64,000 bases of DNA. It comes from Actinomycetota bacterium. GTDB taxonomy: Bacteria > Actinomycetota > Actinomycetes > S36-B12 > CAIYMF01. This document shows positions 1 through 64,000 of this stretch, one piece after another (positions within the stretch are counted from its first letter, which is position 1; every line of letters starts with the position of its first letter). The notes beneath the pieces were generated by a model that did not search any database, was not told the origin of the DNA, and saw only the letters and a list, made by a program, of their open reading frames with translations. Where the stretch lies: the NCBI GenBank assembly GCA_026393115.1, contig JAPLAU010000030.1, positions 62,001 through 126,000 of the forward strand, read 5' to 3'. The position numbers and the translations under genes are program-made.

Positions 1-588
1 ATCGCTTTCGAAGTAGTCATCAAGGAAGTCGGCGATGCTGCCGGTGAGTAGACGCACGGTGTCGTGCACGACCTTCTTGTCGCCCGACCCCAGATGCTGC
101 AGCAGCCAGGTGATCTCGGCCTTATCTTCGGGATCTCCGCTGAACAGGTTGGGCGGCATACGGTCGAACAGGGGCTTGACGTACTGCATTACCCGCGAGA
201 TGTCGTGATCGTAACGTTCGGTGGCGTCGGCGTCGCGTGGCGAGTGGCGTGCGATCTCGCGCAGGTTGGCGTCATGGTCGGGTCCCATGAGCAGGTAGTC
301 GCCGTTCTCCATCGGGCAGAACGTGGTGGGCATCTCGAGCGGCATGAACCCGAATTTCACGAGTTCAAGTTCCTGAATGACTTCCGGTCGCAGCAGGCTC
401 AGGCCATAGCTGAACGTCGTGAACTGGAAGCCCGGGCGAAGTTCTTCAGTAATTGCCGCACCACCCACGAGGTGACGCTGCTCGAGGATCAGTGTGCGCA
501 AGCCGTCCTTGGCGAGGTACGCGCCGGCGGTGAGGCCGTTGTGTCCGCCCCCGACCACGATCGCGTCGTACTGGTTGCCCTCGCTCAT
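1..588 (-). CDS. FAD-dependent oxidoreductase, CrtI/PYROXD2-like (3' end outside window)
   Basis: The visible 196 residues are the N-terminal half of a flavoprotein of the phytoene-desaturase-like NAD(P)/FAD oxidoreductase superfamily. A dinucleotide-binding Rossmann motif (GGGHNG) starts at about residue 14, followed by the beta-strand motif LILEQR and the VGGAA stretch typical of this family. The ATG at 588 overlaps the stop of the GcvT-like gene by four bases (ATGA), so the two are probably translationally coupled in one minus-strand operon. Pairing an FAD oxidase with a GcvT domain recalls sarcosine or dimethylglycine catabolism, but this flavoprotein resembles desaturases more than DadA-type oxidases. 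The substrate is unknown. The gene is cut by the window edge, not visibly broken. Confidence 0.85.
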   Translation of the reverse strand, partial: MSEGNQYDAIVVGGGHNGLTAGAYLAKDGLRTLILEQRHLVGGAAITEELRPGFQFTTFSYGLSLLRPEVIQELELVKFGFMPLEMPTTFCPMENGDYLLMGPDHDANLREIARHSPRDADATERYDHDISRVMQYVKPLFDRMPPNLFSGDPEDKAEITWLLQHLGSGDKKVVHDTVRLLTGSIADFLDDYFESD

Positions 589-1793
589 GCCATTGACACC
601 TTTCGCTCCGGGTTGAAGAAGGGCAGCGGCACGACTGTGGCCGGCACCGTGAAGTACTCGTGGTTGATCGTTTGTTCGACGTGCACGATGGTGCCCGGTT
701 CGGCCAAGTGCGGACGCACCCGAGCCAGCCCGATGTGTCGCTGCATCAGGGGTGAGTACATCAAACTCGTCGCGTAGCCGGCCCGCACCCAGTCGCTGTT
801 TTCGTAGAGCATCGTGTGCCAGTCGACCGGAATCTCGTCCATGTACGGAACGACGCCGTGTTCTTCATGCAGTGCGCGGTAATCAGTCTGGGCGATCGAG
901 ATGCCGACCGTGGACCAGCGCGATGTGTTCGCGTCGCGTTCGCGTAGTAGTGCGCGGCGGCCAGTGAACACGCGCGAGTCGTCGTCGATTCCGCGCAAGG
1001 TCCAACCGAATCCGAGTTCCCAGGCAGAGAAGCGCTGGTCGTCGTTGTAAGCAAAGCGCGATGACGAAAAGTCGACGTCGATCAGCGGAAGTCCGGCCTC
1101 AATGCGCGCCATGCCAAGGGCTTCCTCGCCGAAGGGACGCAGGTGGTGCGGTGCGCCTGATTCGAGAATCGCATCAAGTACTGGAATGGCCGACTCTGCC
1201 GGAACCATCACTTCGTATCCCAGGTCGCCGGTGAATCCGGTGCGGCTGATGGTGACGCTGTGTCCGGCGATTTTGGCGGGGGTCATCCCGAAGAACGACA
1301 ACTCCGCAACTTCGGGAACGAGTGGCGTGAGGATCTCGCGTGAACGGGGACCCTGAAGTGCGAGCACGCCGAAGTCGTCAGACGCGTCGATGACCTCGAC
1401 GTTGAGGCGGCGTACCTGATCTTGCAGGAAACCCAGGTTGGGGCGGGCGGCGGTGAGGAGAAACTCATCAGGCGCGTGCCGGAACAGCACACCGTCTTCA
1501 AGGACGTGGCCATTGTCATCGCACCAGATCGTGTACTGCGCGCGACCTGGCTTGCAGGTGCGTACGTCGCGCGACATCAAGCCTTCAAGGAACTTCTGAG
1601 CATCGCGACCACGAATCCAGTACTTGTACAGGGGCGAGGCATCGAAGACCGCAGCGGCGTTGCGGATACCGAAGTATTCGTTCTTGGCTGAGTACTGATA
1701 GCGCAGTGCTGACAGATAGCCCGCCCAATGCCCGTAGAGGCCCGTTTCGTTGAGTTCGGACAGGCGTGGGTGGAACGGGGTGGTCAGGACCAT
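585..1793 (-). CDS. GcvT-like aminomethyltransferase family protein
   Basis: A 402-residue protein of the folate-binding aminomethyltransferase (GcvT/DmdA) family. It shows the family N-terminus (ATGLYGHWAGYLSALRY-like region), an FDASPLYKYWI segment, the TGFTGDLGYEV signature at about two-fifths of its length, and a C-terminal GcvT barrel. Family members transfer one-carbon units from amines or sulfonium compounds to tetrahydrofolate. The ATG at 1793 is chosen because GAGGA lies seven bases upstream and homology starts there; an in-frame extension to 1985 looks non-coding. It overlaps the flavoprotein gene by four bases. No glycine cleavage P, H or L genes are adjacent, so this is probably not the housekeeping T-protein. 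The exact methyl donor cannot be read from sequence. Confidence 0.85.
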   Translation of the reverse strand: MVLTTPFHPRLSELNETGLYGHWAGYLSALRYQYSAKNEYFGIRNAAAVFDASPLYKYWIRGRDAQKFLEGLMSRDVRTCKPGRAQYTIWCDDNGHVLEDGVLFRHAPDEFLLTAARPNLGFLQDQVRRLNVEVIDASDDFGVLALQGPRSREILTPLVPEVAELSFFGMTPAKIAGHSVTISRTGFTGDLGYEVMVPAESAIPVLDAILESGAPHHLRPFGEEALGMARIEAGLPLIDVDFSSSRFAYNDDQRFSAWELGFGWTLRGIDDDSRVFTGRRALLRERDANTSRWSTVGISIAQTDYRALHEEHGVVPYMDEIPVDWHTMLYENSDWVRAGYATSLMYSPLMQRHIGLARVRPHLAEPGTIVHVEQTINHEYFTVPATVVPLPFFNPERKVSMA

Positions 1794-1926
1794 GGTCGTT
1801 CCTCGCAGTTGGCGTCGAAGGCAGGGACGGTTCAGCCGTGTGCCCACCCTAGGCATTGACGTCGCGCCGTGCGAGTGGGTCGGCAGATCCGGGACGAATT
1901 GATCTGCATTCCCGCCTGGTGAGATT

Positions 1927-1957
1927 GCTATGCCCCTCGCGGCGCGGTGGGCATAGC
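1927..1957. promoter_or_regulatory. 9-bp perfect inverted repeat between divergent genes
   Basis: GCTATGCCC (1927-1935) pairs with GGGCATAGC (1949-1957) across 13 bases. Two further half-site-like copies follow: GCATAA near 1960 and CTATGC near 1978. The cluster lies between the divergent GcvT-like gene (start 1793) and the promoter of the riboswitch-controlled hydrolase. It may be an operator for the GcvT/oxidase operon; no regulator gene is adjacent. Confidence 0.4.
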
Positions 1958-2000
1958 GCGCATAACGGATATAGCGACTATGCACAATTCACCCTCTCGG

Positions 2001-2029
2001 TCGGCAGATTCACGATCACTTGGTACGCT
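2001..2029 (+). promoter_or_regulatory. Putative promoter for riboswitch-controlled NlpC/P60 gene
   Basis: TCGGCA (2001-2006, four of six matches to TTGACA) is separated by 17 bases from TACGCT (2024-2029). Transcription would start near 2036, about 20 bases before the riboswitch aptamer. Assigned by motif and position only. Confidence 0.4.
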
Positions 2030-2054
2030 GACGAGGTCAGTCGGGGTCACTCCA

Positions 2055-2209
2055 GTGGCCTCGAACCGCGAACCGCCGAATCTGCGGCAGGTCCGACAGG
2101 GCCAGTCCAGAGCCGGGGACCCACGTGTTCCTGGGGCGAATCCTCCGACTTCGGTCGGTGGTAGGGCCTTTTCCCAGCCCGAGCCCGTCAGCTAACTCGG
2201 TAGGCGGCA
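2055..2209 (+). promoter_or_regulatory. c-di-AMP (ydaO-yuaA) riboswitch
   Basis: The 5' leader of the NlpC/P60 gene carries the conserved blocks of actinobacterial ydaO riboswitches in order: ACCGCCGAATC near 2071, GAGCCGGGGACCCA near 2110, CTGGGGCGAATC near 2131, and the highly conserved 3' block CCCGTCAGCTAACTCGGTAGGCGG near 2184-2207. A second copy with matching blocks precedes the M23 gene near 23.5 kb. Members of this class bind cyclic di-AMP and in Actinobacteria commonly control resuscitation-factor and wall-hydrolase genes. High ligand would be expected to switch expression off. The coding start lies 17 bases downstream with its own Shine-Dalgarno, so control by either termination or initiation is possible. 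Confidence 0.85.
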
Positions 2210-2225
2210 GGGGAGAGGACAAGGC

Positions 2226-3449
2226 GTGCAGTTGTCAGGTATCAAGCGTGGTCGGCGCACCATCATCGCCGTCACCGCGGCCGTATTCATGGGTGTGGCG
2301 TTTACTGCGGTTCCTGCAGTAACGGCGGCACCCTCCAAGACCATCGCTGAGGTGGAGGCGGAGATTTCCGACCTTCAGACCCAGGCCGAAATGGTTGCCG
2401 AAGACCTCAATGGTGCGCGGGTGAGGCTCCAGCGCATTCACGACAAGCAAGATCTCACCAAGAAGAAGGCCACTCGCGCCAAGGCAGCACTTGCCAAGGA
2501 AGCGGGCAACCTCGGCGAGATGGCCTCGGTCGCCTACCGTTCGGGTGGGCTCGACACGTCGGTCCAGTTACTCATGGCCGACAACCCCGCAGACTTCCTG
2601 CAGCAGAGCGCCGCACTTGAGATTGTGGCCAAGGGCCAGAACGCAGTGCTGCGCCGCACCACTGCGGCTCGCCTTCAGTTGTCGCAGGCCACCGCCGAAC
2701 TCGGTCAGCAAGAATCCGACGCTGCCGCGGTTGAAAAAGAAATTGCCGACCAGCAGGCCGCGATCAAGGCAAACCTCGCCGAGCAAGAGCAGGTGCTCAG
2801 TCAACTCAAGGAAGAAGAGCGTCGACGCCTTGAGGCCGAGCGCCAGGCTCGAGCAGCGGCGGCGGCACAGGCCGCGGCGGCTGCACAAGCAGCGGCCGAG
2901 CAGGCAGCAGCCGATGCTCAAGCGCGTGCGGCCAATGCGGCCAACAACAACGACACCACGAGCGGCTCAAGTAGCTCGAGCGGTTCGAGCAACGACACCG
3001 CCGACACCGGTGGTCCCGCCAGCGGTAATGGTGGCTCGAATAACGGCGGATCCAGCGGCGGCCAGAACGGCGGCTTCGTCGGTTCCGATCAGGCAGCGAT
3101 CGCTGTGGCCGCGGCACTCGCTCAGGTGGGCGAGCCGTACACGTACGACGCTCACCCGCCGGACACGTGGGACTGCTCCAAGCTCACTGCGTGGGCATGG
3201 GGACAAGCAGGTGTGTCTCTCACCCCGTACTCATATGACCAGGCCAACGAAGTGCGGCACATTTCCACCGATCAACTGCAGCCCGGTGACCTGCTGTTCT
3301 ACTTCAACAATGCGCACCACGTGGCCATGTACATCGGCGGCGGTCAGATTGTTGAAGCGGCAAGCCCCTCCGTTGGTGTGCACGTGACCGACGCGTGGAA
3401 CAGTTGGTCGTCATCGCACTTCAGTTACGCTGGCCGCCCGGTCGGCTAA
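2226..3449 (+). CDS. Secreted NlpC/P60 peptidoglycan hydrolase with coiled coil
   Basis: A 407-residue RipA/RipC-type cell-wall endopeptidase. Residues 1-35 form a Sec signal peptide (basic start, hydrophobic stretch, VTAAP cleavage region). Residues about 40-240 are a long coiled coil ending in an alanine-rich tract, followed by a Ser/Gly/Asn-rich linker to about 285. The C-terminal 120 residues are an NlpC/P60 domain with catalytic Cys317 (TWDCSKL) and His365 (AHHVAMYIG). Such enzymes cleave stem-peptide bonds during growth and division; the coiled coil often autoinhibits or mediates docking. The GTG at 2226 follows GGGGAGAGGA with good spacing. Expression is probably set by the c-di-AMP riboswitch just upstream, linking wall turnover to that second messenger. 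Confidence 0.93.
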   Translation: MQLSGIKRGRRTIIAVTAAVFMGVAFTAVPAVTAAPSKTIAEVEAEISDLQTQAEMVAEDLNGARVRLQRIHDKQDLTKKKATRAKAALAKEAGNLGEMASVAYRSGGLDTSVQLLMADNPADFLQQSAALEIVAKGQNAVLRRTTAARLQLSQATAELGQQESDAAAVEKEIADQQAAIKANLAEQEQVLSQLKEEERRRLEAERQARAAAAAQAAAAAQAAAEQAAADAQARAANAANNNDTTSGSSSSSGSSNDTADTGGPASGNGGSNNGGSSGGQNGGFVGSDQAAIAVAAALAQVGEPYTYDAHPPDTWDCSKLTAWAWGQAGVSLTPYSYDQANEVRHISTDQLQPGDLLFYFNNAHHVAMYIGGGQIVEAASPSVGVHVTDAWNSWSSSHFSYAGRPVG

Positions 3450-3474
3450 CGCCCAACCGTCAGGAGAATCGGCC

Positions 3475-4743
3475 GTGGTTGCCGTAGGTCCGTTCCGTTC
3501 ACTACGCCCCACGGCCGATTCCTCGCAGGCGGTGTTGGCGCTTCCATACGACGTCATGAACGTCGCGGAAGCGCGCGAGATGGCCGTGGGTCTACCCGAC
3601 AGTTTCCTGCACGTGTCACGAGCCGAGATCGATCTCGACGAGTCGATCAGTCCGTATGACGATGCGGTGTACTCGCGATCAGGGGCAGCACTCACCGAAT
3701 TCATTGAGCGTGGCGTGTTGCGCCTTGATGACGAGCCCACATTGTCGGTGTACCGCATGCGCATGGGTGACCTTGAGCAGGTGGGTCTGGTACTCGCCGC
3801 TTCCGTTGACGACTATGCAGCCGGAATCATTCGCAAGCACGAACTGACCCGGCCCGACAAGGAAAACGACCGTGTGCGCCACATCGAAGGTGTCGGCGCA
3901 CACGATGAGCCGGTGTTCCTGCTCAGTCCGCCAGACGCGACCATCGCGGCCCTACTCGATGCGGTGGTGACTGCTGGTCCTGCCGACTATTCGGCAGTGT
4001 CTGACACAGGCATTTCGCATGAAGTATGGATCGTGACCGATGGCGATCAGATCACCACGGCAGTCAGTGCTATCGACGCGATGCCGGCCCTTTATGTCGC
4101 CGACGGTCATCACCGAAGTGCCGCAGCGCAACGGGTGCGTGATGCGCGTCGCGAGCAACACGGCGCCGGTGCTGATCTCGGTACCGCTGAACAATTCCTT
4201 GCAGTGGTCGTTCCCGCCGACCACGTCACGCTCATGCCGTATCACCGTGCGGTCGCCGATCTCGGCGATCTTACGTCCGAACAATTCCTTGCTGCAGTGA
4301 GCGAGAACTTCTCTGTTGAAGTGGTCAGCGACGCACTTCAGCCCACGAGCCTGCGCGAATTCGGCATGTACTTCGATGGTCAGTGGTACCGCCTGCGGTC
4401 AACAATCGACCGCGACGATGATGTGCTTGATGTCGATGTACTGCAGGCCGATCTGCTCGAGCCTGTGCTCGCAATCGGCGACCCCCGGCGCGATCAGCGG
4501 TTGCATTTCGTGGGCGGAATTCGCGGCTTGCCCGAACTCGAACGACTCGTCGATGAAGGTCACGACGCCGTGTCGTTCTCGCTGATGCCGACGTCGGTGG
4601 CGCAATTGGTGGCGGTGGCTGATCGCGGCGAGATCATGCCGCCCAAGTCGACCTGGTTCGAACCCAAGCTCGGCAGTGGGCTGTTCTTGCACCCTTTGCC
4701 TGAGCGCCTACCCGGGTCGCCCACCACGGCGCAGGATTCATGA
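3475..4743 (+). CDS. DUF1015 family protein
   Basis: A 422-residue soluble protein matching DUF1015 over its whole length. Recognisable features are the N-terminal PFRSLRP region, the LPYDVMN motif near residue 25, the central YVADGHHRSAAA motif, and a C-terminal stretch on LMPTSVAQL. The DGHHR motif is invariant in the family and suggests a catalytic or metal site, but no reaction is established. Family members are often next to serine biosynthesis genes; that is not the case here. The GTG at 3475 has AGGAG nine bases upstream. It ends in an ATGA overlap with the following membrane protein, so the two are probably co-expressed, possibly with the hydrolase 25 bases upstream. Confidence 0.85.
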   Translation: MVAVGPFRSLRPTADSSQAVLALPYDVMNVAEAREMAVGLPDSFLHVSRAEIDLDESISPYDDAVYSRSGAALTEFIERGVLRLDDEPTLSVYRMRMGDLEQVGLVLAASVDDYAAGIIRKHELTRPDKENDRVRHIEGVGAHDEPVFLLSPPDATIAALLDAVVTAGPADYSAVSDTGISHEVWIVTDGDQITTAVSAIDAMPALYVADGHHRSAAAQRVRDARREQHGAGADLGTAEQFLAVVVPADHVTLMPYHRAVADLGDLTSEQFLAAVSENFSVEVVSDALQPTSLREFGMYFDGQWYRLRSTIDRDDDVLDVDVLQADLLEPVLAIGDPRRDQRLHFVGGIRGLPELERLVDEGHDAVSFSLMPTSVAQLVAVADRGEIMPPKSTWFEPKLGSGLFLHPLPERLPGSPTTAQDS

Positions 4744-5294
4744 GTCCCATCGCGGTCGGTTGGATTGTCGTGGGCCTCGGCCTGATTCTGGCGTTCACCG
4801 GAAAGCGCTTGTTCTGGTTAGCCGTGGGCATCGGCGGCTTTGCGGTGGGCTGGCTTCTCTCCGGAGTCTTTTTCTCCGACCGCATCGACAGCATGGGGCA
4901 GATACTCGTTGGCCTGGTGCTCGGAATCGTGGGTGCTCTGGTTGCTATCAAAGGTTTGCCCATCATTGGCATTGCTCTAGGCGGTGTTCTGCTGGGACTG
5001 CTGGGCCTCACGTTGGCCGATGAGTGGTCAGGCAGCAACACCTGGTGGAAGTTGCTCGGCTTCGTCGTGGGCGCCGCGATCGGTGTGTTCTTGGTGAAGG
5101 GTGCCTTCGACGTGGGCATCGCGCTTGTGACGGCAATCGGCGGCGGTGTGCTGGTGTGGAATGGACTGCTCGATGCCCTGCCGACGATGACTACCAGCGT
5201 CTCGTGGATCGGCCCGATCGCCGCGCTCATTGTGGCGATTGTTGGCTTCTTCTCGCAGCGAGGCGCCAAAGGCGCTGCCCCGATACCGGGTTGA
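4740..5294 (+). CDS. Membrane protein, DUF4203/TM7S3-like
   Basis: A 184-residue very hydrophobic protein with about seven predicted transmembrane helices and no long soluble domain. Glycine-rich helix patterns (GLGLILAFTGKRLF, GIVGALVAIKG, VVGAAIGVFLVKGAF) resemble the DUF4203 (TM7S3/TM198-like) family. The start overlaps the DUF1015 stop (ATGA). A convergent pirin gene ends two bases downstream with no room for a separate terminator. Function is unknown. Confidence 0.7.
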   Translation: MSPIAVGWIVVGLGLILAFTGKRLFWLAVGIGGFAVGWLLSGVFFSDRIDSMGQILVGLVLGIVGALVAIKGLPIIGIALGGVLLGLLGLTLADEWSGSNTWWKLLGFVVGAAIGVFLVKGAFDVGIALVTAIGGGVLVWNGLLDALPTMTTSVSWIGPIAALIVAIVGFFSQRGAKGAAPIPG

Positions 5295-5295
5295 T

Positions 5296-6264
5296 CTAGC
5301 CGTAGAACGGCTGAATCGCGTTGGCCGGAACGGTGCCCAACTTGCCTGATTGATAGTCCTCGAATGCCTGCACAAGTTCACTGCGGGTGTTCATGACAAA
5401 GGGACCGTAGGCAGCGACCGGCTCACGCAGCGGAACTCCACCGAGCAGGAACACTTCCAAGCTCGGCATGTTCGACTGCTGCTGCGAATCGGCCTCAATC
5501 ACCACCGTGTCGCCCGCGCCGAACACCGCCAACTGGCCTTCGCGAATGGCGCGTTGCTCGGCACCGACGCTGCCCTGCCCACTGAGTGCGTACGCAAGAG
5601 CATTGAATTCGTGCGGCCACGGAATTTCGATGCGCGCGCCAGGTGCCAGCGTGAGGTGGGCGATGGCCAGGGGCGTGTGCGAAATACCCGGACCGGAATG
5701 ACCGGCGATGCTTCCGGCGAGAACGCGCAACAGCGCCCCGCCATCGGGTGAACTGACCAGAGCGAAGTCGCGCCCCTGCAGATCTTGGTACTGCGGAGCG
5801 ATCAGCTTCTTCTCGCGCGGCAGGTTGATCCAGAGCTGCAAACCGTGAAAGAGACCGCCGCTCATGACGAGGTCTTCCGGCGGTGTCTCAATGTGCAGCA
5901 CGCCTCCGCCGGCGGTCATGTACTGCGTACCTCCATCGGAAATCGTGCCGCCCCCACCGTTGGAGTCTTGGTGAATGAAACGGCCGTCAATGAGGTACGT
6001 GAAGGTTTCAAAACCGCGGTGCGGGTGCCATGCGGTTCCGCGGGGCTCGCCGGGTGCGTACTCGACTTCACCCATCTGATCCATGTGAATGAACGGATCG
6101 AGATCGGTGAGGTCAATGCCAGCGAACGCGCGACGTACGGGGAAGCCCTCGCCCTCGTGCCCGCGAGGGGCGGTCGAGACCGCCTTCACCGAGCGCGGGC
6201 GCGCAGTCGCGTCGATGGCGTCGAGGCGCGGCAGGGTGAGCGTGTCAGCGGTAATGGCCGGCAT
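5296..6264 (-). CDS. Pirin family protein
   Basis: A 322-residue bicupin of the pirin family. The N-terminal cupin has the expected iron ligands: HPHRGFET (two histidines), a histidine in the GVLHIETP region, and the following glutamate. The second cupin (pirin_C) covers roughly the last 110 residues. Bacterial pirins can act as quercetinase-like dioxygenases or as redox-sensing partners of metabolic enzymes. The ATG at 6264 is preceded by AGGAGGT. A palindrome overlaps the upstream promoter region, as is common for pirin genes under MarR/QorR-type quinone sensors, although no such regulator is encoded nearby. It is convergent with the membrane protein gene. Confidence 0.92.
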   Translation of the reverse strand: MPAITADTLTLPRLDAIDATARPRSVKAVSTAPRGHEGEGFPVRRAFAGIDLTDLDPFIHMDQMGEVEYAPGEPRGTAWHPHRGFETFTYLIDGRFIHQDSNGGGGTISDGGTQYMTAGGGVLHIETPPEDLVMSGGLFHGLQLWINLPREKKLIAPQYQDLQGRDFALVSSPDGGALLRVLAGSIAGHSGPGISHTPLAIAHLTLAPGARIEIPWPHEFNALAYALSGQGSVGAEQRAIREGQLAVFGAGDTVVIEADSQQQSNMPSLEVFLLGGVPLREPVAAYGPFVMNTRSELVQAFEDYQSGKLGTVPANAIQPFYG

Positions 6265-6291
6265 GAGGGACCTCCTTGGTCGTTCCAACTG

Positions 6292-6309
6292 TAGTTGATG
6301 TAACAACTA
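6292..6309. promoter_or_regulatory. Palindromic operator candidate upstream of pirin gene
   Basis: TAGTTG (6292-6297), ATGTAA spacer, CAACTA (6304-6309): a perfect 6-bp inverted repeat 28 bases upstream of the pirin start, in the pirin/TSUP divergent gap. Its size suits a dimeric MarR-type repressor, but the regulator is not identified. Confidence 0.45.
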
Positions 6310-6433
6310 TCGATCGACTCGCGGCATTCCCACACTCGGCGGTCGACACGGGTGCGTTAGGTTCGGAACGTGGGCACATCGGGCAGTGCACGGGGCGTGA
6401 GACAGCGTCACCGCACAGGTGAGGTGACCTAGC

Positions 6434-7345
6434 TTGATCGAGTCACTCGACATCTGGCTTGCGGTGGGGGGACTGCTCGCGGGGCTCATGGTGGGCCTCA
6501 CCGGAATGGGCGGCGCGGTACTCGTGACGCCGCTGTTGATTCTGGTTTTTGGACTGCCACCCGCCGTTGCAGTGTCGAGCGATGTTGTCGCCAACGCGGT
6601 CATTAAGCCCGTCGGTTCGATCGTCCATATCCGCACCCGCACGGTGCACTGGGGCCTCGTGCAATGGCTGTCCTTAGGTTCTGTTCCTGGCATCCTGCTG
6701 GGCACCATCGTGTTCGCTCGCACGTTGGCAGATCCGGCGAGTGCGGCTCAACTCAAATACATCATCGGCATCGTCTTGCTCATCGCATTGGCCGCCAGTG
6801 TGGTGCGCCCGTGGATTGTGCGCCTGCGTCGTTCTGACGTCGAAGTGGTGGCTCCCGACGATCCTCGTCGTGGACCGATGGCGCCGATCAAGCGTGCCCT
6901 CACCCTCGTGGTGGGTTTTGTAGTCGGAATCATTGTCGGAATGACATCGGTGGGCTCGGGCTCGCTCATTGTGATCAGTTTGTTGGTGTTGTACCCGCTG
7001 TTGGCGCCGCGCGTCTTGGTGGGCACTGACCTGACTCAGGCGGTTCCGATGCTGGCCGCGGGAGCGTTGGCCCACATGACGATCGGCGACGTTGATTGGC
7101 GAGTCACCGGTGCGTTGCTGGTCGGGCAGATTCCCGGCGTGTGGCTCGGAGCGCGCATGTCTTCGCGCTATGACGGCCGCCTGCTCAAGGCGTTGCTGAT
7201 GGTGGTGCTGGCCGCGACCGCATTGAAGTTACTCGGGGTCTCAACCGTCATTTGCGGAACGATCGCGATCGCGGGCGTCGTCGTGCTCGTGTTCCAGTTC
7301 ATCCGCGAGCGTTCAGCGGCTCGGGTCGCGCAGGACGTGTCGTGA
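6434..7345 (+). CDS. TSUP (TauE/SafE) family permease
   Basis: A 303-residue membrane protein of the sulfite/organosulfonate exporter family (TauE/SafE). Two homologous halves, each opening with a glycine-rich helix (VGLTGMGGAVLVTPLLIL near residue 20 and VGIIVGMTSVGSGSLIV near 165), are diagnostic. Eight or so transmembrane helices are expected. Family members move sulfite, sulfonates or other small anions; the substrate cannot be read here. The TTG at 6434 is chosen because GAGGTGA precedes it by about six bases and it begins directly before the first helix. The stop overlaps the P450 start (GTGA). Confidence 0.9.
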   Translation: MIESLDIWLAVGGLLAGLMVGLTGMGGAVLVTPLLILVFGLPPAVAVSSDVVANAVIKPVGSIVHIRTRTVHWGLVQWLSLGSVPGILLGTIVFARTLADPASAAQLKYIIGIVLLIALAASVVRPWIVRLRRSDVEVVAPDDPRRGPMAPIKRALTLVVGFVVGIIVGMTSVGSGSLIVISLLVLYPLLAPRVLVGTDLTQAVPMLAAGALAHMTIGDVDWRVTGALLVGQIPGVWLGARMSSRYDGRLLKALLMVVLAATALKLLGVSTVICGTIAIAGVVVLVFQFIRERSAARVAQDVS

Positions 7346-8721
7346 GTAAGGGCCCGCCAGAGCGTTACTTCCGAACTCCGGTAACGGCGCCCGGGCCGCA
7401 GGGCGGCGACATGCTGCGCGCCTTTGGACTCATTCGCACCAACCCGTTGGCATTCCTTGAGCAAACCTGGCACGAGCTCGGTGATGTCGTGCAGTTTCCG
7501 ATTCCGTCACCGCCGTCGTATCTGATCAGTGATCCCGAAGCAGTTGACCGGGTGCTGCGAGTGAATCAACGCGCGTACGGCAAGCGCACGATTCAGTACA
7601 CGTCGTTGTCATTGGTGACGGGTGAAGGGTTGCTTACCGCCGACACTGAGGCCTGGCGTCAGCAGCGACGCGTCGTGCAACCGGCGTTTCATCCCACGCA
7701 GGTTGAGAAAGTGGCCGATCACGTGGCGGTGTCGTGTGCCCGCCTTGATGGTGAATGGAGTGCGCTTCCCGACGGCACGGTGATCGATGTCGACGCCGCG
7801 ATGATGCACACGGCGCTGGAAGTGGTGGGCCGGGCGTTGTTCGGTACCGACTTATCCGGTGATGCAGCGACGCTTGCTCACGCGACTCTTGCTGCCCTCG
7901 ATGTGGTGGTAGGCAAGGCGCGCAACCCGCTCTCGCCGCCACTATGGGTTCCGACGCCGGGCAACCTCACCCTGCGACGCAGCTTGTCAATTCTCGACGG
8001 CGCCGTTGAACGCATGCTCGCCGAGCGGCGCTTGCGACCGGTCGGCATCGAGCGTGAACCCGACATGCTTGATCTGCTGGTCGAAGGGTTCGGCGGGGGT
8101 GGGCCCGTGCGCAATCAGATGGTCACGTTTCTGGTGGCCGGTCATGAGACGGTCGCCAGCGCGCTGACGTGGTCGTGGCACCTGCTCGATACCTCACCTG
8201 AGGCCGCCGCGATGCTGCGTGACGAGGCACTGACGGTGCTGGGTGACCGTGATGCGACATTCGCCGATTTCCCTCACCTGCCGTACGCGCGCGCGGTGGT
8301 TGATGAAGCGCTGCGCTTGTATCCACCGGCGTGGCTGATTACGCGCAAGGCTCACGAAGACGATGTGTTGGCCGGGCATACGGTCCCGGCGGGAGCGCTG
8401 GTGATCATCAGTCCGTGGATTGTGCATCGGCACCCTGATCTGTGGCCCGACCCTGAGCGGTTCGACCCGTCACGATTCCTTGGCACGGGCGCTTCAGACC
8501 CCAATCGCACGGGCTATCTGCCATTCGGCTCGGGCCCGCGGATGTGCATTGGCCGTGACTTTGCGTTGCTTGAGGCAACGCTCATCATGTCGTCACTCGC
8601 GCGTCGTTGGACTTTCGAAGGTGTCGACGCTGCATCGGTGCATGCTGAGCCACTGGTGACCGTGCGACCGCGCGATGGATTGCCGATGCGAGTGCGACGC
8701 CTTGTTGCTGACGAAGGTTAG
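7342..8721 (+). CDS. Cytochrome P450
   Basis: A 459-residue soluble P450 monooxygenase with all hallmark motifs: I-helix VAGHETVAS (oxygen activation) near residue 260, K-helix ExxR (Glu322/Arg325 in EALRLYP), and the heme loop FGSGPRMCIG with the thiolate ligand at Cys402. The N-terminus (RYFRTPVTAPGPQGGDML) and PERF-like region resemble the CYP102/CYP4-like group found in actinobacterial fatty-acid or terpenoid hydroxylases. No ferredoxin or reductase is adjacent, so electrons must come from elsewhere. The GTG at 7342 overlaps the TSUP stop (GTGA). The 3' end shares the four bases TTAG with the convergent acyltransferase gene, which reads its own stop from them. Confidence 0.95.
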   Translation: MSKGPPERYFRTPVTAPGPQGGDMLRAFGLIRTNPLAFLEQTWHELGDVVQFPIPSPPSYLISDPEAVDRVLRVNQRAYGKRTIQYTSLSLVTGEGLLTADTEAWRQQRRVVQPAFHPTQVEKVADHVAVSCARLDGEWSALPDGTVIDVDAAMMHTALEVVGRALFGTDLSGDAATLAHATLAALDVVVGKARNPLSPPLWVPTPGNLTLRRSLSILDGAVERMLAERRLRPVGIEREPDMLDLLVEGFGGGGPVRNQMVTFLVAGHETVASALTWSWHLLDTSPEAAAMLRDEALTVLGDRDATFADFPHLPYARAVVDEALRLYPPAWLITRKAHEDDVLAGHTVPAGALVIISPWIVHRHPDLWPDPERFDPSRFLGTGASDPNRTGYLPFGSGPRMCIGRDFALLEATLIMSSLARRWTFEGVDAASVHAEPLVTVRPRDGLPMRVRRLVADEG

Positions 8722-9878
8722 AAGCTCGACTCGTTCTGGTGCGCATCCGCGCGCAGCAGTTTGATCGAGTCGAAGGCGTACCAGAGGTCCTTGCGCGAGA
8801 ACACCCACAACACCGGCACCATCATCAGTAGGGCCGCGCCCACCCATAGCGGTCGTTCGGCCCACCACAGCAGTGTGGGTTCAGACGGTGGTCGGTACCC
8901 GAAGATGATCACGACGAACAGAATGACTAACGCCATGGCCGTGGTGTGGAAAAGGAACAACGGCAACGAGACGCGGTTGAGCATTGCGTTGAAGATGCCG
9001 ACGCGAGGTTTCTCCAGCCATACCAGTGCGTACGGTCTGAGTAGTTCAGCAACGCCTGCTTGGAATAACACCAACATGATGATGGTGAAGTTGGGTGGCC
9101 CCATGTTCGAAATCTTGTCGGTGTTCACGCCCACCATGGATGCCGGATAGACACCCGAGAAGATCAGCCCCGCGAGCCCGAAGAGTCCGCCGAGAGTCAG
9201 AGACCAGGCGACATGGCGCGGCAGTGCCACGAGGTCGTCGAAGAAGAATCCGAGTTGATGGCAAAACGCGAACACGAAGATGAAGTTGACCCAGCCAAGC
9301 CAGTCGATTCCGAGGTGAAAGCGACCCACATCGATCAGGCAGGCGATACCGCCGAGAGTGACCAGCACCGCAACTCCCCAGCGGCGGTGCAAGTTGATCA
9401 TTACCGGTGCGATCAGCACGAGTAAGAGGTAGACGCCGATGAACCACAGCGGCGACAAAATGAGAATGACCGATCGCCACATCCAGTCCGGGTTCCAAAT
9501 GAACTTGACGACTTCGAAGACTCCGAGCCACACCGCAATGAGCGCACCAGTGGGCAGTACGAGACGGCGTACGCGACCGGCCACGAACACTCCGTAGCCT
9601 CCGCCGTTGGCACGCACCTTGTCCCACACGCGCAGGTGCGCGTACCCGCCGACGTAGAAGAACAACGGCAAGACTTGGAACAGCCACGTGAGCGGCCAGA
9701 GGCCGTAGGTCCACTGCAGGGGGCTGGTGGGTTCGGGGCCGTGCGAGGTCCACGCGATGATCGTGAAACCCCAATGCCACAGTACGACGACGCACAGCGA
9801 GAGCGCTCGCAGCAGGTCGACGTAAGGATCACGGCGAGTGGGCGCTGTGCCCGTCTCGGCCGGGGCGGTGGCAGTCAT
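8718..9878 (-). CDS. Acyltransferase 3 (OafA-like) integral membrane protein
   Basis: A 386-residue polytopic membrane protein of the acyltransferase 3 family. The signature DLLRALSLCVVVLWHW near residue 18 holds the catalytic histidine region, followed by a PLFFYVGGYAH motif and ten or so membrane helices. Such enzymes O-acylate surface sugars, lipids or antibiotics using acyl-CoA. The ATG at 9878 starts just ahead of the conserved region, with GAGGA about 14 bases upstream; longer starts up to 9971 are possible. It shares its last four bases with the P450 gene. The neighbouring P450 is convergent, so a joint pathway cannot be assumed. Confidence 0.88.
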   Translation of the reverse strand: MTATAPAETGTAPTRRDPYVDLLRALSLCVVVLWHWGFTIIAWTSHGPEPTSPLQWTYGLWPLTWLFQVLPLFFYVGGYAHLRVWDKVRANGGGYGVFVAGRVRRLVLPTGALIAVWLGVFEVVKFIWNPDWMWRSVILILSPLWFIGVYLLLVLIAPVMINLHRRWGVAVLVTLGGIACLIDVGRFHLGIDWLGWVNFIFVFAFCHQLGFFFDDLVALPRHVAWSLTLGGLFGLAGLIFSGVYPASMVGVNTDKISNMGPPNFTIIMLVLFQAGVAELLRPYALVWLEKPRVGIFNAMLNRVSLPLFLFHTTAMALVILFVVIIFGYRPPSEPTLLWWAERPLWVGAALLMMVPVLWVFSRKDLWYAFDSIKLLRADAHQNESSF

Positions 9879-9945
9879 GGGGGTACTGACACTCCTCGCA
9901 GGGTCGATGAGTCGATCCTGCCAGAGTGGGGTTAGTTCACACGCA

Positions 9946-10380
9946 TTACCCGCCGGTAGTGATGTAGCCAATCAAGGCGCTGCGTTCTCCCTCGAGTTCG
10001 CCAAGCCGCGCCTTGACTGCGTCACCGATGCTGACAATGCCGACCATGTGCCCGTTGTCGTCGACAACTGGAACGTGGCGGATGCGACGGTCGGTCATCT
10101 CGCGCATGAGTGTGTCAACGAGGCAGTCGGCCTTCGTGGTGTGCACGGCCAGCGTCATGAGTTCGTGTACGCGCATTGTCAGAGTGCCCGCGTCGTCATG
10201 AAGTTGGCGCACGATATCGCGCTCGGAGATGATGCCAATGATCGTTTGCCCATCGTCACTGACAACGAGAGCTCCTACTCCATTGACGGCGAGCATTCGT
10301 AGCGCTTCAGTCACGGAGGAGTGGGGAGTGATCGAGGCAACGAAGTTGCCCTTGTGATCAAGAATGGCCGAAACCTTCAT
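9946..10380 (-). CDS. Tandem CBS-domain protein
   Basis: A 144-residue protein made of two CBS motifs (VSAILDHKG to ISERDIVRQL, and VHELMTLAVHTTKADC to GIVSIGDAVK), followed by a short helical tail (LGELEGERSALIGYI). This two-domain architecture forms a Bateman module that usually binds AMP, ATP, NAD or related nucleotides. It resembles the stand-alone stress-linked CBS proteins (Hrp1-like) of Actinobacteria. The start ATG has GGAGGC four bases upstream. The gene stands alone between divergent or separate units, so its partner is not indicated. Confidence 0.9.
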   Translation of the reverse strand: MKVSAILDHKGNFVASITPHSSVTEALRMLAVNGVGALVVSDDGQTIIGIISERDIVRQLHDDAGTLTMRVHELMTLAVHTTKADCLVDTLMREMTDRRIRHVPVVDDNGHMVGIVSIGDAVKARLGELEGERSALIGYITTGG

Positions 10381-10503
10381 GATGCCTCCCGGTGCCGAGG
10401 TCCCACCGAGTTCGGCGGGGTCACGGGTGCGAACTACTGCGACTGTACTGCCGAAAACTGCTGCCGTATATGGGTCACACGGTGGTACGCCCCATTGGCG
10501 CAG

Positions 10504-11313
10504 TCATGGGCCAAACAGGGCCAGTACCTCGTGATGCAGGTGTCCGTTGGTGGTGACGCAGCTGGTCGTTCCGGTTCCGCTGAATGTGGGGGTGCCATCG
10601 AAGCGAGTGATGAGTCCACCGGCCTCGCGCACCACGGGAACGAGTGCGGCGACATCCCAGGGATTGAGGTGCGGCTCAGCGGCGATGTCGACGGCTCCTT
10701 CGGCGACCAGTAGGTGCGACCAGAAGTCGCCGTAGCCGCGACTGCGCCAGCAGGTGTCGAGCAATGTGTGAAAGCCCGCGCTACTGTCGGTGCCGGATGC
10801 GGCCACGTCGTCCCACCTCTCGTGGTCGCTGTAGCTCAATGAGGCGTCGGACAGGCGCGTCACGGCCGAGGATCGAATGAGGCGTTCACTTCCATCAACG
10901 TCACGCGTGAAGGCGCCGCTACCAGCAGCCGCCCACCAGCGGCGACCGAGTGCGGGTGCGCTCACCACGCCGACGACGGGCTCGTTACCGACGACGAGTG
11001 CGATCAGTGTGGCCCACACCGGAACTCCGCGCACGTAGTTCTTAGTGCCGTCGATGGGATCAATGACCCAGAGTCGATCGCTGTCACCGGTGTCGTCGAA
11101 TTCCTCGCCGAGCACCGCGTCGCCGGGGCGTTCACGCTCTAGGATCGCGCGGATTGCCAATTCTGTTCGGCGGTCGGCCTCAGTGACAGGGGTGAGGTCG
11201 GGCTTGGTGGCTACCTGCAGGTCGCCGGCCCGGAAACGGTCGGTGGTGAGTGCATCGGCTGCGTCTGCAAGGCGCAGCGCCAAAGCGAGATCATCTGCCC
11301 ACGGCACGTTCAC
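10504..11313 (-). CDS. hisN: Histidinol-phosphatase, inositol-monophosphatase fold
   Basis: A 269-residue Mg-dependent phosphatase of the IMPase superfamily. Metal-binding motifs are present: GEEFDD (first Glu), WVIDPIDGTKNYVRG (DPIDGT loop) and the C-terminal NPWDVAALVPVV aspartate. The N-terminal pattern and the GVPVWATLIAL stretch match actinobacterial HisN, which makes histidinol from histidinol phosphate in histidine biosynthesis. General inositol monophosphatases share most motifs, so the specific assignment rests on overall resemblance. The GTG at 11313 has no Shine-Dalgarno, but TAGCGT lies exactly six bases upstream, which suggests a leaderless transcript. It sits next to rsgA and aroA on the same strand with a short gap. 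Confidence 0.85.
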   Translation of the reverse strand: MNVPWADDLALALRLADAADALTTDRFRAGDLQVATKPDLTPVTEADRRTELAIRAILERERPGDAVLGEEFDDTGDSDRLWVIDPIDGTKNYVRGVPVWATLIALVVGNEPVVGVVSAPALGRRWWAAAGSGAFTRDVDGSERLIRSSAVTRLSDASLSYSDHERWDDVAASGTDSSAGFHTLLDTCWRSRGYGDFWSHLLVAEGAVDIAAEPHLNPWDVAALVPVVREAGGLITRFDGTPTFSGTGTTSCVTTNGHLHHEVLALFGP

Positions 11314-11378
11314 AGTATGACGCTACCGAGGAAGCTCAGCGCGAATCTGATCGGGTCGTAGTGGCCGACGGGCGCACT

Positions 11379-12425
11379 TCACCCGTTGGCGTGATCGTCA
11401 GCCAGTGAACGCAACACTCGCCGCAGCGATGACAGACGTTCGGCTCCACCGGTTCCGGCGTGCCCCTCGGCAACCCAGGCGTCGAGGCCGCACTCTTCCT
11501 CATCATGCGAGCACGCACGTGGGCAGTCGGTGGTGCCATCGGTGAATTCGGGGAAGGCGTCAATGACACGACTGGAATCGACATGGGCCAGACCGAAGGA
11601 ACGAAGGCCCGGGGTGTCGACGATCAAGCCGCCGCCAGGAAGTGGCAGCGCGACCGCCGAGGTTGAGGTGTGCCGACCGCGACCGGTGGTTTCGTTGACG
11701 TGACCGGTGGCCCGCTGGGCACTGGGAACGAGCGCGTTGACGAGCGTGGATTTTCCGACGCCCGACGATCCGAGGAACACGGTGACCTGATCGTGTAGCA
11801 GTGCGCGAAGTTCAGTCAGATCAGAACCGCGCTGCAACACCACGGTGTCGACGTTGAGTGCGGCGTAGTCGGCGAGGAGTTCGTCAGGTGAGGCGAGGTC
11901 GCTCTTGGTGAGAACGAGAAGTGGTTCGAGTCCGGCGTCGTAGGCGGCAACGAGTGCGCGATCGACCAAACGCGGTTGCGGTGCAGGTTCAGCCAGTGAC
12001 ACTACAACGGCCAAGCGATCGGCGTTCGCCACGATGATGCGTTCAACGGGGTCGGTGTCGTCGGCAGTGCGACGCAACGACGTGACGCGCGGTTCGACGC
12101 GCACGATGCGAGCGAGCGCATCAGTTTCGCCACTGGTATCGCCCACGATTGCCACACGGTCGCCGACCACCACGCCTTTGCGGCCAAGTTCGCGGGCCTT
12201 GATCGCCATGATCAAGGTGGGTTCGACGTCGTCAGGTCGATCGTCATGCGGATCACCCGCGACGCAGGTGAATCGGCCGCGATCGACAGCGACGACGTAC
12301 CCGGGTTCGGCGTTGGCGTGATCGGGGCGATCCTTTGACCGCGGTCGTGACTTTCCGCGCTGTGGGCGTACGCGTACGTCATCCTCGTCGAGTTCGCGGC
12401 CGCTGCGGCCACCGCGCGGACTCAC
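11379..12425 (-). CDS. rsgA: Ribosome small-subunit-dependent GTPase A
   Basis: A 348-residue circularly permuted GTPase for 30S subunit maturation. The order of motifs is typical: an OB-fold-like N-terminal part (GRFTCVAG to [10 protein letters not shown]), then G4 (LVLTKSDL), G1 ([14 protein letters not shown]), G3 (DTPGLRSFG), and a C-terminal zinc knuckle ([12 protein letters not shown]). The basic, low-complexity first 45 residues are longer than in many homologues. The GTG at 12425 overlaps the aroA stop by four bases (GTGA), and an in-frame extension upstream runs through aroA, so the short start is chosen. The aroA-rsgA order is conserved in many Actinomycetes. Confidence 0.93.
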
Positions 12426-13711
12426 GCGGTTCCGTGACCAATCAACGCGGCCCAGCGGCTGGGGAAGTCGGGCAATGTCTTCGCGGTGGTGTCGATGTCG
12501 TCGACGGTGATGCCATCGACGACGAGTCCGAGCACTGCGCCGGCCGTGGCCATGCGGTGGTCGTCGTAGGCGAGCCACGCGCCACCGTGCAACGGGGCTG
12601 GCGCGATGTGCAGGCCGTCGTCGGTTTGGGTTGCGTCGGCGCCGACCGTGCGTAGATCGTGTTCGAGAGCGGCGAGCCGATCGGTTTCGTGTCCGCGCAG
12701 ATGAGCGATTCCGCGCAGCGTGCTGGGCGTTGAGGCGAGTGCTGCGAGCGCAGCGATGACGGGGGTGAGTTCGCCGACGTCGTGTAGGTCGACGTCAATG
12801 CCGAGTAGTTCGTCGGGTCCGGTGAGGGTGAGCCCACCGTCGTCGAGGGTGACGTTGCACCCCATGTCGGCGAGCAGCGCGCGAAGCGCATCACCGGCCT
12901 GCGTGGTGGTGCGCGGCCAGCCAGTGATGGTGACGCGGCCGCGAGTGACGGCCGCCGCAGCGAGGAAGGGGGCGGCGTTGGAAAGGTCGGGTTCAACGCG
13001 AACGTCGAGAGCCGCGATGGTTCCGGGATGCACGGTCCAGGTGGCGGCCGACGGTTCGGTGACATCAACGTCGACAGTGACACCGCGTTCGCGCAGCATC
13101 GCCACACTCATGTCGATGTGCGGCATCGACGGAACAGCCGTGCCGCGATGGCGCACGGTGATTCCGTGGTCGTAGCGAGCGCCGGCGAGCAGTAACGCGC
13201 TGACGAACTGACTCGATGCCGAGGCGTCGAGGGTGACCTCGTCGCCGGTGACGCTTCCGGTGGCGTGCACGGTGAAGGGCAGCGACGCGGTGCCGTGGTC
13301 GTCGACCGTGGTTCCGAGTTGTCGCAGTGCGTCGATGACCGGCGACATGGGGCGTGAGCGAGCGCGTTCGTCGCCGTCGAATGCGATGTCGCCGGTGGCG
13401 AGTGCGGCGACTGCGGGAACGAAGCGCATGACCGTTCCGGCGAGGCCGCAGTCGATGGTGGCCGGGCCTCGCAGGGTGCCCGGCTCGACGGTGAGTGAGG
13501 TGGCGTCGCCGTCGATGGAGGTTCCGAGCGATCGCAGTGCCGCGATCATCAGCGAGGTATCACGGGCGACCAGCGCGTCGTCGATGCGCGAAGGGCCTTC
13601 GGCGAGTGCGGCGAGCACCAGTGCGCGATTGGTGACCGACTTCGAGCCGGGAACGGTGACGGTGGTCTGCACGGCAGTGAGCGCGCGGGGCGCATTCCAC
13701 GGTGAGGGCAC
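12422..13711 (-). CDS. aroA: 3-phosphoshikimate 1-carboxyvinyltransferase (EPSP synthase)
   Basis: A 429-residue EPSP synthase joining shikimate-3-phosphate and PEP in aromatic amino acid biosynthesis. Diagnostic motifs are [17 protein letters not shown] near residue 20, the [10 protein letters not shown] stretch near 90 (equivalent of the NAGTxxRF motif), [10 protein letters not shown] near 115, [13 protein letters not shown] near 165, and a C-terminal [14 protein letters not shown]. The GTG at 13711 has TAGGTT six bases upstream and no Shine-Dalgarno, so a leaderless message is likely. It overlaps rsgA downstream. A family-B dispersed repeat lies in the divergent gap toward the SRAP gene. 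Confidence 0.95.
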
Positions 13712-13730
13712 CCCCCAAACCTACCCTTTT

Positions 13731-13788
13731 GCGCATGGGGGGACATTCAGCACGCATAGACGCAGTTTTCCTACCCCAGCATGGCGCG
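13731..13788 (+). repeat. Dispersed repeat family B, copy 1
   Basis: A roughly 50-bp intergenic element with the core GCACGCATAGACGCAGTTTT (13750-13769) preceded by a CAT-G6 tract and followed by CCTACCCCA. The same order of blocks recurs at 55630-55680 (plus) and 56070-56120 (minus). It lies between the divergent aroA and SRAP starts and has diverged more than the other two copies. Nature unknown; no transposase is nearby. Confidence 0.75.
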
Positions 13789-13840
13789 CTCGGCCTATTC
13801 CGACGTTCGGAAATCGGCCGGCGGGTGTCAGACTCTGCCC

Positions 13841-14593
13841 ATGTGCGGACGTTACGCGGCTTCCAAGTCGGCCGACCAACTCGTCGAAGAGTTCGAGGTC
13901 GACACACCTCCAACCGAAGAACTACCGCCCGACTTCAATGTCGCACCCACCAAGCCGGTGTACGCCGTGCTCGAGCGCGCTGATTCCGACGATCATGTGC
14001 ACAGACGACTCGCAGTGGTGCGGTGGGGACTTGTGCCGTCGTGGGCCAAGGACCCCTCGATCGGAAACCGAATGGCCAACGCGCGACTGGAAACCGCTGC
14101 CGAGAAGCCGTCGTTTCGCAAAGCCTGGGCGCGCCGACGCTGCATCATCCCCGCTGACGGCTATTACGAATGGCAGGCGGTCGACTCTCCCGATGCGCCG
14201 CGCGGAAAGTCGGGCAAGCCGCTCAAGCAGCCCTGGTACCTGCACCCTCGCGACGGATCAGTGCTCGCGATGGCCGGCCTCTACGAAATTTGGCGCGATC
14301 CGACCCGCGATGATGATGACCCGGCGGCCTGGCTCTGGACGGCCACGGTGCTCACGACCGAAGCCACCGACGCGCTCGGTCACATCCACGACCGCACTCC
14401 GCTGCTCGTTCCGGCCGCCGAGCGTGACGCGTGGCTCGACCCGTCCGTCGTTGATCCCTCGGAAATCGTGACGCGGCTCGAAGCTTCACTCGACGGCATA
14501 CTCGACGCCTACCCGGTCTCGACTGCCGTCAATTTCGTTCGGAACAACGGCCCGGAACTACTCACGCCGGTGCCGTTAACGGGCATCTCTTGA
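13841..14593 (+). CDS. SRAP domain protein (HMCES/YedK-like abasic-site sensor)
   Basis: A 250-residue SOS-response-associated-peptidase (SRAP) protein. Cys2 immediately after the initiator Met (MCGRYA) is the residue that cross-links to abasic sites in single-stranded DNA. Other conserved elements are the N and R/E residues of NARLETAAEKPSFRKAW near residue 80, RRCIIPADGYYEW near 100, and the histidine in ALGHIHDRTPLLV near 180. The ATG at 13841 must be the start because Cys2 has to be exposed. CAGACT six bases upstream suggests leaderless transcription. The last codons and stop lie inside the first unit of a 30-bp tandem repeat, so the C-terminus may have been altered by repeat expansion. 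Confidence 0.93.
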   Translation: MCGRYAASKSADQLVEEFEVDTPPTEELPPDFNVAPTKPVYAVLERADSDDHVHRRLAVVRWGLVPSWAKDPSIGNRMANARLETAAEKPSFRKAWARRRCIIPADGYYEWQAVDSPDAPRGKSGKPLKQPWYLHPRDGSVLAMAGLYEIWRDPTRDDDDPAAWLWTATVLTTEATDALGHIHDRTPLLVPAAERDAWLDPSVVDPSEIVTRLEASLDGILDAYPVSTAVNFVRNNGPELLTPVPLTGIS

Positions 14594-14665
14594 CCAACGA
14601 AGCCCCGGACGGGCATCTCTTGACCAACGAAGCCCCGGACGGGCATCTCTTAACCAATGAAGTAG
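14581..14665 (+). repeat. 30-bp tandem repeat, about 2.8 copies
   Basis: Two identical 30-base units (14581-14610 and 14611-14640) begin GGGCATCTCTTGACCAACGA. A third, diverged copy runs from 14641 to about 14665. The SRAP stop codon lies in unit 1. Read on the minus strand, the units encode a repeated SLVKRCPSGA peptide in an open frame, which I regard as chance. Identical adjacent units point to recent slippage. Confidence 0.9.
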
Positions 14666-14708
14666 GAATCGAAATGGCGTGGCGCCGAGGATCGAGCGCG
14701 TGAATGTC

Positions 14709-14736
14709 GGGAATGTTTTGCTGTGGGTTCGTCGTT
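14709..14736 (+). promoter_or_regulatory. SigR/SigH-type autoregulatory promoter
   Basis: GGGAAT (14709-14714) followed after 19 bases by GTT (14734-14736) matches the GGAAT/GTT consensus of thiol-stress ECF sigma factors of the SigR/SigH group. Transcription would start near 14743, only a few bases before an in-frame GTG at 14747 that adds 72 residues to the sigma factor. The gene downstream is itself a SigR-type factor, so this is probably positive autoregulation. Confidence 0.65.
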
Positions 14737-14962
14737 GTGAACTGATGTGCCGACTTCAATGACTGCCACCCGCTCTGCGTCTGGAGACCGATTTGCGGCG
14801 GGGGTCAGCCCGGCGGGCGATCAGAAGGTCAAGGGCGACAAGACAATCGTGGGCGACCCGGGCTCATTTGGCCCACTCGGAGAGGCAGCGGCAGGCTTCA
14901 CGGCTCAGCTGGGCGTCCCGGCGACAGGCGCCGGTCGTACCCACGGGGTAGATTCGTCTGTG

Positions 14963-15637
14963 ATGGTAACTAACGGAAACGACGAGGCCGGCGCCAGCCT
15001 CACCGAGTTGATCGGTGAAGGCGAAGGCGACGATTTTACCCGCGCGCCCGTAGGTGAAACCGACGAAGAGCGTGCTGCTCGTTTCGAGCGAGACGCGCTT
15101 CCCTTCCTCGACCAGTTGTACGCCACGGCCCTGCGCCTCACGCGCAACCAGCAAGACGCCGAAGACCTGCTGCAAGATGCGTTCGCGCGCGCATTCGCGG
15201 CGTTCCACCAGTACCGCGACGGCACTAACCTCAAAGCGTGGCTGTTCCGCATTCTGCAGAACACCTACATCAACACGTACCGCAAGAAGCAGCGTCAGCC
15301 GTTGCAGTCCTCAACCGATGATGTCGAAGACTGGCAGATGCATCGCGCCGAGTCGCACACCTCGACCGGATTGCGTTCGGCCGAGGCGGTCGCCCTCGAC
15401 AACCTGCCTGACAGTGACGTCAAAGAAGCTCTGCAGTCGATTCCGGAAGAATTCCGCGAGGCCGTCTACTTGGCCGATGTCGAGGGATTCTCGTATCAGG
15501 AAATCGCCGACATTATGGGTACACCCATAGGCACGGTCATGAGCCGTCTGCACCGCGGCCGTCGTCAGTTGCGTGAGTTGCTCACCGACTACGCCATCGA
15601 GCGAGGGTTCCTCACGTCGGCGGGCAGCGCGACATGA
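14963..15637 (+). CDS. sigR: ECF RNA polymerase sigma factor, SigR/SigH family
   Basis: From the ATG at 14963 this is a 224-residue group-ECF sigma factor. Region 2 ([19 protein letters not shown] to [17 protein letters not shown], then [25 protein letters not shown]) and region 4 ([23 protein letters not shown] to [18 protein letters not shown]) are typical of SigR of Streptomyces and SigH of Mycobacterium, which control disulfide-stress genes. The short start has TAGATT nine bases upstream. An in-frame GTG at 14747, placed just after a SigR-type promoter, would give a 296-residue form with a disordered 72-residue extension, like the unstable sigma-R-prime isoform known in Streptomyces. The stop overlaps the zinc anti-sigma gene (ATGA). 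Confidence 0.93.
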
Positions 15638-15909
15638 GTTGCGGCCGCCCCCACGAAACTCCGTGTGACGAGGTGTTGGCGCGCCTCTACGACTTCCTCG
15701 ATTCTGAAGTCGACACCGCGACCAGCGAACAGATTCAGCAACATCTGGAGGAATGCGCACCGTGTCTGGCACAGGCGGCGCTCGATCGCATGGTCAAGTC
15801 GTTGGTGGCGCGGTCGTGCTGCTCCGAACCGGCTCCTGAACAGGTGCGTTTGCGGGTGGTGCAGCGCATCAGCGAGGTGCGTATCACCTACCGCTATCAG
15901 TCCGACTGA
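15634..15909 (+). CDS. rsrA: Zinc-binding redox anti-sigma factor, RsrA-like
   Basis: A 91-residue ZAS-family anti-sigma factor. The zinc ligands fall at Cys11, His37, Cys41 and Cys44 (HLEECAPC), the same numbering as in Streptomyces RsrA; extra cysteines are at positions 3, 62 and 63. In that system oxidation forms a disulfide, zinc is lost and the sigma factor is freed. Here it overlaps the sigma gene by four bases, ensuring matched synthesis. The distribution of cysteines argues strongly for redox sensing rather than a plain anti-sigma role. Confidence 0.92.
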
Positions 15910-15992
15910 CCGATGTTCATTCCCCAGTGCCAGTGGTTCCCAGCGCACGTGGGACGATGGGAGTCCGACGTCGACGTACCGAGGAGATCACC

Positions 15993-16070
15993 GTGAGTAA
16001 GCGCGGACGAAAGAAGAAGGACCGCAAGAAGAAGGGCGCGAACCACGGAAAGCGCCCCAACGGCAGCTGA
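15993..16070 (+). CDS. 50S ribosomal protein bL37 (25 residues)
   Basis: A 25-codon gene encoding a highly basic peptide that begins VSKRGRKKK and ends ANHGKRPNGS. This matches the actinobacterial ribosomal protein bL37, whose C-terminus NHGKRPN is nearly invariant and which was first seen in mycobacterial ribosome structures. The GTG at 15993 is preceded by GAGGAGA with five to eight bases spacing. A strong hairpin terminator follows 22 bases after the stop. Its position right after sigR-rsrA is, as I recall, common in Actinobacteria. It is far below usual gene-calling length limits and easy to miss. Confidence 0.92.
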   Translation: MSKRGRKKKDRKKKGANHGKRPNGS

Positions 16071-16092
16071 CTGCCGCACCGTTCATCCAGCG

Positions 16093-16118
16093 CAGCCCAG
16101 ACCTTCGGGTCTGGGCTG
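16093..16118 (+). terminator. Hairpin terminator after sigR-rsrA-bL37
   Basis: An 11-bp perfect stem (16093-16103 with 16108-16118) closed by a TTCG tetraloop on a C-G pair, the most stable tetraloop type. It is followed by a T-rich but not pure-T stretch (TGTCTGCTTTGT), usual for high-GC bacteria. Confidence 0.85.
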
Positions 16119-16119
16119 T

Positions 16120-16317
16120 CTGCTTTGTGGGGGCGGGAAAGTGCAGTTTTCGGCGCCCAGGAGAGTTTCAGTGACAGCGGTTTGGGTGCCGTGTGCGCGC
16201 TAGGTGCGCGCTTGGGTGCCCCCGATGCGGGGAGGGGGCGGGAAGGGGGAGGGGGATGCGGGGCGGGGGGGATGCGGGGAGGATGCGGGGAGGGGGGGAG
16301 GGGGCGAGGGGGAGGTT
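16120..16317. repeat. G-rich purine tract between convergent genes
   Basis: Between the bL37 terminator and the stop of the minus-strand gene at 16318. From about 16217 to 16315 the plus strand is almost all purine, with at least ten runs of four or more G and irregular repeats of GATGCGGGG. It has strong G-quadruplex potential. The plus-strand open frame across it (71 codons) has no homology or ribosome binding site and is not called. A similar tract lies at 56120-56187, also just 3' of a minus-strand gene. Confidence 0.8.
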
Positions 16318-16974
16318 CTAGCCGGCGAGACGGCGGTTGATGGCCGCGAGCACGGCGCGCGCCACGGCATCCTCGTCATCACCGCGCACGAGGGCCGAGC
16401 CGCACATCACTTGCTCGCCCACCCGCGGAATCGACAGGGTGAGCACCACGAGCGCCACCAAACGATCGGCGCACGGAACGAGGGCGGCCGAATCAACGTG
16501 CGAGGGCAGTCCGAGTAGATCGTCGACAGCCCGCAGCGAAGCCTCAGCCACGATGCGCGCCCGGTGGGCCGGTGAACCCGGGCCGGTGGCAGTTCCGGTG
16601 AACACTGTGCCGTCGATGGTGAGCGCGACACTGATCTCGACTTCGCCGTCGCGGCTGTGCACCGTGATCGAGGTGAGCGAGGGGCGGGGACTGGTCAGGG
16701 GGGCGATCGCGGCCGCGGTGCCAATGGTGGCCACCTCAGGCTCGTCGCCGAGTTGCACGACTGACACGATGCGGTGGTCGAGGGCCATTCCGTACGAGGC
16801 CATGGCGAGTGACTGCACATCGCGCACAATCTGCTTGGCCGGCTTGGCCGTGGTGGCCAGCACATGCACCTCGATGGGCTCGGCATTAGGCCCGGTCACA
16901 ACGCTGACGGCGCGTACTCCGGGAATGCTGCGCAGCGCATCCTCAAGTTCGGGTAGCAGGCGCAGTGCGGTCAT
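16318..16974 (-). CDS. Conserved hypothetical protein (218 aa)
   Basis: A 218-residue soluble protein I do not recognise with confidence. It has no signal peptide or membrane helix. Two similar-looking halves can be seen: an N-terminal VRAVSVVTGPNAEPIEVHVLA and a central ITVHSRDGEVEISVALTIDG. Each is followed by a helix with an alanine-rich patch, which suggests duplicated alpha/beta domains. The ATG at 16974 has GGAGG six bases upstream. It lies 48 bases downstream of another hypothetical gene on the same strand, so they probably form an operon. Codon and GC usage match the neighbours. Confidence 0.65.
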   Translation of the reverse strand: MTALRLLPELEDALRSIPGVRAVSVVTGPNAEPIEVHVLATTAKPAKQIVRDVQSLAMASYGMALDHRIVSVVQLGDEPEVATIGTAAAIAPLTSPRPSLTSITVHSRDGEVEISVALTIDGTVFTGTATGPGSPAHRARIVAEASLRAVDDLLGLPSHVDSAALVPCADRLVALVVLTLSIPRVGEQVMCGSALVRGDDEDAVARAVLAAINRRLAG

Positions 16975-17022
16975 CGCCGTCCTCCGGGGATAGGTGCTGA
17001 TGGGAATGAACTCTCGGGGCGG

Positions 17023-17430
17023 TCAGTCCTCATCGGACACCACGCTAAGGCCGGTGGCACCCACACGTCGCGTTGCCGCGCCGGTGGGTTCGATCGGTTC
17101 GTCAGCAGCAGGCGCTACCTCGTCAGCCGCCGCACTCATCAACTCGCGTGCTTGGTGCCAACTCATCCGCGCTTCGGCGGTGGCCTCGCGGGCGGAGATG
17201 TCGGATCGCTTGCGAGCCTCAAGGCTGGCTGGAATGACCGAGGCGGCATGGTCGACGAGGGCGTCGAGGCTGCGGCGCTGCCAGTACTGCAGCTCGCGCG
17301 CCGTCGTGGGATCGATACGTCCTGAAGCCTCGGCCGAACGCAGCGCATCGTCGAATGCGGTGGTCGCCGAATCATCTCGCGCCGCCAACAAAGCGGTGAC
17401 GAGGTCGGGATCAAGGGGCGCTTGCGCCAT
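17023..17430 (-). CDS. Hypothetical protein (135 aa), helical
   Basis: A 135-residue acidic, alanine-rich, mostly helical protein with a disordered C-terminus (PAADEPIEPTGAATRRVGATG). No known domain is recognised. The ATG at 17430 has TACAGT six bases upstream and no Shine-Dalgarno, the leaderless pattern seen at many starts in this window, which supports both the gene and its start. It is followed after 48 bases by the 218-residue hypothetical gene. Confidence 0.6.
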   Translation of the reverse strand: MAQAPLDPDLVTALLAARDDSATTAFDDALRSAEASGRIDPTTARELQYWQRRSLDALVDHAASVIPASLEARKRSDISAREATAEARMSWHQARELMSAAADEVAPAADEPIEPTGAATRRVGATGLSVVSDED

Positions 17431-17898
17431 GCAGCCACTGTACGGGCGCCCACGCGGCAGGTTCGGACAGCGCGCCGGAGATGCGGCAAGAGCAGTTCGA
17501 AAAGCCGGAAGAAGTCAACGCAGAGTAATCAAACGCTCACATAAGGATGAATTCATCGCCCATTTGTCGTAGAAGTACGCGATTTAGTCCCATGTCTCAC
17601 TTGACAACCGTTACTCCCAGTAGTGTCATAGAACCCATCAGCCTCATGAGTCACGTAGATAACGAAAGAAACACGAGTCACACAAGTAACAGGGCTGACT
17701 ACAACTGCAGAGCGGCGGAATAGGGATCGGCAGTCCACGGTGCACCACTTCCCCACGCGTATCGCGCGAGGCCTAGCCTCGAAGGATCCGCGAAGGGTGC
17801 GAGTTACCTGTGAATTGCTAGTTCATCTCAAGCGGAGCGGATTCTGCACGGGCTAATCAGCGGACGCCCGTGACATTAATCCCAGAGGTGATATCCCA
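17431..17898. promoter_or_regulatory. Long divergent regulatory gap upstream of HD-GYP operon
   Basis: 468 bases without a convincing gene. It holds a 12-bp perfect palindrome GATGAATTCATC (17546-17557), a TTGACA hexamer at 17601-17606 with TGTCAT 17 bases later, and the segment CGAGTCACACAAGTAACA (17674-17691). That segment closely resembles CGAGTCACATCAGTCACA at 31161-31178, upstream of another small plus-strand gene, and may be a shared operator. The region is more AT-rich than its surroundings, as expected for promoter DNA. Confidence 0.5.
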
Positions 17899-17964
17899 AT
17901 GAAGAAGATCACGGCCGCTGTTGAGCGCATGCTCAGCGCCGAGGCCGCGTGGTCCTGGAGGTGA
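17899..17964 (+). CDS. Putative 21-residue leader peptide upstream of HD-GYP gene
   Basis: A 21-codon frame MKKITAAVERMLSAEAAWSWR with a good ribosome binding site (GAGGTGA, eight bases before the ATG). It ends in a Trp-Ser-Trp-Arg cluster. It lies 124 bases before the HD-GYP gene in a region with promoter-like motifs. It could be a regulatory leader peptide or a small helical protein (the first 15 residues form an amphipathic helix). No homologue is recalled, so this is a prediction from start context only. Confidence 0.45.
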   Translation: MKKITAAVERMLSAEAAWSWR

Positions 17965-18088
17965 CCCTTGAGGTCATCCCACAGGACTACGCACACAACC
18001 GGTGGAAAGCCATCGGCTGCCGATCCCTATTCCGCCGATCTGCCATCGACTCTCGGCGAGTCATCGCCCGACAGGAGGATCAGCGCCC

Positions 18089-19588
18089 GTGATGCGTTCG
18101 CTGCCTCTTGCCGCGCGCGGCTATGTCGTCGCCGTCATCCTGCTCGGCATGGCCATCGTGCTGGCCGCCGCAAGCGAGGTCGATACCTGGATCACGGTGA
18201 CGGTGCTCGCCGCACTCGTCGTTGGATCGGAAGCCCTGAGTACCACGCTGTCGCGCAGTGTCAGTCGCGGAAGTGATGTGGGAGTCTCGGTCACGACGCC
18301 GATCGTCATCGCCTCAGTACTACTACTCGGTCCGTGGGGTGCCGCGCTCGTTGGAGCCGCCAGTGCCCTCGAGATCAGCCGACTTCCCTTACTCAAACGC
18401 GCGTTCAACGGTGCGCAGATGGCCATTGCTGCGTTCGCCGCCGGGTGGGTGTACATCGCGGTCGGCGGCGAATCGCCACTCACCAGCTTCTCGCCGCGCG
18501 GTGTGCTGCTTCCGATGTTGCTCGGAAACGCCGCCTTCGAAATGGTCAACGGACTGCTCGTGGTCGGCGTTATCAGCTTGGTTGAAAAGGTGTCTGCCGC
18601 GCGAGTCTGGACCGGCACCATGCGCACCTCAGCGCTTCCGTACTTCGTTTACTCCGTCTTCGGACTGTTGCTCGCGGTCGTATGGTCAAGCGGCGTCGGC
18701 CCGTTCGCTGCCGTGCTGGTGCTCGCGCCCCTCCTAGTGGCGCGGTGGGTGTTCGCCCTCTTCGCCGCTGAACAAGAGGCCTACGACAGCACCATCCGTT
18801 CACTCATTCAAGCCGTCGAAACAAAAGACTCGTACACCCGCGGTCACAGTGAACGTGTGGCTCGCGCCAGTGTGATGATCGGTCGACGCATTGGCATGCG
18901 CGAAGACCGCGTGCAGTCACTGCGCTACGCCGGAATCTTGCACGATGTGGGCAAGCTCGGTGTCCCCACACGCGTGCTGCAGAAGGCCGGCCGACTCGAC
19001 GACGACGAGTTCGCCGCGATTCAGTTGCACCCCGTGCGAGGTCGCGAGATCACCCACGACCTCGACTTCCTCGGCGAGGCTGTCGAAGGCATCTACCACC
19101 ACCACGAACGACTCGACGGTCGCGGCTATCCGCTCGGACTCGCCGGCGACGACATTCCCGAGTTCGCGCGCGTGATCGCAGTCGCCGACGCTTTCGACTC
19201 GATGACAACTACGCGTTCGTACCGCGGCGCTCGTGCGCTCGACGACGCCATCCTCGAACTCGATCGCTGCCGGGGCACGCAGTTCGACCCCGTCATGGTT
19301 GACGCGATGACGGCCGCACTGCAAGAAGAAGGCTGGACCCGTGAGGTCGGTCTTGAACCCATTGCCGACCCGTCGCCGTACTCCGTTCCGACCTACGGAC
19401 GCGACGATGACGACCCCACCTCGGGTGCCGATCTCGCTGCTGCAGCATCGGAAGCACCGGCGCGTGCTGAAGAAGCGACCGTCGCCGACACGGCCGCCGA
19501 AGTCGACGAAGCCATGGCTGACCTATGGGGCTTGGAATACCGACTCTCACGCGAAGCCGGAACCGATGCCAGTGAGCCGTCGGCATGA
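18089..19588 (+). CDS. Membrane-anchored HD-GYP-type c-di-GMP phosphodiesterase
   Basis: About 499 residues. The N-terminal 230 residues carry roughly seven membrane helices (a MASE-like sensor). A complete HD-GYP domain follows, with HSERVARAS, the HD pair in ILHDVGKLG (His285-Asp286), HHHE near residue 337 and DGRGYP. The C-terminal 80 residues are acidic and probably disordered. Intact HD-GYP domains hydrolyse c-di-GMP to GMP or pGpG; in some Actinobacteria related domains act on other nucleotides. AGGAGGA lies ten bases before the GTG at 18089; the ATG at 18092 is an alternative. The stop overlaps the next HD-domain gene (ATGA), so the pair is co-translated. Confidence 0.88.
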   Translation: MMRSLPLAARGYVVAVILLGMAIVLAAASEVDTWITVTVLAALVVGSEALSTTLSRSVSRGSDVGVSVTTPIVIASVLLLGPWGAALVGAASALEISRLPLLKRAFNGAQMAIAAFAAGWVYIAVGGESPLTSFSPRGVLLPMLLGNAAFEMVNGLLVVGVISLVEKVSAARVWTGTMRTSALPYFVYSVFGLLLAVVWSSGVGPFAAVLVLAPLLVARWVFALFAAEQEAYDSTIRSLIQAVETKDSYTRGHSERVARASVMIGRRIGMREDRVQSLRYAGILHDVGKLGVPTRVLQKAGRLDDDEFAAIQLHPVRGREITHDLDFLGEAVEGIYHHHERLDGRGYPLGLAGDDIPEFARVIAVADAFDSMTTTRSYRGARALDDAILELDRCRGTQFDPVMVDAMTAALQEEGWTREVGLEPIADPSPYSVPTYGRDDDDPTSGADLAAAASEAPARAEEATVADTAAEVDEAMADLWGLEYRLSREAGTDASEPSA

Positions 19589-20853
19589 TGGGTCCCCGTC
19601 GTATTGACGACTCCACGTTGCGCGGCCAACTTCCGGTTGCTGTTCTCGCCGGACTAATCGTCGTGGCATCGGCCGCAATGCTTGCGGTTGAAGGAATTCA
19701 AGGCGCGCGTATCGCGGCTGCGTTCGTTGTGCTGATCGCCGTCGGTGAAATTGTTCGCATCACCCTTCCCGGTGACCGCGAGGCTGCGCCTCTGGCGGCC
19801 GCCGGCGCGCTCGCGTACGCGCTGCTTCCAGGCTTCGATGGCGAGCCGATGACCTACGGCGTTCCGCAGGCCGTCGTCGTGGTGAGTGTCGGAACCGCGC
19901 TCGGTGCCATTCCCTATCTTGCTGCCGGCCGCTCGATGCGTATCGACGAATTCACGCGTCGGGTCATTGTCACGGCCGTTGTCGCCGCACTCTTCCGACC
20001 GTTGCTTGATCGTGAGTGGAACAGCGTGGCGGTGCTGGCGCTGACGATGTCGGCGATCGCTGTCGTCGGATTTACCGTCGACACGTTGCTGGCTGCGGTG
20101 ATGCGTTCGGCGCGCGACCGTGCACCTTTCGCACGAACCCTCATCGACGAAGCGCGCGCGGTCATTGGTATCGGTTCGGCGATTACCGCCACCGGAGTGT
20201 TGATCGCTCTCGCCGGCGACGTCATGGCCTGGTGGGCGCTCGTGGTGTTTGCAATTCCACTGCTGCTGACCCAGTTCTCGTTCCGACGCTACGCATCGAT
20301 TCGCGCAACGTACCTGCAGACCATTCGCTCGCTTGCTCGCGTGACGGAAGTCGGTGGGTACACCGAAACAGGTCACGCGCGACGCGTGGCGCATCTGTCG
20401 CTGATGATCGGCCGCGAGATGGGTCTTTCCGAGCGCGAACTCATGGACCTTGAATACGCCGCTCTGATGCACGACATCGGTCAGCTCTCGCTGCAAGAGC
20501 CCATTGCCGGCGGTGCCACCACGATGGTGTCGCCGCAAGAACAGCGGCGAATCGCGGGGATGGGTGCCGCGGTTATCCGGCAAACCGCATCGTTGGCCCG
20601 TGTCGCCGACATTGTTGAGCATCAGGCCGACTGGGTGCGCCCGATGGTTCCGACCGACGATGAGGTTCCACTCGGCTCGCGCATCATTTCCGTGTGCAAC
20701 GCCTACGACGATCTGGTCGGAAGTGGCTTGGAATCTGACCGGCGCCTGCAGGCTCTTGAGCGGTTGCGCCTGTCGAGTTCGCAGGTTTATGACGCGCGGG
20801 TTGTTGATGTGCTGTCACGCATCGTCGGCCGCGATCTCGCCTACTCGATGTAG
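19585..20853 (+). CDS. Membrane protein with degenerate HD-GYP domain
   Basis: A 422-residue paralogue of the preceding gene with the same layout: about seven N-terminal helices, then an HD domain. The first metal motif survives (ALMHDIGQLS, His296), but the following Lys of HDxGK is Gln. The HHE motif is reduced to EHQADW and the GYP signature is absent. Metal binding at a full bimetal site and c-di-GMP hydrolysis therefore look doubtful. A regulatory role paired with the intact upstream protein is plausible, for example as a heterodimer partner. The start overlaps the upstream stop by four bases. Confidence 0.82.
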   Translation: MMGPRRIDDSTLRGQLPVAVLAGLIVVASAAMLAVEGIQGARIAAAFVVLIAVGEIVRITLPGDREAAPLAAAGALAYALLPGFDGEPMTYGVPQAVVVVSVGTALGAIPYLAAGRSMRIDEFTRRVIVTAVVAALFRPLLDREWNSVAVLALTMSAIAVVGFTVDTLLAAVMRSARDRAPFARTLIDEARAVIGIGSAITATGVLIALAGDVMAWWALVVFAIPLLLTQFSFRRYASIRATYLQTIRSLARVTEVGGYTETGHARRVAHLSLMIGREMGLSERELMDLEYAALMHDIGQLSLQEPIAGGATTMVSPQEQRRIAGMGAAVIRQTASLARVADIVEHQADWVRPMVPTDDEVPLGSRIISVCNAYDDLVGSGLESDRRLQALERLRLSSSQVYDARVVDVLSRIVGRDLAYSM

Positions 20854-20908
20854 CGCCCTTCCCGCCGTGGTTGGATAGGGCGGGGCGTGTGCCCCATGAG
20901 GAGGTCCG

Positions 20909-21130
20909 GTGATCGAGGTCTGCAGCGAGTTAGTGGCGAACGTCGCGTCTGTGATGGTTGAGGTTGGTGCAACCGTGGCGAAGGGCGAAATGGTCGTGCT
21001 GCTGGAGTCGATGAAGATGGAAATCCCCATGCTGGCCGAGGCCGCCGGAACTGTTACTGAGATTCGCGTCGCTCCGGGCGATGTGGTGCAGGCAGACGAT
21101 GTGCTCGTGATCATCTCGCCCACGGGCTGA
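20909..21130 (+). CDS. Biotinylated carrier protein (TB7.3-like)
   Basis: A 73-residue single biotinyl domain. The biotin-accepting lysine lies in ESMKMEIP, with the flanking glycine turns (GATVAKGE, GDVVQADDVL) of biotinyl/lipoyl folds. It resembles the stand-alone biotinylated protein TB7.3 of mycobacteria, which there sits between the sigH-rshA genes and the pdtaS kinase gene, the same neighbours as here. It should serve an acyl-CoA carboxylase encoded elsewhere. The GTG at 20909 is preceded by GAGGAGGT. Confidence 0.9.
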   Translation: MIEVCSELVANVASVMVEVGATVAKGEMVVLLESMKMEIPMLAEAAGTVTEIRVAPGDVVQADDVLVIISPTG

Positions 21131-21169
21131 GGGCTCAAGGTTTGTGGCCTATGTGCCGACAATTTTGGT

Positions 21170-22309
21170 GTGACCGATATGGCCGACGAGATGCTGCGCG
21201 AATTGCGCGTGTTTCAGGTGGATGACGCCCCCGAGCGGTCAATTCGTCCGCTGCTGCGCTCGGTAGTCGATCTCGGCGCCAGCGACCTGCACATTAAGGC
21301 CGGTTCACCGCCCCGCGTGCGCATCGACGGCCGCCTACGCACCCTCGATGCTCCTGCGCTGTCTGAGGCCGAAACTGCCGCCATGTGCCGCGAAGTGATT
21401 CGCCCCGACTTGGTCGATTCCTTTGAACGCACCCACGAAGCCGACTTCGCCTTCACCCTCGATGACGTGGGCCGATTCCGAGTTAACGCATTCGTGCAGC
21501 GCGGAGCCGTCGGCTTGGTGATGCGTCGAGTCGCCATCGGTGCCATTCCACTGTCGGAATTGGGGCTTCCTGAGGTAGTCAGCAAACTCGCCCTCGAACC
21601 GCGCGGACTGGTGCTGGTGACCGGACCGACAGGTTCAGGGAAGACCACGACCCTGGCCGGCATGATCGACCACGTCAACGAACATCGCGACGTACACATC
21701 ATGACCCTCGAAGACCCCATCGAAGTCATTCACAACGACAAGATGGGCATGGTCAACCAGCGCGAAGTTCACGTCGACACCGGCGACTTCACCACGGCGA
21801 TGCGCGCTGCGATGCGCCAAGACCCCGACGTCATTTTGATCGGCGAGATGCGCGACACCGAAACGGTGCGCGCGGCCATCTCTGCCGCCGAGACGGGCCA
21901 CATGGTGTTCTCGACCTTGCACACGGTCGACGCGCAAGAAACCGTGGCGCGCGTCATTGACTTCTTCCCATTGCACGAACAGCAGCAAGTACGCACAGCG
22001 CTTGCCGGCGCGTTGCGCGGCGTCGTTTGCCAGCGGTTGGTACCACGTGCCGATGGGCAAGGTCGGTGCGTCGCGATGGAAGTTGCCGTGAACACCGGAC
22101 GTGTCGCCGAAGCAATCGTCGACCCGCATCTGACGAACACGATTCGTCACATCGTGTCCGAGGGTGACTTCTACGGAATGCAGACCTTCGACCAACACCT
22201 CACTGGCCTGTTCCGCGATGGGGTGATCACACTCGACGACGCCATGGAGGCCTCGACGAGTCCCCACGACCTCACCATTGAACTGCGCCGGCTCGGCCTG
22301 CTCAAGTAA
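21170..22309 (+). CDS. PilT-like type IV pilus retraction/secretion ATPase
   Basis: A 379-residue hexameric secretion ATPase of the PilT subfamily. It has an N-terminal PAS-like domain (ASDLHIKAGSPPRVRIDGRL), Walker A GPTGSGKTTTLAG near residue 150, an Asp box (IMTLEDPIE), Walker B (DVILIGEMRD) and the His box (GHMVFSTLHT). The PilT C-terminal AIRNLIRE motif is changed to TIRHIVSE, and the MQTFDQHL segment is kept. No pilin, PilB, PilC or PilM-Q gene is in the window, so the machine it powers lies elsewhere or is absent. GACAAT lies six bases before the GTG at 21170, a leaderless arrangement. Confidence 0.9.
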   Translation: MTDMADEMLRELRVFQVDDAPERSIRPLLRSVVDLGASDLHIKAGSPPRVRIDGRLRTLDAPALSEAETAAMCREVIRPDLVDSFERTHEADFAFTLDDVGRFRVNAFVQRGAVGLVMRRVAIGAIPLSELGLPEVVSKLALEPRGLVLVTGPTGSGKTTTLAGMIDHVNEHRDVHIMTLEDPIEVIHNDKMGMVNQREVHVDTGDFTTAMRAAMRQDPDVILIGEMRDTETVRAAISAAETGHMVFSTLHTVDAQETVARVIDFFPLHEQQQVRTALAGALRGVVCQRLVPRADGQGRCVAMEVAVNTGRVAEAIVDPHLTNTIRHIVSEGDFYGMQTFDQHLTGLFRDGVITLDDAMEASTSPHDLTIELRRLGLLK

Positions 22310-22356
22310 TCGCGGCAGTCTCGCGTCTAGGCGCGTCGTGGCCCTACGCTGTGGCC

Positions 22357-22761
22357 ATGCCTGTGATTGTGGGGATGTCCGGTGAAGTCACTCGTACTGT
22401 CACCGATAACGACACTGCGATAGCGCTCGAGAGTGGCACGGTTGAGGTGCTGGCGACTCCTCGCATCGTGGCGTGGTGTGAAGCCGCCACGATGGCAGCC
22501 GTCGGGTCAGGAATCCGCGACGTCGACGTATGCGTCGGTACCCACGTCCAGATCGAGCACGTACAGCCCTCACCGGTCGGACAGCAGGTCACGGCGCGCG
22601 CGACAGTCACCGCGACCGACGGACGCATCATCACCTTCGAGATTGAAGCGGTGCGTCACGATTCCGATGGCGAGACGCTCATCGCGCATGGAGAAGTCGT
22701 GCGCGTCATCCTCAACCGCGAGCACTTCTTTGAGCGTGCTCAGGCAAGTGGCAAGGCGTAA
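22357..22761 (+). CDS. Hotdog-fold thioesterase, FlK-like
   Basis: A 134-residue single hotdog domain resembling the fluoroacetyl-CoA thioesterase (FlK) type group. The pattern MAMPVIVG, ATPRIVAWCEAATMAAV, VGTHVQIEHVQPSPVGQQVTA is shared with this family, including the region of the catalytic acid on the long helix. The physiological substrate is probably a small acyl-CoA; fluoroacetate resistance should not be inferred. The ATG at 22357 is preceded by TACGCT six bases upstream and no Shine-Dalgarno. The 3' end overlaps the convergent GNAT gene by 22 bases. Confidence 0.82.
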   Translation: MPVIVGMSGEVTRTVTDNDTAIALESGTVEVLATPRIVAWCEAATMAAVGSGIRDVDVCVGTHVQIEHVQPSPVGQQVTARATVTATDGRIITFEIEAVRHDSDGETLIAHGEVVRVILNREHFFERAQASGKA

Positions 22762-23240
22762 GCGAACAATCTGACCTCTGGAATCGGTAGCCAGTCGCGT
22801 TCTGGAATGCGCTGGTAGCCGCGCGCGACGTATAGCCGATGTGCGGGTTCGTTCCAGGTGATGACGCAGCACACCAGTTGTCGGGCGCCTGCTTCGCGCG
22901 CATGTTCCTCAATGGTGTCGAGCAGTGCGGCCGCGACTCCACTTCCCCAAGCGTCGGGTTCAACAGCGAGAAATCGGAATTCGCGTTCGTCGCCGAGACA
23001 CAGTTCCGCGTGACTGGTTCCGGGCGCACACACGGTGCCGGTTCCGACGATCACCTCATCGCGCAGGGCAACGAGCAGTGGTCCTGGAATCGCGCGCGCT
23101 GCGGCGTCGAGCACGACCTCGAGGTAGCCGTTGTCGATGGCGTCATGTCCGCCTGCGCGATAGGCCCGCACCGCGAGTTCACCGGCGGCCTGCCATTCAT
23201 CGGGTCGAGCTTCGCGTACGACGAGGGGTGTGTGCGTCAC
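22740..23240 (-). CDS. GNAT family N-acetyltransferase
   Basis: A 166-residue acetyltransferase of the GNAT fold. The acetyl-CoA-binding strand and loop are seen in FRFLAVEPDAWGSGVAAALLDTIEEHAREAGA (Q/RxxGxG/A-like VEPDAWGSGVA), followed by the ITWNEPAHRLYVARGYQRI motif typical of the C-terminal half. The substrate is unknown. The GTG at 23240 has CAGGAT six bases upstream and no Shine-Dalgarno. It overlaps the thioesterase gene at the 3' end. Confidence 0.88.
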   Translation of the reverse strand: MTHTPLVVREARPDEWQAAGELAVRAYRAGGHDAIDNGYLEVVLDAAARAIPGPLLVALRDEVIVGTGTVCAPGTSHAELCLGDEREFRFLAVEPDAWGSGVAAALLDTIEEHAREAGARQLVCCVITWNEPAHRLYVARGYQRIPERDWLPIPEVRLFAYALPLA

Positions 23241-23418
23241 GCTCTGATCCTGCCGGGTGCTGGAAGCCGACTGTCAGGGGGGTAACCCTCGCGTATTCCT
23301 ACTATTCGGGAATGGGTCCCGAGGGTCCGTCGGTAAAGCGCCCGGCAACACGGTCGAAATGCGGCCGTGCGGAACCTGCGCTGGTAGCGTTTCGCCCATC
23401 GTCCCTGGGGAAGGGGAC

Positions 23419-23592
23419 GGTCGTCGGGTGAACGCCAAATCCCGCCCTCACCCGGGTGCCACACCCCCTCGGGCGGGAGCGGGGGACCCAACCTTCTGAG
23501 CGCCGATCTGGTGCCCTTGGGGTGAAGTTCTCCTTACGGAGGGCCGGGCCATAGCGATGGCCCGAACCCGACAGCTCACCTCGTAGGCGTGC
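23419..23592 (+). promoter_or_regulatory. c-di-AMP (ydaO-yuaA) riboswitch, second copy
   Basis: The leader of the M23 gene has the ydaO blocks in the same order as the copy at 2.1 kb: GAACGCCAAATCCC near 23430, GCGGGGGACCCAA near 23479, CTTGGGGTGAA near 23516, and the 3' block CCCGAACCCGACAGCTCACCTCGTAGGCG near 23561-23589. The start codon lies 13 bases further on. The upstream DNA (23285-23326) holds a bulged stem-loop and a possible -10 TACTAT at 23300-23305. Both wall-hydrolase genes in this window are thus predicted to respond to the same second messenger. Confidence 0.88.
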
Positions 23593-23604
23593 GGAGGTCC
23601 GACT

Positions 23605-24483
23605 GTGTCACGACGTTTCGCATTCGCTGCTGTGTCTGTTCTCGCACTCTCGGTCACGCTGATTCCAGCGACTGTCGCCACTGCTGCACCGGCGCCCATG
23701 GGCGTCGTCGTGCGCGCGTCGGTGCCGAACTTCCCGGGCAACCTCAAGGCGGGCTCGCATGGTGCTGCTGTCACGGCCGTGCAGAAGGGTCTGCTCGCCC
23801 ACGGATACAAGATTTCGGGCCTCACGCTCGCTAGCAGCCGTACCAAGTTCGGCGTGCTGGGCGCGGCCACGATGGCCACGATCATGCGCTACAAGAAGGC
23901 GCACAACCTCGGGCCGAGCTTCGCGGTCGGTCCCAAGACGTATGCGTCGATCACTGGTTGGAAGGCCAACACTGGCGGTTCCAGCGGTGGTGGCGGAACG
24001 AGTGGCGGATCGACTGGCGGAACGACTGCGCGCTGCGGCTCGTACACCGGGCATACCTGCAAGACGACGGCCACCGGCGGACGCTTCTGTCCCACGATCG
24101 GCGCGTACATTGGTGATGGTTTCGGCGCCAACCGCGGCAGCCACTCACATCAGGGCGTAGACCTGATGAGCGTCAAGGGTCGGCCGATCTTCGCAGTCGA
24201 AGGCGGTGTGGTCGCTGGCGCGAAGATGCAGAGCAACGGTGCGCTTGCCATCACCATTAAGGGCCAGAGTGGCAATGTCTGGTACTACGGACACCAGTCG
24301 GTGAACCTCGTCAGCGATGGAGACACGGTCAAGGCTGGCCAACTCATCGGTCGCGTGGGTGACACGGGTGCTCCCGGCGCCTTCCACCTGCACTTCGAAT
24401 ACCGTCCGGGCAGTCCCGGTGACGCGTGGTACCACGCTGTGGCAGTCGACCCGGTGCCGCTGATCAAGAAGCTCTGCTTCTAG
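23605..24483 (+). CDS. Secreted M23 peptidase with peptidoglycan-binding domain
   Basis: A 292-residue exported protein. A signal peptide covers about residues 1-28 (cleavage near TAAPAP). A PG_binding_1-like repeat (GNLKAGSHGAAVTAVQKGLLAHGY) occupies about 45-110, then a Gly/Ser/Thr linker, then a LytM/M23 domain from about 165. The zinc-site motifs HxxxD (SHQGVDLMS) and HLHFEY are present, so the endopeptidase is probably active. The GTG at 23605 has GGAGG seven bases upstream. The c-di-AMP riboswitch in its leader suggests coordinated control with the NlpC/P60 protein at 2.2 kb. Confidence 0.93.
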   Translation: MSRRFAFAAVSVLALSVTLIPATVATAAPAPMGVVVRASVPNFPGNLKAGSHGAAVTAVQKGLLAHGYKISGLTLASSRTKFGVLGAATMATIMRYKKAHNLGPSFAVGPKTYASITGWKANTGGSSGGGGTSGGSTGGTTARCGSYTGHTCKTTATGGRFCPTIGAYIGDGFGANRGSHSHQGVDLMSVKGRPIFAVEGGVVAGAKMQSNGALAITIKGQSGNVWYYGHQSVNLVSDGDTVKAGQLIGRVGDTGAPGAFHLHFEYRPGSPGDAWYHAVAVDPVPLIKKLCF

Positions 24484-24498
24484 CTGCCGCTTCTTTTT

Positions 24499-24563
24499 CC
24501 GCGAGTCCATCAGTTACGCGGGTTATCCGGCCGGTTTATGCCGCGTAAGTGATGAACTCGCGG
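24499..24563. repeat. Dispersed hairpin repeat family C, copy 1
   Basis: Arms of 23 bases (24499-24521 and 24541-24563) pair with two mismatches around a 19-base loop that contains CCGGCCGG. A near-identical direct copy lies at 25647-25710 (two differences over 64 bases). The two copies bracket the single gene 24628-25629. The stem could act as a terminator for the M23 gene, but such sequence conservation is more than a terminator needs. Confidence 0.9.
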
Positions 24564-24627
24564 AACGTTGGGCAGGGGCTGTGGATGAATTCCGCGGTGC
24601 CGCGGCGAATTCGGGCACCCTTGCCAC

Positions 24628-25629
24628 ATGGCTCGACACGCATCTGCTGATCCGCCGGGACTGCCGGCCGTTGTGACGGCAGCACAAGCTGAGGGGGCGG
24701 GAATCAGCCGCGACATGGTTGCGGCTCGCATTTCCGCGGGGCGCTGGGAGCGGCTGCACCGAGGAGTGTTCCTTCGTCTCGAGGCAACGCTGACGACGCC
24801 ACGCGACGCCGAACAGCGCGACCTCATGCACGTGTATTCCGCTCTCGGAGCCGCCACCGCACGGCCCGGTTCGGTCGTATCTTATTCGTCCGCCGCGTTG
24901 GCACTGCGACTGCCGTTGGTGTCAGGAACTCCGGCGGTTCCCCATCTCACTGCGCCGCCCACGGCCCCGAGCGGCACGCGCGCGGGAGTGATCGCCCATC
25001 GCCGCGGAATTCGTGAAGGCGATGCCAGCGTGGTCGACGTGCACGACATCTGGCGCGACCCTGCGAGGGGAGAGCCACTCCGTTCCGGTCAGGCGCCCGC
25101 GCCCGCGCTCGGACTCGTGACGTCGCCCTCGCGCACGGTGCTCGATGTGGCGCGCACTGCGAGCCTGGCCGACGCCCTGTCGGTTGGTGATCGGGCGATT
25201 CGCTCGGGACTCGTCACGCCGGGACAACTCGCCGATGACCTCATAGTTCTCGACGATCGTCCGGGCACCCGACGTGCGGCTTTGGCCTTGGCCCATCTTG
25301 ACGGCGGACGCGAAAGCTCGCTGGAATCGTTCTCGTTCGCGTACTTCCTTGAGTGTGACCTGCCCTTGCCGGAAGTTCAGGTGGTGATTGAGCTTGCCAC
25401 GGGGCAGATCGCGCGCGTTGACTTCCTCTGGCGGGAATTTGGCGTGATCGGCGAGGCCGATGGGGCGATGAAATACAGGGGGCAGCATGATCTGCTGATG
25501 CAGGGCCAGCGGGAAACGTTGCTACGCGACCTCGGCTACGTGATCGTGCGCTGGACGTGGGCTGACATCGCGTCGGGCCGCCTGTTCCACCGGCTGCTCG
25601 CTGTTCTCGGATTGGCCCACGCGGCCTGA
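24628..25629 (+). CDS. AbiEi-like HTH plus DUF559-type endonuclease-fold protein
   Basis: A 333-residue protein of a type frequent in Actinobacteria. The N-terminus (residues about 20-50, GISRDMVAARISAGRWERLHRGVF) is a winged-helix domain of the AbiEi_4 antitoxin group. The C-terminus (about 225-330) looks like a VSR/DUF559 restriction-endonuclease fold: ESSLESFS, ARVDFLWREFGVIGEADG and AMKY supply a plausible E...D...ExK-like metal site. Biological role is not established; such genes are often solitary and variable between strains. CACCCT six bases upstream of the ATG suggests leaderless transcription. It is flanked on both sides by direct copies of a 65-bp hairpin repeat, which hints that the unit can move or be exchanged. 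Confidence 0.78.
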   Translation: MARHASADPPGLPAVVTAAQAEGAGISRDMVAARISAGRWERLHRGVFLRLEATLTTPRDAEQRDLMHVYSALGAATARPGSVVSYSSAALALRLPLVSGTPAVPHLTAPPTAPSGTRAGVIAHRRGIREGDASVVDVHDIWRDPARGEPLRSGQAPAPALGLVTSPSRTVLDVARTASLADALSVGDRAIRSGLVTPGQLADDLIVLDDRPGTRRAALALAHLDGGRESSLESFSFAYFLECDLPLPEVQVVIELATGQIARVDFLWREFGVIGEADGAMKYRGQHDLLMQGQRETLLRDLGYVIVRWTWADIASGRLFHRLLAVLGLAHAA

Positions 25630-25646
25630 CCACTCTCTACCCCCGT

Positions 25647-25710
25647 CCGCGAGTCCATCAGTTACGCGGGTTATCCGGCCGGTTTAGGCCGCGTAAGTGA
25701 TGGACTCGCG
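25647..25710. repeat. Dispersed hairpin repeat family C, copy 2
   Basis: Arms 25647-25669 and 25689-25710 pair over 22 bases with one mismatch around a 19-base loop containing CCGGCCGG. Direct orientation relative to copy 1 at 24499. It fills the gap between the convergent stops at 25629 and 25719, where it may also serve as a bidirectional terminator. Confidence 0.9.
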
Positions 25711-25718
25711 CGAAGAAC

Positions 25719-27428
25719 CTAGATGCCCATGGTGGTGCGGGGGTACATCGCTTCGGGGTCAGTCGCAATGTCGATGAGATATGGAATACCTGAGGCCATC
25801 GCGCGATCAATTGCCGCGCCGACGTCACCCGGCTTGGTCACCCTCTCGCCACCACCACCGAGTGCGATGACCACCTCGTCGTAACGCACGGCGGGATTAA
25901 GATCGGCGATCACGTCATACCCGTGCAGCAGTCGCATCGGGTGCTTCTCCAGCCCCCACGCACTGTTGTTGCCCATCACCATCACCACGGGCATCTTGTG
26001 CCGCACCAGCGAATCGACATCCATCAGACTGAACCCCGCCGCGCCGTCGCCGAGCAGCAACACCACCGGCGAACTCGGATGCGCCAGACTCGCCGCCATC
26101 GCGTACCCGACACCCGATCCAAGACACCCGTACGGCCCGGGGTCGAGCCAACGCCCGGGCAGCGCGGGCTCAACAAACCGTCCCGCGAACGACACGAAGT
26201 CGCCCCCATCGCCAATCACCACCGTGTCGTCGGTGAGCCGCGGAAGCAGCTCGCCGTAAATGCGCGCCGGGTGAATGGGGTCGGAATCGTTGCGCAGCAG
26301 CGCCGCATCCTCGGCACGCGCCGCCGCATCGATCGCACGCAAACGCTCGGTCCAGCCCGTCAAATCGGGGTGTCGCACCAAACCCGTCCATGCATCGATG
26401 AGTTCCTCGAACGTAATCGGAAGGTCGCCGACCACACTCACCGCAACAGCCTTCGCATGTCGCGCCACCTGATCGAACGAATCGACCAACTGCACGACCG
26501 GCACCGGATTGTCGGCCGCACCGAACACTCCGTAGCCCAATCGGAAGTCGAGTGGCGCACCGGCCACGATCACCAGGTCAGCTTCACGGAAAGCCGTCGA
26601 CCGCGCGCGCGTCACCAGCAGCGGGTGTCCGTTCGGAAGAATGCCGCGGCCGAGTCCGTTGGTAATCACCGGAATGCCGAGTTCCTCGGCGAATCGTCGC
26701 GCAGGAACTTCCGCCCGATCGGCCCACACGTCGGTGCTCAGCAACAGCACCGGATGCGACGCACCCGCCAGTAGCGCGGCCACTTCATCAACCAGATCAG
26801 GGTCGGGAAGATGCACCTCGCGCGCCGCGGCCACGGGAGTCGCCGCGTCGACGGGTTGGTACAGCACGTCCATCGGAATATCGAGGAACACCGGTCCGCG
26901 GTGCGCAGCATCGGCCCGCGCAAATGCCTCGCTGACCGACGATCCGATCAACCCAGCGTCATGCACCGTGCCCGCGTACTTCGTCACCGGTGCGAGCAGC
27001 GGCGGCTGGTCGAGTTCCTGCAATGCGCCAGTGCCAGCTCGGAAATCGGGGGCGCGGCCGCCGATCACCACCAGCGGCGCTCCGTTGAACTTCGCCGACG
27101 TGATGGGCGACACGACGTTCGTCACGCCAGGCCCGGCAGTGACCACCGCCAAGCCCGGAATGCGCGTGAGCCGGCCCGTAGCTTCAGCAGCGAACGCGGC
27201 GGTCGCCTCATGGCGCACATCAATCAGTCGCGGGTTCGACGCCCTCACGGCAGCCGGCCCGCCCTCGGCGGCCACGGCCTCGCTACCGCCCACTGCGGCG
27301 TCGTAGAGCGGAAACACGTGGGCTCCTGACAGTGTGAACATTGCGCTCACACCATGGGCCCGGGCGGCGGCGACGGCGTGCACTCCGCCGTGGCCTGTGG
27401 TCATTGAAATCTCGTCGGAATCGCTCAC
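25719..27428 (-). CDS. TPP-dependent acetolactate-synthase-like enzyme
   Basis: A 569-residue thiamine-diphosphate enzyme with the three-domain acetohydroxyacid-synthase layout. The catalytic glutamate is in DVRHEATAAFAAEA near residue 75, and the TPP/Mg motif runs from GDGAAGFSLMDVDS to NNSAWG near 455-485. It resembles the IlvG-type paralogue of mycobacteria (FTLSGAHVFPLYD near the N-terminus) rather than IlvB. No small regulatory subunit (ilvN) is adjacent, so a biosynthetic AHAS role is uncertain; oxalyl-CoA decarboxylase or benzaldehyde-lyase-like chemistry are alternatives. The GTG at 27428 has TAGCGT six bases upstream, a leaderless pattern. Confidence 0.85.
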   Translation of the reverse strand: MSDSDEISMTTGHGGVHAVAAARAHGVSAMFTLSGAHVFPLYDAAVGGSEAVAAEGGPAAVRASNPRLIDVRHEATAAFAAEATGRLTRIPGLAVVTAGPGVTNVVSPITSAKFNGAPLVVIGGRAPDFRAGTGALQELDQPPLLAPVTKYAGTVHDAGLIGSSVSEAFARADAAHRGPVFLDIPMDVLYQPVDAATPVAAAREVHLPDPDLVDEVAALLAGASHPVLLLSTDVWADRAEVPARRFAEELGIPVITNGLGRGILPNGHPLLVTRARSTAFREADLVIVAGAPLDFRLGYGVFGAADNPVPVVQLVDSFDQVARHAKAVAVSVVGDLPITFEELIDAWTGLVRHPDLTGWTERLRAIDAAARAEDAALLRNDSDPIHPARIYGELLPRLTDDTVVIGDGGDFVSFAGRFVEPALPGRWLDPGPYGCLGSGVGYAMAASLAHPSSPVVLLLGDGAAGFSLMDVDSLVRHKMPVVMVMGNNSAWGLEKHPMRLLHGYDVIADLNPAVRYDEVVIALGGGGERVTKPGDVGAAIDRAMASGIPYLIDIATDPEAMYPRTTMGI

Positions 27429-27477
27429 GGATCGACGCTACCGCGACATGCCGGGGTCTCGGGGTAGTGTGACCGAC

Positions 27478-27567
27478 ATGATGGACATGAACCGCACTTT
27501 CATGGCGGCAGTCGCACTTATTCTGATCGTCTTCATGTTGCTGCTTGTGATCCTGCAGGTCTTGTAG
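27478..27567 (+). CDS. Small single-pass membrane protein (29 aa) upstream of pdtaS
   Basis: A 29-codon gene reading MMDMNRTFMAAVALILIVFM and a further hydrophobic LLLVILQVL: a short polar head and one membrane helix. TAGTGT lies seven bases before the ATG, so a leaderless message is likely; a GTG nine bases earlier (27469) is possible. It ends ten bases before the histidine-kinase start, which lacks its own clear ribosome binding site, so the kinase may depend on this gene for translation. It could be a membrane partner for the kinase, whose sequence has no membrane segment. No homologue is recalled. Confidence 0.6.
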   Translation: MMDMNRTFMAAVALILIVFMLLLVILQVL

Positions 27568-27576
27568 GCGCCCGCC

Positions 27577-29049
27577 GTGACAAGTCTGACGGTGCTGGCA
27601 CGCGACCGCACGGAACTCTCCGACGACGACGCTACTCATTTGCAAGCGGTCGTTGCCGAATGGTCGCTACTCGCTGACTTGGGCTTCTCCGACCTCGTGC
27701 TGTGGGTGCCCACCTGGAACGACGGTGGCGTCATCGCCGCGGCACAGGTGCGTCCCACCACCGGCGCCACCTCGGTGCCCGACGACCTCGTTGGTCAGTT
27801 CGCCCCGCGCGGTGAATGGGTATGCGTCGATCGCGCCATCGCCTCGCGTGCACCGGTGCTCTCGCGCGACGACTCACTTCCACTCGTACCGCAGGACGTC
27901 GAGGCCGTGCCCGTCGTACGCGAAGGCCGCGTCATCGGCGTCATCGCGCGCCACGCCTCGATGCTGCGACGACGCCTTGCCACGGGCGACGCCGACTCAC
28001 TCGCACTCGGCGAACTCGAGCAGGTCTACCTGCGTTCATTCGACGACTTCGCGCGCATGCTCGCGGGCGGCGAATGGCCCTACGCCGAATCACTGTCGGT
28101 CGGAACTGCCACACCGCGCGTGGGCGATGGCTTGCTGCGTCTCGACACTCACGGGGTCGTCGAGTTCGCCAGCCCCAATGCAGTCTCGGCATTCCACCGT
28201 CTCGGACTCGGCGCACAACTCACCGGCTCCAAACTCTCCGGCACCGTCAGCCGACTGCGTCACCGCGCCGGCGCCATCGACGAATCGCTTGCCATTGTTG
28301 CCAGTGGGGGAGTGGCTGGTGAATCCGAAGTCGACAGCGGTATCGGCGTGATGACGTTGCGCGGCTTGCCATTGCGCGCGTCAGGTCGCCCTGTCGGCTC
28401 ACTCGTCCTCGTGCGCGATGTCACCGATCTACGTCGTCGCGACCGCGCGCTACTCACCAAAGACGCGACCATTCGCGAGATCCACCACCGCGTGAAGAAC
28501 AACCTGCAAACCGTCGCGTCGTTACTTCGCATGCAGGCGCGACGCATTCCCGAAGGCGAAGCACGCCTCGCTCTCGACGAAGCCGTACGCCGCGTCGGCG
28601 CTATCGCCGTCGTGCACGAAGTGCTCGCCCTGGCTCCCGGGCAAACGGTCGACTTCGACGACGTGATGCAGCGAGTGGTGGCGCTCGCTGCCGATACCGC
28701 CAGCGCACACGGCGGTCAGGTCGTGCGTGAAGGTTCGGTCGGAACGTGGCCAGCCGAACGCGCCACTCCCTTGGCAATGGCGCTTACCGAGTTGCTGATG
28801 AACGCCGTCGAACACGGACTCGCTTCCGATGGCGGCACCATCACCGTCACGGCGCGACGCACCGACGATGAAGTCACGCTCGTGGTCGCCGACGAAGGCC
28901 CGGGCTTCTCGGCACATGCCGACGTGTCGAATGGCCTGGGTCTACGCATTGTGCGCACGTTGATTGAAGAAGACTTGCGCGGAACTCTCAACCTCGGACC
29001 AGTAGGAGGCCCCGGCGCTCAGGTGACGATCGGCGTACCGGTCGATTAG
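27577..29049 (+). CDS. pdtaS: Sensor histidine kinase, PdtaS-like
   Basis: A 490-residue soluble histidine kinase of the HisKA_2/HWE-like group. Residues about 1-150 are a GAF-like domain and about 170-285 a PAS domain ending in VLVRDVTDLRRRD. The phospho-acceptor is in IREIHHRVKNNLQTVASLLRMQ near 305. A HATPase domain follows with ALTELLMNAVEHG (N box), VADEGPGF and NGLGLRIV. In mycobacteria PdtaS phosphorylates the RNA-binding regulator PdtaR; no response regulator is adjacent here. Its convergent neighbour is whiB1, as in mycobacteria. The two genes share the four bases TTAG at their stops. Confidence 0.9.
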   Translation: MTSLTVLARDRTELSDDDATHLQAVVAEWSLLADLGFSDLVLWVPTWNDGGVIAAAQVRPTTGATSVPDDLVGQFAPRGEWVCVDRAIASRAPVLSRDDSLPLVPQDVEAVPVVREGRVIGVIARHASMLRRRLATGDADSLALGELEQVYLRSFDDFARMLAGGEWPYAESLSVGTATPRVGDGLLRLDTHGVVEFASPNAVSAFHRLGLGAQLTGSKLSGTVSRLRHRAGAIDESLAIVASGGVAGESEVDSGIGVMTLRGLPLRASGRPVGSLVLVRDVTDLRRRDRALLTKDATIREIHHRVKNNLQTVASLLRMQARRIPEGEARLALDEAVRRVGAIAVVHEVLALAPGQTVDFDDVMQRVVALAADTASAHGGQVVREGSVGTWPAERATPLAMALTELLMNAVEHGLASDGGTITVTARRTDDEVTLVVADEGPGFSAHADVSNGLGLRIVRTLIEEDLRGTLNLGPVGGPGAQVTIGVPVD

Positions 29050-29303
29050 ACCAGGCGAGCAGCAGCGTTGGCACGCTGACGGCGACGCTTGAGGGCACGG
29101 CGCTCATCTTCACTGAGGCCACCCCACACGCCAGCATCTTGGCCGGACTCAAGGGCCCAGGTGAGGCAGTCTTCGACGACCTCGCATTGACGGCACACCT
29201 GCTTGGCCTCCTCGATCTGCAGCAGTGCAGGCCCGGTGTTCCCAATCGGGAAAAACAGCTCCGGGTCCTCGTCACGGCAGGCAGCGCGATGGCGCCAATC
29301 CAC
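29046..29303 (-). CDS. whiB1: WhiB1-type iron-sulfur transcription factor
   Basis: An 85-residue WhiB-like protein. The four cluster cysteines are at 9, 37, 40 and 46, followed by the GVWGG turn and a basic C-terminal tail (RRALKRRRQRANAAARL) for DNA contact. The start VDWRHRAACRDEDPELFFP is nearly identical to mycobacterial WhiB1, an essential nitric-oxide-sensitive partner of SigA. The GTG at 29303 is preceded by AGGAGGACACC; an upstream in-frame extension is judged non-coding because family members start with this DWRH sequence. A long leader and hairpin lie upstream. Confidence 0.95.
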   Translation of the reverse strand: MDWRHRAACRDEDPELFFPIGNTGPALLQIEEAKQVCRQCEVVEDCLTWALESGQDAGVWGGLSEDERRALKRRRQRANAAARLV

Positions 29304-29642
29304 GGTGTCCTCCTTGTCTACGCCGGCAGTTGCCGACATGGATCGAACGGGTCGATCCGGTTTTCTTCGCTCGTGAAGGGATTCACGTGCGACATCATGC
29401 AGTGTCCGGCCCTATCTGGCCGGACGGGGAAATCATCATGCTGAGTGGTACTTAGTAGATGCTTAGTCCCAAGCGTCACATACTGCAACCGCTGAGACAA
29501 GCCCTTCGGTACCCTAGGCGGGACTTAAGTACATGTCGCCTAGGTCACAATGTGGCCTAGCGTAGCCGACTTCACGCGTAAATGGCTAATCGAAGAGATT
29601 TCCACTACTCACAGTAATGTACCCATATCCGCGAGTGGTTGA
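29304..29642. promoter_or_regulatory. whiB1 upstream region with hairpin and palindrome
   Basis: 339 bases with no convincing gene. GTCCGGCC (29404-29411) and GGCCGGAC (29418-29425) form an 8-bp perfect stem in the probable whiB1 leader. TAGGTCACA (29541-29549) and TGTGGCCTA (29551-29559) form a near-perfect 19-bp palindrome resembling a CRP-family TGTGA/TCACA operator in layout. In mycobacteria whiB1 is controlled by the cAMP receptor protein Rv3676, so a CRP-type site here is plausible but lies about 240 bases from the coding start. Confidence 0.5.
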
Positions 29643-30596
29643 TCAAACAATTACTCTGAGGGCCCGCGGCACCGACGTCATCGATGCGGCCACCACGTCG
29701 CCCAGGCCCTCGCCATCGACCTGCAAAGCGACCGGCCGACTGGTCTCAAAGCCCAATTCAGCCGCATCGTGCACCGCGAGCAGGCCTCGGCGTGTACTGC
29801 CGGCTTTGGATCCAGTGACCATGCGACGGAAGTAGCGCAGCGTCGGCAAGATCGACAACGTACGGGGTGCCCAGAGGTCGAGGCCAGTGTCGAATGACGC
29901 GCGCGGACTCGGGTTGATGGGCAGCGATCCGAGGAAGGTCCAGGGTGCGGTGTTCTGCACGATGGCCAGGAACACGTGGTCGATCGGCGGAACGCCGGGT
30001 CGCACCACGGTCAGCGCCGGACTGCGTCGATCGGTGTGCAGCAGCACCTGCTCAAGTCCCGTGCGCGCGTAACGCGTCGCCGTGGCGGGGGTGCCCTTCT
30101 CGCGTAGTCGTTCCATTGCGTGAATCACTTCGGCGTCAACACCGAGGCCCGCGTTGAAGAGGAACCAGCGGCTGAACGTGCTGCCGTCGGCGCGAGTTGC
30201 TACAAGATTGCCAAGGCCGATCGTGCGAATGTGCTTCTCGCGCATACCTTCGAGCACCATGCCGGTTGCTTCAACCGGGTCGGGCGGAAAGCCGATGGCG
30301 CGCGCAAACACGTTGGCACTGCCGGCGGGCACCGCGGTGAGTACCGGAACGTCAGGGCCGGGGCCGCCTTCGAGCATGCCGTTGGCGAGCTCGTTCACCG
30401 TGCCGTCTCCGCCCAGTGCCACCACGATGTCAGCGCGTTCACTTCGTGCCAATCGACCGATTTCTTCTGCGTGGCCGCGGTGATTGGTCTCGATCACTTC
30501 AATGTCGTGCTCGGCTGCGAGCGCGTGCACCAGCACGTCCCGGGTTCGGGGTGATGTTGCGGTGGCATTGGGATTCACCACCAAATATCCGCGCAC
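29643..30596 (-). CDS. Diacylglycerol kinase-like lipid kinase
   Basis: A 317-residue protein of the DAGK/YegS/sphingosine-kinase family. The nucleotide-binding GGDGTVNEL motif is at about residue 62, followed by the PAGSANVFARAIGF stretch, and a C-terminal ALQVDGEGLG motif near 295 with the conserved metal-site region. It probably phosphorylates a membrane lipid such as diacylglycerol. The GTG at 30596 has TACCCT six bases upstream and no Shine-Dalgarno. It is divergent from a small membrane protein gene. The same pair sits next to whiB1 in mycobacteria as I recall. Confidence 0.88.
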   Translation of the reverse strand: MRGYLVVNPNATATSPRTRDVLVHALAAEHDIEVIETNHRGHAEEIGRLARSERADIVVALGGDGTVNELANGMLEGGPGPDVPVLTAVPAGSANVFARAIGFPPDPVEATGMVLEGMREKHIRTIGLGNLVATRADGSTFSRWFLFNAGLGVDAEVIHAMERLREKGTPATATRYARTGLEQVLLHTDRRSPALTVVRPGVPPIDHVFLAIVQNTAPWTFLGSLPINPSPRASFDTGLDLWAPRTLSILPTLRYFRRMVTGSKAGSTRRGLLAVHDAAELGFETSRPVALQVDGEGLGDVVAASMTSVPRALRVIV

Positions 30597-30652
30597 CGCT
30601 ACAGGGTAGGCCCGGCCACATCGCCGTTGCGCAGCGGACTATCGTCGCCCGC

Positions 30653-31099
30653 GTGAACGATGTGCCGATCGACGACGCTGAGGGCGTGGCTCCCGAGCCC
30701 GGTCCGCGCACTGCTGCGTTGACGTTCGCGGTTATCGTCGGGGCCTTCGAAGCGTTGCTACTCATCGGATATGCGCTGTCGATTCTGGTGTTCGAAGTAC
30801 TCGGTGGAACCACGCAGGGCATCTCCGGATCGACGGACCTCGCGCCTCTCGCGCTCGTGGTGCTCATCGCTGTACTCGGTGCGCTCGCCGCGCTGGTGGC
30901 GTGGTCAGTGTGGAATCGCAAGGCCGCGGCCCGCACCCCGTTCTTCTTGATGCAGGCCTTCGTGGTGATTGGCGCTTGGACTCTCGCAACCGGTGATGTG
31001 GGGTGGGTCAAGGTGCTCGGAATCGCGGTGATCGTGCTCGCGGTGGCCGCGGCTTTCGTGATGATTTCCGAACGAGGATCGGGCCAGCTCTCACAGTAA
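30653..31099 (+). CDS. Four-helix integral membrane protein (148 aa)
   Basis: A 148-residue hydrophobic protein with an acidic, proline-containing N-terminal 20 residues and about four membrane helices. No catalytic motif is seen. The GTG at 30653 has TATCGT seven bases upstream, a leaderless pattern shared with the divergent lipid-kinase gene, so the 56-base gap carries two promoters. It resembles the integral membrane protein next to whiB1 in mycobacteria by position and size. Function unknown. Confidence 0.75.
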   Translation: MNDVPIDDAEGVAPEPGPRTAALTFAVIVGAFEALLLIGYALSILVFEVLGGTTQGISGSTDLAPLALVVLIAVLGALAALVAWSVWNRKAAARTPFFLMQAFVVIGAWTLATGDVGWVKVLGIAVIVLAVAAAFVMISERGSGQLSQ

Positions 31100-31160
31100 A
31101 ACTCACCGCGTGTGCAAGTAGATCGTCGGTATGTAACCTCATTTGCCACTTTGAATACAG

Positions 31161-31178
31161 CGAGTCACATCAGTCACA
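31161..31178 (+). promoter_or_regulatory. GAGTCACA-type motif upstream of small gene
   Basis: CGAGTCACATCAGTCACA matches CGAGTCACACAAGTAACA (17674-17691) at 15 of 18 positions. Both lie 100-230 bases upstream of plus-strand genes in AT-richer intergenic DNA. A shared activator or repressor site is possible. Confidence 0.35.
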
Positions 31179-31292
31179 TTTTTCGTCCACGATAGAGCGA
31201 ATCGCGTTGTGTCACCCCGCGCTCGCCTCTACTGTCAAACCACGTACCGGGCGCAGGCCTATTACGCCGTGTGGGTGAAGGGGAGCAGTCAG

Positions 31293-31472
31293 GTGCTTTT
31301 CGAGGAGAGTGACGCCGCCGCAGAGGCGCGATTCCACTCGCCCTCGCCCGAAGAACTCGAAGTGATTGGCCTGCTGCGCTCGCTTGAGCGGCCCCGCATG
31401 CCCGAGAACGTGATCGATCTGCGGCGCATTGAATCGGTGATCGATCTGCGCGCCGGCCTACGCGTCGAGTAG
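31293..31472 (+). CDS. Small hypothetical protein (59 aa)
   Basis: A 59-residue charged protein with two regions: an acidic helix-rich part (FEESDAAAEARF, SPEELEVIGLLRSLERP) and a C-terminus with a duplicated VIDLR motif (ENVIDLRRIESVIDLRAGLR). The GTG at 31293 has GGGGAG about nine bases upstream. It ends three bases before the stop of the convergent SigF-type gene. Not recognised. The duplicated VIDLR segment could be a short protein-interaction motif. A longer in-frame start at 31209 is possible but lacks a ribosome binding site. Confidence 0.55.
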   Translation: MLFEESDAAAEARFHSPSPEELEVIGLLRSLERPRMPENVIDLRRIESVIDLRAGLRVE

Positions 31473-31475
31473 GGC

Positions 31476-32246
31476 TCAGCCTTCCATCGTCGCGCGCATC
31501 TGATCGAGTGAGCGCGCAAGCAATCGCGACACATGCATCTGCGAGATTCCGAGTTCAGTGGCGATCTCGGATTGCGTCTTGTTCTCGAAGAAACGCATCA
31601 CCACAATGCGCCGTTCGCGCGCGGGCAATGAGTTGAGCAGCGGCATCACCGTCTCGCGTACTTCGACGTATTCGAGTGAGGCATCTTCTTCGCCGATGGT
31701 GTTACCGATCGACATCGACTCGTCGTCGTCTCCGCCATCAAGTGACAACGTCGCGTACGCCTGCGATGACTCAAGAGTGTCAAGCACATCGTCTTCGCTG
31801 AGGCCTGTGTGTTCAGCAATCTCGCGCACCGTGGGTGAGCGGCCGATGGTGCTGGTGAGTTCTTCCGTGGCGCGGTTGACCTGCATGCGCATTTCTTGCA
31901 GGCGTCGCGGAACGCGCACAGCCCACAAGCGATCGCGGAAGTGTCTCTTGATCTCGCCGATGATGGTCGGAGTTGCAAACGTGCTGAACTCCACTCCACG
32001 ATCAGGGTCGAATCGGTCGACAGCTTTGATGAGTCCTTCGTTGCCGACCTGAATGATGTCGTCGAGTGGTTCGCCGCGATCACGGAAGCGCTGGCTCATC
32101 GCGACGACGAGCGCTAAGTGCGAGGTGACGATGCGTTCGCGCAATGCCGCGCGGCGCGGATCGTCAAGGGGCATGGCCGCGAACTCGCGCAGCATCGCCC
32201 GTTCACCCTCGCGCTTGGCAAGCAGCGCGTCGTCAGCTGAACTCAC
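31476..32246 (-). CDS. Alternative sigma factor, SigF/SigB family
   Basis: A 256-residue group 3 sigma factor with regions 2, 3 and 4 all present. Region 2 includes SHLALVVAMSQRF, DDIIQVGNEGLIKAVDRFDPDRG and FSTFATPTIIGEIKRHFRD. Region 3 starts at WAVRVPRRLQEM. Region 4 is LPARERRIVVMRFFENKTQSEIATELGISQMHVSRLLARSL. These are typical of SigF/SigB of Actinobacteria and Bacillus (general stress or development). The GTG at 32246 overlaps the stop of the upstream anti-sigma gene (GTGA), the standard rsbW-sigF arrangement. No anti-anti-sigma factor is adjacent. Confidence 0.92.
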   Translation of the reverse strand: MSSADDALLAKREGERAMLREFAAMPLDDPRRAALRERIVTSHLALVVAMSQRFRDRGEPLDDIIQVGNEGLIKAVDRFDPDRGVEFSTFATPTIIGEIKRHFRDRLWAVRVPRRLQEMRMQVNRATEELTSTIGRSPTVREIAEHTGLSEDDVLDTLESSQAYATLSLDGGDDDESMSIGNTIGEEDASLEYVEVRETVMPLLNSLPARERRIVVMRFFENKTQSEIATELGISQMHVSRLLARSLDQMRATMEG

Positions 32247-32629
32247 GCCAGGTCCGTTCCGCTCGTTGCCGTCAGTACGAGGTGTACTTCGCCGTCGCTG
32301 TCGAGCACGGTGAGGTCGTCGACCAATGCGTTAAGCACCATCCAGGCGAATGACTCAGGGCCGGGCAGCGTTGAGCTGGAACCGCGGCGGCGCAGGGTGA
32401 CGCGCAGGGTTCCGGTGGCAGGTGAGACCACGATGGCCGTGAGGGCCGCGGTGTCTTCGCTGGTGAGGTCGAGCAGTAGCGCGCACGCTTCGTTCGTCGC
32501 CAGGCGCAGGTCTTCGAGACGGTCGAGCGTGAAGTCGTGGCGCGACGCCAGGGATGCTACCGACGTGCGCACGACCGACACTGACGCAGCGTCGGGTGGC
32601 ACGCGCAATTCGATCAACGGAGTGCTCAT
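32243..32629 (-). CDS. RsbW/UsfX-like anti-sigma factor
   Basis: A 128-residue protein of the GHKL-type anti-sigma group. The N box is recognisable (RLEDLRLATNEACALLLDL), but the ATP-lid G1 box (DxGxG) is not: the corresponding region reads SSSTLPGPESFAWMVLNAL. This resembles mycobacterial UsfX more than Bacillus RsbW. It should bind and hold the SigF-type factor whose gene it overlaps by four bases. TAACGT lies six bases before the ATG at 32629, suggesting a leaderless message. Loss of the G1 box raises doubt about ATP-dependent kinase activity. Confidence 0.82.
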   Translation of the reverse strand: MSTPLIELRVPPDAASVSVVRTSVASLASRHDFTLDRLEDLRLATNEACALLLDLTSEDTAALTAIVVSPATGTLRVTLRRRGSSSTLPGPESFAWMVLNALVDDLTVLDSDGEVHLVLTATSGTDLA

Positions 32630-32748
32630 GGTGCGACGTTACCGCGCGGGGTGTCAGAGGCAGTGCACCGTGGCTGTGGTGTGGCCCTGTTGTCCGTGGG
32701 ACGGGAAGTCTGGATCACTTCCGTGAGGGCGGGCGTGGATAGCGCGCG

Positions 32749-33015
32749 CTAGCGACTCGGGTGTGGAAACACCGCCTCGATACGGGGAAGCTGACTCGAC
32801 CAGAAGACCTTGTACGGCGGGTGTCCTGCCACGGGTAGTCGAAGTCGAATGCCTTCGGCTGTGGTGATGGCAGTCGAGAGCGACTGCGCCTTCTCGGGGT
32901 ACTCGAAAATCAGCGCGCATGCGTCAAGTACGGCGTTGTACAACTCGGCATCGTCGCCGGCCTCGAGTGCATCGAGTTGCTCGTCGGCAATCTGGGAATA
33001 CGCGCCCTTGGTCAT
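32749..33015 (-). CDS. RelE/ParE-like toxin candidate
   Basis: An 88-residue basic-ended protein with a RelE/ParE-type pattern: N-terminal helices (QIADEQLDALEAG, DAELYNAVLDACALIFEYP) and C-terminal strands in GIRLRLPVAGHPPYKVFWSSQ and PRIEAVFPHP. The gene starts at the A of the preceding stop codon (TGATG), tightly coupled to a small antitoxin-like gene. Family members cleave mRNA at ribosomes or poison gyrase; which applies is not clear. The stop lies in a 12-bp palindrome TAGCGCGCGCTA (32740-32751). An imperfect stem GGAAGT/ACTTCC (32704-32722) behind it may terminate the operon. Confidence 0.65.
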   Translation of the reverse strand: MTKGAYSQIADEQLDALEAGDDAELYNAVLDACALIFEYPEKAQSLSTAITTAEGIRLRLPVAGHPPYKVFWSSQLPRIEAVFPHPSR

Positions 33016-33245
33016 CAGACCGGGCGAGGAGTGCGGGTGCGGCGAACCGTGCGCGATTTCGACGCGCGTGTGAGCAGTTCCTGCAGGCGAGGGTCGGTGT
33101 CGTACTCGTGCTGCGCTTCACTCACCACGATGGCGGGCTGCAAAAGCAAACTCCCGTCGGCGTTCTCGTACACGAGAAACCTCTGATTGGGATGGCCGGT
33201 GATGACCGCTCGGCTGCGGGCGTCGGTTTCGATCATGTACGACAC
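33015..33245 (-). CDS. Antitoxin-like protein partner of RelE/ParE-type gene
   Basis: A 76-residue protein with an N-terminal small beta-strand unit (ARSRAVITGHPNQRFLVYENADGSLLLQPA) resembling AbrB/MazE-like antitoxins, and a polar basic tail (RASKSRTVRRTRTPRPV). Its gene lies directly before the toxin-like gene with a one-base overlap, the usual antitoxin-first order. AAAGGTG precedes the GTG at 33245. A 17-bp inverted repeat at 33298-33314 lies about 55 bases upstream and is a likely autoregulatory operator. Confidence 0.6.
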   Translation of the reverse strand: MSYMIETDARSRAVITGHPNQRFLVYENADGSLLLQPAIVVSEAQHEYDTDPRLQELLTRASKSRTVRRTRTPRPV

Positions 33246-33297
33246 GATGCACCTTTCGGGACGGTGGCGTGAGCGCTATCCACAGCCAGTCTCCCAC

Positions 33298-33314
33298 ATT
33301 CCCACTATGGGAAT
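33298..33314. promoter_or_regulatory. Perfect inverted repeat upstream of toxin-antitoxin operon
   Basis: ATTCCCA (33298-33304), CTA, TGGGAAT (33308-33314). It sits between the stop of the GNAT gene (33315) and the antitoxin start (33245), in position for an autoregulatory operator. It could also end GNAT transcription, though no T-run follows. Confidence 0.5.
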
Positions 33315-33860
33315 CTATGTCGCGCGGGCCGCCAAGCGGGGAAGTGCGTCGCCGGTGATGCGGAAGACGGTCCACTCGTCCATGGCGACTGCCGATTGCG
33401 AGAGGTAGAAGTCGATCGCGGGGGTGTTCCAGTCAAGCACCCACCAATCCAGGCGCGCGTAGCCGTGCTCAACACAGAGGGCCGCGAGGGTGGCGAGCAG
33501 GCGCTGTCCGTAGCCGTGTCCTCGGAACTCAGGGCGCACGTAGAGGTCTTCGAGATAGATGCCGTGGCGGCTGGTCCAGGTGCTGGTGTTGAGAAACCAC
33601 AGCGCGAAGCCGGCGAGGGTGCGTGGCGGATCGCAGGTGTCGTCGCGGTGTTCGACGACGTGCGCCCACGCCGCTGCGCGGCCGTGATGCGAGGCGGGCG
33701 CGACTCCGTCGACCTCACCGCCAAAGAGCACGCTCATCAACAGTTCCTCGGTGGCGTCACATTGGTCGAGCCCTTTTTCGTACTCCGCGAGTTCGCGGAT
33801 CATGCGCACGATCTCGGGAACGTCGTCGGGAGTCGCAGGTCGAATGTCGCCGTCAGCCAT
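33315..33860 (-). CDS. GNAT family N-acetyltransferase (diamine acetyltransferase-like)
   Basis: A 181-residue GNAT protein. The pattern MIRELAEYEKGLDQC near residue 20, LEDLYVRPEFRGHGYGQRLLATLAALCVEHGYAR near 110 (acetyl-CoA loop RGHGYG) and WNTPAIDFY near 150 closely follow the spermidine/spermine or thialysine acetyltransferase subgroup. A small amine is therefore a likely substrate. The ATG at 33860 has TACGCT six bases upstream without a Shine-Dalgarno. Confidence 0.9.
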   Translation of the reverse strand: MADGDIRPATPDDVPEIVRMIRELAEYEKGLDQCDATEELLMSVLFGGEVDGVAPASHHGRAAAWAHVVEHRDDTCDPPRTLAGFALWFLNTSTWTSRHGIYLEDLYVRPEFRGHGYGQRLLATLAALCVEHGYARLDWWVLDWNTPAIDFYLSQSAVAMDEWTVFRITGDALPRLAARAT

Positions 33861-33886
33861 GAACGCAGCGTAGATGAGGGGCGCGG

Positions 33887-34120
33887 CTACGGGCGCTCTG
33901 CGGCCTTGACCGCGATTTCTCGAATCATGCCGGTGAGAAACGTGTCTTCCGGTGCGTGAGGGTATGCGTCATAGAACATACGTGCGGCAGTCTCAGGCGA
34001 CGCGAATCCACTGAGAGGCCAAAGGCTAATTAGGCCCTCGTAATCCTGTGCGCCTGCTCGATACAACTTCATCAAGAAGACCTGATCGAACGGTGCTCCG
34101 AGTACGAGGAAGGGTTTGTC
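33887..34120 (-). pseudogene. Remnant of nucleotidyltransferase-like toxin gene
   Basis: An open frame in which KPFLVLGAPFDQVFLMKLYR leads into DYEGLISLWPLSGFASPETA and the tail FYDAYPHAPEDTFL. This matches the C-terminal part of DUF6036/AbiEii-like nucleotidyltransferase proteins that normally follow Xre antitoxin genes in Actinobacteria. Upstream in this frame there is no ATG or GTG and no nucleotidyltransferase core; the frame runs into the antitoxin gene instead. The catalytic N-terminal part (about 100 residues) seems deleted. The only start, a TTG at 34075, would give 62 residues. I infer an inactivated toxin with its antitoxin kept. Confidence 0.55.
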
Positions 34121-34709
34121 AGTTGCTGACAGTGGCCCTCTCCCTCCACAGACTGGTGCGCGCCAGAGTAAGGCCGCGAACTGCGATGGCGGGCGGAGTA
34201 GTGGCGCGTGCCTGCTGCTGAATGCGTGGCGTGCCGGGGGTCAGCCATGGTTCCCGCATCCGTGCGACATGTGCTGTCCAATCTGGGGGTTCGAGGCCCA
34301 AATCCTCGCACTGAGTTTCGGCGATGCCGGCGAGGAGGTTGTCGAGCAGTTCTGAGCCAGATGCCCGGGGTTTATGACGTAGTGCTGGGCGGGTGACTTC
34401 CGGGTGCTGGTTGAGGTAATCGAGAAAGGCGCGCAGGCGAGTCCAATCGATGGAATCTCCGTGTCGCGATGGGTGCCACGCGTCTGCGAGAGAGGCGAGT
34501 CGAGGGGTCGAGAGAATGCGAGCGGTGAGCTGCATCTCCAACCCGGCCGAATCGAGAAGTCGTGAAAGCATGCCGATGGTCGGATCCATTTGACCTGACT
34601 CAATGCGCGAGATTGTTGACGCGGAAACGTTTGCTAACGAGGCGAGACCTCGAATCGAGATGTGGGCATCGGTTCGTGCCTGATGGAGGAGGGCCGCCGC
34701 ATCATTCAT
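34119..34709 (-). CDS. Xre-family HTH antitoxin-like regulator
   Basis: A 196-residue protein. The N-terminal 70 residues are a clear Xre helix-turn-helix (ARTDAHISIRGLASLANVSASTISRIESGQMDPTIGMLSRLL). The C-terminal part (DWTAHVARMREPWLTPGTPRIQQQARATTPPAIAVRGL) is typical of antitoxins paired with nucleotidyltransferase-type toxins. TATGCT lies seven bases before the ATG at 34709 (a further in-frame ATG at 34721 exists), and palindromes overlap this promoter, consistent with autoregulation. Its expected toxin partner just downstream appears truncated. Confidence 0.8.
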   Translation of the reverse strand: MNDAAALLHQARTDAHISIRGLASLANVSASTISRIESGQMDPTIGMLSRLLDSAGLEMQLTARILSTPRLASLADAWHPSRHGDSIDWTRLRAFLDYLNQHPEVTRPALRHKPRASGSELLDNLLAGIAETQCEDLGLEPPDWTAHVARMREPWLTPGTPRIQQQARATTPPAIAVRGLTLARTSLWRERATVSN

Positions 34710-34717
34710 GAATGTAA

Positions 34718-34738
34718 GCATATATGCAACACCTGTTG
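34718..34738. promoter_or_regulatory. Palindromic operator candidates at Xre gene promoter
   Basis: GCATATATGC (34718-34727, perfect 10-bp palindrome) abuts CAACA-CC-TGTTG (34727-34738, perfect inverted repeat). The first overlaps the -10 of the Xre gene. Such tandem palindromes suit cooperative binding by an Xre antitoxin. Confidence 0.55.
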
Positions 34739-34760
34739 TATTGGTAATTGTGGTCGTGAG

Positions 34761-35354
34761 TCACACCAGTAGGAGGTAGTTCAGTTGCGTTGCCGCGAGT
34801 TCGACCGCCCCGCGCAGACTCGCATCGGCCAGCGGCCGGCTGAAGATCGGCTGCGGTGGCAGGCATGAACGTCGACGCTTCCACAGGCACACCGACGTCA
34901 TCGCCGCATCAACTCCGGGTCGCGCGGCCAAACCCGTGGGGTAGAGCACTCCGTCGGCTGGGGGAGTGTCGCGATACGCGTCGCGCGCCCACACCTGCGT
35001 CGCCGATCGACCCTTGGAACTCGTGGCCTGCGCTCGCAGATCGAGTAGCGACACTTCGCGGGAGATCTCGAACAGTGTGAACGTGGGGGTGCCGCGATGC
35101 AGTGCGATGGTGCGGTCGCGCTGGAATACCTCGGCTAGGCAATGCGTCATCGGATCGACCTGTCCGTTGGCAAGCGACGCATAGATCACGCCGTGCACAC
35201 GATGGTTGGTGATTGGAAGTGGGTGCGGATCGAAGCGTCCGATCGCGAGCGGGCCGTGAGTGCGCCAGGTGTTCCACGCGGCAGGGTGCGGCCCAGTTGT
35301 GAAGTGAACGCGTGCCAGCAGACTGCCAGCGGGCAGTGTGGTGCGCGGCGTCAC
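34761..35354 (-). CDS. RES domain toxin
   Basis: A 197-residue RES-domain protein. The defining R-E-S pattern is recognisable: LLARVHFTTGPHPAAWNTWR at the N-terminus with the conserved Arg, GVIYAS in the middle, CLAEVFQR with the Glu, and GPLAIGRFDPH. RES toxins of RES-Xre modules degrade NAD by phosphorolysis or hydrolysis and arrest growth until antitoxin is restored. The GTG at 35354 overlaps the upstream gene stop (GTGA). The extension to 35420 would read through the antitoxin gene. Confidence 0.85.
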   Translation of the reverse strand: MTPRTTLPAGSLLARVHFTTGPHPAAWNTWRTHGPLAIGRFDPHPLPITNHRVHGVIYASLANGQVDPMTHCLAEVFQRDRTIALHRGTPTFTLFEISREVSLLDLRAQATSSKGRSATQVWARDAYRDTPPADGVLYPTGLAARPGVDAAMTSVCLWKRRRSCLPPQPIFSRPLADASLRGAVELAATQLNYLLLV

Positions 35355-35962
35355 AGGCCGATGTCGAGTTGACGCGCGAGTGCGGCCACGGGTTCGGGGC
35401 TGAGTCCTTCGCTCAGCCACTCAATCGGTGACGCGGACTCGCCGTCGACGATGAGGTCGTCGCTGGGCTGCGACAAGAAGCGCTCAATGGCAATCGGCGG
35501 CCATTCCTGTGGCATCGCGGCGAGCACCTGCGGTAATCCAGGAATGGTGTGGCGTCCGTGAAACTGCCAGCGAGGCACACGCCATTCGCCGGCCGCGCCT
35601 TTGACTGCGAAGAGTTGGTCGCTGGCGATGCGTTGGCGAATGCGACCGTCGGTGAGGTGAAGTAACTGCGCGACCTCGCTGGTGGTGTAGCCGTCGAGCT
35701 GCATCTGCAGCACCTGCTCGAGCGTGCTGGTTGACGCGCGCTCGCTGAACTGTGGAACGGGCGCAACGCGCACACCAGCCCGCGCGAGCGCCTTCGACTC
35801 GGGCTGCGTGAGCACTGACTGCGGGGCATGAGAACCGGCAGGTGGCGCCAGCGACTCCCACTCGTCGAGCAGTTGCTCGGCGGGAGTGCCCAAGAGTGCA
35901 GCCACTCGCTCGAGTCGTGCGGCAAGGTCGGGCGCAGAGGTTGCGTGTGCTGCTGCGGTCAT
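35351..35962 (-). CDS. Antitoxin of RES-Xre module
   Basis: A 203-residue protein whose central part (about 85-130, STLEQVLQMQLDGYTTSEVAQLLHLTDGRIRQRIASDQLFAVKG) is a helix-turn-helix region. The C-terminal 60 residues (PPIAIERFLSQPSDDLIVDGESASPIEWL) resemble the toxin-binding domain of Xre/MbcA/ParS antitoxins, here with the SPIEWL motif. It is translated just ahead of the RES gene. The ATG at 35962 has GGAGGTGA four bases upstream. Together they form a type II toxin-antitoxin module. Confidence 0.8.
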   Translation of the reverse strand: MTAAAHATSAPDLAARLERVAALLGTPAEQLLDEWESLAPPAGSHAPQSVLTQPESKALARAGVRVAPVPQFSERASTSTLEQVLQMQLDGYTTSEVAQLLHLTDGRIRQRIASDQLFAVKGAAGEWRVPRWQFHGRHTIPGLPQVLAAMPQEWPPIAIERFLSQPSDDLIVDGESASPIEWLSEGLSPEPVAALARQLDIGL

Positions 35963-36026
35963 GGTCACCTCCGAAGTGATGACTCCAGACTAACGCAGGC
36001 TACTGACACCTGTAAACGTTAAGAAC

Positions 36027-36650
36027 TCACGCCCACCGGCAGTTCTTGGTGCGGTAGCCGGCGGGCATCGAGGGATACACCTTCGTTCGGTAATAGGTCG
36101 CCAACGCGGTTGCCTCCTTCGACGATGCACCCAGCAACTCGGCTACGCGCGCGTCGAAGCTCAATGACTCACACTCGGCCTCTCCCTCGGCCGTGATGCC
36201 GCTGACGTGCATCGCCTCATGCGTGAGCACGTGTACGGCGATCATCTGCTCGCGCGTGGGGGAGGCCTTGTTGCTGCCGATCCAGGCGGCGAGGTCGCGG
36301 CAGGCCGAGTAGGTAAGGTCTGCCTCACCTTTGGGCGCGCCGGTCTCGTCGACTCCCACGATGCCTTCGGCGCTCGAAGCTGAGAAGTAGGTTTCGCTGA
36401 ACCGTTGGCAGTGCACCTTCACGGGAGTGCCGGCAATCTGCGTGGCGACAGCCGACAGTCGGCTCTGCGTTGCCAACCAACTGCGCTCAGCCATGCCCTG
36501 CCACACCAGTACTCCGGTGAGCGCGAGCAAGATCACAGCCGTAAGTCGGTCGATACCGCCATGTCGAATTGCCCAGATGCCGTAAAGCACGATGAGCAGT
36601 GCCAGTAATGCCAACAGAATTGGCCGCATCGGAAGGTTGAAAGCATTCAT
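36027..36650 (-). CDS. Membrane protein with HExxH metallopeptidase-like motif
   Basis: A 207-residue protein with two N-terminal membrane helices (residues about 8-30 and 40-58) and an external or cytoplasmic domain of about 145 residues. That domain contains THEAMHVSG, a zinc-metallopeptidase HExxH motif, followed by an acidic helix (EGEAECESLSF) that could supply the third ligand. Four cysteines suggest disulfides and an extracytoplasmic location. It is not assigned to a family. The ATG at 36650 is preferred over 36659 because GGGAGGA lies about ten bases upstream of it. Confidence 0.65.
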   Translation of the reverse strand: MNAFNLPMRPILLALLALLIVLYGIWAIRHGGIDRLTAVILLALTGVLVWQGMAERSWLATQSRLSAVATQIAGTPVKVHCQRFSETYFSASSAEGIVGVDETGAPKGEADLTYSACRDLAAWIGSNKASPTREQMIAVHVLTHEAMHVSGITAEGEAECESLSFDARVAELLGASSKEATALATYYRTKVYPSMPAGYRTKNCRWA

Positions 36651-36763
36651 CTGCTTCATTTCCTCCCATGCAGAGAACCCCGCTGGGTCTTTACAATGCG
36701 GCCACTCTCTAATGTCGTCTGTGTCACGATGAAACTGGAGTTAAACGACTGGGGTTGGTCCAC

Positions 36764-37384
36764 ATGGGTGGTGACGCTGCGCCGTTCAACGTGTTGGTGG
36801 TGTGTAGTGCCAACGTCTGTCGCAGTCCAGTTGCGGCAGCGTTACTTGAGAGTTCCTTGGCGCCCCAGGTGACGGCCGGGCTGATCGCTGTGACCTCGCG
36901 CGGGGTGTGGGCTAACGACGGCGACGCGGTGTGTGGGCGGGCAGTGCAGCAGGCCGGGCTCGGAAGCTTGCAGCATTCAGCTCAGCGACTCACTGCAGCC
37001 GATATTGCGGGGGCCGATTTGATTCTCACGGCCGAGCAAGTACACCGCGCCTCGGTGGTTGAGAAAGACCTCTCCGCCCGCAAACGCACCTTCACGCTGC
37101 GCGAAGCGGCGGCGCTGTCGAAGTGGTTTGCGGCAGGGTCTCCGGTACCGGAGGGCTTGGAAGTTCCGCCGCCACCGCCCACTCCGGCCGATCCTCATGC
37201 ACAGTTGCTGTGGTGGGTTTCGGAATTGAATGCTGGACGTGGAATTGCGTCGATGGGGTCGGGTCAGGATCTCGATATTGCCGACGCTCACGGCGAAGTG
37301 CGCGTTGATCACGCGGCAGTCATGGCGGCCGTAGGTAGTGCCGTCGCTGGAATTGCGCGCGATCCTGCGATCGTGGGCGGGTGA
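36764..37384 (+). CDS. Low-molecular-weight protein tyrosine phosphatase family
   Basis: A 206-residue protein of the LMW-PTP/arsenate reductase fold. The P-loop CX5R is Cys14-Ser-Ala-Asn-Val-Cys-Arg20 (VVCSANVCRSP). The C-terminal half is longer than the 150-residue norm and includes a proline run near residue 140. The typical DPY/DPF loop is not obvious; HGEVRVDHAAV near the end may be the degenerate equivalent. Related phosphatases regulate exopolysaccharide assembly. Its stop overlaps a sugar-nucleotide epimerase gene (GTGA), supporting an envelope-glycan role. ATG 36764 is chosen; a TTG nine bases earlier is an alternative. Confidence 0.82.
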   Translation: MGGDAAPFNVLVVCSANVCRSPVAAALLESSLAPQVTAGLIAVTSRGVWANDGDAVCGRAVQQAGLGSLQHSAQRLTAADIAGADLILTAEQVHRASVVEKDLSARKRTFTLREAAALSKWFAAGSPVPEGLEVPPPPPTPADPHAQLLWWVSELNAGRGIASMGSGQDLDIADAHGEVRVDHAAVMAAVGSAVAGIARDPAIVGG

Positions 37385-38322
37385 AGGTACTCGTCACCGG
37401 AGGAGCCGGATTTATCGGTTCGAATCTGGTGCGTCGTCTTCTTGACCACGGTGACGAGGTTGTCGTTCTTGACGAATTCAGTACGGGGTTTCGCGCCAAC
37501 CTTGACGGCCTTGACCTTCATTTAGTTGAAGGCAGCATTCTGGATGATGGCGCTCTGGGGTTAGCCGTGAAGGGTGCCGATTCGATCGTTCACCTTGCGG
37601 CGCTAGGCAGTATTCCGCGGTCGATCGCGAATCCCGTTGCCGCGCATGAAGTCAACGCGACCGGAACCTTGCGGGTGCTCGAAGCAGCCCGGAAGACAGG
37701 TGCGCACGTCACCGTCGCGTCATCGAGCAGTGTGTATGGCTCGGTGCCTGATCTGCCTCGTGTTGAGACACTCGCCACGAGGCCGATGTCGCCGTATGGC
37801 GCATCGAAACTGGCGGCTGAGGGTTACACGCTTGCCTATGGAAAGTCGTATGACCTTGAGACGCTTCCGCTACGGCTATTCAATGTCTACGGCCAGCGGC
37901 AAGTTGCAGGCCATGCGTACGCAGCGGTGATTCCGGTGTTCATCGACGCAGCACTGCGAGGCATTCCACTTCCACTTCAGGGCGACGGAAGACAGAGCCG
38001 CGACTTCACCTTCGTTGACACTGTGACGTGGGTGTTGGCGCATGCAGCGCATTACCGAATCACCTCGGATGTTCCGGTGAATGTGGCGATGGGCGCGAAT
38101 ATCAGTCTGCTTGAGTTGATTGCGGAGCTCGAGCCACTCGTGGGTCATTCGCTTGAGATCGAGGAACGTCCAGAGCGAGTGGGTGATGTGCAGGCAAGTT
38201 GCGCGGAGCTTCAGCGATTCAGGCGGCTGTTTCCTAGTGCTCCCACGGTGACGTTTACAGAGGGGATTGCGGCGACCGTGGAATGGACTCAGTCGACGTG
38301 GATAGACCACCCATCTTGGTGA
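37381..38322 (+). CDS. NDP-sugar epimerase/dehydratase (extended SDR)
   Basis: A 313-residue extended short-chain dehydrogenase. The NAD-binding GGAGFIG motif is at residues 7-13. The catalytic Ser region (ASSSSVYG) and YxxxK (SPYGASK) are in place, and the C-terminal substrate domain includes RLFNVYGQRQ and QGDGRQSRDFTFVDTV. It is of the UDP-glucose or UDP-N-acetylglucosamine 4-epimerase type (GalE/WbpP-like); the exact sugar is undetermined. GTG 37381 overlaps the phosphatase stop. The pair probably supports surface polysaccharide synthesis. Confidence 0.9.
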   Translation: MKVLVTGGAGFIGSNLVRRLLDHGDEVVVLDEFSTGFRANLDGLDLHLVEGSILDDGALGLAVKGADSIVHLAALGSIPRSIANPVAAHEVNATGTLRVLEAARKTGAHVTVASSSSVYGSVPDLPRVETLATRPMSPYGASKLAAEGYTLAYGKSYDLETLPLRLFNVYGQRQVAGHAYAAVIPVFIDAALRGIPLPLQGDGRQSRDFTFVDTVTWVLAHAAHYRITSDVPVNVAMGANISLLELIAELEPLVGHSLEIEERPERVGDVQASCAELQRFRRLFPSAPTVTFTEGIAATVEWTQSTWIDHPSW

Positions 38323-38535
38323 GGCTCGGCCGTGGATTCTGGCCCAGCCAGGATTTGACAGAGCAAGATCGCGCGCAGGGGGTCTTGGCCCGTCCAATGT
38401 GCGTCGCAGCCAGCGTCAGCGCGGATGCCTATCTGCCGGTGGCGACTCGTCCGCCTCAGCCTCCTGTTGGTCTCCATACCTCCGTCGTCACACGCCGGGC
38501 CTAGTGGGCTTGCAGGGATGCCCCGGAATCACGGG

Positions 38536-38541
38536 TAGAAT
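38536..38541 (+). promoter_or_regulatory. -10 element for large membrane protein gene
   Basis: TAGAAT about 40 bases before the GTG at 38581, followed by a small GGGGACTCCCC stem. No clear -35 at standard spacing. The rest of the 258-base gap after the epimerase gene shows nothing else recognisable. Confidence 0.4.
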
Positions 38542-38580
38542 GGGGGACTCCCCACAACCGCTTAGAACGAGGTGGACTGC

Positions 38581-40545
38581 GTGACCGTCACCTCTGATCT
38601 GCGCGTCCAGATTCAGCACTCGCGCGCGGTGAATCACTCCGTGGCCCTAGGCCTGCTGATCATGGCCATTGTGCTGCTCTGGGCCAATCCCATGGTGGGC
38701 GTCGTCGCGGCCGTGGCCGTGGGATTCACGCTGGCGCCTTGGGGTCGACGTCTGGGCGAGCGCCTACTGGTCGGTGCCGTGGTCACTGCCGGTTCGGTGG
38801 CGTTGATCTTCGCCGCGCTGCAGGTGGCGAGTGCCTCGTTGCCGACATTGACGTGGCGGATGCTGGTGACCGCTGCACTGCTGGGCGAAATCGCTGCTGT
38901 GGTGCTGCGTCGCAGTGCGCAGTCGCGCGTCACCGCTCCCGTGTGGCCGGTAGCCGGTTGGAGCGAGGGCATCGCGCTCGGCACCGGAGTGGTGCTGTTC
39001 GCGGCGATGGGACTTCCGTACTTACTGGTGTCGAACGCGCACGCACTCACCGCGCTGCTCGGCGGCTGGGACCACTCCAGTCACCTGACGATGTTCGTTC
39101 AGACGATGCACGCGCAGGGCTGGAACATGAGCGTGCTCGGCGATGGCGTGATGTTCGGTATTTACCCGATGCTGCACACGGGGCTGTGGTCGGTCGGCGA
39201 ATGGGTTGCCGGCGTTCAGGCACAGACGCCTGGGGCCGAACTCATCGGTCCGTATCTCGCGTGGACCTCACTCACGGCAGCGGCGTCGGCTGTAGTGCTG
39301 ATACTCACCGCGTCGGTCGCAGCGCGCGCTTTCGTCGCCCGTGGATCAGTGTCGGCGGCGCGCGAGCGCATTGTGCCGGTGCTCGCCACGGCGTTCACTG
39401 CGGTGTGGTGCCTGCTGGGCACGTTCGCGCTGATGGCCGACTACGCGTTCACCAATTTCCTACTCGGCGCGACGCTCGCCGGTGCTGCCGTCGTGGTTGC
39501 GACGCGCTCGCGTCAGGCCATGCGCACGCTGGGCTGGTTCGTGCTGCCACTCGGAGCTGTTGCCGCGACGTACGCCTATCCGCCGTTGGCTGGGGGAGTC
39601 GCGATTGCCGCGACCATCACGTTCATCGTTCTGGTGCGCGATCGCTCGCGTGCCGTGGTGTGGATGTTGGCCGTGACGGCAGCGTGCGGCATTGCTGCAC
39701 TTCCGGCCCTGCGCATCATCATCGAGCCGTTCAAGGGTCAGTCGGTAGGCGAGATCAAGGGCGGTATTCCGGCCTTCGAACTGTGGCCCGCGATTGTGCT
39801 GGCGGTGGTCGTCACGGTCGTGTTGTTGGTAGTGCTGCGCCGAGTTCCGATTGCGTGCCGCCTGTCGATGCTGGGGCCGCTGGTCGCTACCGGTGCTGTC
39901 GCCGCATTATTTGCCGTGCAGGCAGTGGTTTCGGGGCTGGCGATTTCTGATTCGTACTACACGAAGAAGGTCGTCTACGCGCTGATGCTGTTGGTGATTC
40001 CGCTCGCGATGGCGTTAGCTGCGGTGTTGGCGTCGCGCTGGATTCCGGCCGTGCGCGGGGCCCGGCGTGTGGTGGCGGCGGCTGTCGCTGTGGTGGTGGT
40101 GGCTGTCGCGGTGTCGGTGACGTCGGCGGTGTTTGCAGGTGCGCGTCCTGACAGTGACGGCGTAGTGGCAGCGGTTACTCCCGTGGGCGTGTGGTCGATG
40201 GCACAGCGCGTTGATCGCGTGACGTACGGCGACACCGAGGGGCGCGCCGAGTTGCTTGCCTCGTCGTTGGTGAAGCCGGGCTGGGTCACCGTGGTGGTGG
40301 GCGGCCGCGGCGAGGTTGAGTCAGGACGAACCGTCGCGGGTCTGAGTTCGGTGCTCACGTGGTCGGACAATTCCGTGATTCAGGCCGCGCATGATGATGT
40401 GCGCGAATTGGCCCGCATGATGCGCAACGATCCGTCACTCAAAGTGCAGTTCGTGGCCACCGAGGTTCCGGCCGCGTCGCAGGTGACACCGCTGCTGGCC
40501 GAATTCGGCAGTGCGCGCGTGACCATCGAGGTTCTTCAGCGCTGA
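38581..40545 (+). CDS. Large polytopic membrane protein (DUF6541/GT-C-like)
   Basis: A 654-residue protein with about twelve to fourteen membrane helices and a C-terminal soluble segment of about 130 residues (from ARPDSDGVVAAV). A loop between early helices carries GGWDHSSHLTMFVQTMHAQGWNM and FGIYPMLHTGLWSVGEW. This conserved Asp-His containing exoplasmic loop recalls GT-C glycosyltransferases and actinobacterial DUF6541 proteins. An envelope glycan role fits the preceding epimerase and phosphatase. GAGGTGG precedes the GTG at 38581 by about five bases. No specific function can be assigned. Confidence 0.75.
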   Translation: MTVTSDLRVQIQHSRAVNHSVALGLLIMAIVLLWANPMVGVVAAVAVGFTLAPWGRRLGERLLVGAVVTAGSVALIFAALQVASASLPTLTWRMLVTAALLGEIAAVVLRRSAQSRVTAPVWPVAGWSEGIALGTGVVLFAAMGLPYLLVSNAHALTALLGGWDHSSHLTMFVQTMHAQGWNMSVLGDGVMFGIYPMLHTGLWSVGEWVAGVQAQTPGAELIGPYLAWTSLTAAASAVVLILTASVAARAFVARGSVSAARERIVPVLATAFTAVWCLLGTFALMADYAFTNFLLGATLAGAAVVVATRSRQAMRTLGWFVLPLGAVAATYAYPPLAGGVAIAATITFIVLVRDRSRAVVWMLAVTAACGIAALPALRIIIEPFKGQSVGEIKGGIPAFELWPAIVLAVVVTVVLLVVLRRVPIACRLSMLGPLVATGAVAALFAVQAVVSGLAISDSYYTKKVVYALMLLVIPLAMALAAVLASRWIPAVRGARRVVAAAVAVVVVAVAVSVTSAVFAGARPDSDGVVAAVTPVGVWSMAQRVDRVTYGDTEGRAELLASSLVKPGWVTVVVGGRGEVESGRTVAGLSSVLTWSDNSVIQAAHDDVRELARMMRNDPSLKVQFVATEVPAASQVTPLLAEFGSARVTIEVLQR

Positions 40546-40916
40546 GGCCGTGTGGATCGCCGGGGTCGTGTCCGCCGTTTCCGAGCGTTCTCTGGGCAAA
40601 ACGGTGCGCTTTGTGAATCGATTTGCCCAGAGATTGGCGAAATCGCTTCGCGCTAGGTTCCGCGCGCACGAAAATCTGCCGGGATTGCTATCTCACGGGG
40701 CTTGTGGGCCGTCGAGATGACCAACGCGGCAGATTTTCCACTGGAACACGAGCAGATTTACAGTAATGCGGGAAATCCGCATAGTGGAGTCATGAGCGAC
40801 AAGCCATTCCACGTTTCGTTGGCCGCGCACACTTCGAGTTCGTCACCGGCGATGGGGACGGTGTGGTGCGATGGCGGCGCATCGGCCGGCGTGGAATCTA
40901 TGCGAACCCGTAGCCC
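40546..40916. other. Gene-free 371-base gap rich in inverted repeats
   Basis: Besides the family-A repeat, AAAATCTGCCG (40671-40681) and CGGCAGATTTT (40727-40737) form an 11-bp perfect stem around 45 bases. ATTCCACG near 40814 is matched by CGTGGAAT near 40889. A plus-strand frame of 97 codons across 40702-40995 has no ribosome binding site or homology, runs into the convergent gene, and is not called. The stacked hairpins look like a MITE or REP-like mosaic, or a decayed mobile element. Confidence 0.6.
40585..40646 (+). repeat. Dispersed repeat family A, copy 1
   Basis: A 62-base element matching the reverse complement of 47027-47088 with three differences. It contains TCTCTGGGCAAA (40589-40600) and TTTGCCCAGAGA (40622-40633), a 12-bp perfect stem, with a smaller stem inside the loop (CGCTT against AATCG). 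It could terminate the membrane-protein gene, but no T-run follows. Confidence 0.9.
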
Positions 40917-41627
40917 CTACAACCACGCTGGCAGTGCGGGCGCTGGGTTGCCGGCGGCGTCAACGAGACCGTCGTACTCGCGCGCGACGAGGTAGGCGGC
41001 AATAGTTCCGAGACTTCCAGAGAAGACAGTGGGTTCGCCGCTGCCGGTAAGGGACCACTCGCGGTCGCCGTGGCGCAGCACCACGGCCGGAACGTCGGCG
41101 GCGAGCGAACGCTGGGCGGCCGTTTCGTCGACCAGCGCGGTGAGGAATGGAGTCGGCAGGGCGTCAAAGGAGATGCCGGCGTTGAGGTCGACCGTGTGAA
41201 TCATTACTTCGCGGGCTCGCATCCACGGAATCGCGCGGGCCTTGACCTCGGTGCCTTGCCGCGTGCGCACGGGAGCTTCCCACTGTTCATCGGAGAGATC
41301 CTCAAGGTCGGCGATGATCGCGTCGGATGCCATGGCCACCCAGGTGCGCAAGTCGTGAGCGGATAACTTGGCCCCCGCCTTGATATCGGCGTCGCGGGCT
41401 TCGGTCGAGACGTACATGGGGCGCTCTTCGCCGGTGCGGGCCCAGTGCACAAGGTTGCGCAGTCCATCGGCGTTGGCAGCCGTATGCGCGGCTACGTGCC
41501 GTCGCGACCAACCTTCGAGTACCGACGGTGCCTTGAGTTGGTCGTTGGTGAACGACTCAAGCGCAGTGAGGAACAGGGTGCTGCCTTCGCGGGCCCACAC
41601 CATGGATTCAGTGATCGGGGGAGTCAT
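40917..41627 (-). CDS. Mycothiol-dependent maleylpyruvate-isomerase-family protein
   Basis: A 236-residue protein of the MDMPI/DinB-like metalloenzyme family. The N-terminal domain carries the metal-site pattern: a His in the RRHVAAHTAANADGL helix, and Glu/His in the RAREVMIHTVDLNAG helix. The C-terminal MDMPI domain ends with AAYLVAREYDGLV. Members use mycothiol, the actinobacterial thiol, for isomerisation or conjugation; only a few have known substrates. CAAGAT lies six bases upstream of the ATG at 41627 with no Shine-Dalgarno. The longer start at 41645 is therefore rejected. Confidence 0.85.
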   Translation of the reverse strand: MTPPITESMVWAREGSTLFLTALESFTNDQLKAPSVLEGWSRRHVAAHTAANADGLRNLVHWARTGEERPMYVSTEARDADIKAGAKLSAHDLRTWVAMASDAIIADLEDLSDEQWEAPVRTRQGTEVKARAIPWMRAREVMIHTVDLNAGISFDALPTPFLTALVDETAAQRSLAADVPAVVLRHGDREWSLTGSGEPTVFSGSLGTIAAYLVAREYDGLVDAAGNPAPALPAWL

Positions 41628-41657
41628 GCGTCTATCTTGGCCCAAATGGGTTGTGCG

Positions 41658-42776
41658 CTACACGGAATGGGGCCATACGTTGAGCAACCAGGCACCGTAG
41701 AAGGCGCTGAGCCCGGCCGCGACCGCGATGACGACGACCCGCATCCACATCGGACAGCGCATCAGTCCGCGCGCGAGGGGAAGTAGCAGTGGGAACACCA
41801 CGACGAGGAAGCGCTGGCGTGAGTTGAGGTAGTTGGCCTGTCCGACGATGAGCAGCAGGCAGACGACGGAATATACGAGCACGGGTGCCGGGGGGCGCAG
41901 TGCGAACAGGAGCACCAGCAGCACGAGCGAGGCGATGATCGTCAGGCTCACGATGGTGTCGGGCAACAGCAGATCGCTAGTGACGTGCGTGACGACGGTT
42001 CGCGCGAGTGAGATGCCGAAGTCGAACCCGGAGTTCCACTGTTTCTGCACCACGAGGTAGCCGTCGATGCTGCCCACACGCACGGTGACCCAGGCGAGGT
42101 AGGCGATGAGGCCGAGCGGTGCGATGACGATCGCGACGATGGCGCGCCCACGTTGCGCGCGATCGCGCAGTAGCGGAATGGCCACCCACAGCACTGCGAC
42201 CACCAGTGCGAGGGCGGTCGATCGACTCAGCCCCGCGACCGCGGTGAGCGCAGCGGCTGCCAGCAGATTGCCGCGCAGGAGATGCACGAGCGTCCACACG
42301 GCGAGTGCCGTGAAGAGTGCTTCCGAGAGCACCATCGACAGCACGACCGAGCCGGGCAAGACTCCCCACAAGATCGCCAACAGAATTCCGACCTGAGGAG
42401 TGGCGACGCGCTCGCCGAAACGGACGAGTCCCCAAGCCGCGATGAGTGAGGCGACCGAGGTGATCATGAGGCCGGCGACCGTCGGTGAGTAGCCGACGGA
42501 AGTCAGCGCGCGAATGAGCGCGGGAAGAAGTGGGAAGAACGCGAGGTTGCTGCCCTGTTGCAGTCCGTTGACGACCGGTCGGCCCGCAGGCCATGAGTCG
42601 TAGCCGGAATCAGCGATCTCGAGGTACCAGCCGCCATCGCCTTTGGCGAGGTGTTCTAGCAGTCCGGCCGCAGATCCCGCGTTCCACAGGCCCGCGAGCA
42701 CAAGCGTGAGGATGCGAGTGAGGGCGAAACCCAGAAGTCCTGCTGCGACGGGGGGGATGCGGCCCAAGCTCGGCAC
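41658..42776 (-). CDS. PIG-V-like mannosyltransferase family membrane protein
   Basis: A 372-residue polytopic membrane protein with ten or so helices. The first external loop carries AKGDGGWYLEIADSGYDSW, the D-x-x-W/Y-x-x-IA pattern of GT-C mannosyltransferases related to eukaryotic PIG-V. The later NLAFFPLLPALIRAL helix and LVLLVLLFALRPPAPVLVY also fit. It would transfer a mannose from a polyprenyl donor outside the membrane. TAGCGT lies six bases before the GTG at 42776. It runs in the same direction as the MDMPI gene 31 bases downstream. Confidence 0.78.
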   Translation of the reverse strand: MPSLGRIPPVAAGLLGFALTRILTLVLAGLWNAGSAAGLLEHLAKGDGGWYLEIADSGYDSWPAGRPVVNGLQQGSNLAFFPLLPALIRALTSVGYSPTVAGLMITSVASLIAAWGLVRFGERVATPQVGILLAILWGVLPGSVVLSMVLSEALFTALAVWTLVHLLRGNLLAAAALTAVAGLSRSTALALVVAVLWVAIPLLRDRAQRGRAIVAIVIAPLGLIAYLAWVTVRVGSIDGYLVVQKQWNSGFDFGISLARTVVTHVTSDLLLPDTIVSLTIIASLVLLVLLFALRPPAPVLVYSVVCLLLIVGQANYLNSRQRFLVVVFPLLLPLARGLMRCPMWMRVVVIAVAAGLSAFYGAWLLNVWPHSV

Positions 42777-42803
42777 GTTCGCACGCTAGCACGCGCGAGG
42801 GGG

Positions 42804-43559
42804 TCAGGCGCTTGCTAGCACCTCGTCGATCGTGCGCACGTCGACAGCGAGAGTGTCGCGCTGCACCGTGAGTAGCGCGACATTGGGCATGGTGGTCCAG
42901 CCGGTGCCCCAGCCCGTTGACGCCACGGTCACCGAGTGGTCGTCGCCGCGGTACACGAGGTCGAAGTACTGCCTCGACGGGCGATTGGCTAGTTCTGGCG
43001 GATAGAAGTAGCACAGCGAGTAGAGAGTGTCGGGAGTTGCGAGCATTGCGTTGAGGCTGGTGAATTCGTGCTGTTCGGCAATGTGTGCGGCCGCGCGCGC
43101 GAGCGCCACGTCAAGAGGTGCCTCGGTGGCGTAGCCGAGTACCAGCAGGTAGAAGAGTTCGCTGTCGGTGGTACCGGTGCGCAGGGCGTGCAGGTCACCG
43201 GGAACGTGATCGAGCAGGTCGTTGTGCGCTTCGAATGCACCGTTGTGTGCGAAGGCGGTGGGTCCGATGCTGAACGGATGATTGTTGTCGGCCTGCACGG
43301 CCAAACCCGAGGTGGCCCAGCGCAAATGCGCGATGCCGATGTCGGTGGATATCGAGTGCATCGTGTCGCTGAACGTAGCGCTGCCGAGGGCGCGCTCTGG
43401 TGACTTGCGTACGCCGAATTCCTCGCCGCCGGGCCAGGCCAGGCCCCAGCCGTGTTTGTGATCGCTGGAAAGGGCGGCGAAAGCCTGCAGGTCGGAGTCA
43501 CCGATAAGACCGGCGAGTGTGGTGGGTTCCTCGCTTACCCAGCCGAGTAGACGACACAT
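42804..43559 (-). CDS. Class II glutamine amidotransferase, EgtC-like
   Basis: A 251-residue Ntn-type amidotransferase. The nucleophile is Cys2 (MCRLLGWV), exposed after Met removal. Other signatures are IAHLRWATSG near residue 75, NNHPFSIGPTAFAHNGAFE near 92, and GTTDSELFYLLVL near 130. The family includes EgtC, which removes gamma-glutamate in ergothioneine synthesis, but no egtA, B, D or E is present here. The adjacent glutamine-synthetase-like gene, 48 bases upstream on the same strand, suggests a gamma-glutamyl ligation and hydrolysis cycle on some amine. GGGAG precedes the ATG at 43559. Confidence 0.85.
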   Translation of the reverse strand: MCRLLGWVSEEPTTLAGLIGDSDLQAFAALSSDHKHGWGLAWPGGEEFGVRKSPERALGSATFSDTMHSISTDIGIAHLRWATSGLAVQADNNHPFSIGPTAFAHNGAFEAHNDLLDHVPGDLHALRTGTTDSELFYLLVLGYATEAPLDVALARAAAHIAEQHEFTSLNAMLATPDTLYSLCYFYPPELANRPSRQYFDLVYRGDDHSVTVASTGWGTGWTTMPNVALLTVQRDTLAVDVRTIDEVLASA

Positions 43560-43607
43560 CACAGGCTCCCTGAGTTGAAGTGGCGCACGGAGGTGCGGCA
43601 CTCCACC

Positions 43608-44966
43608 TTAGAACCGATGGAAATGATGACGAATCTCGAATGCCACGTCGTGCGCGGCAAAGGTGGCAGATTCCGAATGTCGCACCGCGAGGTAGAAGCG
43701 ATTGAGCGGATCGCCGAGTGCCTGCATGAGCAGGTCGTCGGCTTCGAGTGCATCAAGTGCCTCGCCCATGGTGGTGGGCAGCGGGCGCACCTTGCCGCGT
43801 GCAAGGGCGTCGGGGTCGAGGGTGGCCGGATCGTGCTGGGTGGGCTCACCGGGGTCGAGTTCGCGGACGATGCCGTCGAGCCCGCAGGCGATGAAGGCGC
43901 CGAGGGCGAGGTAGGGGTTGGCGCTGGCGTCACTCGGCTTGAACTCGATGTTCATGCTCTGCTCTTCGCGGCCGTGGAACGGAGCGACCACTCGCAATGC
44001 GGCTTCCTTGTTTTCAAATCCCCATGCGGTGGTGGCCGAGGTCCAGGCCTGGGGAGCGAGTCGGCGGTGAGAGTTGGCGCTGGGCGCGGTGAGTGCGAGC
44101 AGTGCAGGGAGGTGCTCGGCAACTCCGGCGATGAAGTGACGCCCGAGTGTTGACAGGCTTCCATTGGCGTTGGCGTCAAAGAGGAGGTTGCGCGTGTGGT
44201 CGGTGTTCCACACGCTGGTGTGAAGGTGAGCGCCGCTTCCGACTTGATCGACGAAGGGCTTGGGAGCGAACGACGCGAGTAAGTCGTGCTGAAGCGCGAC
44301 GCCGCGCACAGTGTCGCGAAATTGCATTTGCTGGTCTGCCGCGCGCAGTGCGTCGGCGTAGCGAACGACGACTTCGAATTGTCCAGAGCCAAATTCATTC
44401 ATCGCCGTCTCGACGGTCATGCCTTGAGCCTCGAGTGCGTCGCAGATGTCAATGAGCGCAGGCGTTGCGTGGTCGATTCCGATCGGGCTGTAGACAGGCG
44501 AGTGGATGGCCGCGGCGAACGGCACATAGTGCCCGTCGACATCGCGAGCGAGATAGAACTCGTTCTCGAATGCCGCATCGATGATGAATCCCATGCCGCG
44601 GGCGCGTTCGATCATCCGCTTAAGGAATAGGCGCGGGCACGCGCCCCAGTCGTTGAGCTCGCCATCGAGTTGGTCGCCCATCATGCTGGCGCTGCCCGGC
44701 ACCCACGGAAGCACGGTGAAGGTGTCGGGGTCAGGAACGAGGCGCACGGCACCCACGGTTTCCAGGCCCTCGATCGGCTGCAATTCTTCGAGCAGGTTGA
44801 TGGCGTTCTGTGCGCGAGTGAAGTTGATTCCCTCCGTCATCGCGCTGGCCAGCTGTGAAATGTGCACGGCCTTGGTGCGGGCGACTCCGCTGTAGTCGCA
44901 GTATTCGAAGCGGATGAGCGTGACACGTGACTTCTCTGCAGCGGCCACAACCTCGCTGATGTCCAT
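43608..44966 (-). CDS. Glutamine synthetase family protein
   Basis: A 452-residue GS-fold enzyme, closer to the GlnA3/gamma-glutamylpolyamine synthetase group than to GlnA1. The beta-grasp N-domain includes LIRFEYCDYSGVARTKAV. Catalytic motifs are NEFGSGQFEV near residue 210, SGAHLHTSVW near 265, SANSHRRLAPQAWTSATTAW near 325, and the ammonium/metal site NIEFKPSDASANPYLALGAF near 370. The adenylylation-site motif of GlnA1 is not evident. CACAAT lies seven bases before the ATG at 44966. It is followed by the EgtC-like amidotransferase, and divergent from an enoyl-CoA-hydratase-like gene. Confidence 0.88.
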   Translation of the reverse strand: MDISEVVAAAEKSRVTLIRFEYCDYSGVARTKAVHISQLASAMTEGINFTRAQNAINLLEELQPIEGLETVGAVRLVPDPDTFTVLPWVPGSASMMGDQLDGELNDWGACPRLFLKRMIERARGMGFIIDAAFENEFYLARDVDGHYVPFAAAIHSPVYSPIGIDHATPALIDICDALEAQGMTVETAMNEFGSGQFEVVVRYADALRAADQQMQFRDTVRGVALQHDLLASFAPKPFVDQVGSGAHLHTSVWNTDHTRNLLFDANANGSLSTLGRHFIAGVAEHLPALLALTAPSANSHRRLAPQAWTSATTAWGFENKEAALRVVAPFHGREEQSMNIEFKPSDASANPYLALGAFIACGLDGIVRELDPGEPTQHDPATLDPDALARGKVRPLPTTMGEALDALEADDLLMQALGDPLNRFYLAVRHSESATFAAHDVAFEIRHHFHRF

Positions 44967-45038
44967 GGTCTCTATTGTGCCCACATGCGAGAGGTTCGCG
45001 CTGCGGGTCACCCCCATGCGTTCTGGCAGACTGACACA

Positions 45039-45881
45039 GTGCCTGACGCCCTGACTGCCGCCGTGACCGACGCACTCGGTGATGCCGCCGACCAGTTGGG
45101 CGTGCTGATCGACGAGGGCATCGCCACGGTCGAGTTCCGACGCCCCGATAAGCACAACGCCATTTCCTTCGCGATGTGGCAGGCATTCGCCCGTTTGATG
45201 CCGCTGCTCGGCGAGGCCGATGAGGTTGATGTGGTCGTGGTGAGAGGCAGCAGGGGTGGGCCCTTCAGTGCCGGCGCCGACATTGCCGAGTTCCGAACAT
45301 TGCGCTCCGAGCCCGAGGGCGCCCTGCGCCACGGCACAGTGTTGGAAGCCGGTGAGCAGGCGATTATCACCTGCCCCAAGCCGACGATCGCTGCGATCGA
45401 AGGGTTCGCCATCGGTGGCGGAACGCAAGTGGCGGCGGCGTGCGATCTGCGCATCTGTGGTGAATCGTCGCGCTTCGGCGTGACGCCCGCGAAGTTGGGC
45501 ATCGTGTACGCGCTGGCCTCAACCGCGCGATTGGTGGAGGTGGTCGGACCGGCCTGGGCACGCTGGATCCTGCTGACCGGCGAGTTGCTCGACGCTCAGA
45601 CCGCGCTGCGCATTGGATTGGTACATGAAACGGTTTCCGATGATGCGGTGCTTGACCGCGCGTACGCAGTTGCGGCGTTGATTGCGTCGCGTGCGCAGGT
45701 GTCGTTGCGCGGCGGCAAAGCGATGATCGACCGCGTAGTGGCAGGGCAGCACGACGTCGATGATGAGGTGCGTGCGATCTACATGCAGTCACTCACCAGC
45801 GCCGAGTATCACGAGGGAGTTACTGCATTCCTTGAGAAGCGCCCGCCCGATTTCCACGCCGCTCGTCGAAGCGGTCAGTAG
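45039..45881 (+). CDS. Enoyl-CoA hydratase/isomerase family protein
   Basis: A 280-residue crotonase-fold protein. The oxyanion-hole segments are SAGADIAEFRTL near residue 80 and GFAIGGGTQVAAACDLRI near 125, followed by FGVTPAKLGIVYALAST. Both glutamates that act in canonical enoyl-CoA hydratase are missing: GGGCE reads GGGTQ and PE reads PA. The enzyme may therefore catalyse another crotonase-superfamily reaction. CAGACT six bases upstream of the GTG at 45039 supports that start. It overlaps the convergent peptidase gene by seven bases. Confidence 0.85.
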   Translation: MPDALTAAVTDALGDAADQLGVLIDEGIATVEFRRPDKHNAISFAMWQAFARLMPLLGEADEVDVVVVRGSRGGPFSAGADIAEFRTLRSEPEGALRHGTVLEAGEQAIITCPKPTIAAIEGFAIGGGTQVAAACDLRICGESSRFGVTPAKLGIVYALASTARLVEVVGPAWARWILLTGELLDAQTALRIGLVHETVSDDAVLDRAYAVAALIASRAQVSLRGGKAMIDRVVAGQHDVDDEVRAIYMQSLTSAEYHEGVTAFLEKRPPDFHAARRSGQ

Positions 45882-46882
45882 TTAAAGCCCACGTGGATGT
45901 GGTCTTGGTGGGTGTTGTCGCTGAAGAATCCCGAACCATCGAGCAGGACCGGCCCGCCCACTTGGTAGGCGCCGAGTTGTGACGCGTTGCGCATCACACT
46001 GGCCGTGAGGTCGTAGTTCGCAGGATCAACGATGTCGTGATGGTCGATGGCCCACAGATCGGCGGCCCTTCCGAGTGGGTGGTCGCTCATGCGGTCGGTT
46101 CCGAATACGTGCAGTGGATGGCCCGAGCGCAGTACGGCGACATCGATCACGTGGGAGGTCGCAAGTTCGCCCAGCATGATGAGTACCGAGTCGCGGACCT
46201 TCCCCGCATTCACATCGGCGTGGGCGGCGTACGGAAGACGAATGCGAGTGTTGGCGAGCACATGCTGCGCCGTGCTGCTGAGTGTGGTGTCGGGTCGTTC
46301 GATCTCGGCGGGAAATGCATCGACGACTCGCCAGTGTGGGCTGGCTTGCTCGAGTCGCACGTCGACGGTTGAGCCGCCGACATGCACGGTTTCGTCGGGC
46401 ATGGCGCGCCACTGGTCGACGACGACGAGTACGGATGCGGTGGTGTCGAGGATGCCGCCGTAGTGCGCGTGCCGAACGTTGGCGACGGCGGAAGTTCCCA
46501 CTCCGAGAAGGGGTGCGAGTGCGTCGGCGAGTTGTGGGGTGAATCCTGCGGCTTTGGCGCGTGCCCGCGCGTCGGCGATGTCGCCTGTCGAGTTGGTCCA
46601 CGTGCAGATGGCTTCGATGAATTGGCAGGCGCGGGTCTTCACGGCGGGCTGCACCTCCCCGGCGCCGGCTTTCCAGGTGGTCGCGCGGGGGAGCGAGGGC
46701 TTGGTGGGTGTGGGTGTCGGGGTCGGACTGGTGGTCGGCGTGCGAGTGGGCGTCGGTCTGGGGGCGGTGGGTATGGGCGTCGGTCCGGGGGCGGTGGGAG
46801 TGGGCGTCGGTGCCGCTGAGCATGCCGCAGCAGCGGCGGCAGCGACAGCAGCCGCCAGCACCGAGCGGCGAGTAAGGGACAT
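45875..46882 (-). CDS. Exported Pro/Thr-rich protein with M15 peptidase-like domain
   Basis: A 335-residue exported protein. The N-terminus (MSLTRRSVLAAAVAAAAAAACSA) is a Tat-like (RRS) or lipoprotein signal with Cys at 23. A low-complexity Pro-Thr repeat of about 45 residues follows. The C-terminal part carries SDHPLGRAADLW (the SxHxxGxAxD zinc motif of M15 D,D-carboxypeptidases) and DHIHVGF (the HxH end motif). It is probably a wall or spore peptidase, or a related metal-binding fold. TACCGT lies six bases upstream of the ATG at 46882. Confidence 0.78.
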   Translation of the reverse strand: MSLTRRSVLAAAVAAAAAAACSAAPTPTPTAPGPTPIPTAPRPTPTRTPTTSPTPTPTPTKPSLPRATTWKAGAGEVQPAVKTRACQFIEAICTWTNSTGDIADARARAKAAGFTPQLADALAPLLGVGTSAVANVRHAHYGGILDTTASVLVVVDQWRAMPDETVHVGGSTVDVRLEQASPHWRVVDAFPAEIERPDTTLSSTAQHVLANTRIRLPYAAHADVNAGKVRDSVLIMLGELATSHVIDVAVLRSGHPLHVFGTDRMSDHPLGRAADLWAIDHHDIVDPANYDLTASVMRNASQLGAYQVGGPVLLDGSGFFSDNTHQDHIHVGFNY

Positions 46883-47026
46883 ACGTCGACGGTAACCCCG
46901 CTGACTCTCGATCGCGTGAGCCGTCACCTGCCTGAAACATCAGGAACATGTTCGGGAAACGCCGACAGCCTCGCGTCGTCGATGACGACGCCTCCCCACG
47001 CGCCCGAACACAGCACCGCGTAAAAC

Positions 47027-47088
47027 GCGATTTCGCTATTCTCTGGGCAAATCGCTTCACAAAGCGCACCGTTTTGCCCAGAGAACGC
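47027..47088 (-). repeat. Dispersed repeat family A, copy 2
   Basis: Inverted relative to copy 1 at 40585-40646, with 59 of 62 positions identical. It contains the 12-bp perfect stem (47040-47051 with 47073-47084), and inside the loop a second stem CGCTT-CACA-AAGCG that is intact here. It lies in the 284-base gap between the divergent M15-type and M20 genes; nothing else is recognised in that gap. Confidence 0.9.
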
Positions 47089-47166
47089 CCGGAACCAGCG
47101 CCCCACGAAGCCGTGAGCCACGCGTGGAAGGATGGAGCCATCCACACCCGCGCTGGAAGGGCACCC

Positions 47167-48396
47167 ATGACCGCGTCGTTCGACCGTCTATGGAATGAAC
47201 TCGAGCCGCTCGGACGTGAGGCATCGACGGGTGGCTACCGCCGGTACGCGTTCAACGCCGCGGAGTTGGAGTGCCGCGAGTGGTTCACTTCCACGGCACA
47301 GGCGCGCGGCCTCGAGGTCGAAACCGATCGCAACGGCAACCTCTGGGCCTGGTGGATTCCGGCTGGAGTCTCACCTGAGCTCCCGGCCTTGGTGGTCGGC
47401 TCGCACCTCGACTCTGTTCCTGACGGTGGCGCATTCGACGGACCGCTGGGAGTGGTGTCGTCGTTCGCGGCGATTGATGCGCTGCGCGAAACGGGTGCAG
47501 TGCCCACGCGGCCGGTTGTGCTGGCGGCCTTTGCTGATGAGGAAGGCGCACGTTTTGGCGTCGCATGCGCGGGCTCGCGACTCATGACCGGGCAGCTCGA
47601 TCCTGATAAAGCGCGCGCGTTGGTCGGACGCGACGGCCCAACGATGGCGGAGGCGATGTCAGCGGCCGGGCACGATCCGCGAGGACTCGGTGCCGACCCC
47701 GAGCGCGTCGCACGCATCGGCGAGTTCATCGAATTGCACATTGAGCAAGGTCGGGGCCTGGTCGAGGGTGAGGCGGCAGTGGGGGTAGCCGAGTCGATCT
47801 GGCCGCACGGTCGTTACCGCTTCACATTCCGCGGAGTCGCCGATCACGCGGGCAGCACGCGGATGTCTGATCGACACGATCCGATGCTCGCGTACGCGCG
47901 CACGGCACTGATCGCTGCCGAGTCGGCGCGATCGTCGGGAAGTCGCGCCACTTTCGGACGGCTCGAAGTCGAACCCAACGGCACCAACGCCATTCCGTCG
48001 GAAGTGCGCGCGTGGCTCGACGCGCGTGCGTGCGATGAAACCACGTTGGATGCGCTGGTGGAGGCCGTACATGCGGGTGCGTTGGAAGGGTCGCGTGAAA
48101 ACGGTACCGATGTTGACGTCACCACCGAGTCGGTCACGGCGATTCTGACCTTCGATGCCAGTCTGCGCGATCGCGTGCGGGCGGCGGTTGATGCCGACCA
48201 ACGAGTGGAGACCCCGGTGTTGCCCACCGCTGCCGGTCATGACGCCGGAATCCTTGCTGGGGCAGGGGTTCCGACCGCGATGCTCTTCGTGCGTAACCCC
48301 ACCGGAATCTCACACTCGCCGAATGAAACGGCCGAGGCCGACGATTGTCATGCGGGAGTGAGTGCCCTCACCGCGGTGATGCGAGCGATGCTGTGA
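47167..48396 (+). CDS. M20 family amidohydrolase (allantoate/carbamoyl-amino-acid hydrolase type)
   Basis: A 409-residue binuclear zinc hydrolase. Metal ligands are seen in GSHLDSVPDGGAFDGPLGV near residue 80 (His, Asp), AFADEEGARFG near 120 (Glu-Glu), FIELHIEQG near 190 (His), and a C-terminal HSPNE near 385. This is the allantoate amidohydrolase / N-carbamoyl-L-amino-acid hydrolase subfamily. It overlaps hutF by four bases, so its role is probably in histidine degradation. Since HutF yields N-formylglutamate, this enzyme could replace HutG and release formate plus glutamate; that is inference. GGAAGG precedes the ATG at 47167. Confidence 0.85.
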   Translation: MTASFDRLWNELEPLGREASTGGYRRYAFNAAELECREWFTSTAQARGLEVETDRNGNLWAWWIPAGVSPELPALVVGSHLDSVPDGGAFDGPLGVVSSFAAIDALRETGAVPTRPVVLAAFADEEGARFGVACAGSRLMTGQLDPDKARALVGRDGPTMAEAMSAAGHDPRGLGADPERVARIGEFIELHIEQGRGLVEGEAAVGVAESIWPHGRYRFTFRGVADHAGSTRMSDRHDPMLAYARTALIAAESARSSGSRATFGRLEVEPNGTNAIPSEVRAWLDARACDETTLDALVEAVHAGALEGSRENGTDVDVTTESVTAILTFDASLRDRVRAAVDADQRVETPVLPTAAGHDAGILAGAGVPTAMLFVRNPTGISHSPNETAEADDCHAGVSALTAVMRAML

Positions 48397-49733
48397 CAAT
48401 CTTTCGCTGCGACTACGCGTGGGTCGACGGTGAGGTGCGACCCGCGATCGACATCGCTGTGGTTGATGGTCGTATCTCGTCGGTAGGCCCGGTTGACCGC
48501 GCGGCGCGCGACGAGATCGTCGAACTTGCAGGTGTCGTTCTTCCCGGTTTCGCCAACGCGCACTCGCACGCTTTTCACCGTGCACTTCGCGGCCGAACCC
48601 ACTCCAACGGTGGCACCTTTTGGACCTGGCGCGAGCAGATGTATCGCGCAGCGGCGGTTCTGACGCCCGACTCGTACTACGCACTCGCGCGCGCTGTGTA
48701 TGGCGAGATGGTGTTGGCCGGAGTCACGTGCGTCGGTGAGTTTCATTACGTGCACCACGTGGCTGATGGCACGCCCTACTCCGATCCGAATGCGATGGGT
48801 GAGGCCTTGCGTGCGGCCGCGCGCGATGCCGGACTTCGGCTCACGCTGCTCGATACCTGTTACCTCGCGGGCGGCCTCGATGCCGGCGGTTCGCTGCCGC
48901 TGCGCGCCGACCAGCTGCGCTTCAGCGATGGTGACGCGGCCGCCTGGGCGCAGCGAGTCTCGCTGCTGAGCGATGATGCCACCACGCGCATCGGCGCTGC
49001 CGTGCACTCGGTACGCGCGGTGCCTCGCGATCAGCTCGCGATCGTGGCCCAGTGGGCGAACGGCAGGCCCTTACACGCGCACCTGTCAGAGCAGGTGGGC
49101 GAGAACGACGCGTGCGAAGCGGCCTATGGGGTCACTCCCACACAGGTGTTGGCGCAGGCCGGTGTTCTTGGTGCGAATGCCACCATGGTGCATGCTACGC
49201 ATCTGACCAGCGGTGATGTGGCGTTGATCGGTGACAGCGCAACGTTCAGTTGCTTCTGCCCCACGACCGAGCGCGATCTCGCCGATGGCATTGGGCCCGC
49301 CATGCAGTTGGCGCAGGCGGGATCGCAGCTGTGCTTGGGTTCCGATCAACACGCCGTGATCGATTTGCTTGAGGAAGCGCGGGCACTGGAAATGCATGAG
49401 CGACTCGTCCATCATGAGCGCGGTAGATTCCAACCCGATGAACTCGTCACGGCAATGGCCGCGGCGGGCCATCGATCGCTTGGCTGGAATGACGTGGGAA
49501 TGCTGGCCGTCGGTCAGCGCGCCGATCTGGTGTCGGTTCGACTCGACACCGTACGCACAGCCGGATCTGCCCCCGAGCAGGTGCTGCTGTCGGCGTTTGC
49601 CGCTGACGTCGACACCGTGGTGGTTGACGGAAATGTCGTGGTGGCTCACGGCGTTCATCGTTCGATCGATGTGGCGACGGAACTTGCCGAATCGATCGGC
49701 GGCTTGTGGCAGCAGGTTGAGGAGCAGTCGTGA
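48393..49733 (+). CDS. hutF: Formimidoylglutamate deiminase
   Basis: A 446-residue amidohydrolase-superfamily enzyme that converts N-formimino-L-glutamate to N-formyl-L-glutamate and ammonia. Metal ligands are in ANAHSHAFHRALRG near residue 55, with later histidines in LHAHLSEQ near 230 and VHATHLTSGD near 270, and an Asp in LGSDQHA near 325. The TNGGTFWTWREQMYR stretch after the first motif is characteristic of HutF. The start GTG and the stop each overlap neighbours by four bases, giving a tight M20-hutF-hutD operon. hutH, hutU and hutI are not in the window. Confidence 0.92.
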   Translation: MTIFRCDYAWVDGEVRPAIDIAVVDGRISSVGPVDRAARDEIVELAGVVLPGFANAHSHAFHRALRGRTHSNGGTFWTWREQMYRAAAVLTPDSYYALARAVYGEMVLAGVTCVGEFHYVHHVADGTPYSDPNAMGEALRAAARDAGLRLTLLDTCYLAGGLDAGGSLPLRADQLRFSDGDAAAWAQRVSLLSDDATTRIGAAVHSVRAVPRDQLAIVAQWANGRPLHAHLSEQVGENDACEAAYGVTPTQVLAQAGVLGANATMVHATHLTSGDVALIGDSATFSCFCPTTERDLADGIGPAMQLAQAGSQLCLGSDQHAVIDLLEEARALEMHERLVHHERGRFQPDELVTAMAAAGHRSLGWNDVGMLAVGQRADLVSVRLDTVRTAGSAPEQVLLSAFAADVDTVVVDGNVVVAHGVHRSIDVATELAESIGGLWQQVEEQS

Positions 49734-50275
49734 CCGTGTTGCGCGCAGCCGACCATCGGCGAATGCCGTGGGCTAATGGTGGCGGTGTGACCTCGGAAAT
49801 CGCCGTGTCGCCTGAAGGCGCCGATATGCATGCTTTCGACTGGAGAGTGAGCATGGCCGACATTTCTCACTCGGGCCCATTCTCCTCGCTTCCCGGAGTT
49901 GATCGCGTGTTGTTGCTGATCGAAGGTGAGGGAATGTCACTCACGATCGATGGTGCGAGAGTCGAGGTCACCAGCGATGAGCCCGTGCGCTTCCGTGGTG
50001 AGTCAGAAGTCGAGGGCTGGCTTGATGAAGGACCCACGCGCGATCTCAATCTGATGACGCGTCGAGGGCGTTGCCGAGGTGACATGTACCTCGTCGGTGG
50101 GCCGACGCTCAGCGTCGAGCCTGCCGTCGACGCGACTCAACTCATCGCCGTGCTCGCGGGCGAGTGGGCGATCGCGGGTGACTCTTTGGCGCTCGGCGAT
50201 TGCGTTATCGTCGACGCACCGCTGGTACTCAACGGAAATGGCCGTCTGGCAGTGGTGACGATTACAGCGGAGTGA
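49730..50275 (+). CDS. hutD: HutD family protein
   Basis: A 181-residue bicupin of the HutD/Ves family. The start RAADHRRMPWANGGGVTSEIAVSPEG and FDWRVSMADISHSGPFSSLPGVDRVLLLIEGEGM are strongly conserved in HutD. In Pseudomonas it is thought to moderate urocanate or formiminoglutamate levels and so set an upper limit on hut operon activity. GTG 49730 overlaps the hutF stop (GTGA). The 3' end overlaps the convergent ABC transporter gene by 14 bases. Confidence 0.9.
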   Translation: MTVLRAADHRRMPWANGGGVTSEIAVSPEGADMHAFDWRVSMADISHSGPFSSLPGVDRVLLLIEGEGMSLTIDGARVEVTSDEPVRFRGESEVEGWLDEGPTRDLNLMTRRGRCRGDMYLVGGPTLSVEPAVDATQLIAVLAGEWAIAGDSLALGDCVIVDAPLVLNGNGRLAVVTITAE

Positions 50276-52250
50276 ATCCGGTGGCAACTTCGTCGGGGCT
50301 CTCGGTGAATTGGCTCTCGTAGAGGTCGCGGTAGAAGCCGCCAGCTTCCATCAGTTCCTCGTGGTTGCCCTGCTCCACGATGCTTCCTCGGTTCATCACC
50401 AGAATGACGTCGGCGTTGCGAATCGTTGACAGTCGGTGAGCGATCACGAAACTGGTGCGGCCTTCACGCAGGTTCGACATGGCACGTTGAATCAGTACCT
50501 CAGTGCGTGTGTCGACCGAACTGGTTGCTTCATCGAGAATCAACACTGCCGGATCGGCGAGGAACGCGCGCGCGATGGTGAGCAACTGACGCTCGCCGGC
50601 GCTGATGTTCTCGCCCTGCTCGCTGAGCTTCGACTCGTAGCCATCGGGAAGGGTGCGAATGAAGTGGTCGGCGTACGACGCGCGCGCGGCCGCCTCAACG
50701 TCTTCCTGGGTGGCATTTTCCGCGCCGTACGCGATGTTGTCGTGAATCGTGCCCTCGAACAGCCAGGTGTCTTGCAACACCATGCCAAAGCATCGGCGCA
50801 CGTCTTCGCGGGTGGCATCGTGGGTGTTGATGCCATCGATGAGAATGCGACCGGCCTGAATCTCGTAGAAACGCATCAGCAGATTGACCAGCGTGGTCTT
50901 GCCAGCACCCGTCGGGCCCACGATCGCAATCGTCTGTCCGGGCTCAACGTTCAGGCTCAGGTCGTCAATCAGCGGAGTGTCTTCGCGGTATCGGAAGCGG
51001 ATGTTCTCAAGGGAAATGCGTCCGGCCGGGTCGACAATGCGCGCGGCGTTAACGTCATCGGGCTCTTCCTCGCTGGCGTCGAGGAGTTCAAATACTCGCT
51101 CAGCCGAGGCTGCACCCGACTGCAGCAGGTTGGCGACGCCGGCGATCTGCGTAATCGGCATCGTGAATTGGCGGGAGTACTGGATGAATGCCTGCACGTC
51201 ACCAAGCGACATGGCCCCGCTGGCCACGCGCATTCCACCGAACACGGCGATGGCGACGTAGTTGAGGTTCGAGACAAAGGTGAGCGCGGGTTGAATCATT
51301 CCGGAGATGAACTGCGCGCGGAAACTGCTCTCGTACATCTGCTCGTTTGAACTGTCGAAGTCGACGATGGCGGCGTCGCGGTGACCGTACACGCGTACGA
51401 GCTCGTGCCCCGAGAACATTTCTTCAACATGCGAGTTCAGTTCACCGGTCCACTTCCATTGACCCACGAAGTGCGGCTTGGACTTGCGGGCGATCAGCAT
51501 GGTGACCACGAAACTCAGCGGCACCGTGAGCACCGAGATGAGCGCGAGAATCGGGCTGATCCAAATCATCATCGCGAGCACACCGATCACCGTGAGTAAG
51601 GCTGTCACGAGTTGGGTGAGCGTTTGTTGCAGGGTGGTCGAGATATTGTCGATGTCGTTGGTGACGCGACTGAGTAGATCACCGCGAGGCGTGGAGTCGA
51701 AGTAGCTCAGTGGAAGACGACCGAGCTTGGCGTCGACTTCTTCCCGCAGGCGGTACATCGTGCGCTGAGTCACGCCGGCCATGAGGTAATTCTGTGCCCA
51801 CGACAGTAGGGATGCCACGAGGTAGAGCACCGTCGCGAGGGCGAGCAAGCGCGCGAGGGCCTCGAAGTCGACTCCTTGACCGGGAGTCAGCGTCATTGCG
51901 GCCACCATGTCGGCCTGCTTGTCTTCACCTTGCGCCCGCAGTGCCGCCACGGCTTGATCCTGAGTCATTCCAGCAGGAATGCGCAGCGAGACAATGCCGT
52001 CGAAGATGACGTTGGTGGCGTTACCGAGGATCTTCGGACCGAGCACCGTGAGGAACACGCTGACGCTGCCGAGGACGAACACAGCGACAGCAACACCGCG
52101 CTCGGGTCGCAACCGGCTAGCGAAGCGACGCATCGACGCCTTGAAGTTCTTGGCCTTCTCGGTCGACGGCATCATGCCCATGCCGGGGCCGCCGCCCATC
52201 GGACCGCGAGGGGGAGGACCGCCGGGTGCACCGGGACGCATCGAGCTCAT
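50262..52250 (-). CDS. ABC exporter half-transporter, consensus NBD
   Basis: A 662-residue fusion of a six-helix type IV exporter domain and a nucleotide-binding domain. The first 45 residues are a Gly/Pro/Met-rich tail. In the NBD: Walker A GPTGAGKTTLVNLL near residue 425, signature ISAGERQLLTIARAF near 530, and Walker B LILDEATSSVD with the catalytic glutamate present. It forms the catalytically competent half of a heterodimeric TM287/288 or LmrCD-type exporter with the overlapping upstream gene (ATGA). Substrates are probably drugs or lipids. Confidence 0.9.
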   Translation of the reverse strand: MSSMRPGAPGGPPPRGPMGGGPGMGMMPSTEKAKNFKASMRRFASRLRPERGVAVAVFVLGSVSVFLTVLGPKILGNATNVIFDGIVSLRIPAGMTQDQAVAALRAQGEDKQADMVAAMTLTPGQGVDFEALARLLALATVLYLVASLLSWAQNYLMAGVTQRTMYRLREEVDAKLGRLPLSYFDSTPRGDLLSRVTNDIDNISTTLQQTLTQLVTALLTVIGVLAMMIWISPILALISVLTVPLSFVVTMLIARKSKPHFVGQWKWTGELNSHVEEMFSGHELVRVYGHRDAAIVDFDSSNEQMYESSFRAQFISGMIQPALTFVSNLNYVAIAVFGGMRVASGAMSLGDVQAFIQYSRQFTMPITQIAGVANLLQSGAASAERVFELLDASEEEPDDVNAARIVDPAGRISLENIRFRYREDTPLIDDLSLNVEPGQTIAIVGPTGAGKTTLVNLLMRFYEIQAGRILIDGINTHDATREDVRRCFGMVLQDTWLFEGTIHDNIAYGAENATQEDVEAAARASYADHFIRTLPDGYESKLSEQGENISAGERQLLTIARAFLADPAVLILDEATSSVDTRTEVLIQRAMSNLREGRTSFVIAHRLSTIRNADVILVMNRGSIVEQGNHEELMEAGGFYRDLYESQFTESPDEVATGFTPL

Positions 52251-53974
52251 GAAACTGCCACCTCCAACTGAGAGGCGACAATTTCTCGATACGTCTCACA
52301 ACTGTCGAGCAGTTCCTCGTGAGTTCCTTGCCCCACCACACGTCCGTAATCCATCACCACGATGTGATCGGCATTGACCACTGAGCTCACTCGCTGCGCA
52401 ACGATGATGATGGTGGCTGCAGAGATCTCGTCGCTCAACGCTCGGCGCAGACGCGCATCGGTGGCGTAGTCGAGAGCTGAGAAACTGTCGTCGAAGATGT
52501 ACACCTCAGGCTCGCGTACGATCGCGCGCGCAATGGCGAGGCGCTGGCGTTGACCACCCGAGAAGTTCGCGCCACCTTGATCGACGGGGGCTTCAAGAAG
52601 TTCAGGAAGTTCGCGCACGAAGTCAGCCGCCTGAGCAACTTCAAGCGCGTGCCAGATTTGTGCCTCGGTGGCGTCAGGCCTTCCGAATCGCATGTTGCTC
52701 GCAATCGTGCCGCTGAACAGGAATGCTTTCTGCGGCACGATTCCAAATCGCTTCCACAGATGCTCTTGAGGTTGAAGGCGAACGTTGTGACCACCCACCA
52801 GTACGTCGCCTTCGGTGGTGTCGAGGAGGCGTGGAATGAGATTGACGAGCGTGGTCTTGCCCGAGCCGGTTCCGCCGAGAATGGCGTTCGTCGTTCCGGG
52901 TTCGAAGGTCACGGTGATGTCTTGCAGGATTGCTTCCTGAGCTCCCGGGTAGCGGAAGTCGACATTGCGGAACTCGACGAGGCCAGGTGTGGTGATGCCG
53001 GCAGGATCGTCAACCTGATCAACGATGTCGGCATGCGTGGCGAGCACTTCGTTGATGCGGTCGGCGGAGGCGGACGCGCGCGGCACCATCATCAGCGTCA
53101 TCACGGCCATCATCACCGACATCAGAATCTGCATGATGTAGGCAAGGAAGGCCGTGAGGTTGCCGATCGGCATCGAGCCATCGGCCACAAGGTGCCCGCC
53201 GAACCAAATGACTGCCACCGACGACAAGTTCATGATCAACATCAGCGCCGGCAGAATCAGTGCGAACAGTCGCGTGACGCGTAGTGCGGTGTCAGTCAGG
53301 TCGGCGTTACTTCCCTCGAAACGCGCTTCCTCACGGTCGGTTTGGTTGAACGCACGGATGACGCGAATTCCGGTGAGGTTCTCACGCAGTACCAGATTGA
53401 CGCGGTCGATTTTGGTTTGCATCGCGCGGAACATAGGTATGGCTTTGAACACCATGATCGAGATGACGGCGAGCATCAGCGGAATGACGACGATCAGCAG
53501 CAGGGCGAGCTGCGCATTCTCGCGAATGGCCATGATGATGGCGCCCACGGCCGTGACGGGTGCGAGCACCATCATCGTCAGACCAACCATCACCAACATC
53601 TGCAGTTGCTGTACGTCATTGGTGTTGCGGGTGATGAGCGACGGAACTCCGAGAGCGTTGACCTGGCCGAGCGACAGTGATTCGACCCGGGTGAACAGAT
53701 CGCGGCGCATATCGCGGCCCACGCGCATCGCGGTGCGAGCCGAGTAGTACACGGTGACGATCGAGGCCACCCCGAGAATCGCTGAGACGAGCAGCATGAT
53801 GCCACCAAGGCGCACGATGTAGGCGACGTCGCCGGTCACCACCCCGTTGTTGATGATGTCGGCGTTGAGGTTGGGCAGGTAGAGGTTGGTGAACGCCTGA
53901 ACAAGCAGCAGAAGCGAGATCACAACGAGCACTCCGCGGTACGGACGCAGGTAGGTGCGGAGTAGTTGAATCAC
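52247..53974 (-). CDS. ABC exporter half-transporter, degenerate NBD
   Basis: A 575-residue exporter with six membrane helices and one NBD. Walker A is GGTGSGKTTLVNLI near residue 370 and the signature is NFSGGQRQRLAIARA. Walker B reads YIFDDSFSALD: an Asp stands where the catalytic Glu belongs, marking the non-hydrolysing site of heterodimeric exporters. TAGAGT lies six bases before the GTG at 53974, suggesting a leaderless two-gene message. Tight overlap with the next gene ensures equal subunits. No regulator or resistance gene is adjacent to suggest a substrate. Confidence 0.9.
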   Translation of the reverse strand: MIQLLRTYLRPYRGVLVVISLLLLVQAFTNLYLPNLNADIINNGVVTGDVAYIVRLGGIMLLVSAILGVASIVTVYYSARTAMRVGRDMRRDLFTRVESLSLGQVNALGVPSLITRNTNDVQQLQMLVMVGLTMMVLAPVTAVGAIIMAIRENAQLALLLIVVIPLMLAVISIMVFKAIPMFRAMQTKIDRVNLVLRENLTGIRVIRAFNQTDREEARFEGSNADLTDTALRVTRLFALILPALMLIMNLSSVAVIWFGGHLVADGSMPIGNLTAFLAYIMQILMSVMMAVMTLMMVPRASASADRINEVLATHADIVDQVDDPAGITTPGLVEFRNVDFRYPGAQEAILQDITVTFEPGTTNAILGGTGSGKTTLVNLIPRLLDTTEGDVLVGGHNVRLQPQEHLWKRFGIVPQKAFLFSGTIASNMRFGRPDATEAQIWHALEVAQAADFVRELPELLEAPVDQGGANFSGGQRQRLAIARAIVREPEVYIFDDSFSALDYATDARLRRALSDEISAATIIIVAQRVSSVVNADHIVVMDYGRVVGQGTHEELLDSCETYREIVASQLEVAVS

Positions 53975-54053
53975 GTACTGACTCTAACGCGCGGACTCGT
54001 GATGAGTCTGTGGCGATCACCCAGCCGACGTCGCCAGCCCGCTTCGCTGCCTG

Positions 54054-55553
54054 TCACGGCGTCGATCGCGCGGCCTCCTCGTCGCCGAGCCGAATCACGG
54101 TCGGCAGGAACGCCTCAATCAGAGGCCACGTTGCGCGCGGGCTGATGAAGCACGGCCTGATGGTGTACGCGCCCTTCACCACCGTGGTACTCGGGAGAAA
54201 CTCGGTCTCGCGTACAAGGCGTCGGTGAATGCGGCGGTTGAGCTCATTGAGTTCGTCGTTGGAATGACTGCCGTCGCCGACATAGCGAATGCACGCAACC
54301 GACAGGTCAGGATTCGTCAGCGATTCCAGTCGCGGATCGTCGGTGGCGGTGCGTGCGACATAGGTTGCGAAGTCGTTGTCGCGACGGATTCGTTCGGTCA
54401 GGCCTGACACTCCCTGCTCGCGCAAGATCGCCCACACCTGAATTCCACGTGAGGGTGCAGTGAGTTCGAGACCGAAATCGCCATAGGGAATGCCGGGTGA
54501 GTCGAGTGATACCCCAATGCGTCCATCGTCGGCGAACGAACCTTCAAGGTAATCAGCGGGCCCCTGCGTGAAGGCGCGCAGCAGAATCGTGCGATCGCGC
54601 ACGAACGTCACGCCAATTCCGGCTGGTGCACTGAGCCACTTGTGGGGATCGACGATGATCGAGTCAGCAAGCTCAAGTCCGTCGTATTTTGGTCGTACGC
54701 GTTCATCGAGATAGCCCGGAAGTCCGTACGCGCCATCGATGTGGAACCACACTTCGCGATCGTGGGCGACGGTTGCCACGGCGCGCAACGGATCGATGGT
54801 TCCGGTGTTCGTCGCGCCCGCATTGGCGATGACAGCAATCGGAAGGACGCCGGCGGCAATGTCGGCGTCGATGGCTTCAGCGAGCAGGTCAGTGCGAATG
54901 TGCAGGTTGTCGTCGACTGGGATTTCGCGCACGCTGCTGCGACCAATTCCGAGTACGGCCGCCGCGCGCAAAATAGTGTGATGAGTTTCGGGGGAGACGT
55001 AGAAGGCGCACGGTGTTCCGGTGACGCCATCGCGGGCGGGGTCGAGTCCGCGCGCTTCGAACGCGTGCTGCCGCGCAGCACCCATCGCCACGATGTTCGC
55101 GCTTGATCCGCCGCTGGAGTACAGGCCCTTCATGTGGGCTGGCAGGCCGAAAATCTCGCCGAGCCATTCCAAGGAACGTTCTTCAATGGCGTTCACGGCT
55201 TGGTATCCGTAACGCACAGGTGCGCCGAGTGCGGCCGCGGTGGCAGCGACCAATGGTGCGGTGGTGGGGGCGGTGGTGACAAATGCCCAGAAGCCAGGAT
55301 CGCTGACTCGGCCGCCGTTGGGGATGAGTAGTGAGATGAGTTCGTCGACGAGTTCGTCGACGGGAGCTGGCGTCAAAGGCACAGGTTCGTGAGCGAGGTG
55401 TTCCCACTGCGCGCGAGTGAGGTAGGGGTCGATAGGCGGGTTGTGCACCTTGTCGTCGAGGGAAGCGCCAATGCGAGCTAGAAGTTCAGCTAGACGCTCG
55501 GACTCCGGGTAGTACGCCGACTCGGCCTCAGTTCGAGTGATCGTTCCGTCCAT
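54054..55553 (-). CDS. PLP-dependent group II amino-acid decarboxylase
   Basis: A 499-residue decarboxylase of the glutamate/aromatic amino-acid (DDC) type. The PLP lysine lies in VDPHKWLSAPAGIG near residue 285. The cofactor-stacking histidine is in YVSPETHHTILRAA near 185, and HIDGAYGLPGYL supplies the Asp that binds the pyridine nitrogen. The substrate could be an aromatic amino acid, glutamate or histidine. The start is uncertain: three near-identical ATGGxCGGAAC segments (starts at 55589, 55577 and 55553) are in frame. The last is given here. The frame extends upstream into a family-B repeat, which is not coding. Confidence 0.85.
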   Translation of the reverse strand: MDGTITRTEAESAYYPESERLAELLARIGASLDDKVHNPPIDPYLTRAQWEHLAHEPVPLTPAPVDELVDELISLLIPNGGRVSDPGFWAFVTTAPTTAPLVAATAAALGAPVRYGYQAVNAIEERSLEWLGEIFGLPAHMKGLYSSGGSSANIVAMGAARQHAFEARGLDPARDGVTGTPCAFYVSPETHHTILRAAAVLGIGRSSVREIPVDDNLHIRTDLLAEAIDADIAAGVLPIAVIANAGATNTGTIDPLRAVATVAHDREVWFHIDGAYGLPGYLDERVRPKYDGLELADSIIVDPHKWLSAPAGIGVTFVRDRTILLRAFTQGPADYLEGSFADDGRIGVSLDSPGIPYGDFGLELTAPSRGIQVWAILREQGVSGLTERIRRDNDFATYVARTATDDPRLESLTNPDLSVACIRYVGDGSHSNDELNELNRRIHRRLVRETEFLPSTTVVKGAYTIRPCFISPRATWPLIEAFLPTVIRLGDEEAARSTP

Positions 55554-55629
55554 ACTTACGGCCTTTGTTCCGTCCATAGTTCCGACCATACTTCCGCGGC
55601 GCCCGTGCACCGGTGCGCCCCCACCTCCT

Positions 55630-55680
55630 CCGCATCGGGGGACCCTCAGCACGCATAGAAGCAGTTTTTCTTCCCCATCC
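55630..55680 (+). repeat. Dispersed repeat family B, copy 2
   Basis: Core CAGCACGCATAGAAGCAGTT preceded by CCGCAT-CG5ACCCT and followed by a T-run and CTTCCCCATC. It matches copy 3 (56070-56120, opposite strand) at about 46 of 50 positions and copy 1 (13731-13788) less well. It lies between the divergent decarboxylase and lipoyl-domain genes. Confidence 0.85.
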
Positions 55681-55761
55681 GACAAGATTCAGCGGGCCAT
55701 CGAAGAGGTTATGAAGTTCTAGCGGGTGTGAACGAGTCGACGTGAAAGGGGAATCGAACAG

Positions 55762-55998
55762 ATGAGTGAGGTCATTACCTTCCCGGTGCTCTCGAAGGAT
55801 GAGTCCGCCGAGGGGGTGCTCTCGACCTGGTTCGCCCACACGGGCGAGACGGTCAAGGCCGGTCAGGTCATTGCGGAAGTGATGGTCGACAAGGTGGCCG
55901 TTGATGTGGAGGCACCGATTGCCGGTGTCGTTACCTGTCTGGTTGAGGAAGAGGCAGCGGTCCTCCAGGGCGCACCAATCGCCCAGATCGACGGCTGA
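55762..55998 (+). CDS. Stand-alone lipoyl-domain protein
   Basis: A 78-residue single lipoyl domain. The lipoyl-lysine lies in EVMVDKVAVDVEAP, where DKV/DKA is typical of 2-oxoacid dehydrogenase E2 domains and distinguishes it from biotinyl domains (MKM). No E1, catalytic E2 or E3 gene is in the window and no E2 core follows in frame. GAAAGGGGA precedes the ATG. It may be a free carrier for a lipoate-dependent complex elsewhere. It is bracketed by inverted copies of repeat B, about 390 bases apart. Confidence 0.85.
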   Translation: MSEVITFPVLSKDESAEGVLSTWFAHTGETVKAGQVIAEVMVDKVAVDVEAPIAGVVTCLVEEEAAVLQGAPIAQIDG

Positions 55999-56069
55999 CC
56001 CGAATCTCACCCCAAAGTGGACCCCTCTGGCTGCTCATCCCCCGGGCCAGGGGGTTCTGCATGTGCGGT

Positions 56070-56120
56070 GATGGGGTAAGAAAACTGCTTCTATGCGTGC
56101 TGAGGGTCCCCCCATGCGGA
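56070..56120 (-). repeat. Dispersed repeat family B, copy 3
   Basis: Reverse-complement copy of the element at 55630-55680. The minus strand reads TCCGCATG5GACCCTCAGC and continues through the shared core to a CTTACCCCATC end. With copy 2 it forms an inverted pair around the lipoyl-domain gene. It directly abuts the 17-bp purine tandem repeat at 56120. Confidence 0.85.
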
Positions 56121-56187
56121 AAAGGGAAGGGGCGGGAAAAGGGAAGGGGCGGGAAAAGGGAAGGGGCGGGAAAAGGGAAGGGGTGGG
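56120..56187 (+). repeat. 17-bp purine tandem repeat, four units
   Basis: Four consecutive units of AAAAGGGAAGGGGCGGG (56120-56136, 56137-56153, 56154-56170, 56171-56187, the last with one C to T change). The strand is almost all purine, with eleven or more G-runs, capable of G-quadruplex or triplex structure. It lies seven bases beyond the stop of the NHLM ABC gene in a convergent gap. Confidence 0.95.
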
Positions 56188-56193
56188 AAGGGG

Positions 56194-59055
56194 TTAGGCG
56201 TCGGTCATCTGACGTGCGGCGAGATCGCGGAAATGTCCGGGCACCGCCATCAGTTCCTCGAAGGTGCCTTCCTGCTCAACCTTGCCTGCCGCGAGCACGA
56301 TGATGCGGTCGGCCGTACGAATTGTCGAGAGGCGATGCGCCACCACGATGCGAGTGAGGCGCATACGTTCGAGGAAGTCGATCACGATCGCTTGCGTCAC
56401 GTTGTCGAGCGCGCTCGTCGCTTCATCAAGAATCAGCATGCGGGGTTCGCCGGCCAACGCGCGGGCCAACAGAATGCGCTGTCGCTGACCACCCGATACC
56501 GTGCCGCCGCCTTCGATCACGGGGGTGTCGAGCCCGAGTCCCATTGCCTGCACTTCTTCGGCAACACTCGCTGCTTCCAACGCCTTCCACATTTCCGGAG
56601 GCGTGAGACCGCGGCCCATGTCGATGTTGTCGCGGATCGTTCCGGGAAGCAGCGTCGACGACTGAAGGACGCACCCGATTTGACGTCGTACCGAGGGCCG
56701 ATCAAGTGAGGCCATGTCCTGACCGTCAACAGTGATGACGCCGGAGGTTGGTTCTTCCAAGCCCAGCAGTACGCGCATCAGTGTGGTCTTTCCACAGCCA
56801 GAAGGTCCGACAATCGCGACATGCTCACCGGGCTGAACCTTAAACGACACTCCATCAAGTACGGCTGGTCCCGAGGGGTCGTAGCGAAACACGATGTCGG
56901 CAGCTGCCAGTCCGCCGCTGATGATGCCGGGGTTCACGCCTTCGCCGAAGCCCTCAGGAACTGCCTCGAGCACGGGATCGACCTTGTCGAGCACCGCGCG
57001 CGCATTGAGGACGGCACCACCGGACAGCACCGCTGCGGTAACGGAGATTGTGGCGATGGCCACCGCGGTTTGCGCCGTCACAAACTGTGCGAACGTCGCA
57101 CCCGATGCCGCGGTGACGCCGACGATCACAATCAACCCCAACAGCGGAAACATGCCGAGCACGAGTGCGCCCCAGGTGGTGATCTGGCGTAGCCGTAGAT
57201 CGGCTGTGGTGAGTTTGGCGTGTTCTTGTGCCCACCTCTTAAAGGCGCGGTCTTCTGCACCCGACACTTGCAGTCGATTGACAGCACGCAGAGTCTCCAT
57301 GAGGCGGCCCGTGGCAGCGGCACTCGCGTCGACTCGTGCGCGCGTGAGCACGGCGCCCTTCTTCACAATCACAACGGAAACCGCAATTTGCAGCACGATG
57401 AGAAGGGTGGTGGCGACGAGCAGGCTCGCATTAGTGGTTGCCACCGCTGCGAGGCCGCCCAGAACGGCAAGTGTGTCGAGCAACGCGATGATCAGCGTGT
57501 CGGGAACAAGCTCAGCGGCAGTATTGACGGCAGTTGACTGCGTCATGCGTTCACCAAGTGTCTGACCGTCGTGCCACGTCGCGCGAAGGCGCATCATTCG
57601 ATCCCACACCGCACCACTTGCGATGGCCATCGATCGCACCCGCGCTCGCAGCAGCGACGTGCTGCGTACATAGCGCCAGCCCGTTCCGACGAGCAGCAAC
57701 AGCACGAGTGTGAGGAGCGATGTCACCAGAGTGGAGGTTTCGATGGTGGCGAAACTTCCAGCGATGGCACCAAACACCACGGGCGTCACGAAGCTCAACG
57801 CAGCGATGCCCACGCTGAGTAGAAGTACAACTGCGAGGTCACGGCCCGAACCGCGGTAGGCGAGGTTGCTGAGATCGCCGATGGTGCGCGGGGGAGCGGG
57901 CAGAGTGGGCGCAAACTCGGTGGCCTTCGACTCGAGAAGTGCCGCGTACTCGGCGTCGATATTGCTGGGCTCATCGGGAGACGTTGGATCGACAGCGATC
58001 CAGCCGCGTCCCTTCCACAGCAGCGCCACCGAACCGCCGCGCTTGAGGTCAGCCACAAGAGGTGGGCCCTCGATGGTGTGCCACGACGGCGCCAGATCGA
58101 CGGTGCGTGCACGTGCTGTGCAGGCTTCGGCAACAGCATTCACGGCGTCGCGTCCGAGGGCGACCTGGTCACCTGCGCGCAGTCGTGCCTCGTCACTGAC
58201 GGTCAGTCCACTGGCGCGCGCAGCCGTGAATCCAGCAGACAGCGTCGAGGAAGCGCGGTCGGTCGGATTCACCGAACGCATGATGGGACCCACGACTGCG
58301 CCGGCGAGTAAATCGATGGCTTCCTGAGTGTTGCGCTCAGCCCGCACTTCAGCGTTCACGAGGCGTTCCTCGCGCTGAGCGTCACCGATCGATTGGCGTG
58401 CGGCCGCCGATTGAATGGCCAAGCGCCCCATGAGGTCGAGTGTGGCGGCCCATTCATCTGAATCTGCGGGAGCGACTGACGCTGCGATTCGGCAGCGTAG
58501 GCCACTGGTCAGCCACACGCCGCGCGTTACTGGCACCGCAGCGTCAAGTACTCCCACCTGCGCCTGCGTCCATCCGCAGTACGACGCAGACCCAGACGTC
58601 ACACGCAGCCAGCCCTGAATGGAGTGATCGGACGAGGCGACCGCATCGGTTGAACTCATGACGTTTTCACCAGGCGCCAAACGCAAGACCTCATCGCCGG
58701 GGGCCACCACGCGGTCGACCCACCGGCCGCCGAGACTGGCCTCGCCGAGTGCCCAGATCCAGTGCTCAATGGCTGCTGTGCCAGTCTCGGCGATCGAATA
58801 TTCGAGAGTGCGCCGACGCACGTGCGTTCCGCGCTGCCCGGTCACCAGTAGTCGGTCGCCGGTTTCGGTGGGTGCGCACCCCACCATGCACTGGCCCTCG
58901 GCGATCGAAGCGAGTGGAAAGCGTCGCCCGTCGCTGGTGAGCACGAAAACCAGAGCGACGCCGTTGACGGTTTCAATCACCTCGCGCGAAGCAGGTTCGA
59001 TTACGTCGGTGGCGGAGATTGCCACCGACTCCAAATCGGGAATTCCGTTACTCAT
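56194..59055 (-). CDS. NHLM-type bacteriocin exporter ABC protein (second ABC)
   Basis: A 953-residue ABC exporter with an unusually long (about 400-residue) soluble N-terminal region, typical of the second ABC subunit of NHLM (nitrile-hydratase-leader microcin) secretion systems. Two cyclic-nucleotide-binding-like stretches may be present (residues about 30-90 and 140-190). Membrane helices span about 410-690. The NBD has GPSGCGKTTLMRVL, signature GTVSGGQRQRILLARAL and LILDEATSALD with the catalytic Glu intact. It overlaps the C39-ABC gene by four bases (ATGA), completing a three-gene secretion operon. Confidence 0.88.
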   Translation of the reverse strand: MSNGIPDLESVAISATDVIEPASREVIETVNGVALVFVLTSDGRRFPLASIAEGQCMVGCAPTETGDRLLVTGQRGTHVRRRTLEYSIAETGTAAIEHWIWALGEASLGGRWVDRVVAPGDEVLRLAPGENVMSSTDAVASSDHSIQGWLRVTSGSASYCGWTQAQVGVLDAAVPVTRGVWLTSGLRCRIAASVAPADSDEWAATLDLMGRLAIQSAAARQSIGDAQREERLVNAEVRAERNTQEAIDLLAGAVVGPIMRSVNPTDRASSTLSAGFTAARASGLTVSDEARLRAGDQVALGRDAVNAVAEACTARARTVDLAPSWHTIEGPPLVADLKRGGSVALLWKGRGWIAVDPTSPDEPSNIDAEYAALLESKATEFAPTLPAPPRTIGDLSNLAYRGSGRDLAVVLLLSVGIAALSFVTPVVFGAIAGSFATIETSTLVTSLLTLVLLLLVGTGWRYVRSTSLLRARVRSMAIASGAVWDRMMRLRATWHDGQTLGERMTQSTAVNTAAELVPDTLIIALLDTLAVLGGLAAVATTNASLLVATTLLIVLQIAVSVVIVKKGAVLTRARVDASAAATGRLMETLRAVNRLQVSGAEDRAFKRWAQEHAKLTTADLRLRQITTWGALVLGMFPLLGLIVIVGVTAASGATFAQFVTAQTAVAIATISVTAAVLSGGAVLNARAVLDKVDPVLEAVPEGFGEGVNPGIISGGLAAADIVFRYDPSGPAVLDGVSFKVQPGEHVAIVGPSGCGKTTLMRVLLGLEEPTSGVITVDGQDMASLDRPSVRRQIGCVLQSSTLLPGTIRDNIDMGRGLTPPEMWKALEAASVAEEVQAMGLGLDTPVIEGGGTVSGGQRQRILLARALAGEPRMLILDEATSALDNVTQAIVIDFLERMRLTRIVVAHRLSTIRTADRIIVLAAGKVEQEGTFEELMAVPGHFRDLAARQMTDA

Positions 59056-61265
59056 GCTGACCGCACCAAGGTGGCGTAGGCGCCATCAAGAGCCATCAGC
59101 TCAGAGTGCGTGCCCCGTTCGACGACGAGCCCCAGGTCGAGCACGACGATTTCGTCACTGTCGCGAATGGTCGACAAGCGGTGCGCGATGACAAGGCATG
59201 AAATGCCTCGTCGTCGAAGCGCCTCGTCAATGAGTAGTTCAGTAGCGGGGTCGAGAGAGCTCGTGGCTTCATCGAGCACGAGGAGCGAAGGTCGCCGCGC
59301 GAGGGCCCGAGCGATTTCAAGTCGTTGCCGCTGACCACCGGAAAGGTCAGAGCCCATCTCGTTCAGTGGGGCATCAAGACCACCGGGACGGTGGGCCACG
59401 TCGTTGGCCAGTTGTGCATCTTCAATGGCCGAAACGATGTCGGCCTCGGGAATGGTCGGATCCCAGAGCGTGATGTTCTCGCGAATAGTTCCGGAGAAGA
59501 TCATGACGTCTTGGTCGACCAGAGCGATTCCGTCGGTGAGCACTTGAGGCGCGTGACGATTGCGGGTGCGGCCATCGATGAGAATCTGGCCCTCCCACGG
59601 CTGGTACAGACCCGTCACCAATTTGGAAATAGTTGACTTGCCGCAGCCGCTGGGACCCACCAACGCCACACGTCGGCCGGGTGCAAGGTGCAGGTTGAGC
59701 CCGGTAATCACCGGAGGTCCGAGTCGGCTATATCCGAAAGTGATGTCGCGTGCCTCGAAGTCGCCGATGATGGTGCTGGGCGCCGGTTCGTGGGTGTAGG
59801 TCACTTCATCGAGTTGCGCGCCCATCACATCGTCGACTTGGTCGAGGGTCGGGCGCAGCATCTGTGCCTGCGTCAACGCAAGCACCATCGTGCCGACCGG
59901 GCCAATCAGAATTCCGGTCAGCGCGAGAATGGCCAAGAGTGCACCCGGATCTAGCCGACCTTGAATAACTCCGACCATTGCCGCACCAGTGATCGCGATG
60001 GTCGCGAGCCCTGTGAGCAAGGGCGGGTACACGCTGAGCCCCATCAATCGCATGCCGACGCGTTGATTGGCTTCAAGAAGTCGGTTCTGCGCCGCCATGC
60101 CGCGCGCGATGATGCCGTCTTCGGCGCCTGAGGCCTTGATGGATTCGATCTGCGACAGTGCCGCCGCCATCACGCCACCTACTTCAACCGTTTCGACCAC
60201 GACTTTCGAGGCTTCGTCCTTCGCCTTGGCCAGGGTGCTGCGAAGTACGAGGGCGATGATGATGGCGACGATCACGGCCACGATGCCTGTGATGGGATCA
60301 AGGATCAGCAGCACGACAGCGGCCGACACACTGGTGAGAACGGCAGCACTCAACGTCATGGTCAGCGCCGACACACTCGTGCTCATGGCGTCGATCAGCA
60401 GCGCTCGCTGGGCGGATGAACCTGGACCGCGTTGAGCGTGGAAGGAAGCGGGCAGGTGGAGAAGCCGTTGAACGACTTGCGCTGAGAGGCGCAGCGAAAT
60501 CTTGGTCGACATCCGAATCGACAGCAGGCCTTGCATTCCTTGCAACACGGTTTGAACAGCGAGTGCCACGATGAGTCCGAGCAGCGCTGCCGTGGCGCCG
60601 ATTCCGAGCAGACCGTTGAGTTGGTTGCCGTACAGGCTCATGATTTGCGGAACCAGAAGAGTAGGCACCAACAGTAGGAGCGCGATGACCCCGATCATTG
60701 CCAGCGCGGCTCCGACCTTTCCCGCTGAGGCAAGCAGGCGCCCGGCTACACCTGAACGCTTTCCCCCGGCCGTGAAATCTGGTCCCGGAGTCATCTCAAT
60801 GACGACTCCGGTGAAGTAGCGATCAAACTCGTCGTCGTCGCAGGTGCGCGCACCGCTGCCGGGATCGTTGAGATACCAGCCGCCGGGGAACCAGCCTTCG
60901 ACCACGATGTAGTGGTAGAAGCGCCAGTGCACGATCATCGGAAACGTCATCGTCTTGAGACGTTCGGGCTCGCGCTTGAATGCCTTCGCCTCGAGTCCGT
61001 AAGAGCGCGCCGCACCGATCACGTTCTTGGCCTTTGCCCCGTCGCGCGAGACCCCGGCCGCGACGCGCAATTCATCAAGAGGAACGAAGCGCCCGTAACT
61101 TGCGAGCACCATGCCGAGGCTGGCGGCACCACACTCGGTGGCCTCCATCTGCAGCACCGTGGGCACCTTGCTGCGATGACGCTTGGGGGGCTTGGCAGGT
61201 TTCGGCGGTTGAACTGGGGGAGTTGCCCCGACTGGGGGTGGTGCCGACGTCACATCAGCGGTCAC
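59052..61265 (-). CDS. NHLM-type exporter: C39 peptidase-ABC transporter
   Basis: A 737-residue peptidase-containing ABC transporter (PCAT). After a proline/lysine-rich start, residues about 33-165 form a C39 cysteine peptidase: Cys45 in MEATECGAASLGMVLASYG, His in PMIVHWRFYHYIVVEGW, and Asp in YLNDPGSGAR complete the triad. Six membrane helices follow, then an NBD with GPSGCGKSTISKLV, signature DLSGGQRQRLEIARAL and LVLDEATSSLD. Such proteins cut leader peptides after a double-glycine-type site while exporting the mature peptide. The GTG at 61265 overlaps the HlyD-like gene stop. No precursor peptide gene is seen nearby. Confidence 0.92.
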   Translation of the reverse strand: MTADVTSAPPPVGATPPVQPPKPAKPPKRHRSKVPTVLQMEATECGAASLGMVLASYGRFVPLDELRVAAGVSRDGAKAKNVIGAARSYGLEAKAFKREPERLKTMTFPMIVHWRFYHYIVVEGWFPGGWYLNDPGSGARTCDDDEFDRYFTGVVIEMTPGPDFTAGGKRSGVAGRLLASAGKVGAALAMIGVIALLLLVPTLLVPQIMSLYGNQLNGLLGIGATAALLGLIVALAVQTVLQGMQGLLSIRMSTKISLRLSAQVVQRLLHLPASFHAQRGPGSSAQRALLIDAMSTSVSALTMTLSAAVLTSVSAAVVLLILDPITGIVAVIVAIIIALVLRSTLAKAKDEASKVVVETVEVGGVMAAALSQIESIKASGAEDGIIARGMAAQNRLLEANQRVGMRLMGLSVYPPLLTGLATIAITGAAMVGVIQGRLDPGALLAILALTGILIGPVGTMVLALTQAQMLRPTLDQVDDVMGAQLDEVTYTHEPAPSTIIGDFEARDITFGYSRLGPPVITGLNLHLAPGRRVALVGPSGCGKSTISKLVTGLYQPWEGQILIDGRTRNRHAPQVLTDGIALVDQDVMIFSGTIRENITLWDPTIPEADIVSAIEDAQLANDVAHRPGGLDAPLNEMGSDLSGGQRQRLEIARALARRPSLLVLDEATSSLDPATELLIDEALRRRGISCLVIAHRLSTIRDSDEIVVLDLGLVVERGTHSELMALDGAYATLVRSA

Positions 61266-62095
61266 GAACCGAGGCCCGTCAACTGCTGGAGCAGGGTCTT
61301 CTGGCTAATGATGATCTGCGCGGTCGCTCCTGCACCCGCCTCGAGCGGTTCGGCGAGCGTAATGGTCGTCGGATAAACGGAGGTGCCTGCCGTCAATGGA
61401 ACGCCGAGTCGCGCCGACTCAACCTCGGAGGGTTCAGGTGCGGCGTCGATTGCGGTGACCGTTCCGGTGGTCTGGGTTTCGCCCGACGTCACATTCACTG
61501 TCAGGCCCGGAGTGATGCGCGCTTCGTCGCTTTCTTGAACTGCCACCAGTACGGTCGCCGAACTTCCTGGGGGTAGGACGGTGGCGACCATGTCGCCGGC
61601 GTGCACCACGCGGCCCGCGAAACCGACTTGCTGCCAAATAGTGCCCGCGATGGGAGAGGCGATGCGCACGGGCCGACCGTTGTCGTCGACTCCCTCGGCC
61701 AGTACCTGCCCGGCTGTCACCGTGTCGCCTTCGGATACCGAGGCGCTGGTCAGTACTGCACCCGTGGGGGCTGCGGCGGTCGCTAGTCCGGGTGGGGCCA
61801 CCACTCGACCGCTTACGGTGACCGAGAATGTCTGCACCACGCCCGCCGCGTACACCAAGCCGGCGACAATAAGCAGGGCCGCGGCGGCGACGGCGACCCA
61901 ACTGCGTCGTGAGGTAATCGGCAGCAGGTTGTCGACCTGAGTCGGCAGGTTCATTTGCTCAAGGGCTTGAGCTCGGAAGGGCGAGGGCTTGCCGAGTGTC
62001 TGCGATTCGGGCTTGTCGCCCACCACATCGAAAATGGCATCGAGCACATCTGATTGCCTTCGGGTGGATTCGCGCCCCGATCCTCGCTCAGTCAC
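61262..62095 (-). CDS. NHLM-type exporter: HlyD-like membrane fusion protein
   Basis: A 277-residue periplasmic-adaptor-like protein. About 60 residues precede a single membrane helix (VAVAAAALLIVAGLVYAAGV near 70). Biotinyl/lipoyl-like hairpin halves follow (GRVVAPPGLATAAAPTGAVLTSASVSEGDTVTAGQVLAEGV and IASPIAGTIWQQVGFAGRVVHAGDMVATVLP), then a beta-barrel part. It is the HlyD-family subunit of NHLM systems and first gene of the operon. In a single-membrane actinobacterium it probably bridges the transporter to the cell wall. The GTG at 62095 has a TAGGAAT element close upstream but no clear Shine-Dalgarno. Confidence 0.85.
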   Translation of the reverse strand: MTERGSGRESTRRQSDVLDAIFDVVGDKPESQTLGKPSPFRAQALEQMNLPTQVDNLLPITSRRSWVAVAAAALLIVAGLVYAAGVVQTFSVTVSGRVVAPPGLATAAAPTGAVLTSASVSEGDTVTAGQVLAEGVDDNGRPVRIASPIAGTIWQQVGFAGRVVHAGDMVATVLPPGSSATVLVAVQESDEARITPGLTVNVTSGETQTTGTVTAIDAAPEPSEVESARLGVPLTAGTSVYPTTITLAEPLEAGAGATAQIIISQKTLLQQLTGLGS

Positions 62096-62197
62096 CTGAC
62101 ATTCCTACCCTGTTTGAGCCTGCAGCGCTAGAAACGTCGTGATACCGGACGTTACGCGGTGTTCACGCACCGTCGCCAATTCAGGTACGGTCCAGTC

Positions 62198-62995
62198 ATG
62201 CCTGATACAGAGGAGCCGCGACGGCTGCGGTATGAGGTAGTCAAGGATCTTGTGCTGACGATCATTGACGAGAGCAATCTCAAGCCCGGTGATCGACTGC
62301 CGAGTTCAGCCGAGCTCGCCGTGTTGTCGGGGGTTAGCCAGATTTCTGTTCGCCGCGCCCTTGATGAACTCGAGCAGGCCGGCCGCATTGAGCGCCACCA
62401 AGGTGTGGGCACGTTCGTCTCCCAACCCCGCATCGTTTCCACCCCGGCCCGTTCCGGTGATTTGCTCGAAACACTTGAACACAGTGGTGACAGCGCCGAT
62501 CTGGTGACTGAACTGCGCAGTTTACGAGTGGGAATGCCGGGAGCCCCCGTGGCGAAGGCGTTGCGTTTACAAAATGGCCAGCCGGTCTGGGAAGTCGTGC
62601 GGCGGCGGTTGATGTTGGATCGGCCGGTACTCGTCGAGCGTGCGATCCTTCCGGTGCATCGGGTGCCCGCCCTTGACGAAACCATGTTGGCCGACGGCGG
62701 TTCGCTGTACCGGTACCTCGAGGAGGCGTACGGACTCGTCGACGCTTTCGAAGAGCAGTACCTCGAAGTCACCATGCCCACCCATGACGTGCGGGGGCTC
62801 CTCGACCTTCCCGCCCGCGAACTGGTCGTGATCGTCAAGGGTGTGAGTTTTAGTAACGACGGTGAGCCTTTCGACTGCTTTGAGCAGGTGTACCCGGCGC
62901 GGCAATTCGCGTTCTATGTGTCTGGAACCCAGGACCGTCGGCTGCTATCGGCGCCCGGCGGGGAGGACTGGACGGTCACGTCGCTGGGTGGTTAA
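62198..62995 (+). CDS. GntR/HutC-family transcriptional regulator
   Basis: A 265-residue regulator. The N-terminal winged helix (residues about 10-75, LKPGDRLPSSAELAVLSGVSQISVRRALDELEQAGRIERHQGVGTFVS) is the GntR fold; the rest is a UTRA effector-binding domain (HutC subfamily), with EEQYLEVTMP and VSFSNDGEPFDCFEQVYPARQF. Effectors are usually small carboxylates, amino acids or sugars. TACGGT lies six bases before the ATG at 62198, so leaderless transcription is likely. The next gene, 41 bases downstream, is an aminotransferase whose promoter carries a palindrome and is its probable target. Confidence 0.92.
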   Translation: MPDTEEPRRLRYEVVKDLVLTIIDESNLKPGDRLPSSAELAVLSGVSQISVRRALDELEQAGRIERHQGVGTFVSQPRIVSTPARSGDLLETLEHSGDSADLVTELRSLRVGMPGAPVAKALRLQNGQPVWEVVRRRLMLDRPVLVERAILPVHRVPALDETMLADGGSLYRYLEEAYGLVDAFEEQYLEVTMPTHDVRGLLDLPARELVVIVKGVSFSNDGEPFDCFEQVYPARQFAFYVSGTQDRRLLSAPGGEDWTVTSLGG

Positions 62996-63009
62996 TCATT
63001 CTTGTCGAT

Positions 63010-63028
63010 TCTGCATGCAGAGTATAAT
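63010..63028 (+). promoter_or_regulatory. Promoter with embedded 12-bp palindrome
   Basis: TCTGCATGCAGA (63010-63021) is a perfect palindrome abutting a consensus -10 TATAAT (63023-63028), eight bases before the aminotransferase ATG. A repressor on the palindrome would block polymerase. The GntR/HutC-type regulator encoded immediately upstream is the natural candidate. Confidence 0.65.
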
Positions 63029-63036
63029 GTGACCGC

Positions 63037-64000
63037 ATGACCTCCGAGGATTTTGACGCTGAGTACCGTCAGTGGGCCGCCCGCTCGGGCGAACTCTTCG
63101 AACGCGCCAGTCGCGTGATTCCCGGTGGCGCTGGCAGCAGTGCCCGCACGGTGAAGTTTGGCTGGAAGCCCTACCCGCCGTTCATCGCTGAAGGCCAGGG
63201 TTCACGCATTCGCGATGTCGACGGCCACGAGTACATCGACTACCTGCTGGGCTTGGGCCCGATGATTCTCGGTCACCGTCACCCCGTTGTCACGGCGGCA
63301 GTCACGAACGCTATTGAGTCGTACGGCACCTGCTTCGGCTTGCCGTACGAACTCGAAATCGAGGCCGCCGAAAAGGTGGTCGCTACCGTGCCCGGCATCG
63401 AGATGGTGCGGTTCACTAACTCTGGAAGTGAAGCGGTGGGCTCGGCAATTCGAATCGCTCGCGCGGTCACTCAGCGCCGACTCGTGATTCGCTTTGAGGG
63501 TCACTACCACGGCTGGCAAGACACCGTGTACTGGAGCAACCACGTCGATCCAGCGGCAGCGGGACCTGCCGATCGCCCCCGTCCGATTCCGTCAGGCCCC
63601 GGTGTTCCGATCGAACTCGAAGACACTCTCATTGTGCTCTCCTGGAATGACCCTGAAAGTTTCGTGCGCGTCATGAACGAGCGCGGGCATGAAGTGGCCG
63701 CGGTCATCACTGAGCCTGCGGTGTTCAACACCGGCTGCATCTTGCCCGAGCCCGGCTACCTCGAACTGTTGCGCTCGGAAACCACCAAGCACGGTGCGCT
63801 GCTGATCTTCGATGAGGTCATCACCGGATTCCGATTCGCTCGCGGGTGCGCACAGGAGTGGTTCGGTGTCACTCCTGACATCACCACCCTTGCCAAGGGT
63901 CTTGGTGGCGGCTTCCCGGTTGCCGCCATTGGCGGCAGCAAGGAAGTGATGTCGATCATCGCGGAGGGTCGCTACTCGCACTCGGGTACTTACAACGCGA
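63037..64000 (+). CDS. Class III aminotransferase, glutamate-1-semialdehyde aminomutase-like (3' end outside window)
   Basis: 321 codons of a PLP enzyme are visible. Family motifs are ASRVIPGGAGSSART near residue 25, FTNSGSEAVGSAIRIARA near 128, FEGHYHGWQD near 153, FDEVITGFRFARG (Asp binding the PLP nitrogen) near 260, and TLAKGLGGGFPVAAIGG with the PLP-binding lysine near 288. It resembles glutamate-1-semialdehyde 2,1-aminomutase, but the control by a GntR-type regulator and lack of heme genes suggest a catabolic or specialised aminotransferase or mutase. The start is fixed by TATAAT eight bases upstream; no Shine-Dalgarno is present. Confidence 0.9.
   Translation, partial: MTSEDFDAEYRQWAARSGELFERASRVIPGGAGSSARTVKFGWKPYPPFIAEGQGSRIRDVDGHEYIDYLLGLGPMILGHRHPVVTAAVTNAIESYGTCFGLPYELEIEAAEKVVATVPGIEMVRFTNSGSEAVGSAIRIARAVTQRRLVIRFEGHYHGWQDTVYWSNHVDPAAAGPADRPRPIPSGPGVPIELEDTLIVLSWNDPESFVRVMNERGHEVAAVITEPAVFNTGCILPEPGYLELLRSETTKHGALLIFDEVITGFRFARGCAQEWFGVTPDITTLAKGLGGGFPVAAIGGSKEVMSIIAEGRYSHSGTYNA

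Follow-up and report, generated by a model that had tools for sequence, protein, structure and literature searches.

A dispersed DNA dyad and the AbiEi-type, nuclease-like gene that it brackets appear to form a partnership, in which genes of this family tend to have a bracketing dyad of their own; we place the probability of this reading at about 0.6. The window (the whole stretch of 64,000 nucleotides that was analysed, from contig C27 of the 3.51-Mb draft genome G000; G001 is the one other genome of the genus) carries two direct repeats, 24498–24562 and 25646–25710, with 97% identity over 65 nt, i.e. two differences, in agreement with the near-identical pair described in the initial annotation. 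The upstream dyad (24497–24565, + strand), a family C palindrome with two inverted half-sites GCGAGTYCATCASTTACGCGG, ends 62 nt before the start codon of an AbiEi/DUF559-type gene of 333 aa (24628–25629, + strand), and the downstream family C dyad (25646–25712, + strand), in direct orientation to the upstream copy, lies 16 nt after the stop codon. The pair encloses this one gene and no other, as had been claimed. The adjoining genes encode an M23 peptidase and a thiamine-pyrophosphate enzyme, and there is no toxin gene adjacent to the window gene, both neighbours being of other families. The gene and both hairpins are present at the same place in G001; the suggestion that the gene belongs to a strain-variable class is therefore not borne out by these two genomes.

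Both window hairpins fold far better than shuffled sequences on either strand (z −6.6 to −7.9), and the 21-base arm, which is found 4 times in the window, is matched in none of 100 shuffles. The initial annotation had proposed a stem with a conserved loop: the strong folding stands, but the stem has a mismatch, and the “loop” belongs to the dyad, whose centre varies, the centre CCGGCCGG being confined to the window pair among 25 aligned family C copies.

The window protein carries an AbiEi_4 DNA-binding domain at its N end (Pfam match of 30.8 bits, cut-off 25) and gives PADLOC AbiEi matches. The AbiEi part of its earlier AbiEi/DUF559 classification is thus supported, whereas the DUF559 match is weak for the window protein (E 0.16) and above cut-off in some relatives (L210, L101, L243, and L246, the last of different make-up and unbracketed). 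Residues D265, E276, and D278 in the C end are invariant and K282 is nearly so in an alignment of 10 sequences, a set which we take to be a PD-(D/E)XK-type active-site pattern. The best solved relative is an endonuclease-like protein (PDB 3hrl), which the family profile matches at E 8e-5 over the C end. On the basis of these similarities the C end is read as nuclease-like, with a putative PD-(D/E)XK-type fold; the predicted structure of the window protein (pLDDT 39.7) is unusable. The proteins resemble DUF559/3hrl endonuclease-like proteins in this profile match and in the passing of the DUF559 cut-off by L210, L101, and L243, but differ in that the C end is joined to an AbiEi-type N end and the gene is bracketed by dyads. 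A search with exact peptide patterns identified no viral relative of the window protein.

The bracketing of AbiEi/DUF559-family genes is no accident: dyads of shared sequence flank 17 of 25 family loci on both sides. Among 207 distinct control genes of 250–420 aa this arrangement was seen in 2, both of them in G002 (106 genes), and in none of the 101 from G000. The dyad test required dyads on both sides of the gene sharing a 10-mer; dyads on both sides without common sequence were seen in 8 of 101 (G000) and 24 of 106 (G002) controls, and since such unshared pairs are not rare, shared sequence is the criterion that counts. When the two 400-nt flanks were compared with each other, a repeat at E < 1e-6 was detected at 16 of 25 family loci (10 of the first 15, 5 of 8 on named actinobacterial replicons, and 1 of 2 tested last) versus 1 of 263 controls (G000, 0 of 105 rows; G002, 1 of 106; named replicons, 0 of 52 genes). 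Four rows were removed from the first repeat-test controls, i.e. the window gene (twice, in overlapping loci) and two G002 family genes, and the 52 named-replicon controls were hand-picked from 116 annotated features in nine loci. Fisher's test gave p 2e-18 for 15 of 23 loci and 1.5e-15 for 12 of 19 orthologous groups, with the two last-tested loci outside these counts; among loci examined after the idea arose (the named replicons and the last two), 6 of 10 pass the repeat test. The sole positive control in this test is an IS1595 element that lies within one of the G002 dyad copies (L225, 13570–14770), where an apparent 9-base duplication is observed.

Within the family, the dyad sequence changes from gene to gene. 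The G000/G001 paralogues C10/C259, C25, C5/C349, and C7/C93 are each bracketed by a dyad of their own sequence, as are, among other bracketed family genes, two in G002, one in G015, and one in G016 (a genome listed as 9% contaminated). In G016 the palindrome is multi-copy and unrelated in sequence, and two copies bracket a relative of the window gene; at the eno gene in other genera, an unrelated palindrome was found in one of the 6 loci read, that of G016 (13 loci in the comparison, 7 without eno read). The named-replicon loci passing the repeat test are from Collinsella aerofaciens, Tsukamurella tyrosinosolvens (three loci), and Arthrobacter sp. ERGS1:01. Their dyads are clear in Collinsella, Tsukamurella L243, and Arthrobacter L245, weak at L242, and not on both sides at L241, which passes via a GC-rich direct repeat with no clear dyad. 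The G001 DUF559 gene (L101) is also bracketed (53 nt, 94%).

Of the 25 loci, eight do not pass the dyad test and nine do not pass the repeat test; G004 C91, Tsukamurella L244, Streptomyces canus L246, and Arthrobacter L239 and L234 pass neither. Among the failing loci, L246 has a deoxyribosyltransferase domain and no AbiEi match, L244 has no Pfam match, and L239 is a doubtful gene call. A palindrome is present on the downstream side only at G001 C224, and a weak family match in G002 without a Pfam domain is not bracketed; G001 C191, which is cut by a contig end and stands outside the count, has its downstream dyad. The homologue list (E ≤ 1e-15, family only) is not exhaustive and missed genes in L101 and L197. 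The named-replicon loci are 8 actinobacterial ones taken from hit rows H1–H22, in which H19 is the H4 Streptomyces locus; Geobacillus, Parageobacillus, Thermoactinomyces, and proteobacterial DUF559 rows were left out.

The position of the bracketing dyads, which span 41–71 nt in the 15 loci examined, is usually similar from locus to locus. In 10 of the 15 the upstream dyad ends 50–88 nt ahead of the start codon. The start of the downstream dyad falls in the interval from 41 nt before to 43 nt past the stop codon in 14, i.e. everywhere except at L241. At C7/C93 the flanking copies are alike within a species and their inner part differs between species; in G000 C7, the repeated stretch takes in the last 27 nt of the gene. 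Judged from these sequences, the C7/C93 flanking copies seem to undergo concerted evolution, which is what copying from one to the other would produce.

G000 contains 27 copies of the family C hairpin, a 67-nt dyad; 26 of them were identified with a covariance model at E ≤ 3e-9 and the 27th at 4e-4 (the weak matches C7:115854 and C20:155709 are excluded). The half-site GCGAGTYCATC occurs 75 times in G000, with 54 occurrences forming 27 inverted pairs; the 21 unpaired half-sites are mostly of the codon-like GAGTTCATC form, and their small number disfavours a DNA uptake signal. Among 40 genomes of the order (own included), covariance-model matches at E ≤ 0.001 were found in G000 and G001 only. 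A pattern scan of 84,980 species genomes returned 37 stretches, of which 24 belong to G001 (bin LJ_bin-5001) and the remaining 13 are single matches in other organisms with other spans. There was no DNA match to the family C dyad in the plasmid collection, and in the viral collection one stretch matched, at another span.

Family C half-sites are under strong selection. Comparison of G000 with G001 reveals that both half-sites are kept at 21 of 22 aligned loci, and that positions 1–11, leaving aside position 7, changed in 2 of 440 cells (22 loci, two species), compared with 11 of 44 for position 7 (C or T), 55 of 854 for the inner part, and 206 of 1381 for the flanks of the same loci. The variable half-site position toggles independently on the two arms, and no covariation of stem base pairs was detected; columns 10/58 of 25 copies contain C-G (8), U-G (5), U-A (4), and the remaining C-A (8), which is the prediction for independence. 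An RNA structure was rejected on account of these stem pairs without covariation. Because the half-sites are conserved as DNA without base-pair covariation, the family C dyad looks like a pair of inverted DNA sites for a protein, and not like an RNA stem or a terminator. The ends of 26 copies read TTYC(GC)GCGAGT, and the flanks read GGAA outwards.

By our own gene calling, 24 of the 25 copies examined are intergenic; the remaining copy, at the end of a contig, overlaps a short predicted frame. Of the 25, 13 lie between tandem, 6 between convergent, and 5 between divergent genes. The initial annotation doubted that the hairpins are plain terminators, and rightly so: there is no T-run after either window stem on either strand, nor in the flanks of 26 copies, one fifth of the copies (5/25) lie between divergent genes, and the stems do not covary. 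A terminator scan, which allows loops of 3–8 only, reports neither window hairpin. A repeat found genome-wide at many convergent gene ends, with no link to gene presence or absence, had been considered sufficient for a terminator or REP explanation; the family C dyad fits this by half, as it does occur genome-wide but has only the 6 copies in 25 at convergent gene ends.

Several bracketing dyads are dispersed. In 384 kb of G002 the dyad of its family genes is present 11 times, with 6 copies on two stretches chosen for these genes and 5 on the other 18, and the G016 dyad occurs at 21 places in G016 and at none in 10 genomes of its genus. Two further intergenic clusters of the Collinsella dyad lie within 40 kb, and the Tsukamurella L243 dyad has remote copies on two other records, one between convergent and one between divergent genes. 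Matching places in their own record number 3 for the Tsukamurella L242 dyad and 10 for the Arthrobacter dyad, the remote copies being candidates. The dyad bracketing the paralogue on contig C7 (AAAATCTGCCG half-sites) has a dispersed copy in the window (40671–40737, no strand assigned) and also recurs on C33. For the C10 and C25 dyads, only the bracketing copies were found in 507 kb; the pattern used for the C5 dyad over these 507 kb misses even its bracketing copies. A further dyad family with TCTCTGGGCAAA half-sites is present in the window at 40589–40633, with a second copy at 47040–47084 (neither with a strand assigned), and no family gene was recognised between the two. The TCTCTGGGCAAA...TTTGCCCAGAGA dyad is also seen at C33:30628 and in G001 C283.

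To our knowledge, RAYT is the one protein family tied in such a way to dispersed bacterial palindromes. No RAYT transposase (Y1_Tnp, PF01797) was found in G000, which is 95% complete (0 matches; the same search matched 5 of 14 control genomes). The REP/REPIN-like interpretation raised at the outset is upheld with respect to dispersal (27 copies) and to the bracketing of related genes by other dyads, but not with respect to a RAYT. In the available text on RAYT genes (PMC2817692), these have a repeat-gene-repeat plan, co-evolve with REPs, and are proposed to spread them; the shared features of such REPtrons are a gene between two palindromes, the downstream one often near the stop codon, with cognate copies dispersed between genes in a lineage-specific manner. 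In contrast to REP/RAYT, the protein here is AbiEi-like with a nuclease-like end, G000 lacks a Y1 transposase match, the dyad copies are direct whereas RAYT genes lie between inverted REPs, and the system is in Actinomycetota. Nor do the palindrome ends here carry the GTAG/CGTC tag, and the dyads span 41–71 nt where REPs are of 20–40 bp, on the description in the accessible part of PMC3733652. The best reading is a gene-repeat partnership that has the layout of REP/RAYT but an unrelated protein at its core.

The relevant parts of PMC7319586 describe AbiEi of Streptococcus agalactiae as binding two 23-bp inverted repeats 3 bp apart, and Rv2827c as having 23-bp inverted repeats 13 bp apart (about 59 bp overall, as many of the dyads of 41–71 nt here); each represses its own operon. 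The window gene is like AbiE type IV toxin-antitoxin systems in its AbiEi_4 domain, PADLOC AbiEi matches, and upstream inverted repeats of a geometry like that given there (PMC7319586), but unlike them in the absence of a nucleotidyltransferase toxin partner, the second, downstream copy, the dispersed copies, and the nuclease-type C end. Because the dyad plan resembles the AbiEi/Rv2827c operators, binding of the dyad by the product of the bracketed gene is likely. The protein would then bind its own dyad as AbiEi proteins bind 23-bp inverted repeats, which would let it control its own gene. The nuclease part may nick or cut at dyads, and repair might copy dyads into other intergenic places, such that gene and repeat would persist together like RAYT and REP. 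We propose tentatively, at somewhat short of even odds, that AbiEi-DUF559 proteins make and keep dispersed long palindromes in Actinomycetota, and would represent a REP/RAYT-like system that arose a second time and independently. In it, a sequence-specific PD-(D/E)XK nuclease would spread the dyads that it binds through cutting and repair, and each gene lineage would have a dyad of its own, which would account for many lineage-specific palindrome families. The orthology of family C copies in the two species, with 21 of 22 intact, and the failure to find a clean empty site for a dyad between G000 and G001 argue against recent spread.

The protein could instead be a regulator and the dyads operators of its own and other genes, with no mobility. 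Autoregulation by AbiEi proteins via inverted repeats upstream of the operon (in the text available of PMC7319586), the operator-like position of the upstream dyad, and the strong selection on half-sites are all consistent with this, yet it leaves unexplained the second copy at the stop codon, the copies between convergent genes (6/25; Tsukamurella L249), and the nuclease-type C end, and we consider it unlikely as a full account. Still less probably, the dyads are common dispersed palindromes of a REP-, MITE-, or terminator-like kind that are functionally unconnected with the gene. In favour of this, the copies are intergenic and near stop codons (11 of 13 tandem-gene copies are closer to the stop than to the start codon, p 0.011), they form stable RNA hairpins, and stem-loop repeat families are common in bacteria (as far as the consulted portion of PMC2267715 describes them); but related genes are bracketed by differing dyads far above controls, and there is no T-run, no covariation, and no Y1 transposase. 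The dyads are like MITEs in being short, intergenic, multicopy inverted repeats, and unlike them in that there is no target-site duplication (direct flank match 0.10–0.35 over 16 offsets in 26 copies), no longer element with family C ends was evident from the half-site counts in G000, and they are tied to a gene family not known as a transposase.

A mobile cassette, flanked by site-specific recombination sites and gained or lost as a 1.15-kb unit, had also been suggested, and is very improbable. It would account for two direct copies around one gene and for C32:9963, where a gene and dyad in G000 correspond to a different gene and no dyad in G001. The window unit is nevertheless at the same place in both species, the other G000 paralogues, with other dyads, have the same neighbours as their G001 counterparts (C10, C5, and C7; C25 as far as the contig reaches), and identity change-points are rarely at dyads. 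Species identity jumps near the first window hairpin, but the fitted change-point falls within the gene, about 330 bases further right; among 13 aligned regions fitted, C33:20452 alone has its change-point 11 bases or less from the dyad, and a recombination hot spot was rejected. Gene gain and loss beside dyads is only modestly raised: indels of at least 300 bases occur in 3 of 18 intervals with a dyad and in 6 of 190 that lack one (p 0.03), the latter figure being 3 of 68 when the comparison is limited to gaps of at least 60 bases (p 0.10), a signal too weak for an insertion hot spot. If two loci that run across contig ends are counted as well, a large indel adjoins 5 of 20 intervals with a dyad, as a cassette might give. 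One 3.66-kb stretch abutting a dyad in G000 C23 (L148, 5357–9016) is missing from G001 and carries a pair of small genes, presumably MazEF-like.

The gene-repeat partnership replaces the cassette idea and is seen in several Actinomycetota lineages. Among the literature matches listed, with most subscription papers outside the scope, there was no report linking AbiEi/DUF559 genes with bracketing palindromes; in the part consulted of a text naming both an AbiEi family antitoxin and palindromes, the two are in separate contexts. If the partnership is real, a second, unrelated family with a gene-repeat arrangement would make the origin of lineage-specific actinobacterial palindromes directly testable. 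It would also point to a function for those “AbiEi antitoxin” and “DUF559” genes that have no toxin partner and provide a working rule, i.e. that the flanks of such a gene predict its DNA target.

Other repeats and elements were observed in these genomes. A further dispersed palindrome family, GGTCGAGCGTAGTCGAGACC, has 7 copies, or 9 by pattern scan, in 384 kb of G002 (L222–L233). On G000 C33 (L031, 1–9000), three dyads with like centres lie among metabolic genes, and in G001 the dyads alone are matched. In the window, a repeat of about 55–62 nt is present in three copies (13720–13781, 55624–55679, and 56070–56125), and c-di-AMP riboswitches (RF00379) are located at 2064–2222 and at 23423–23605, the latter directly upstream of the M23 peptidase gene.
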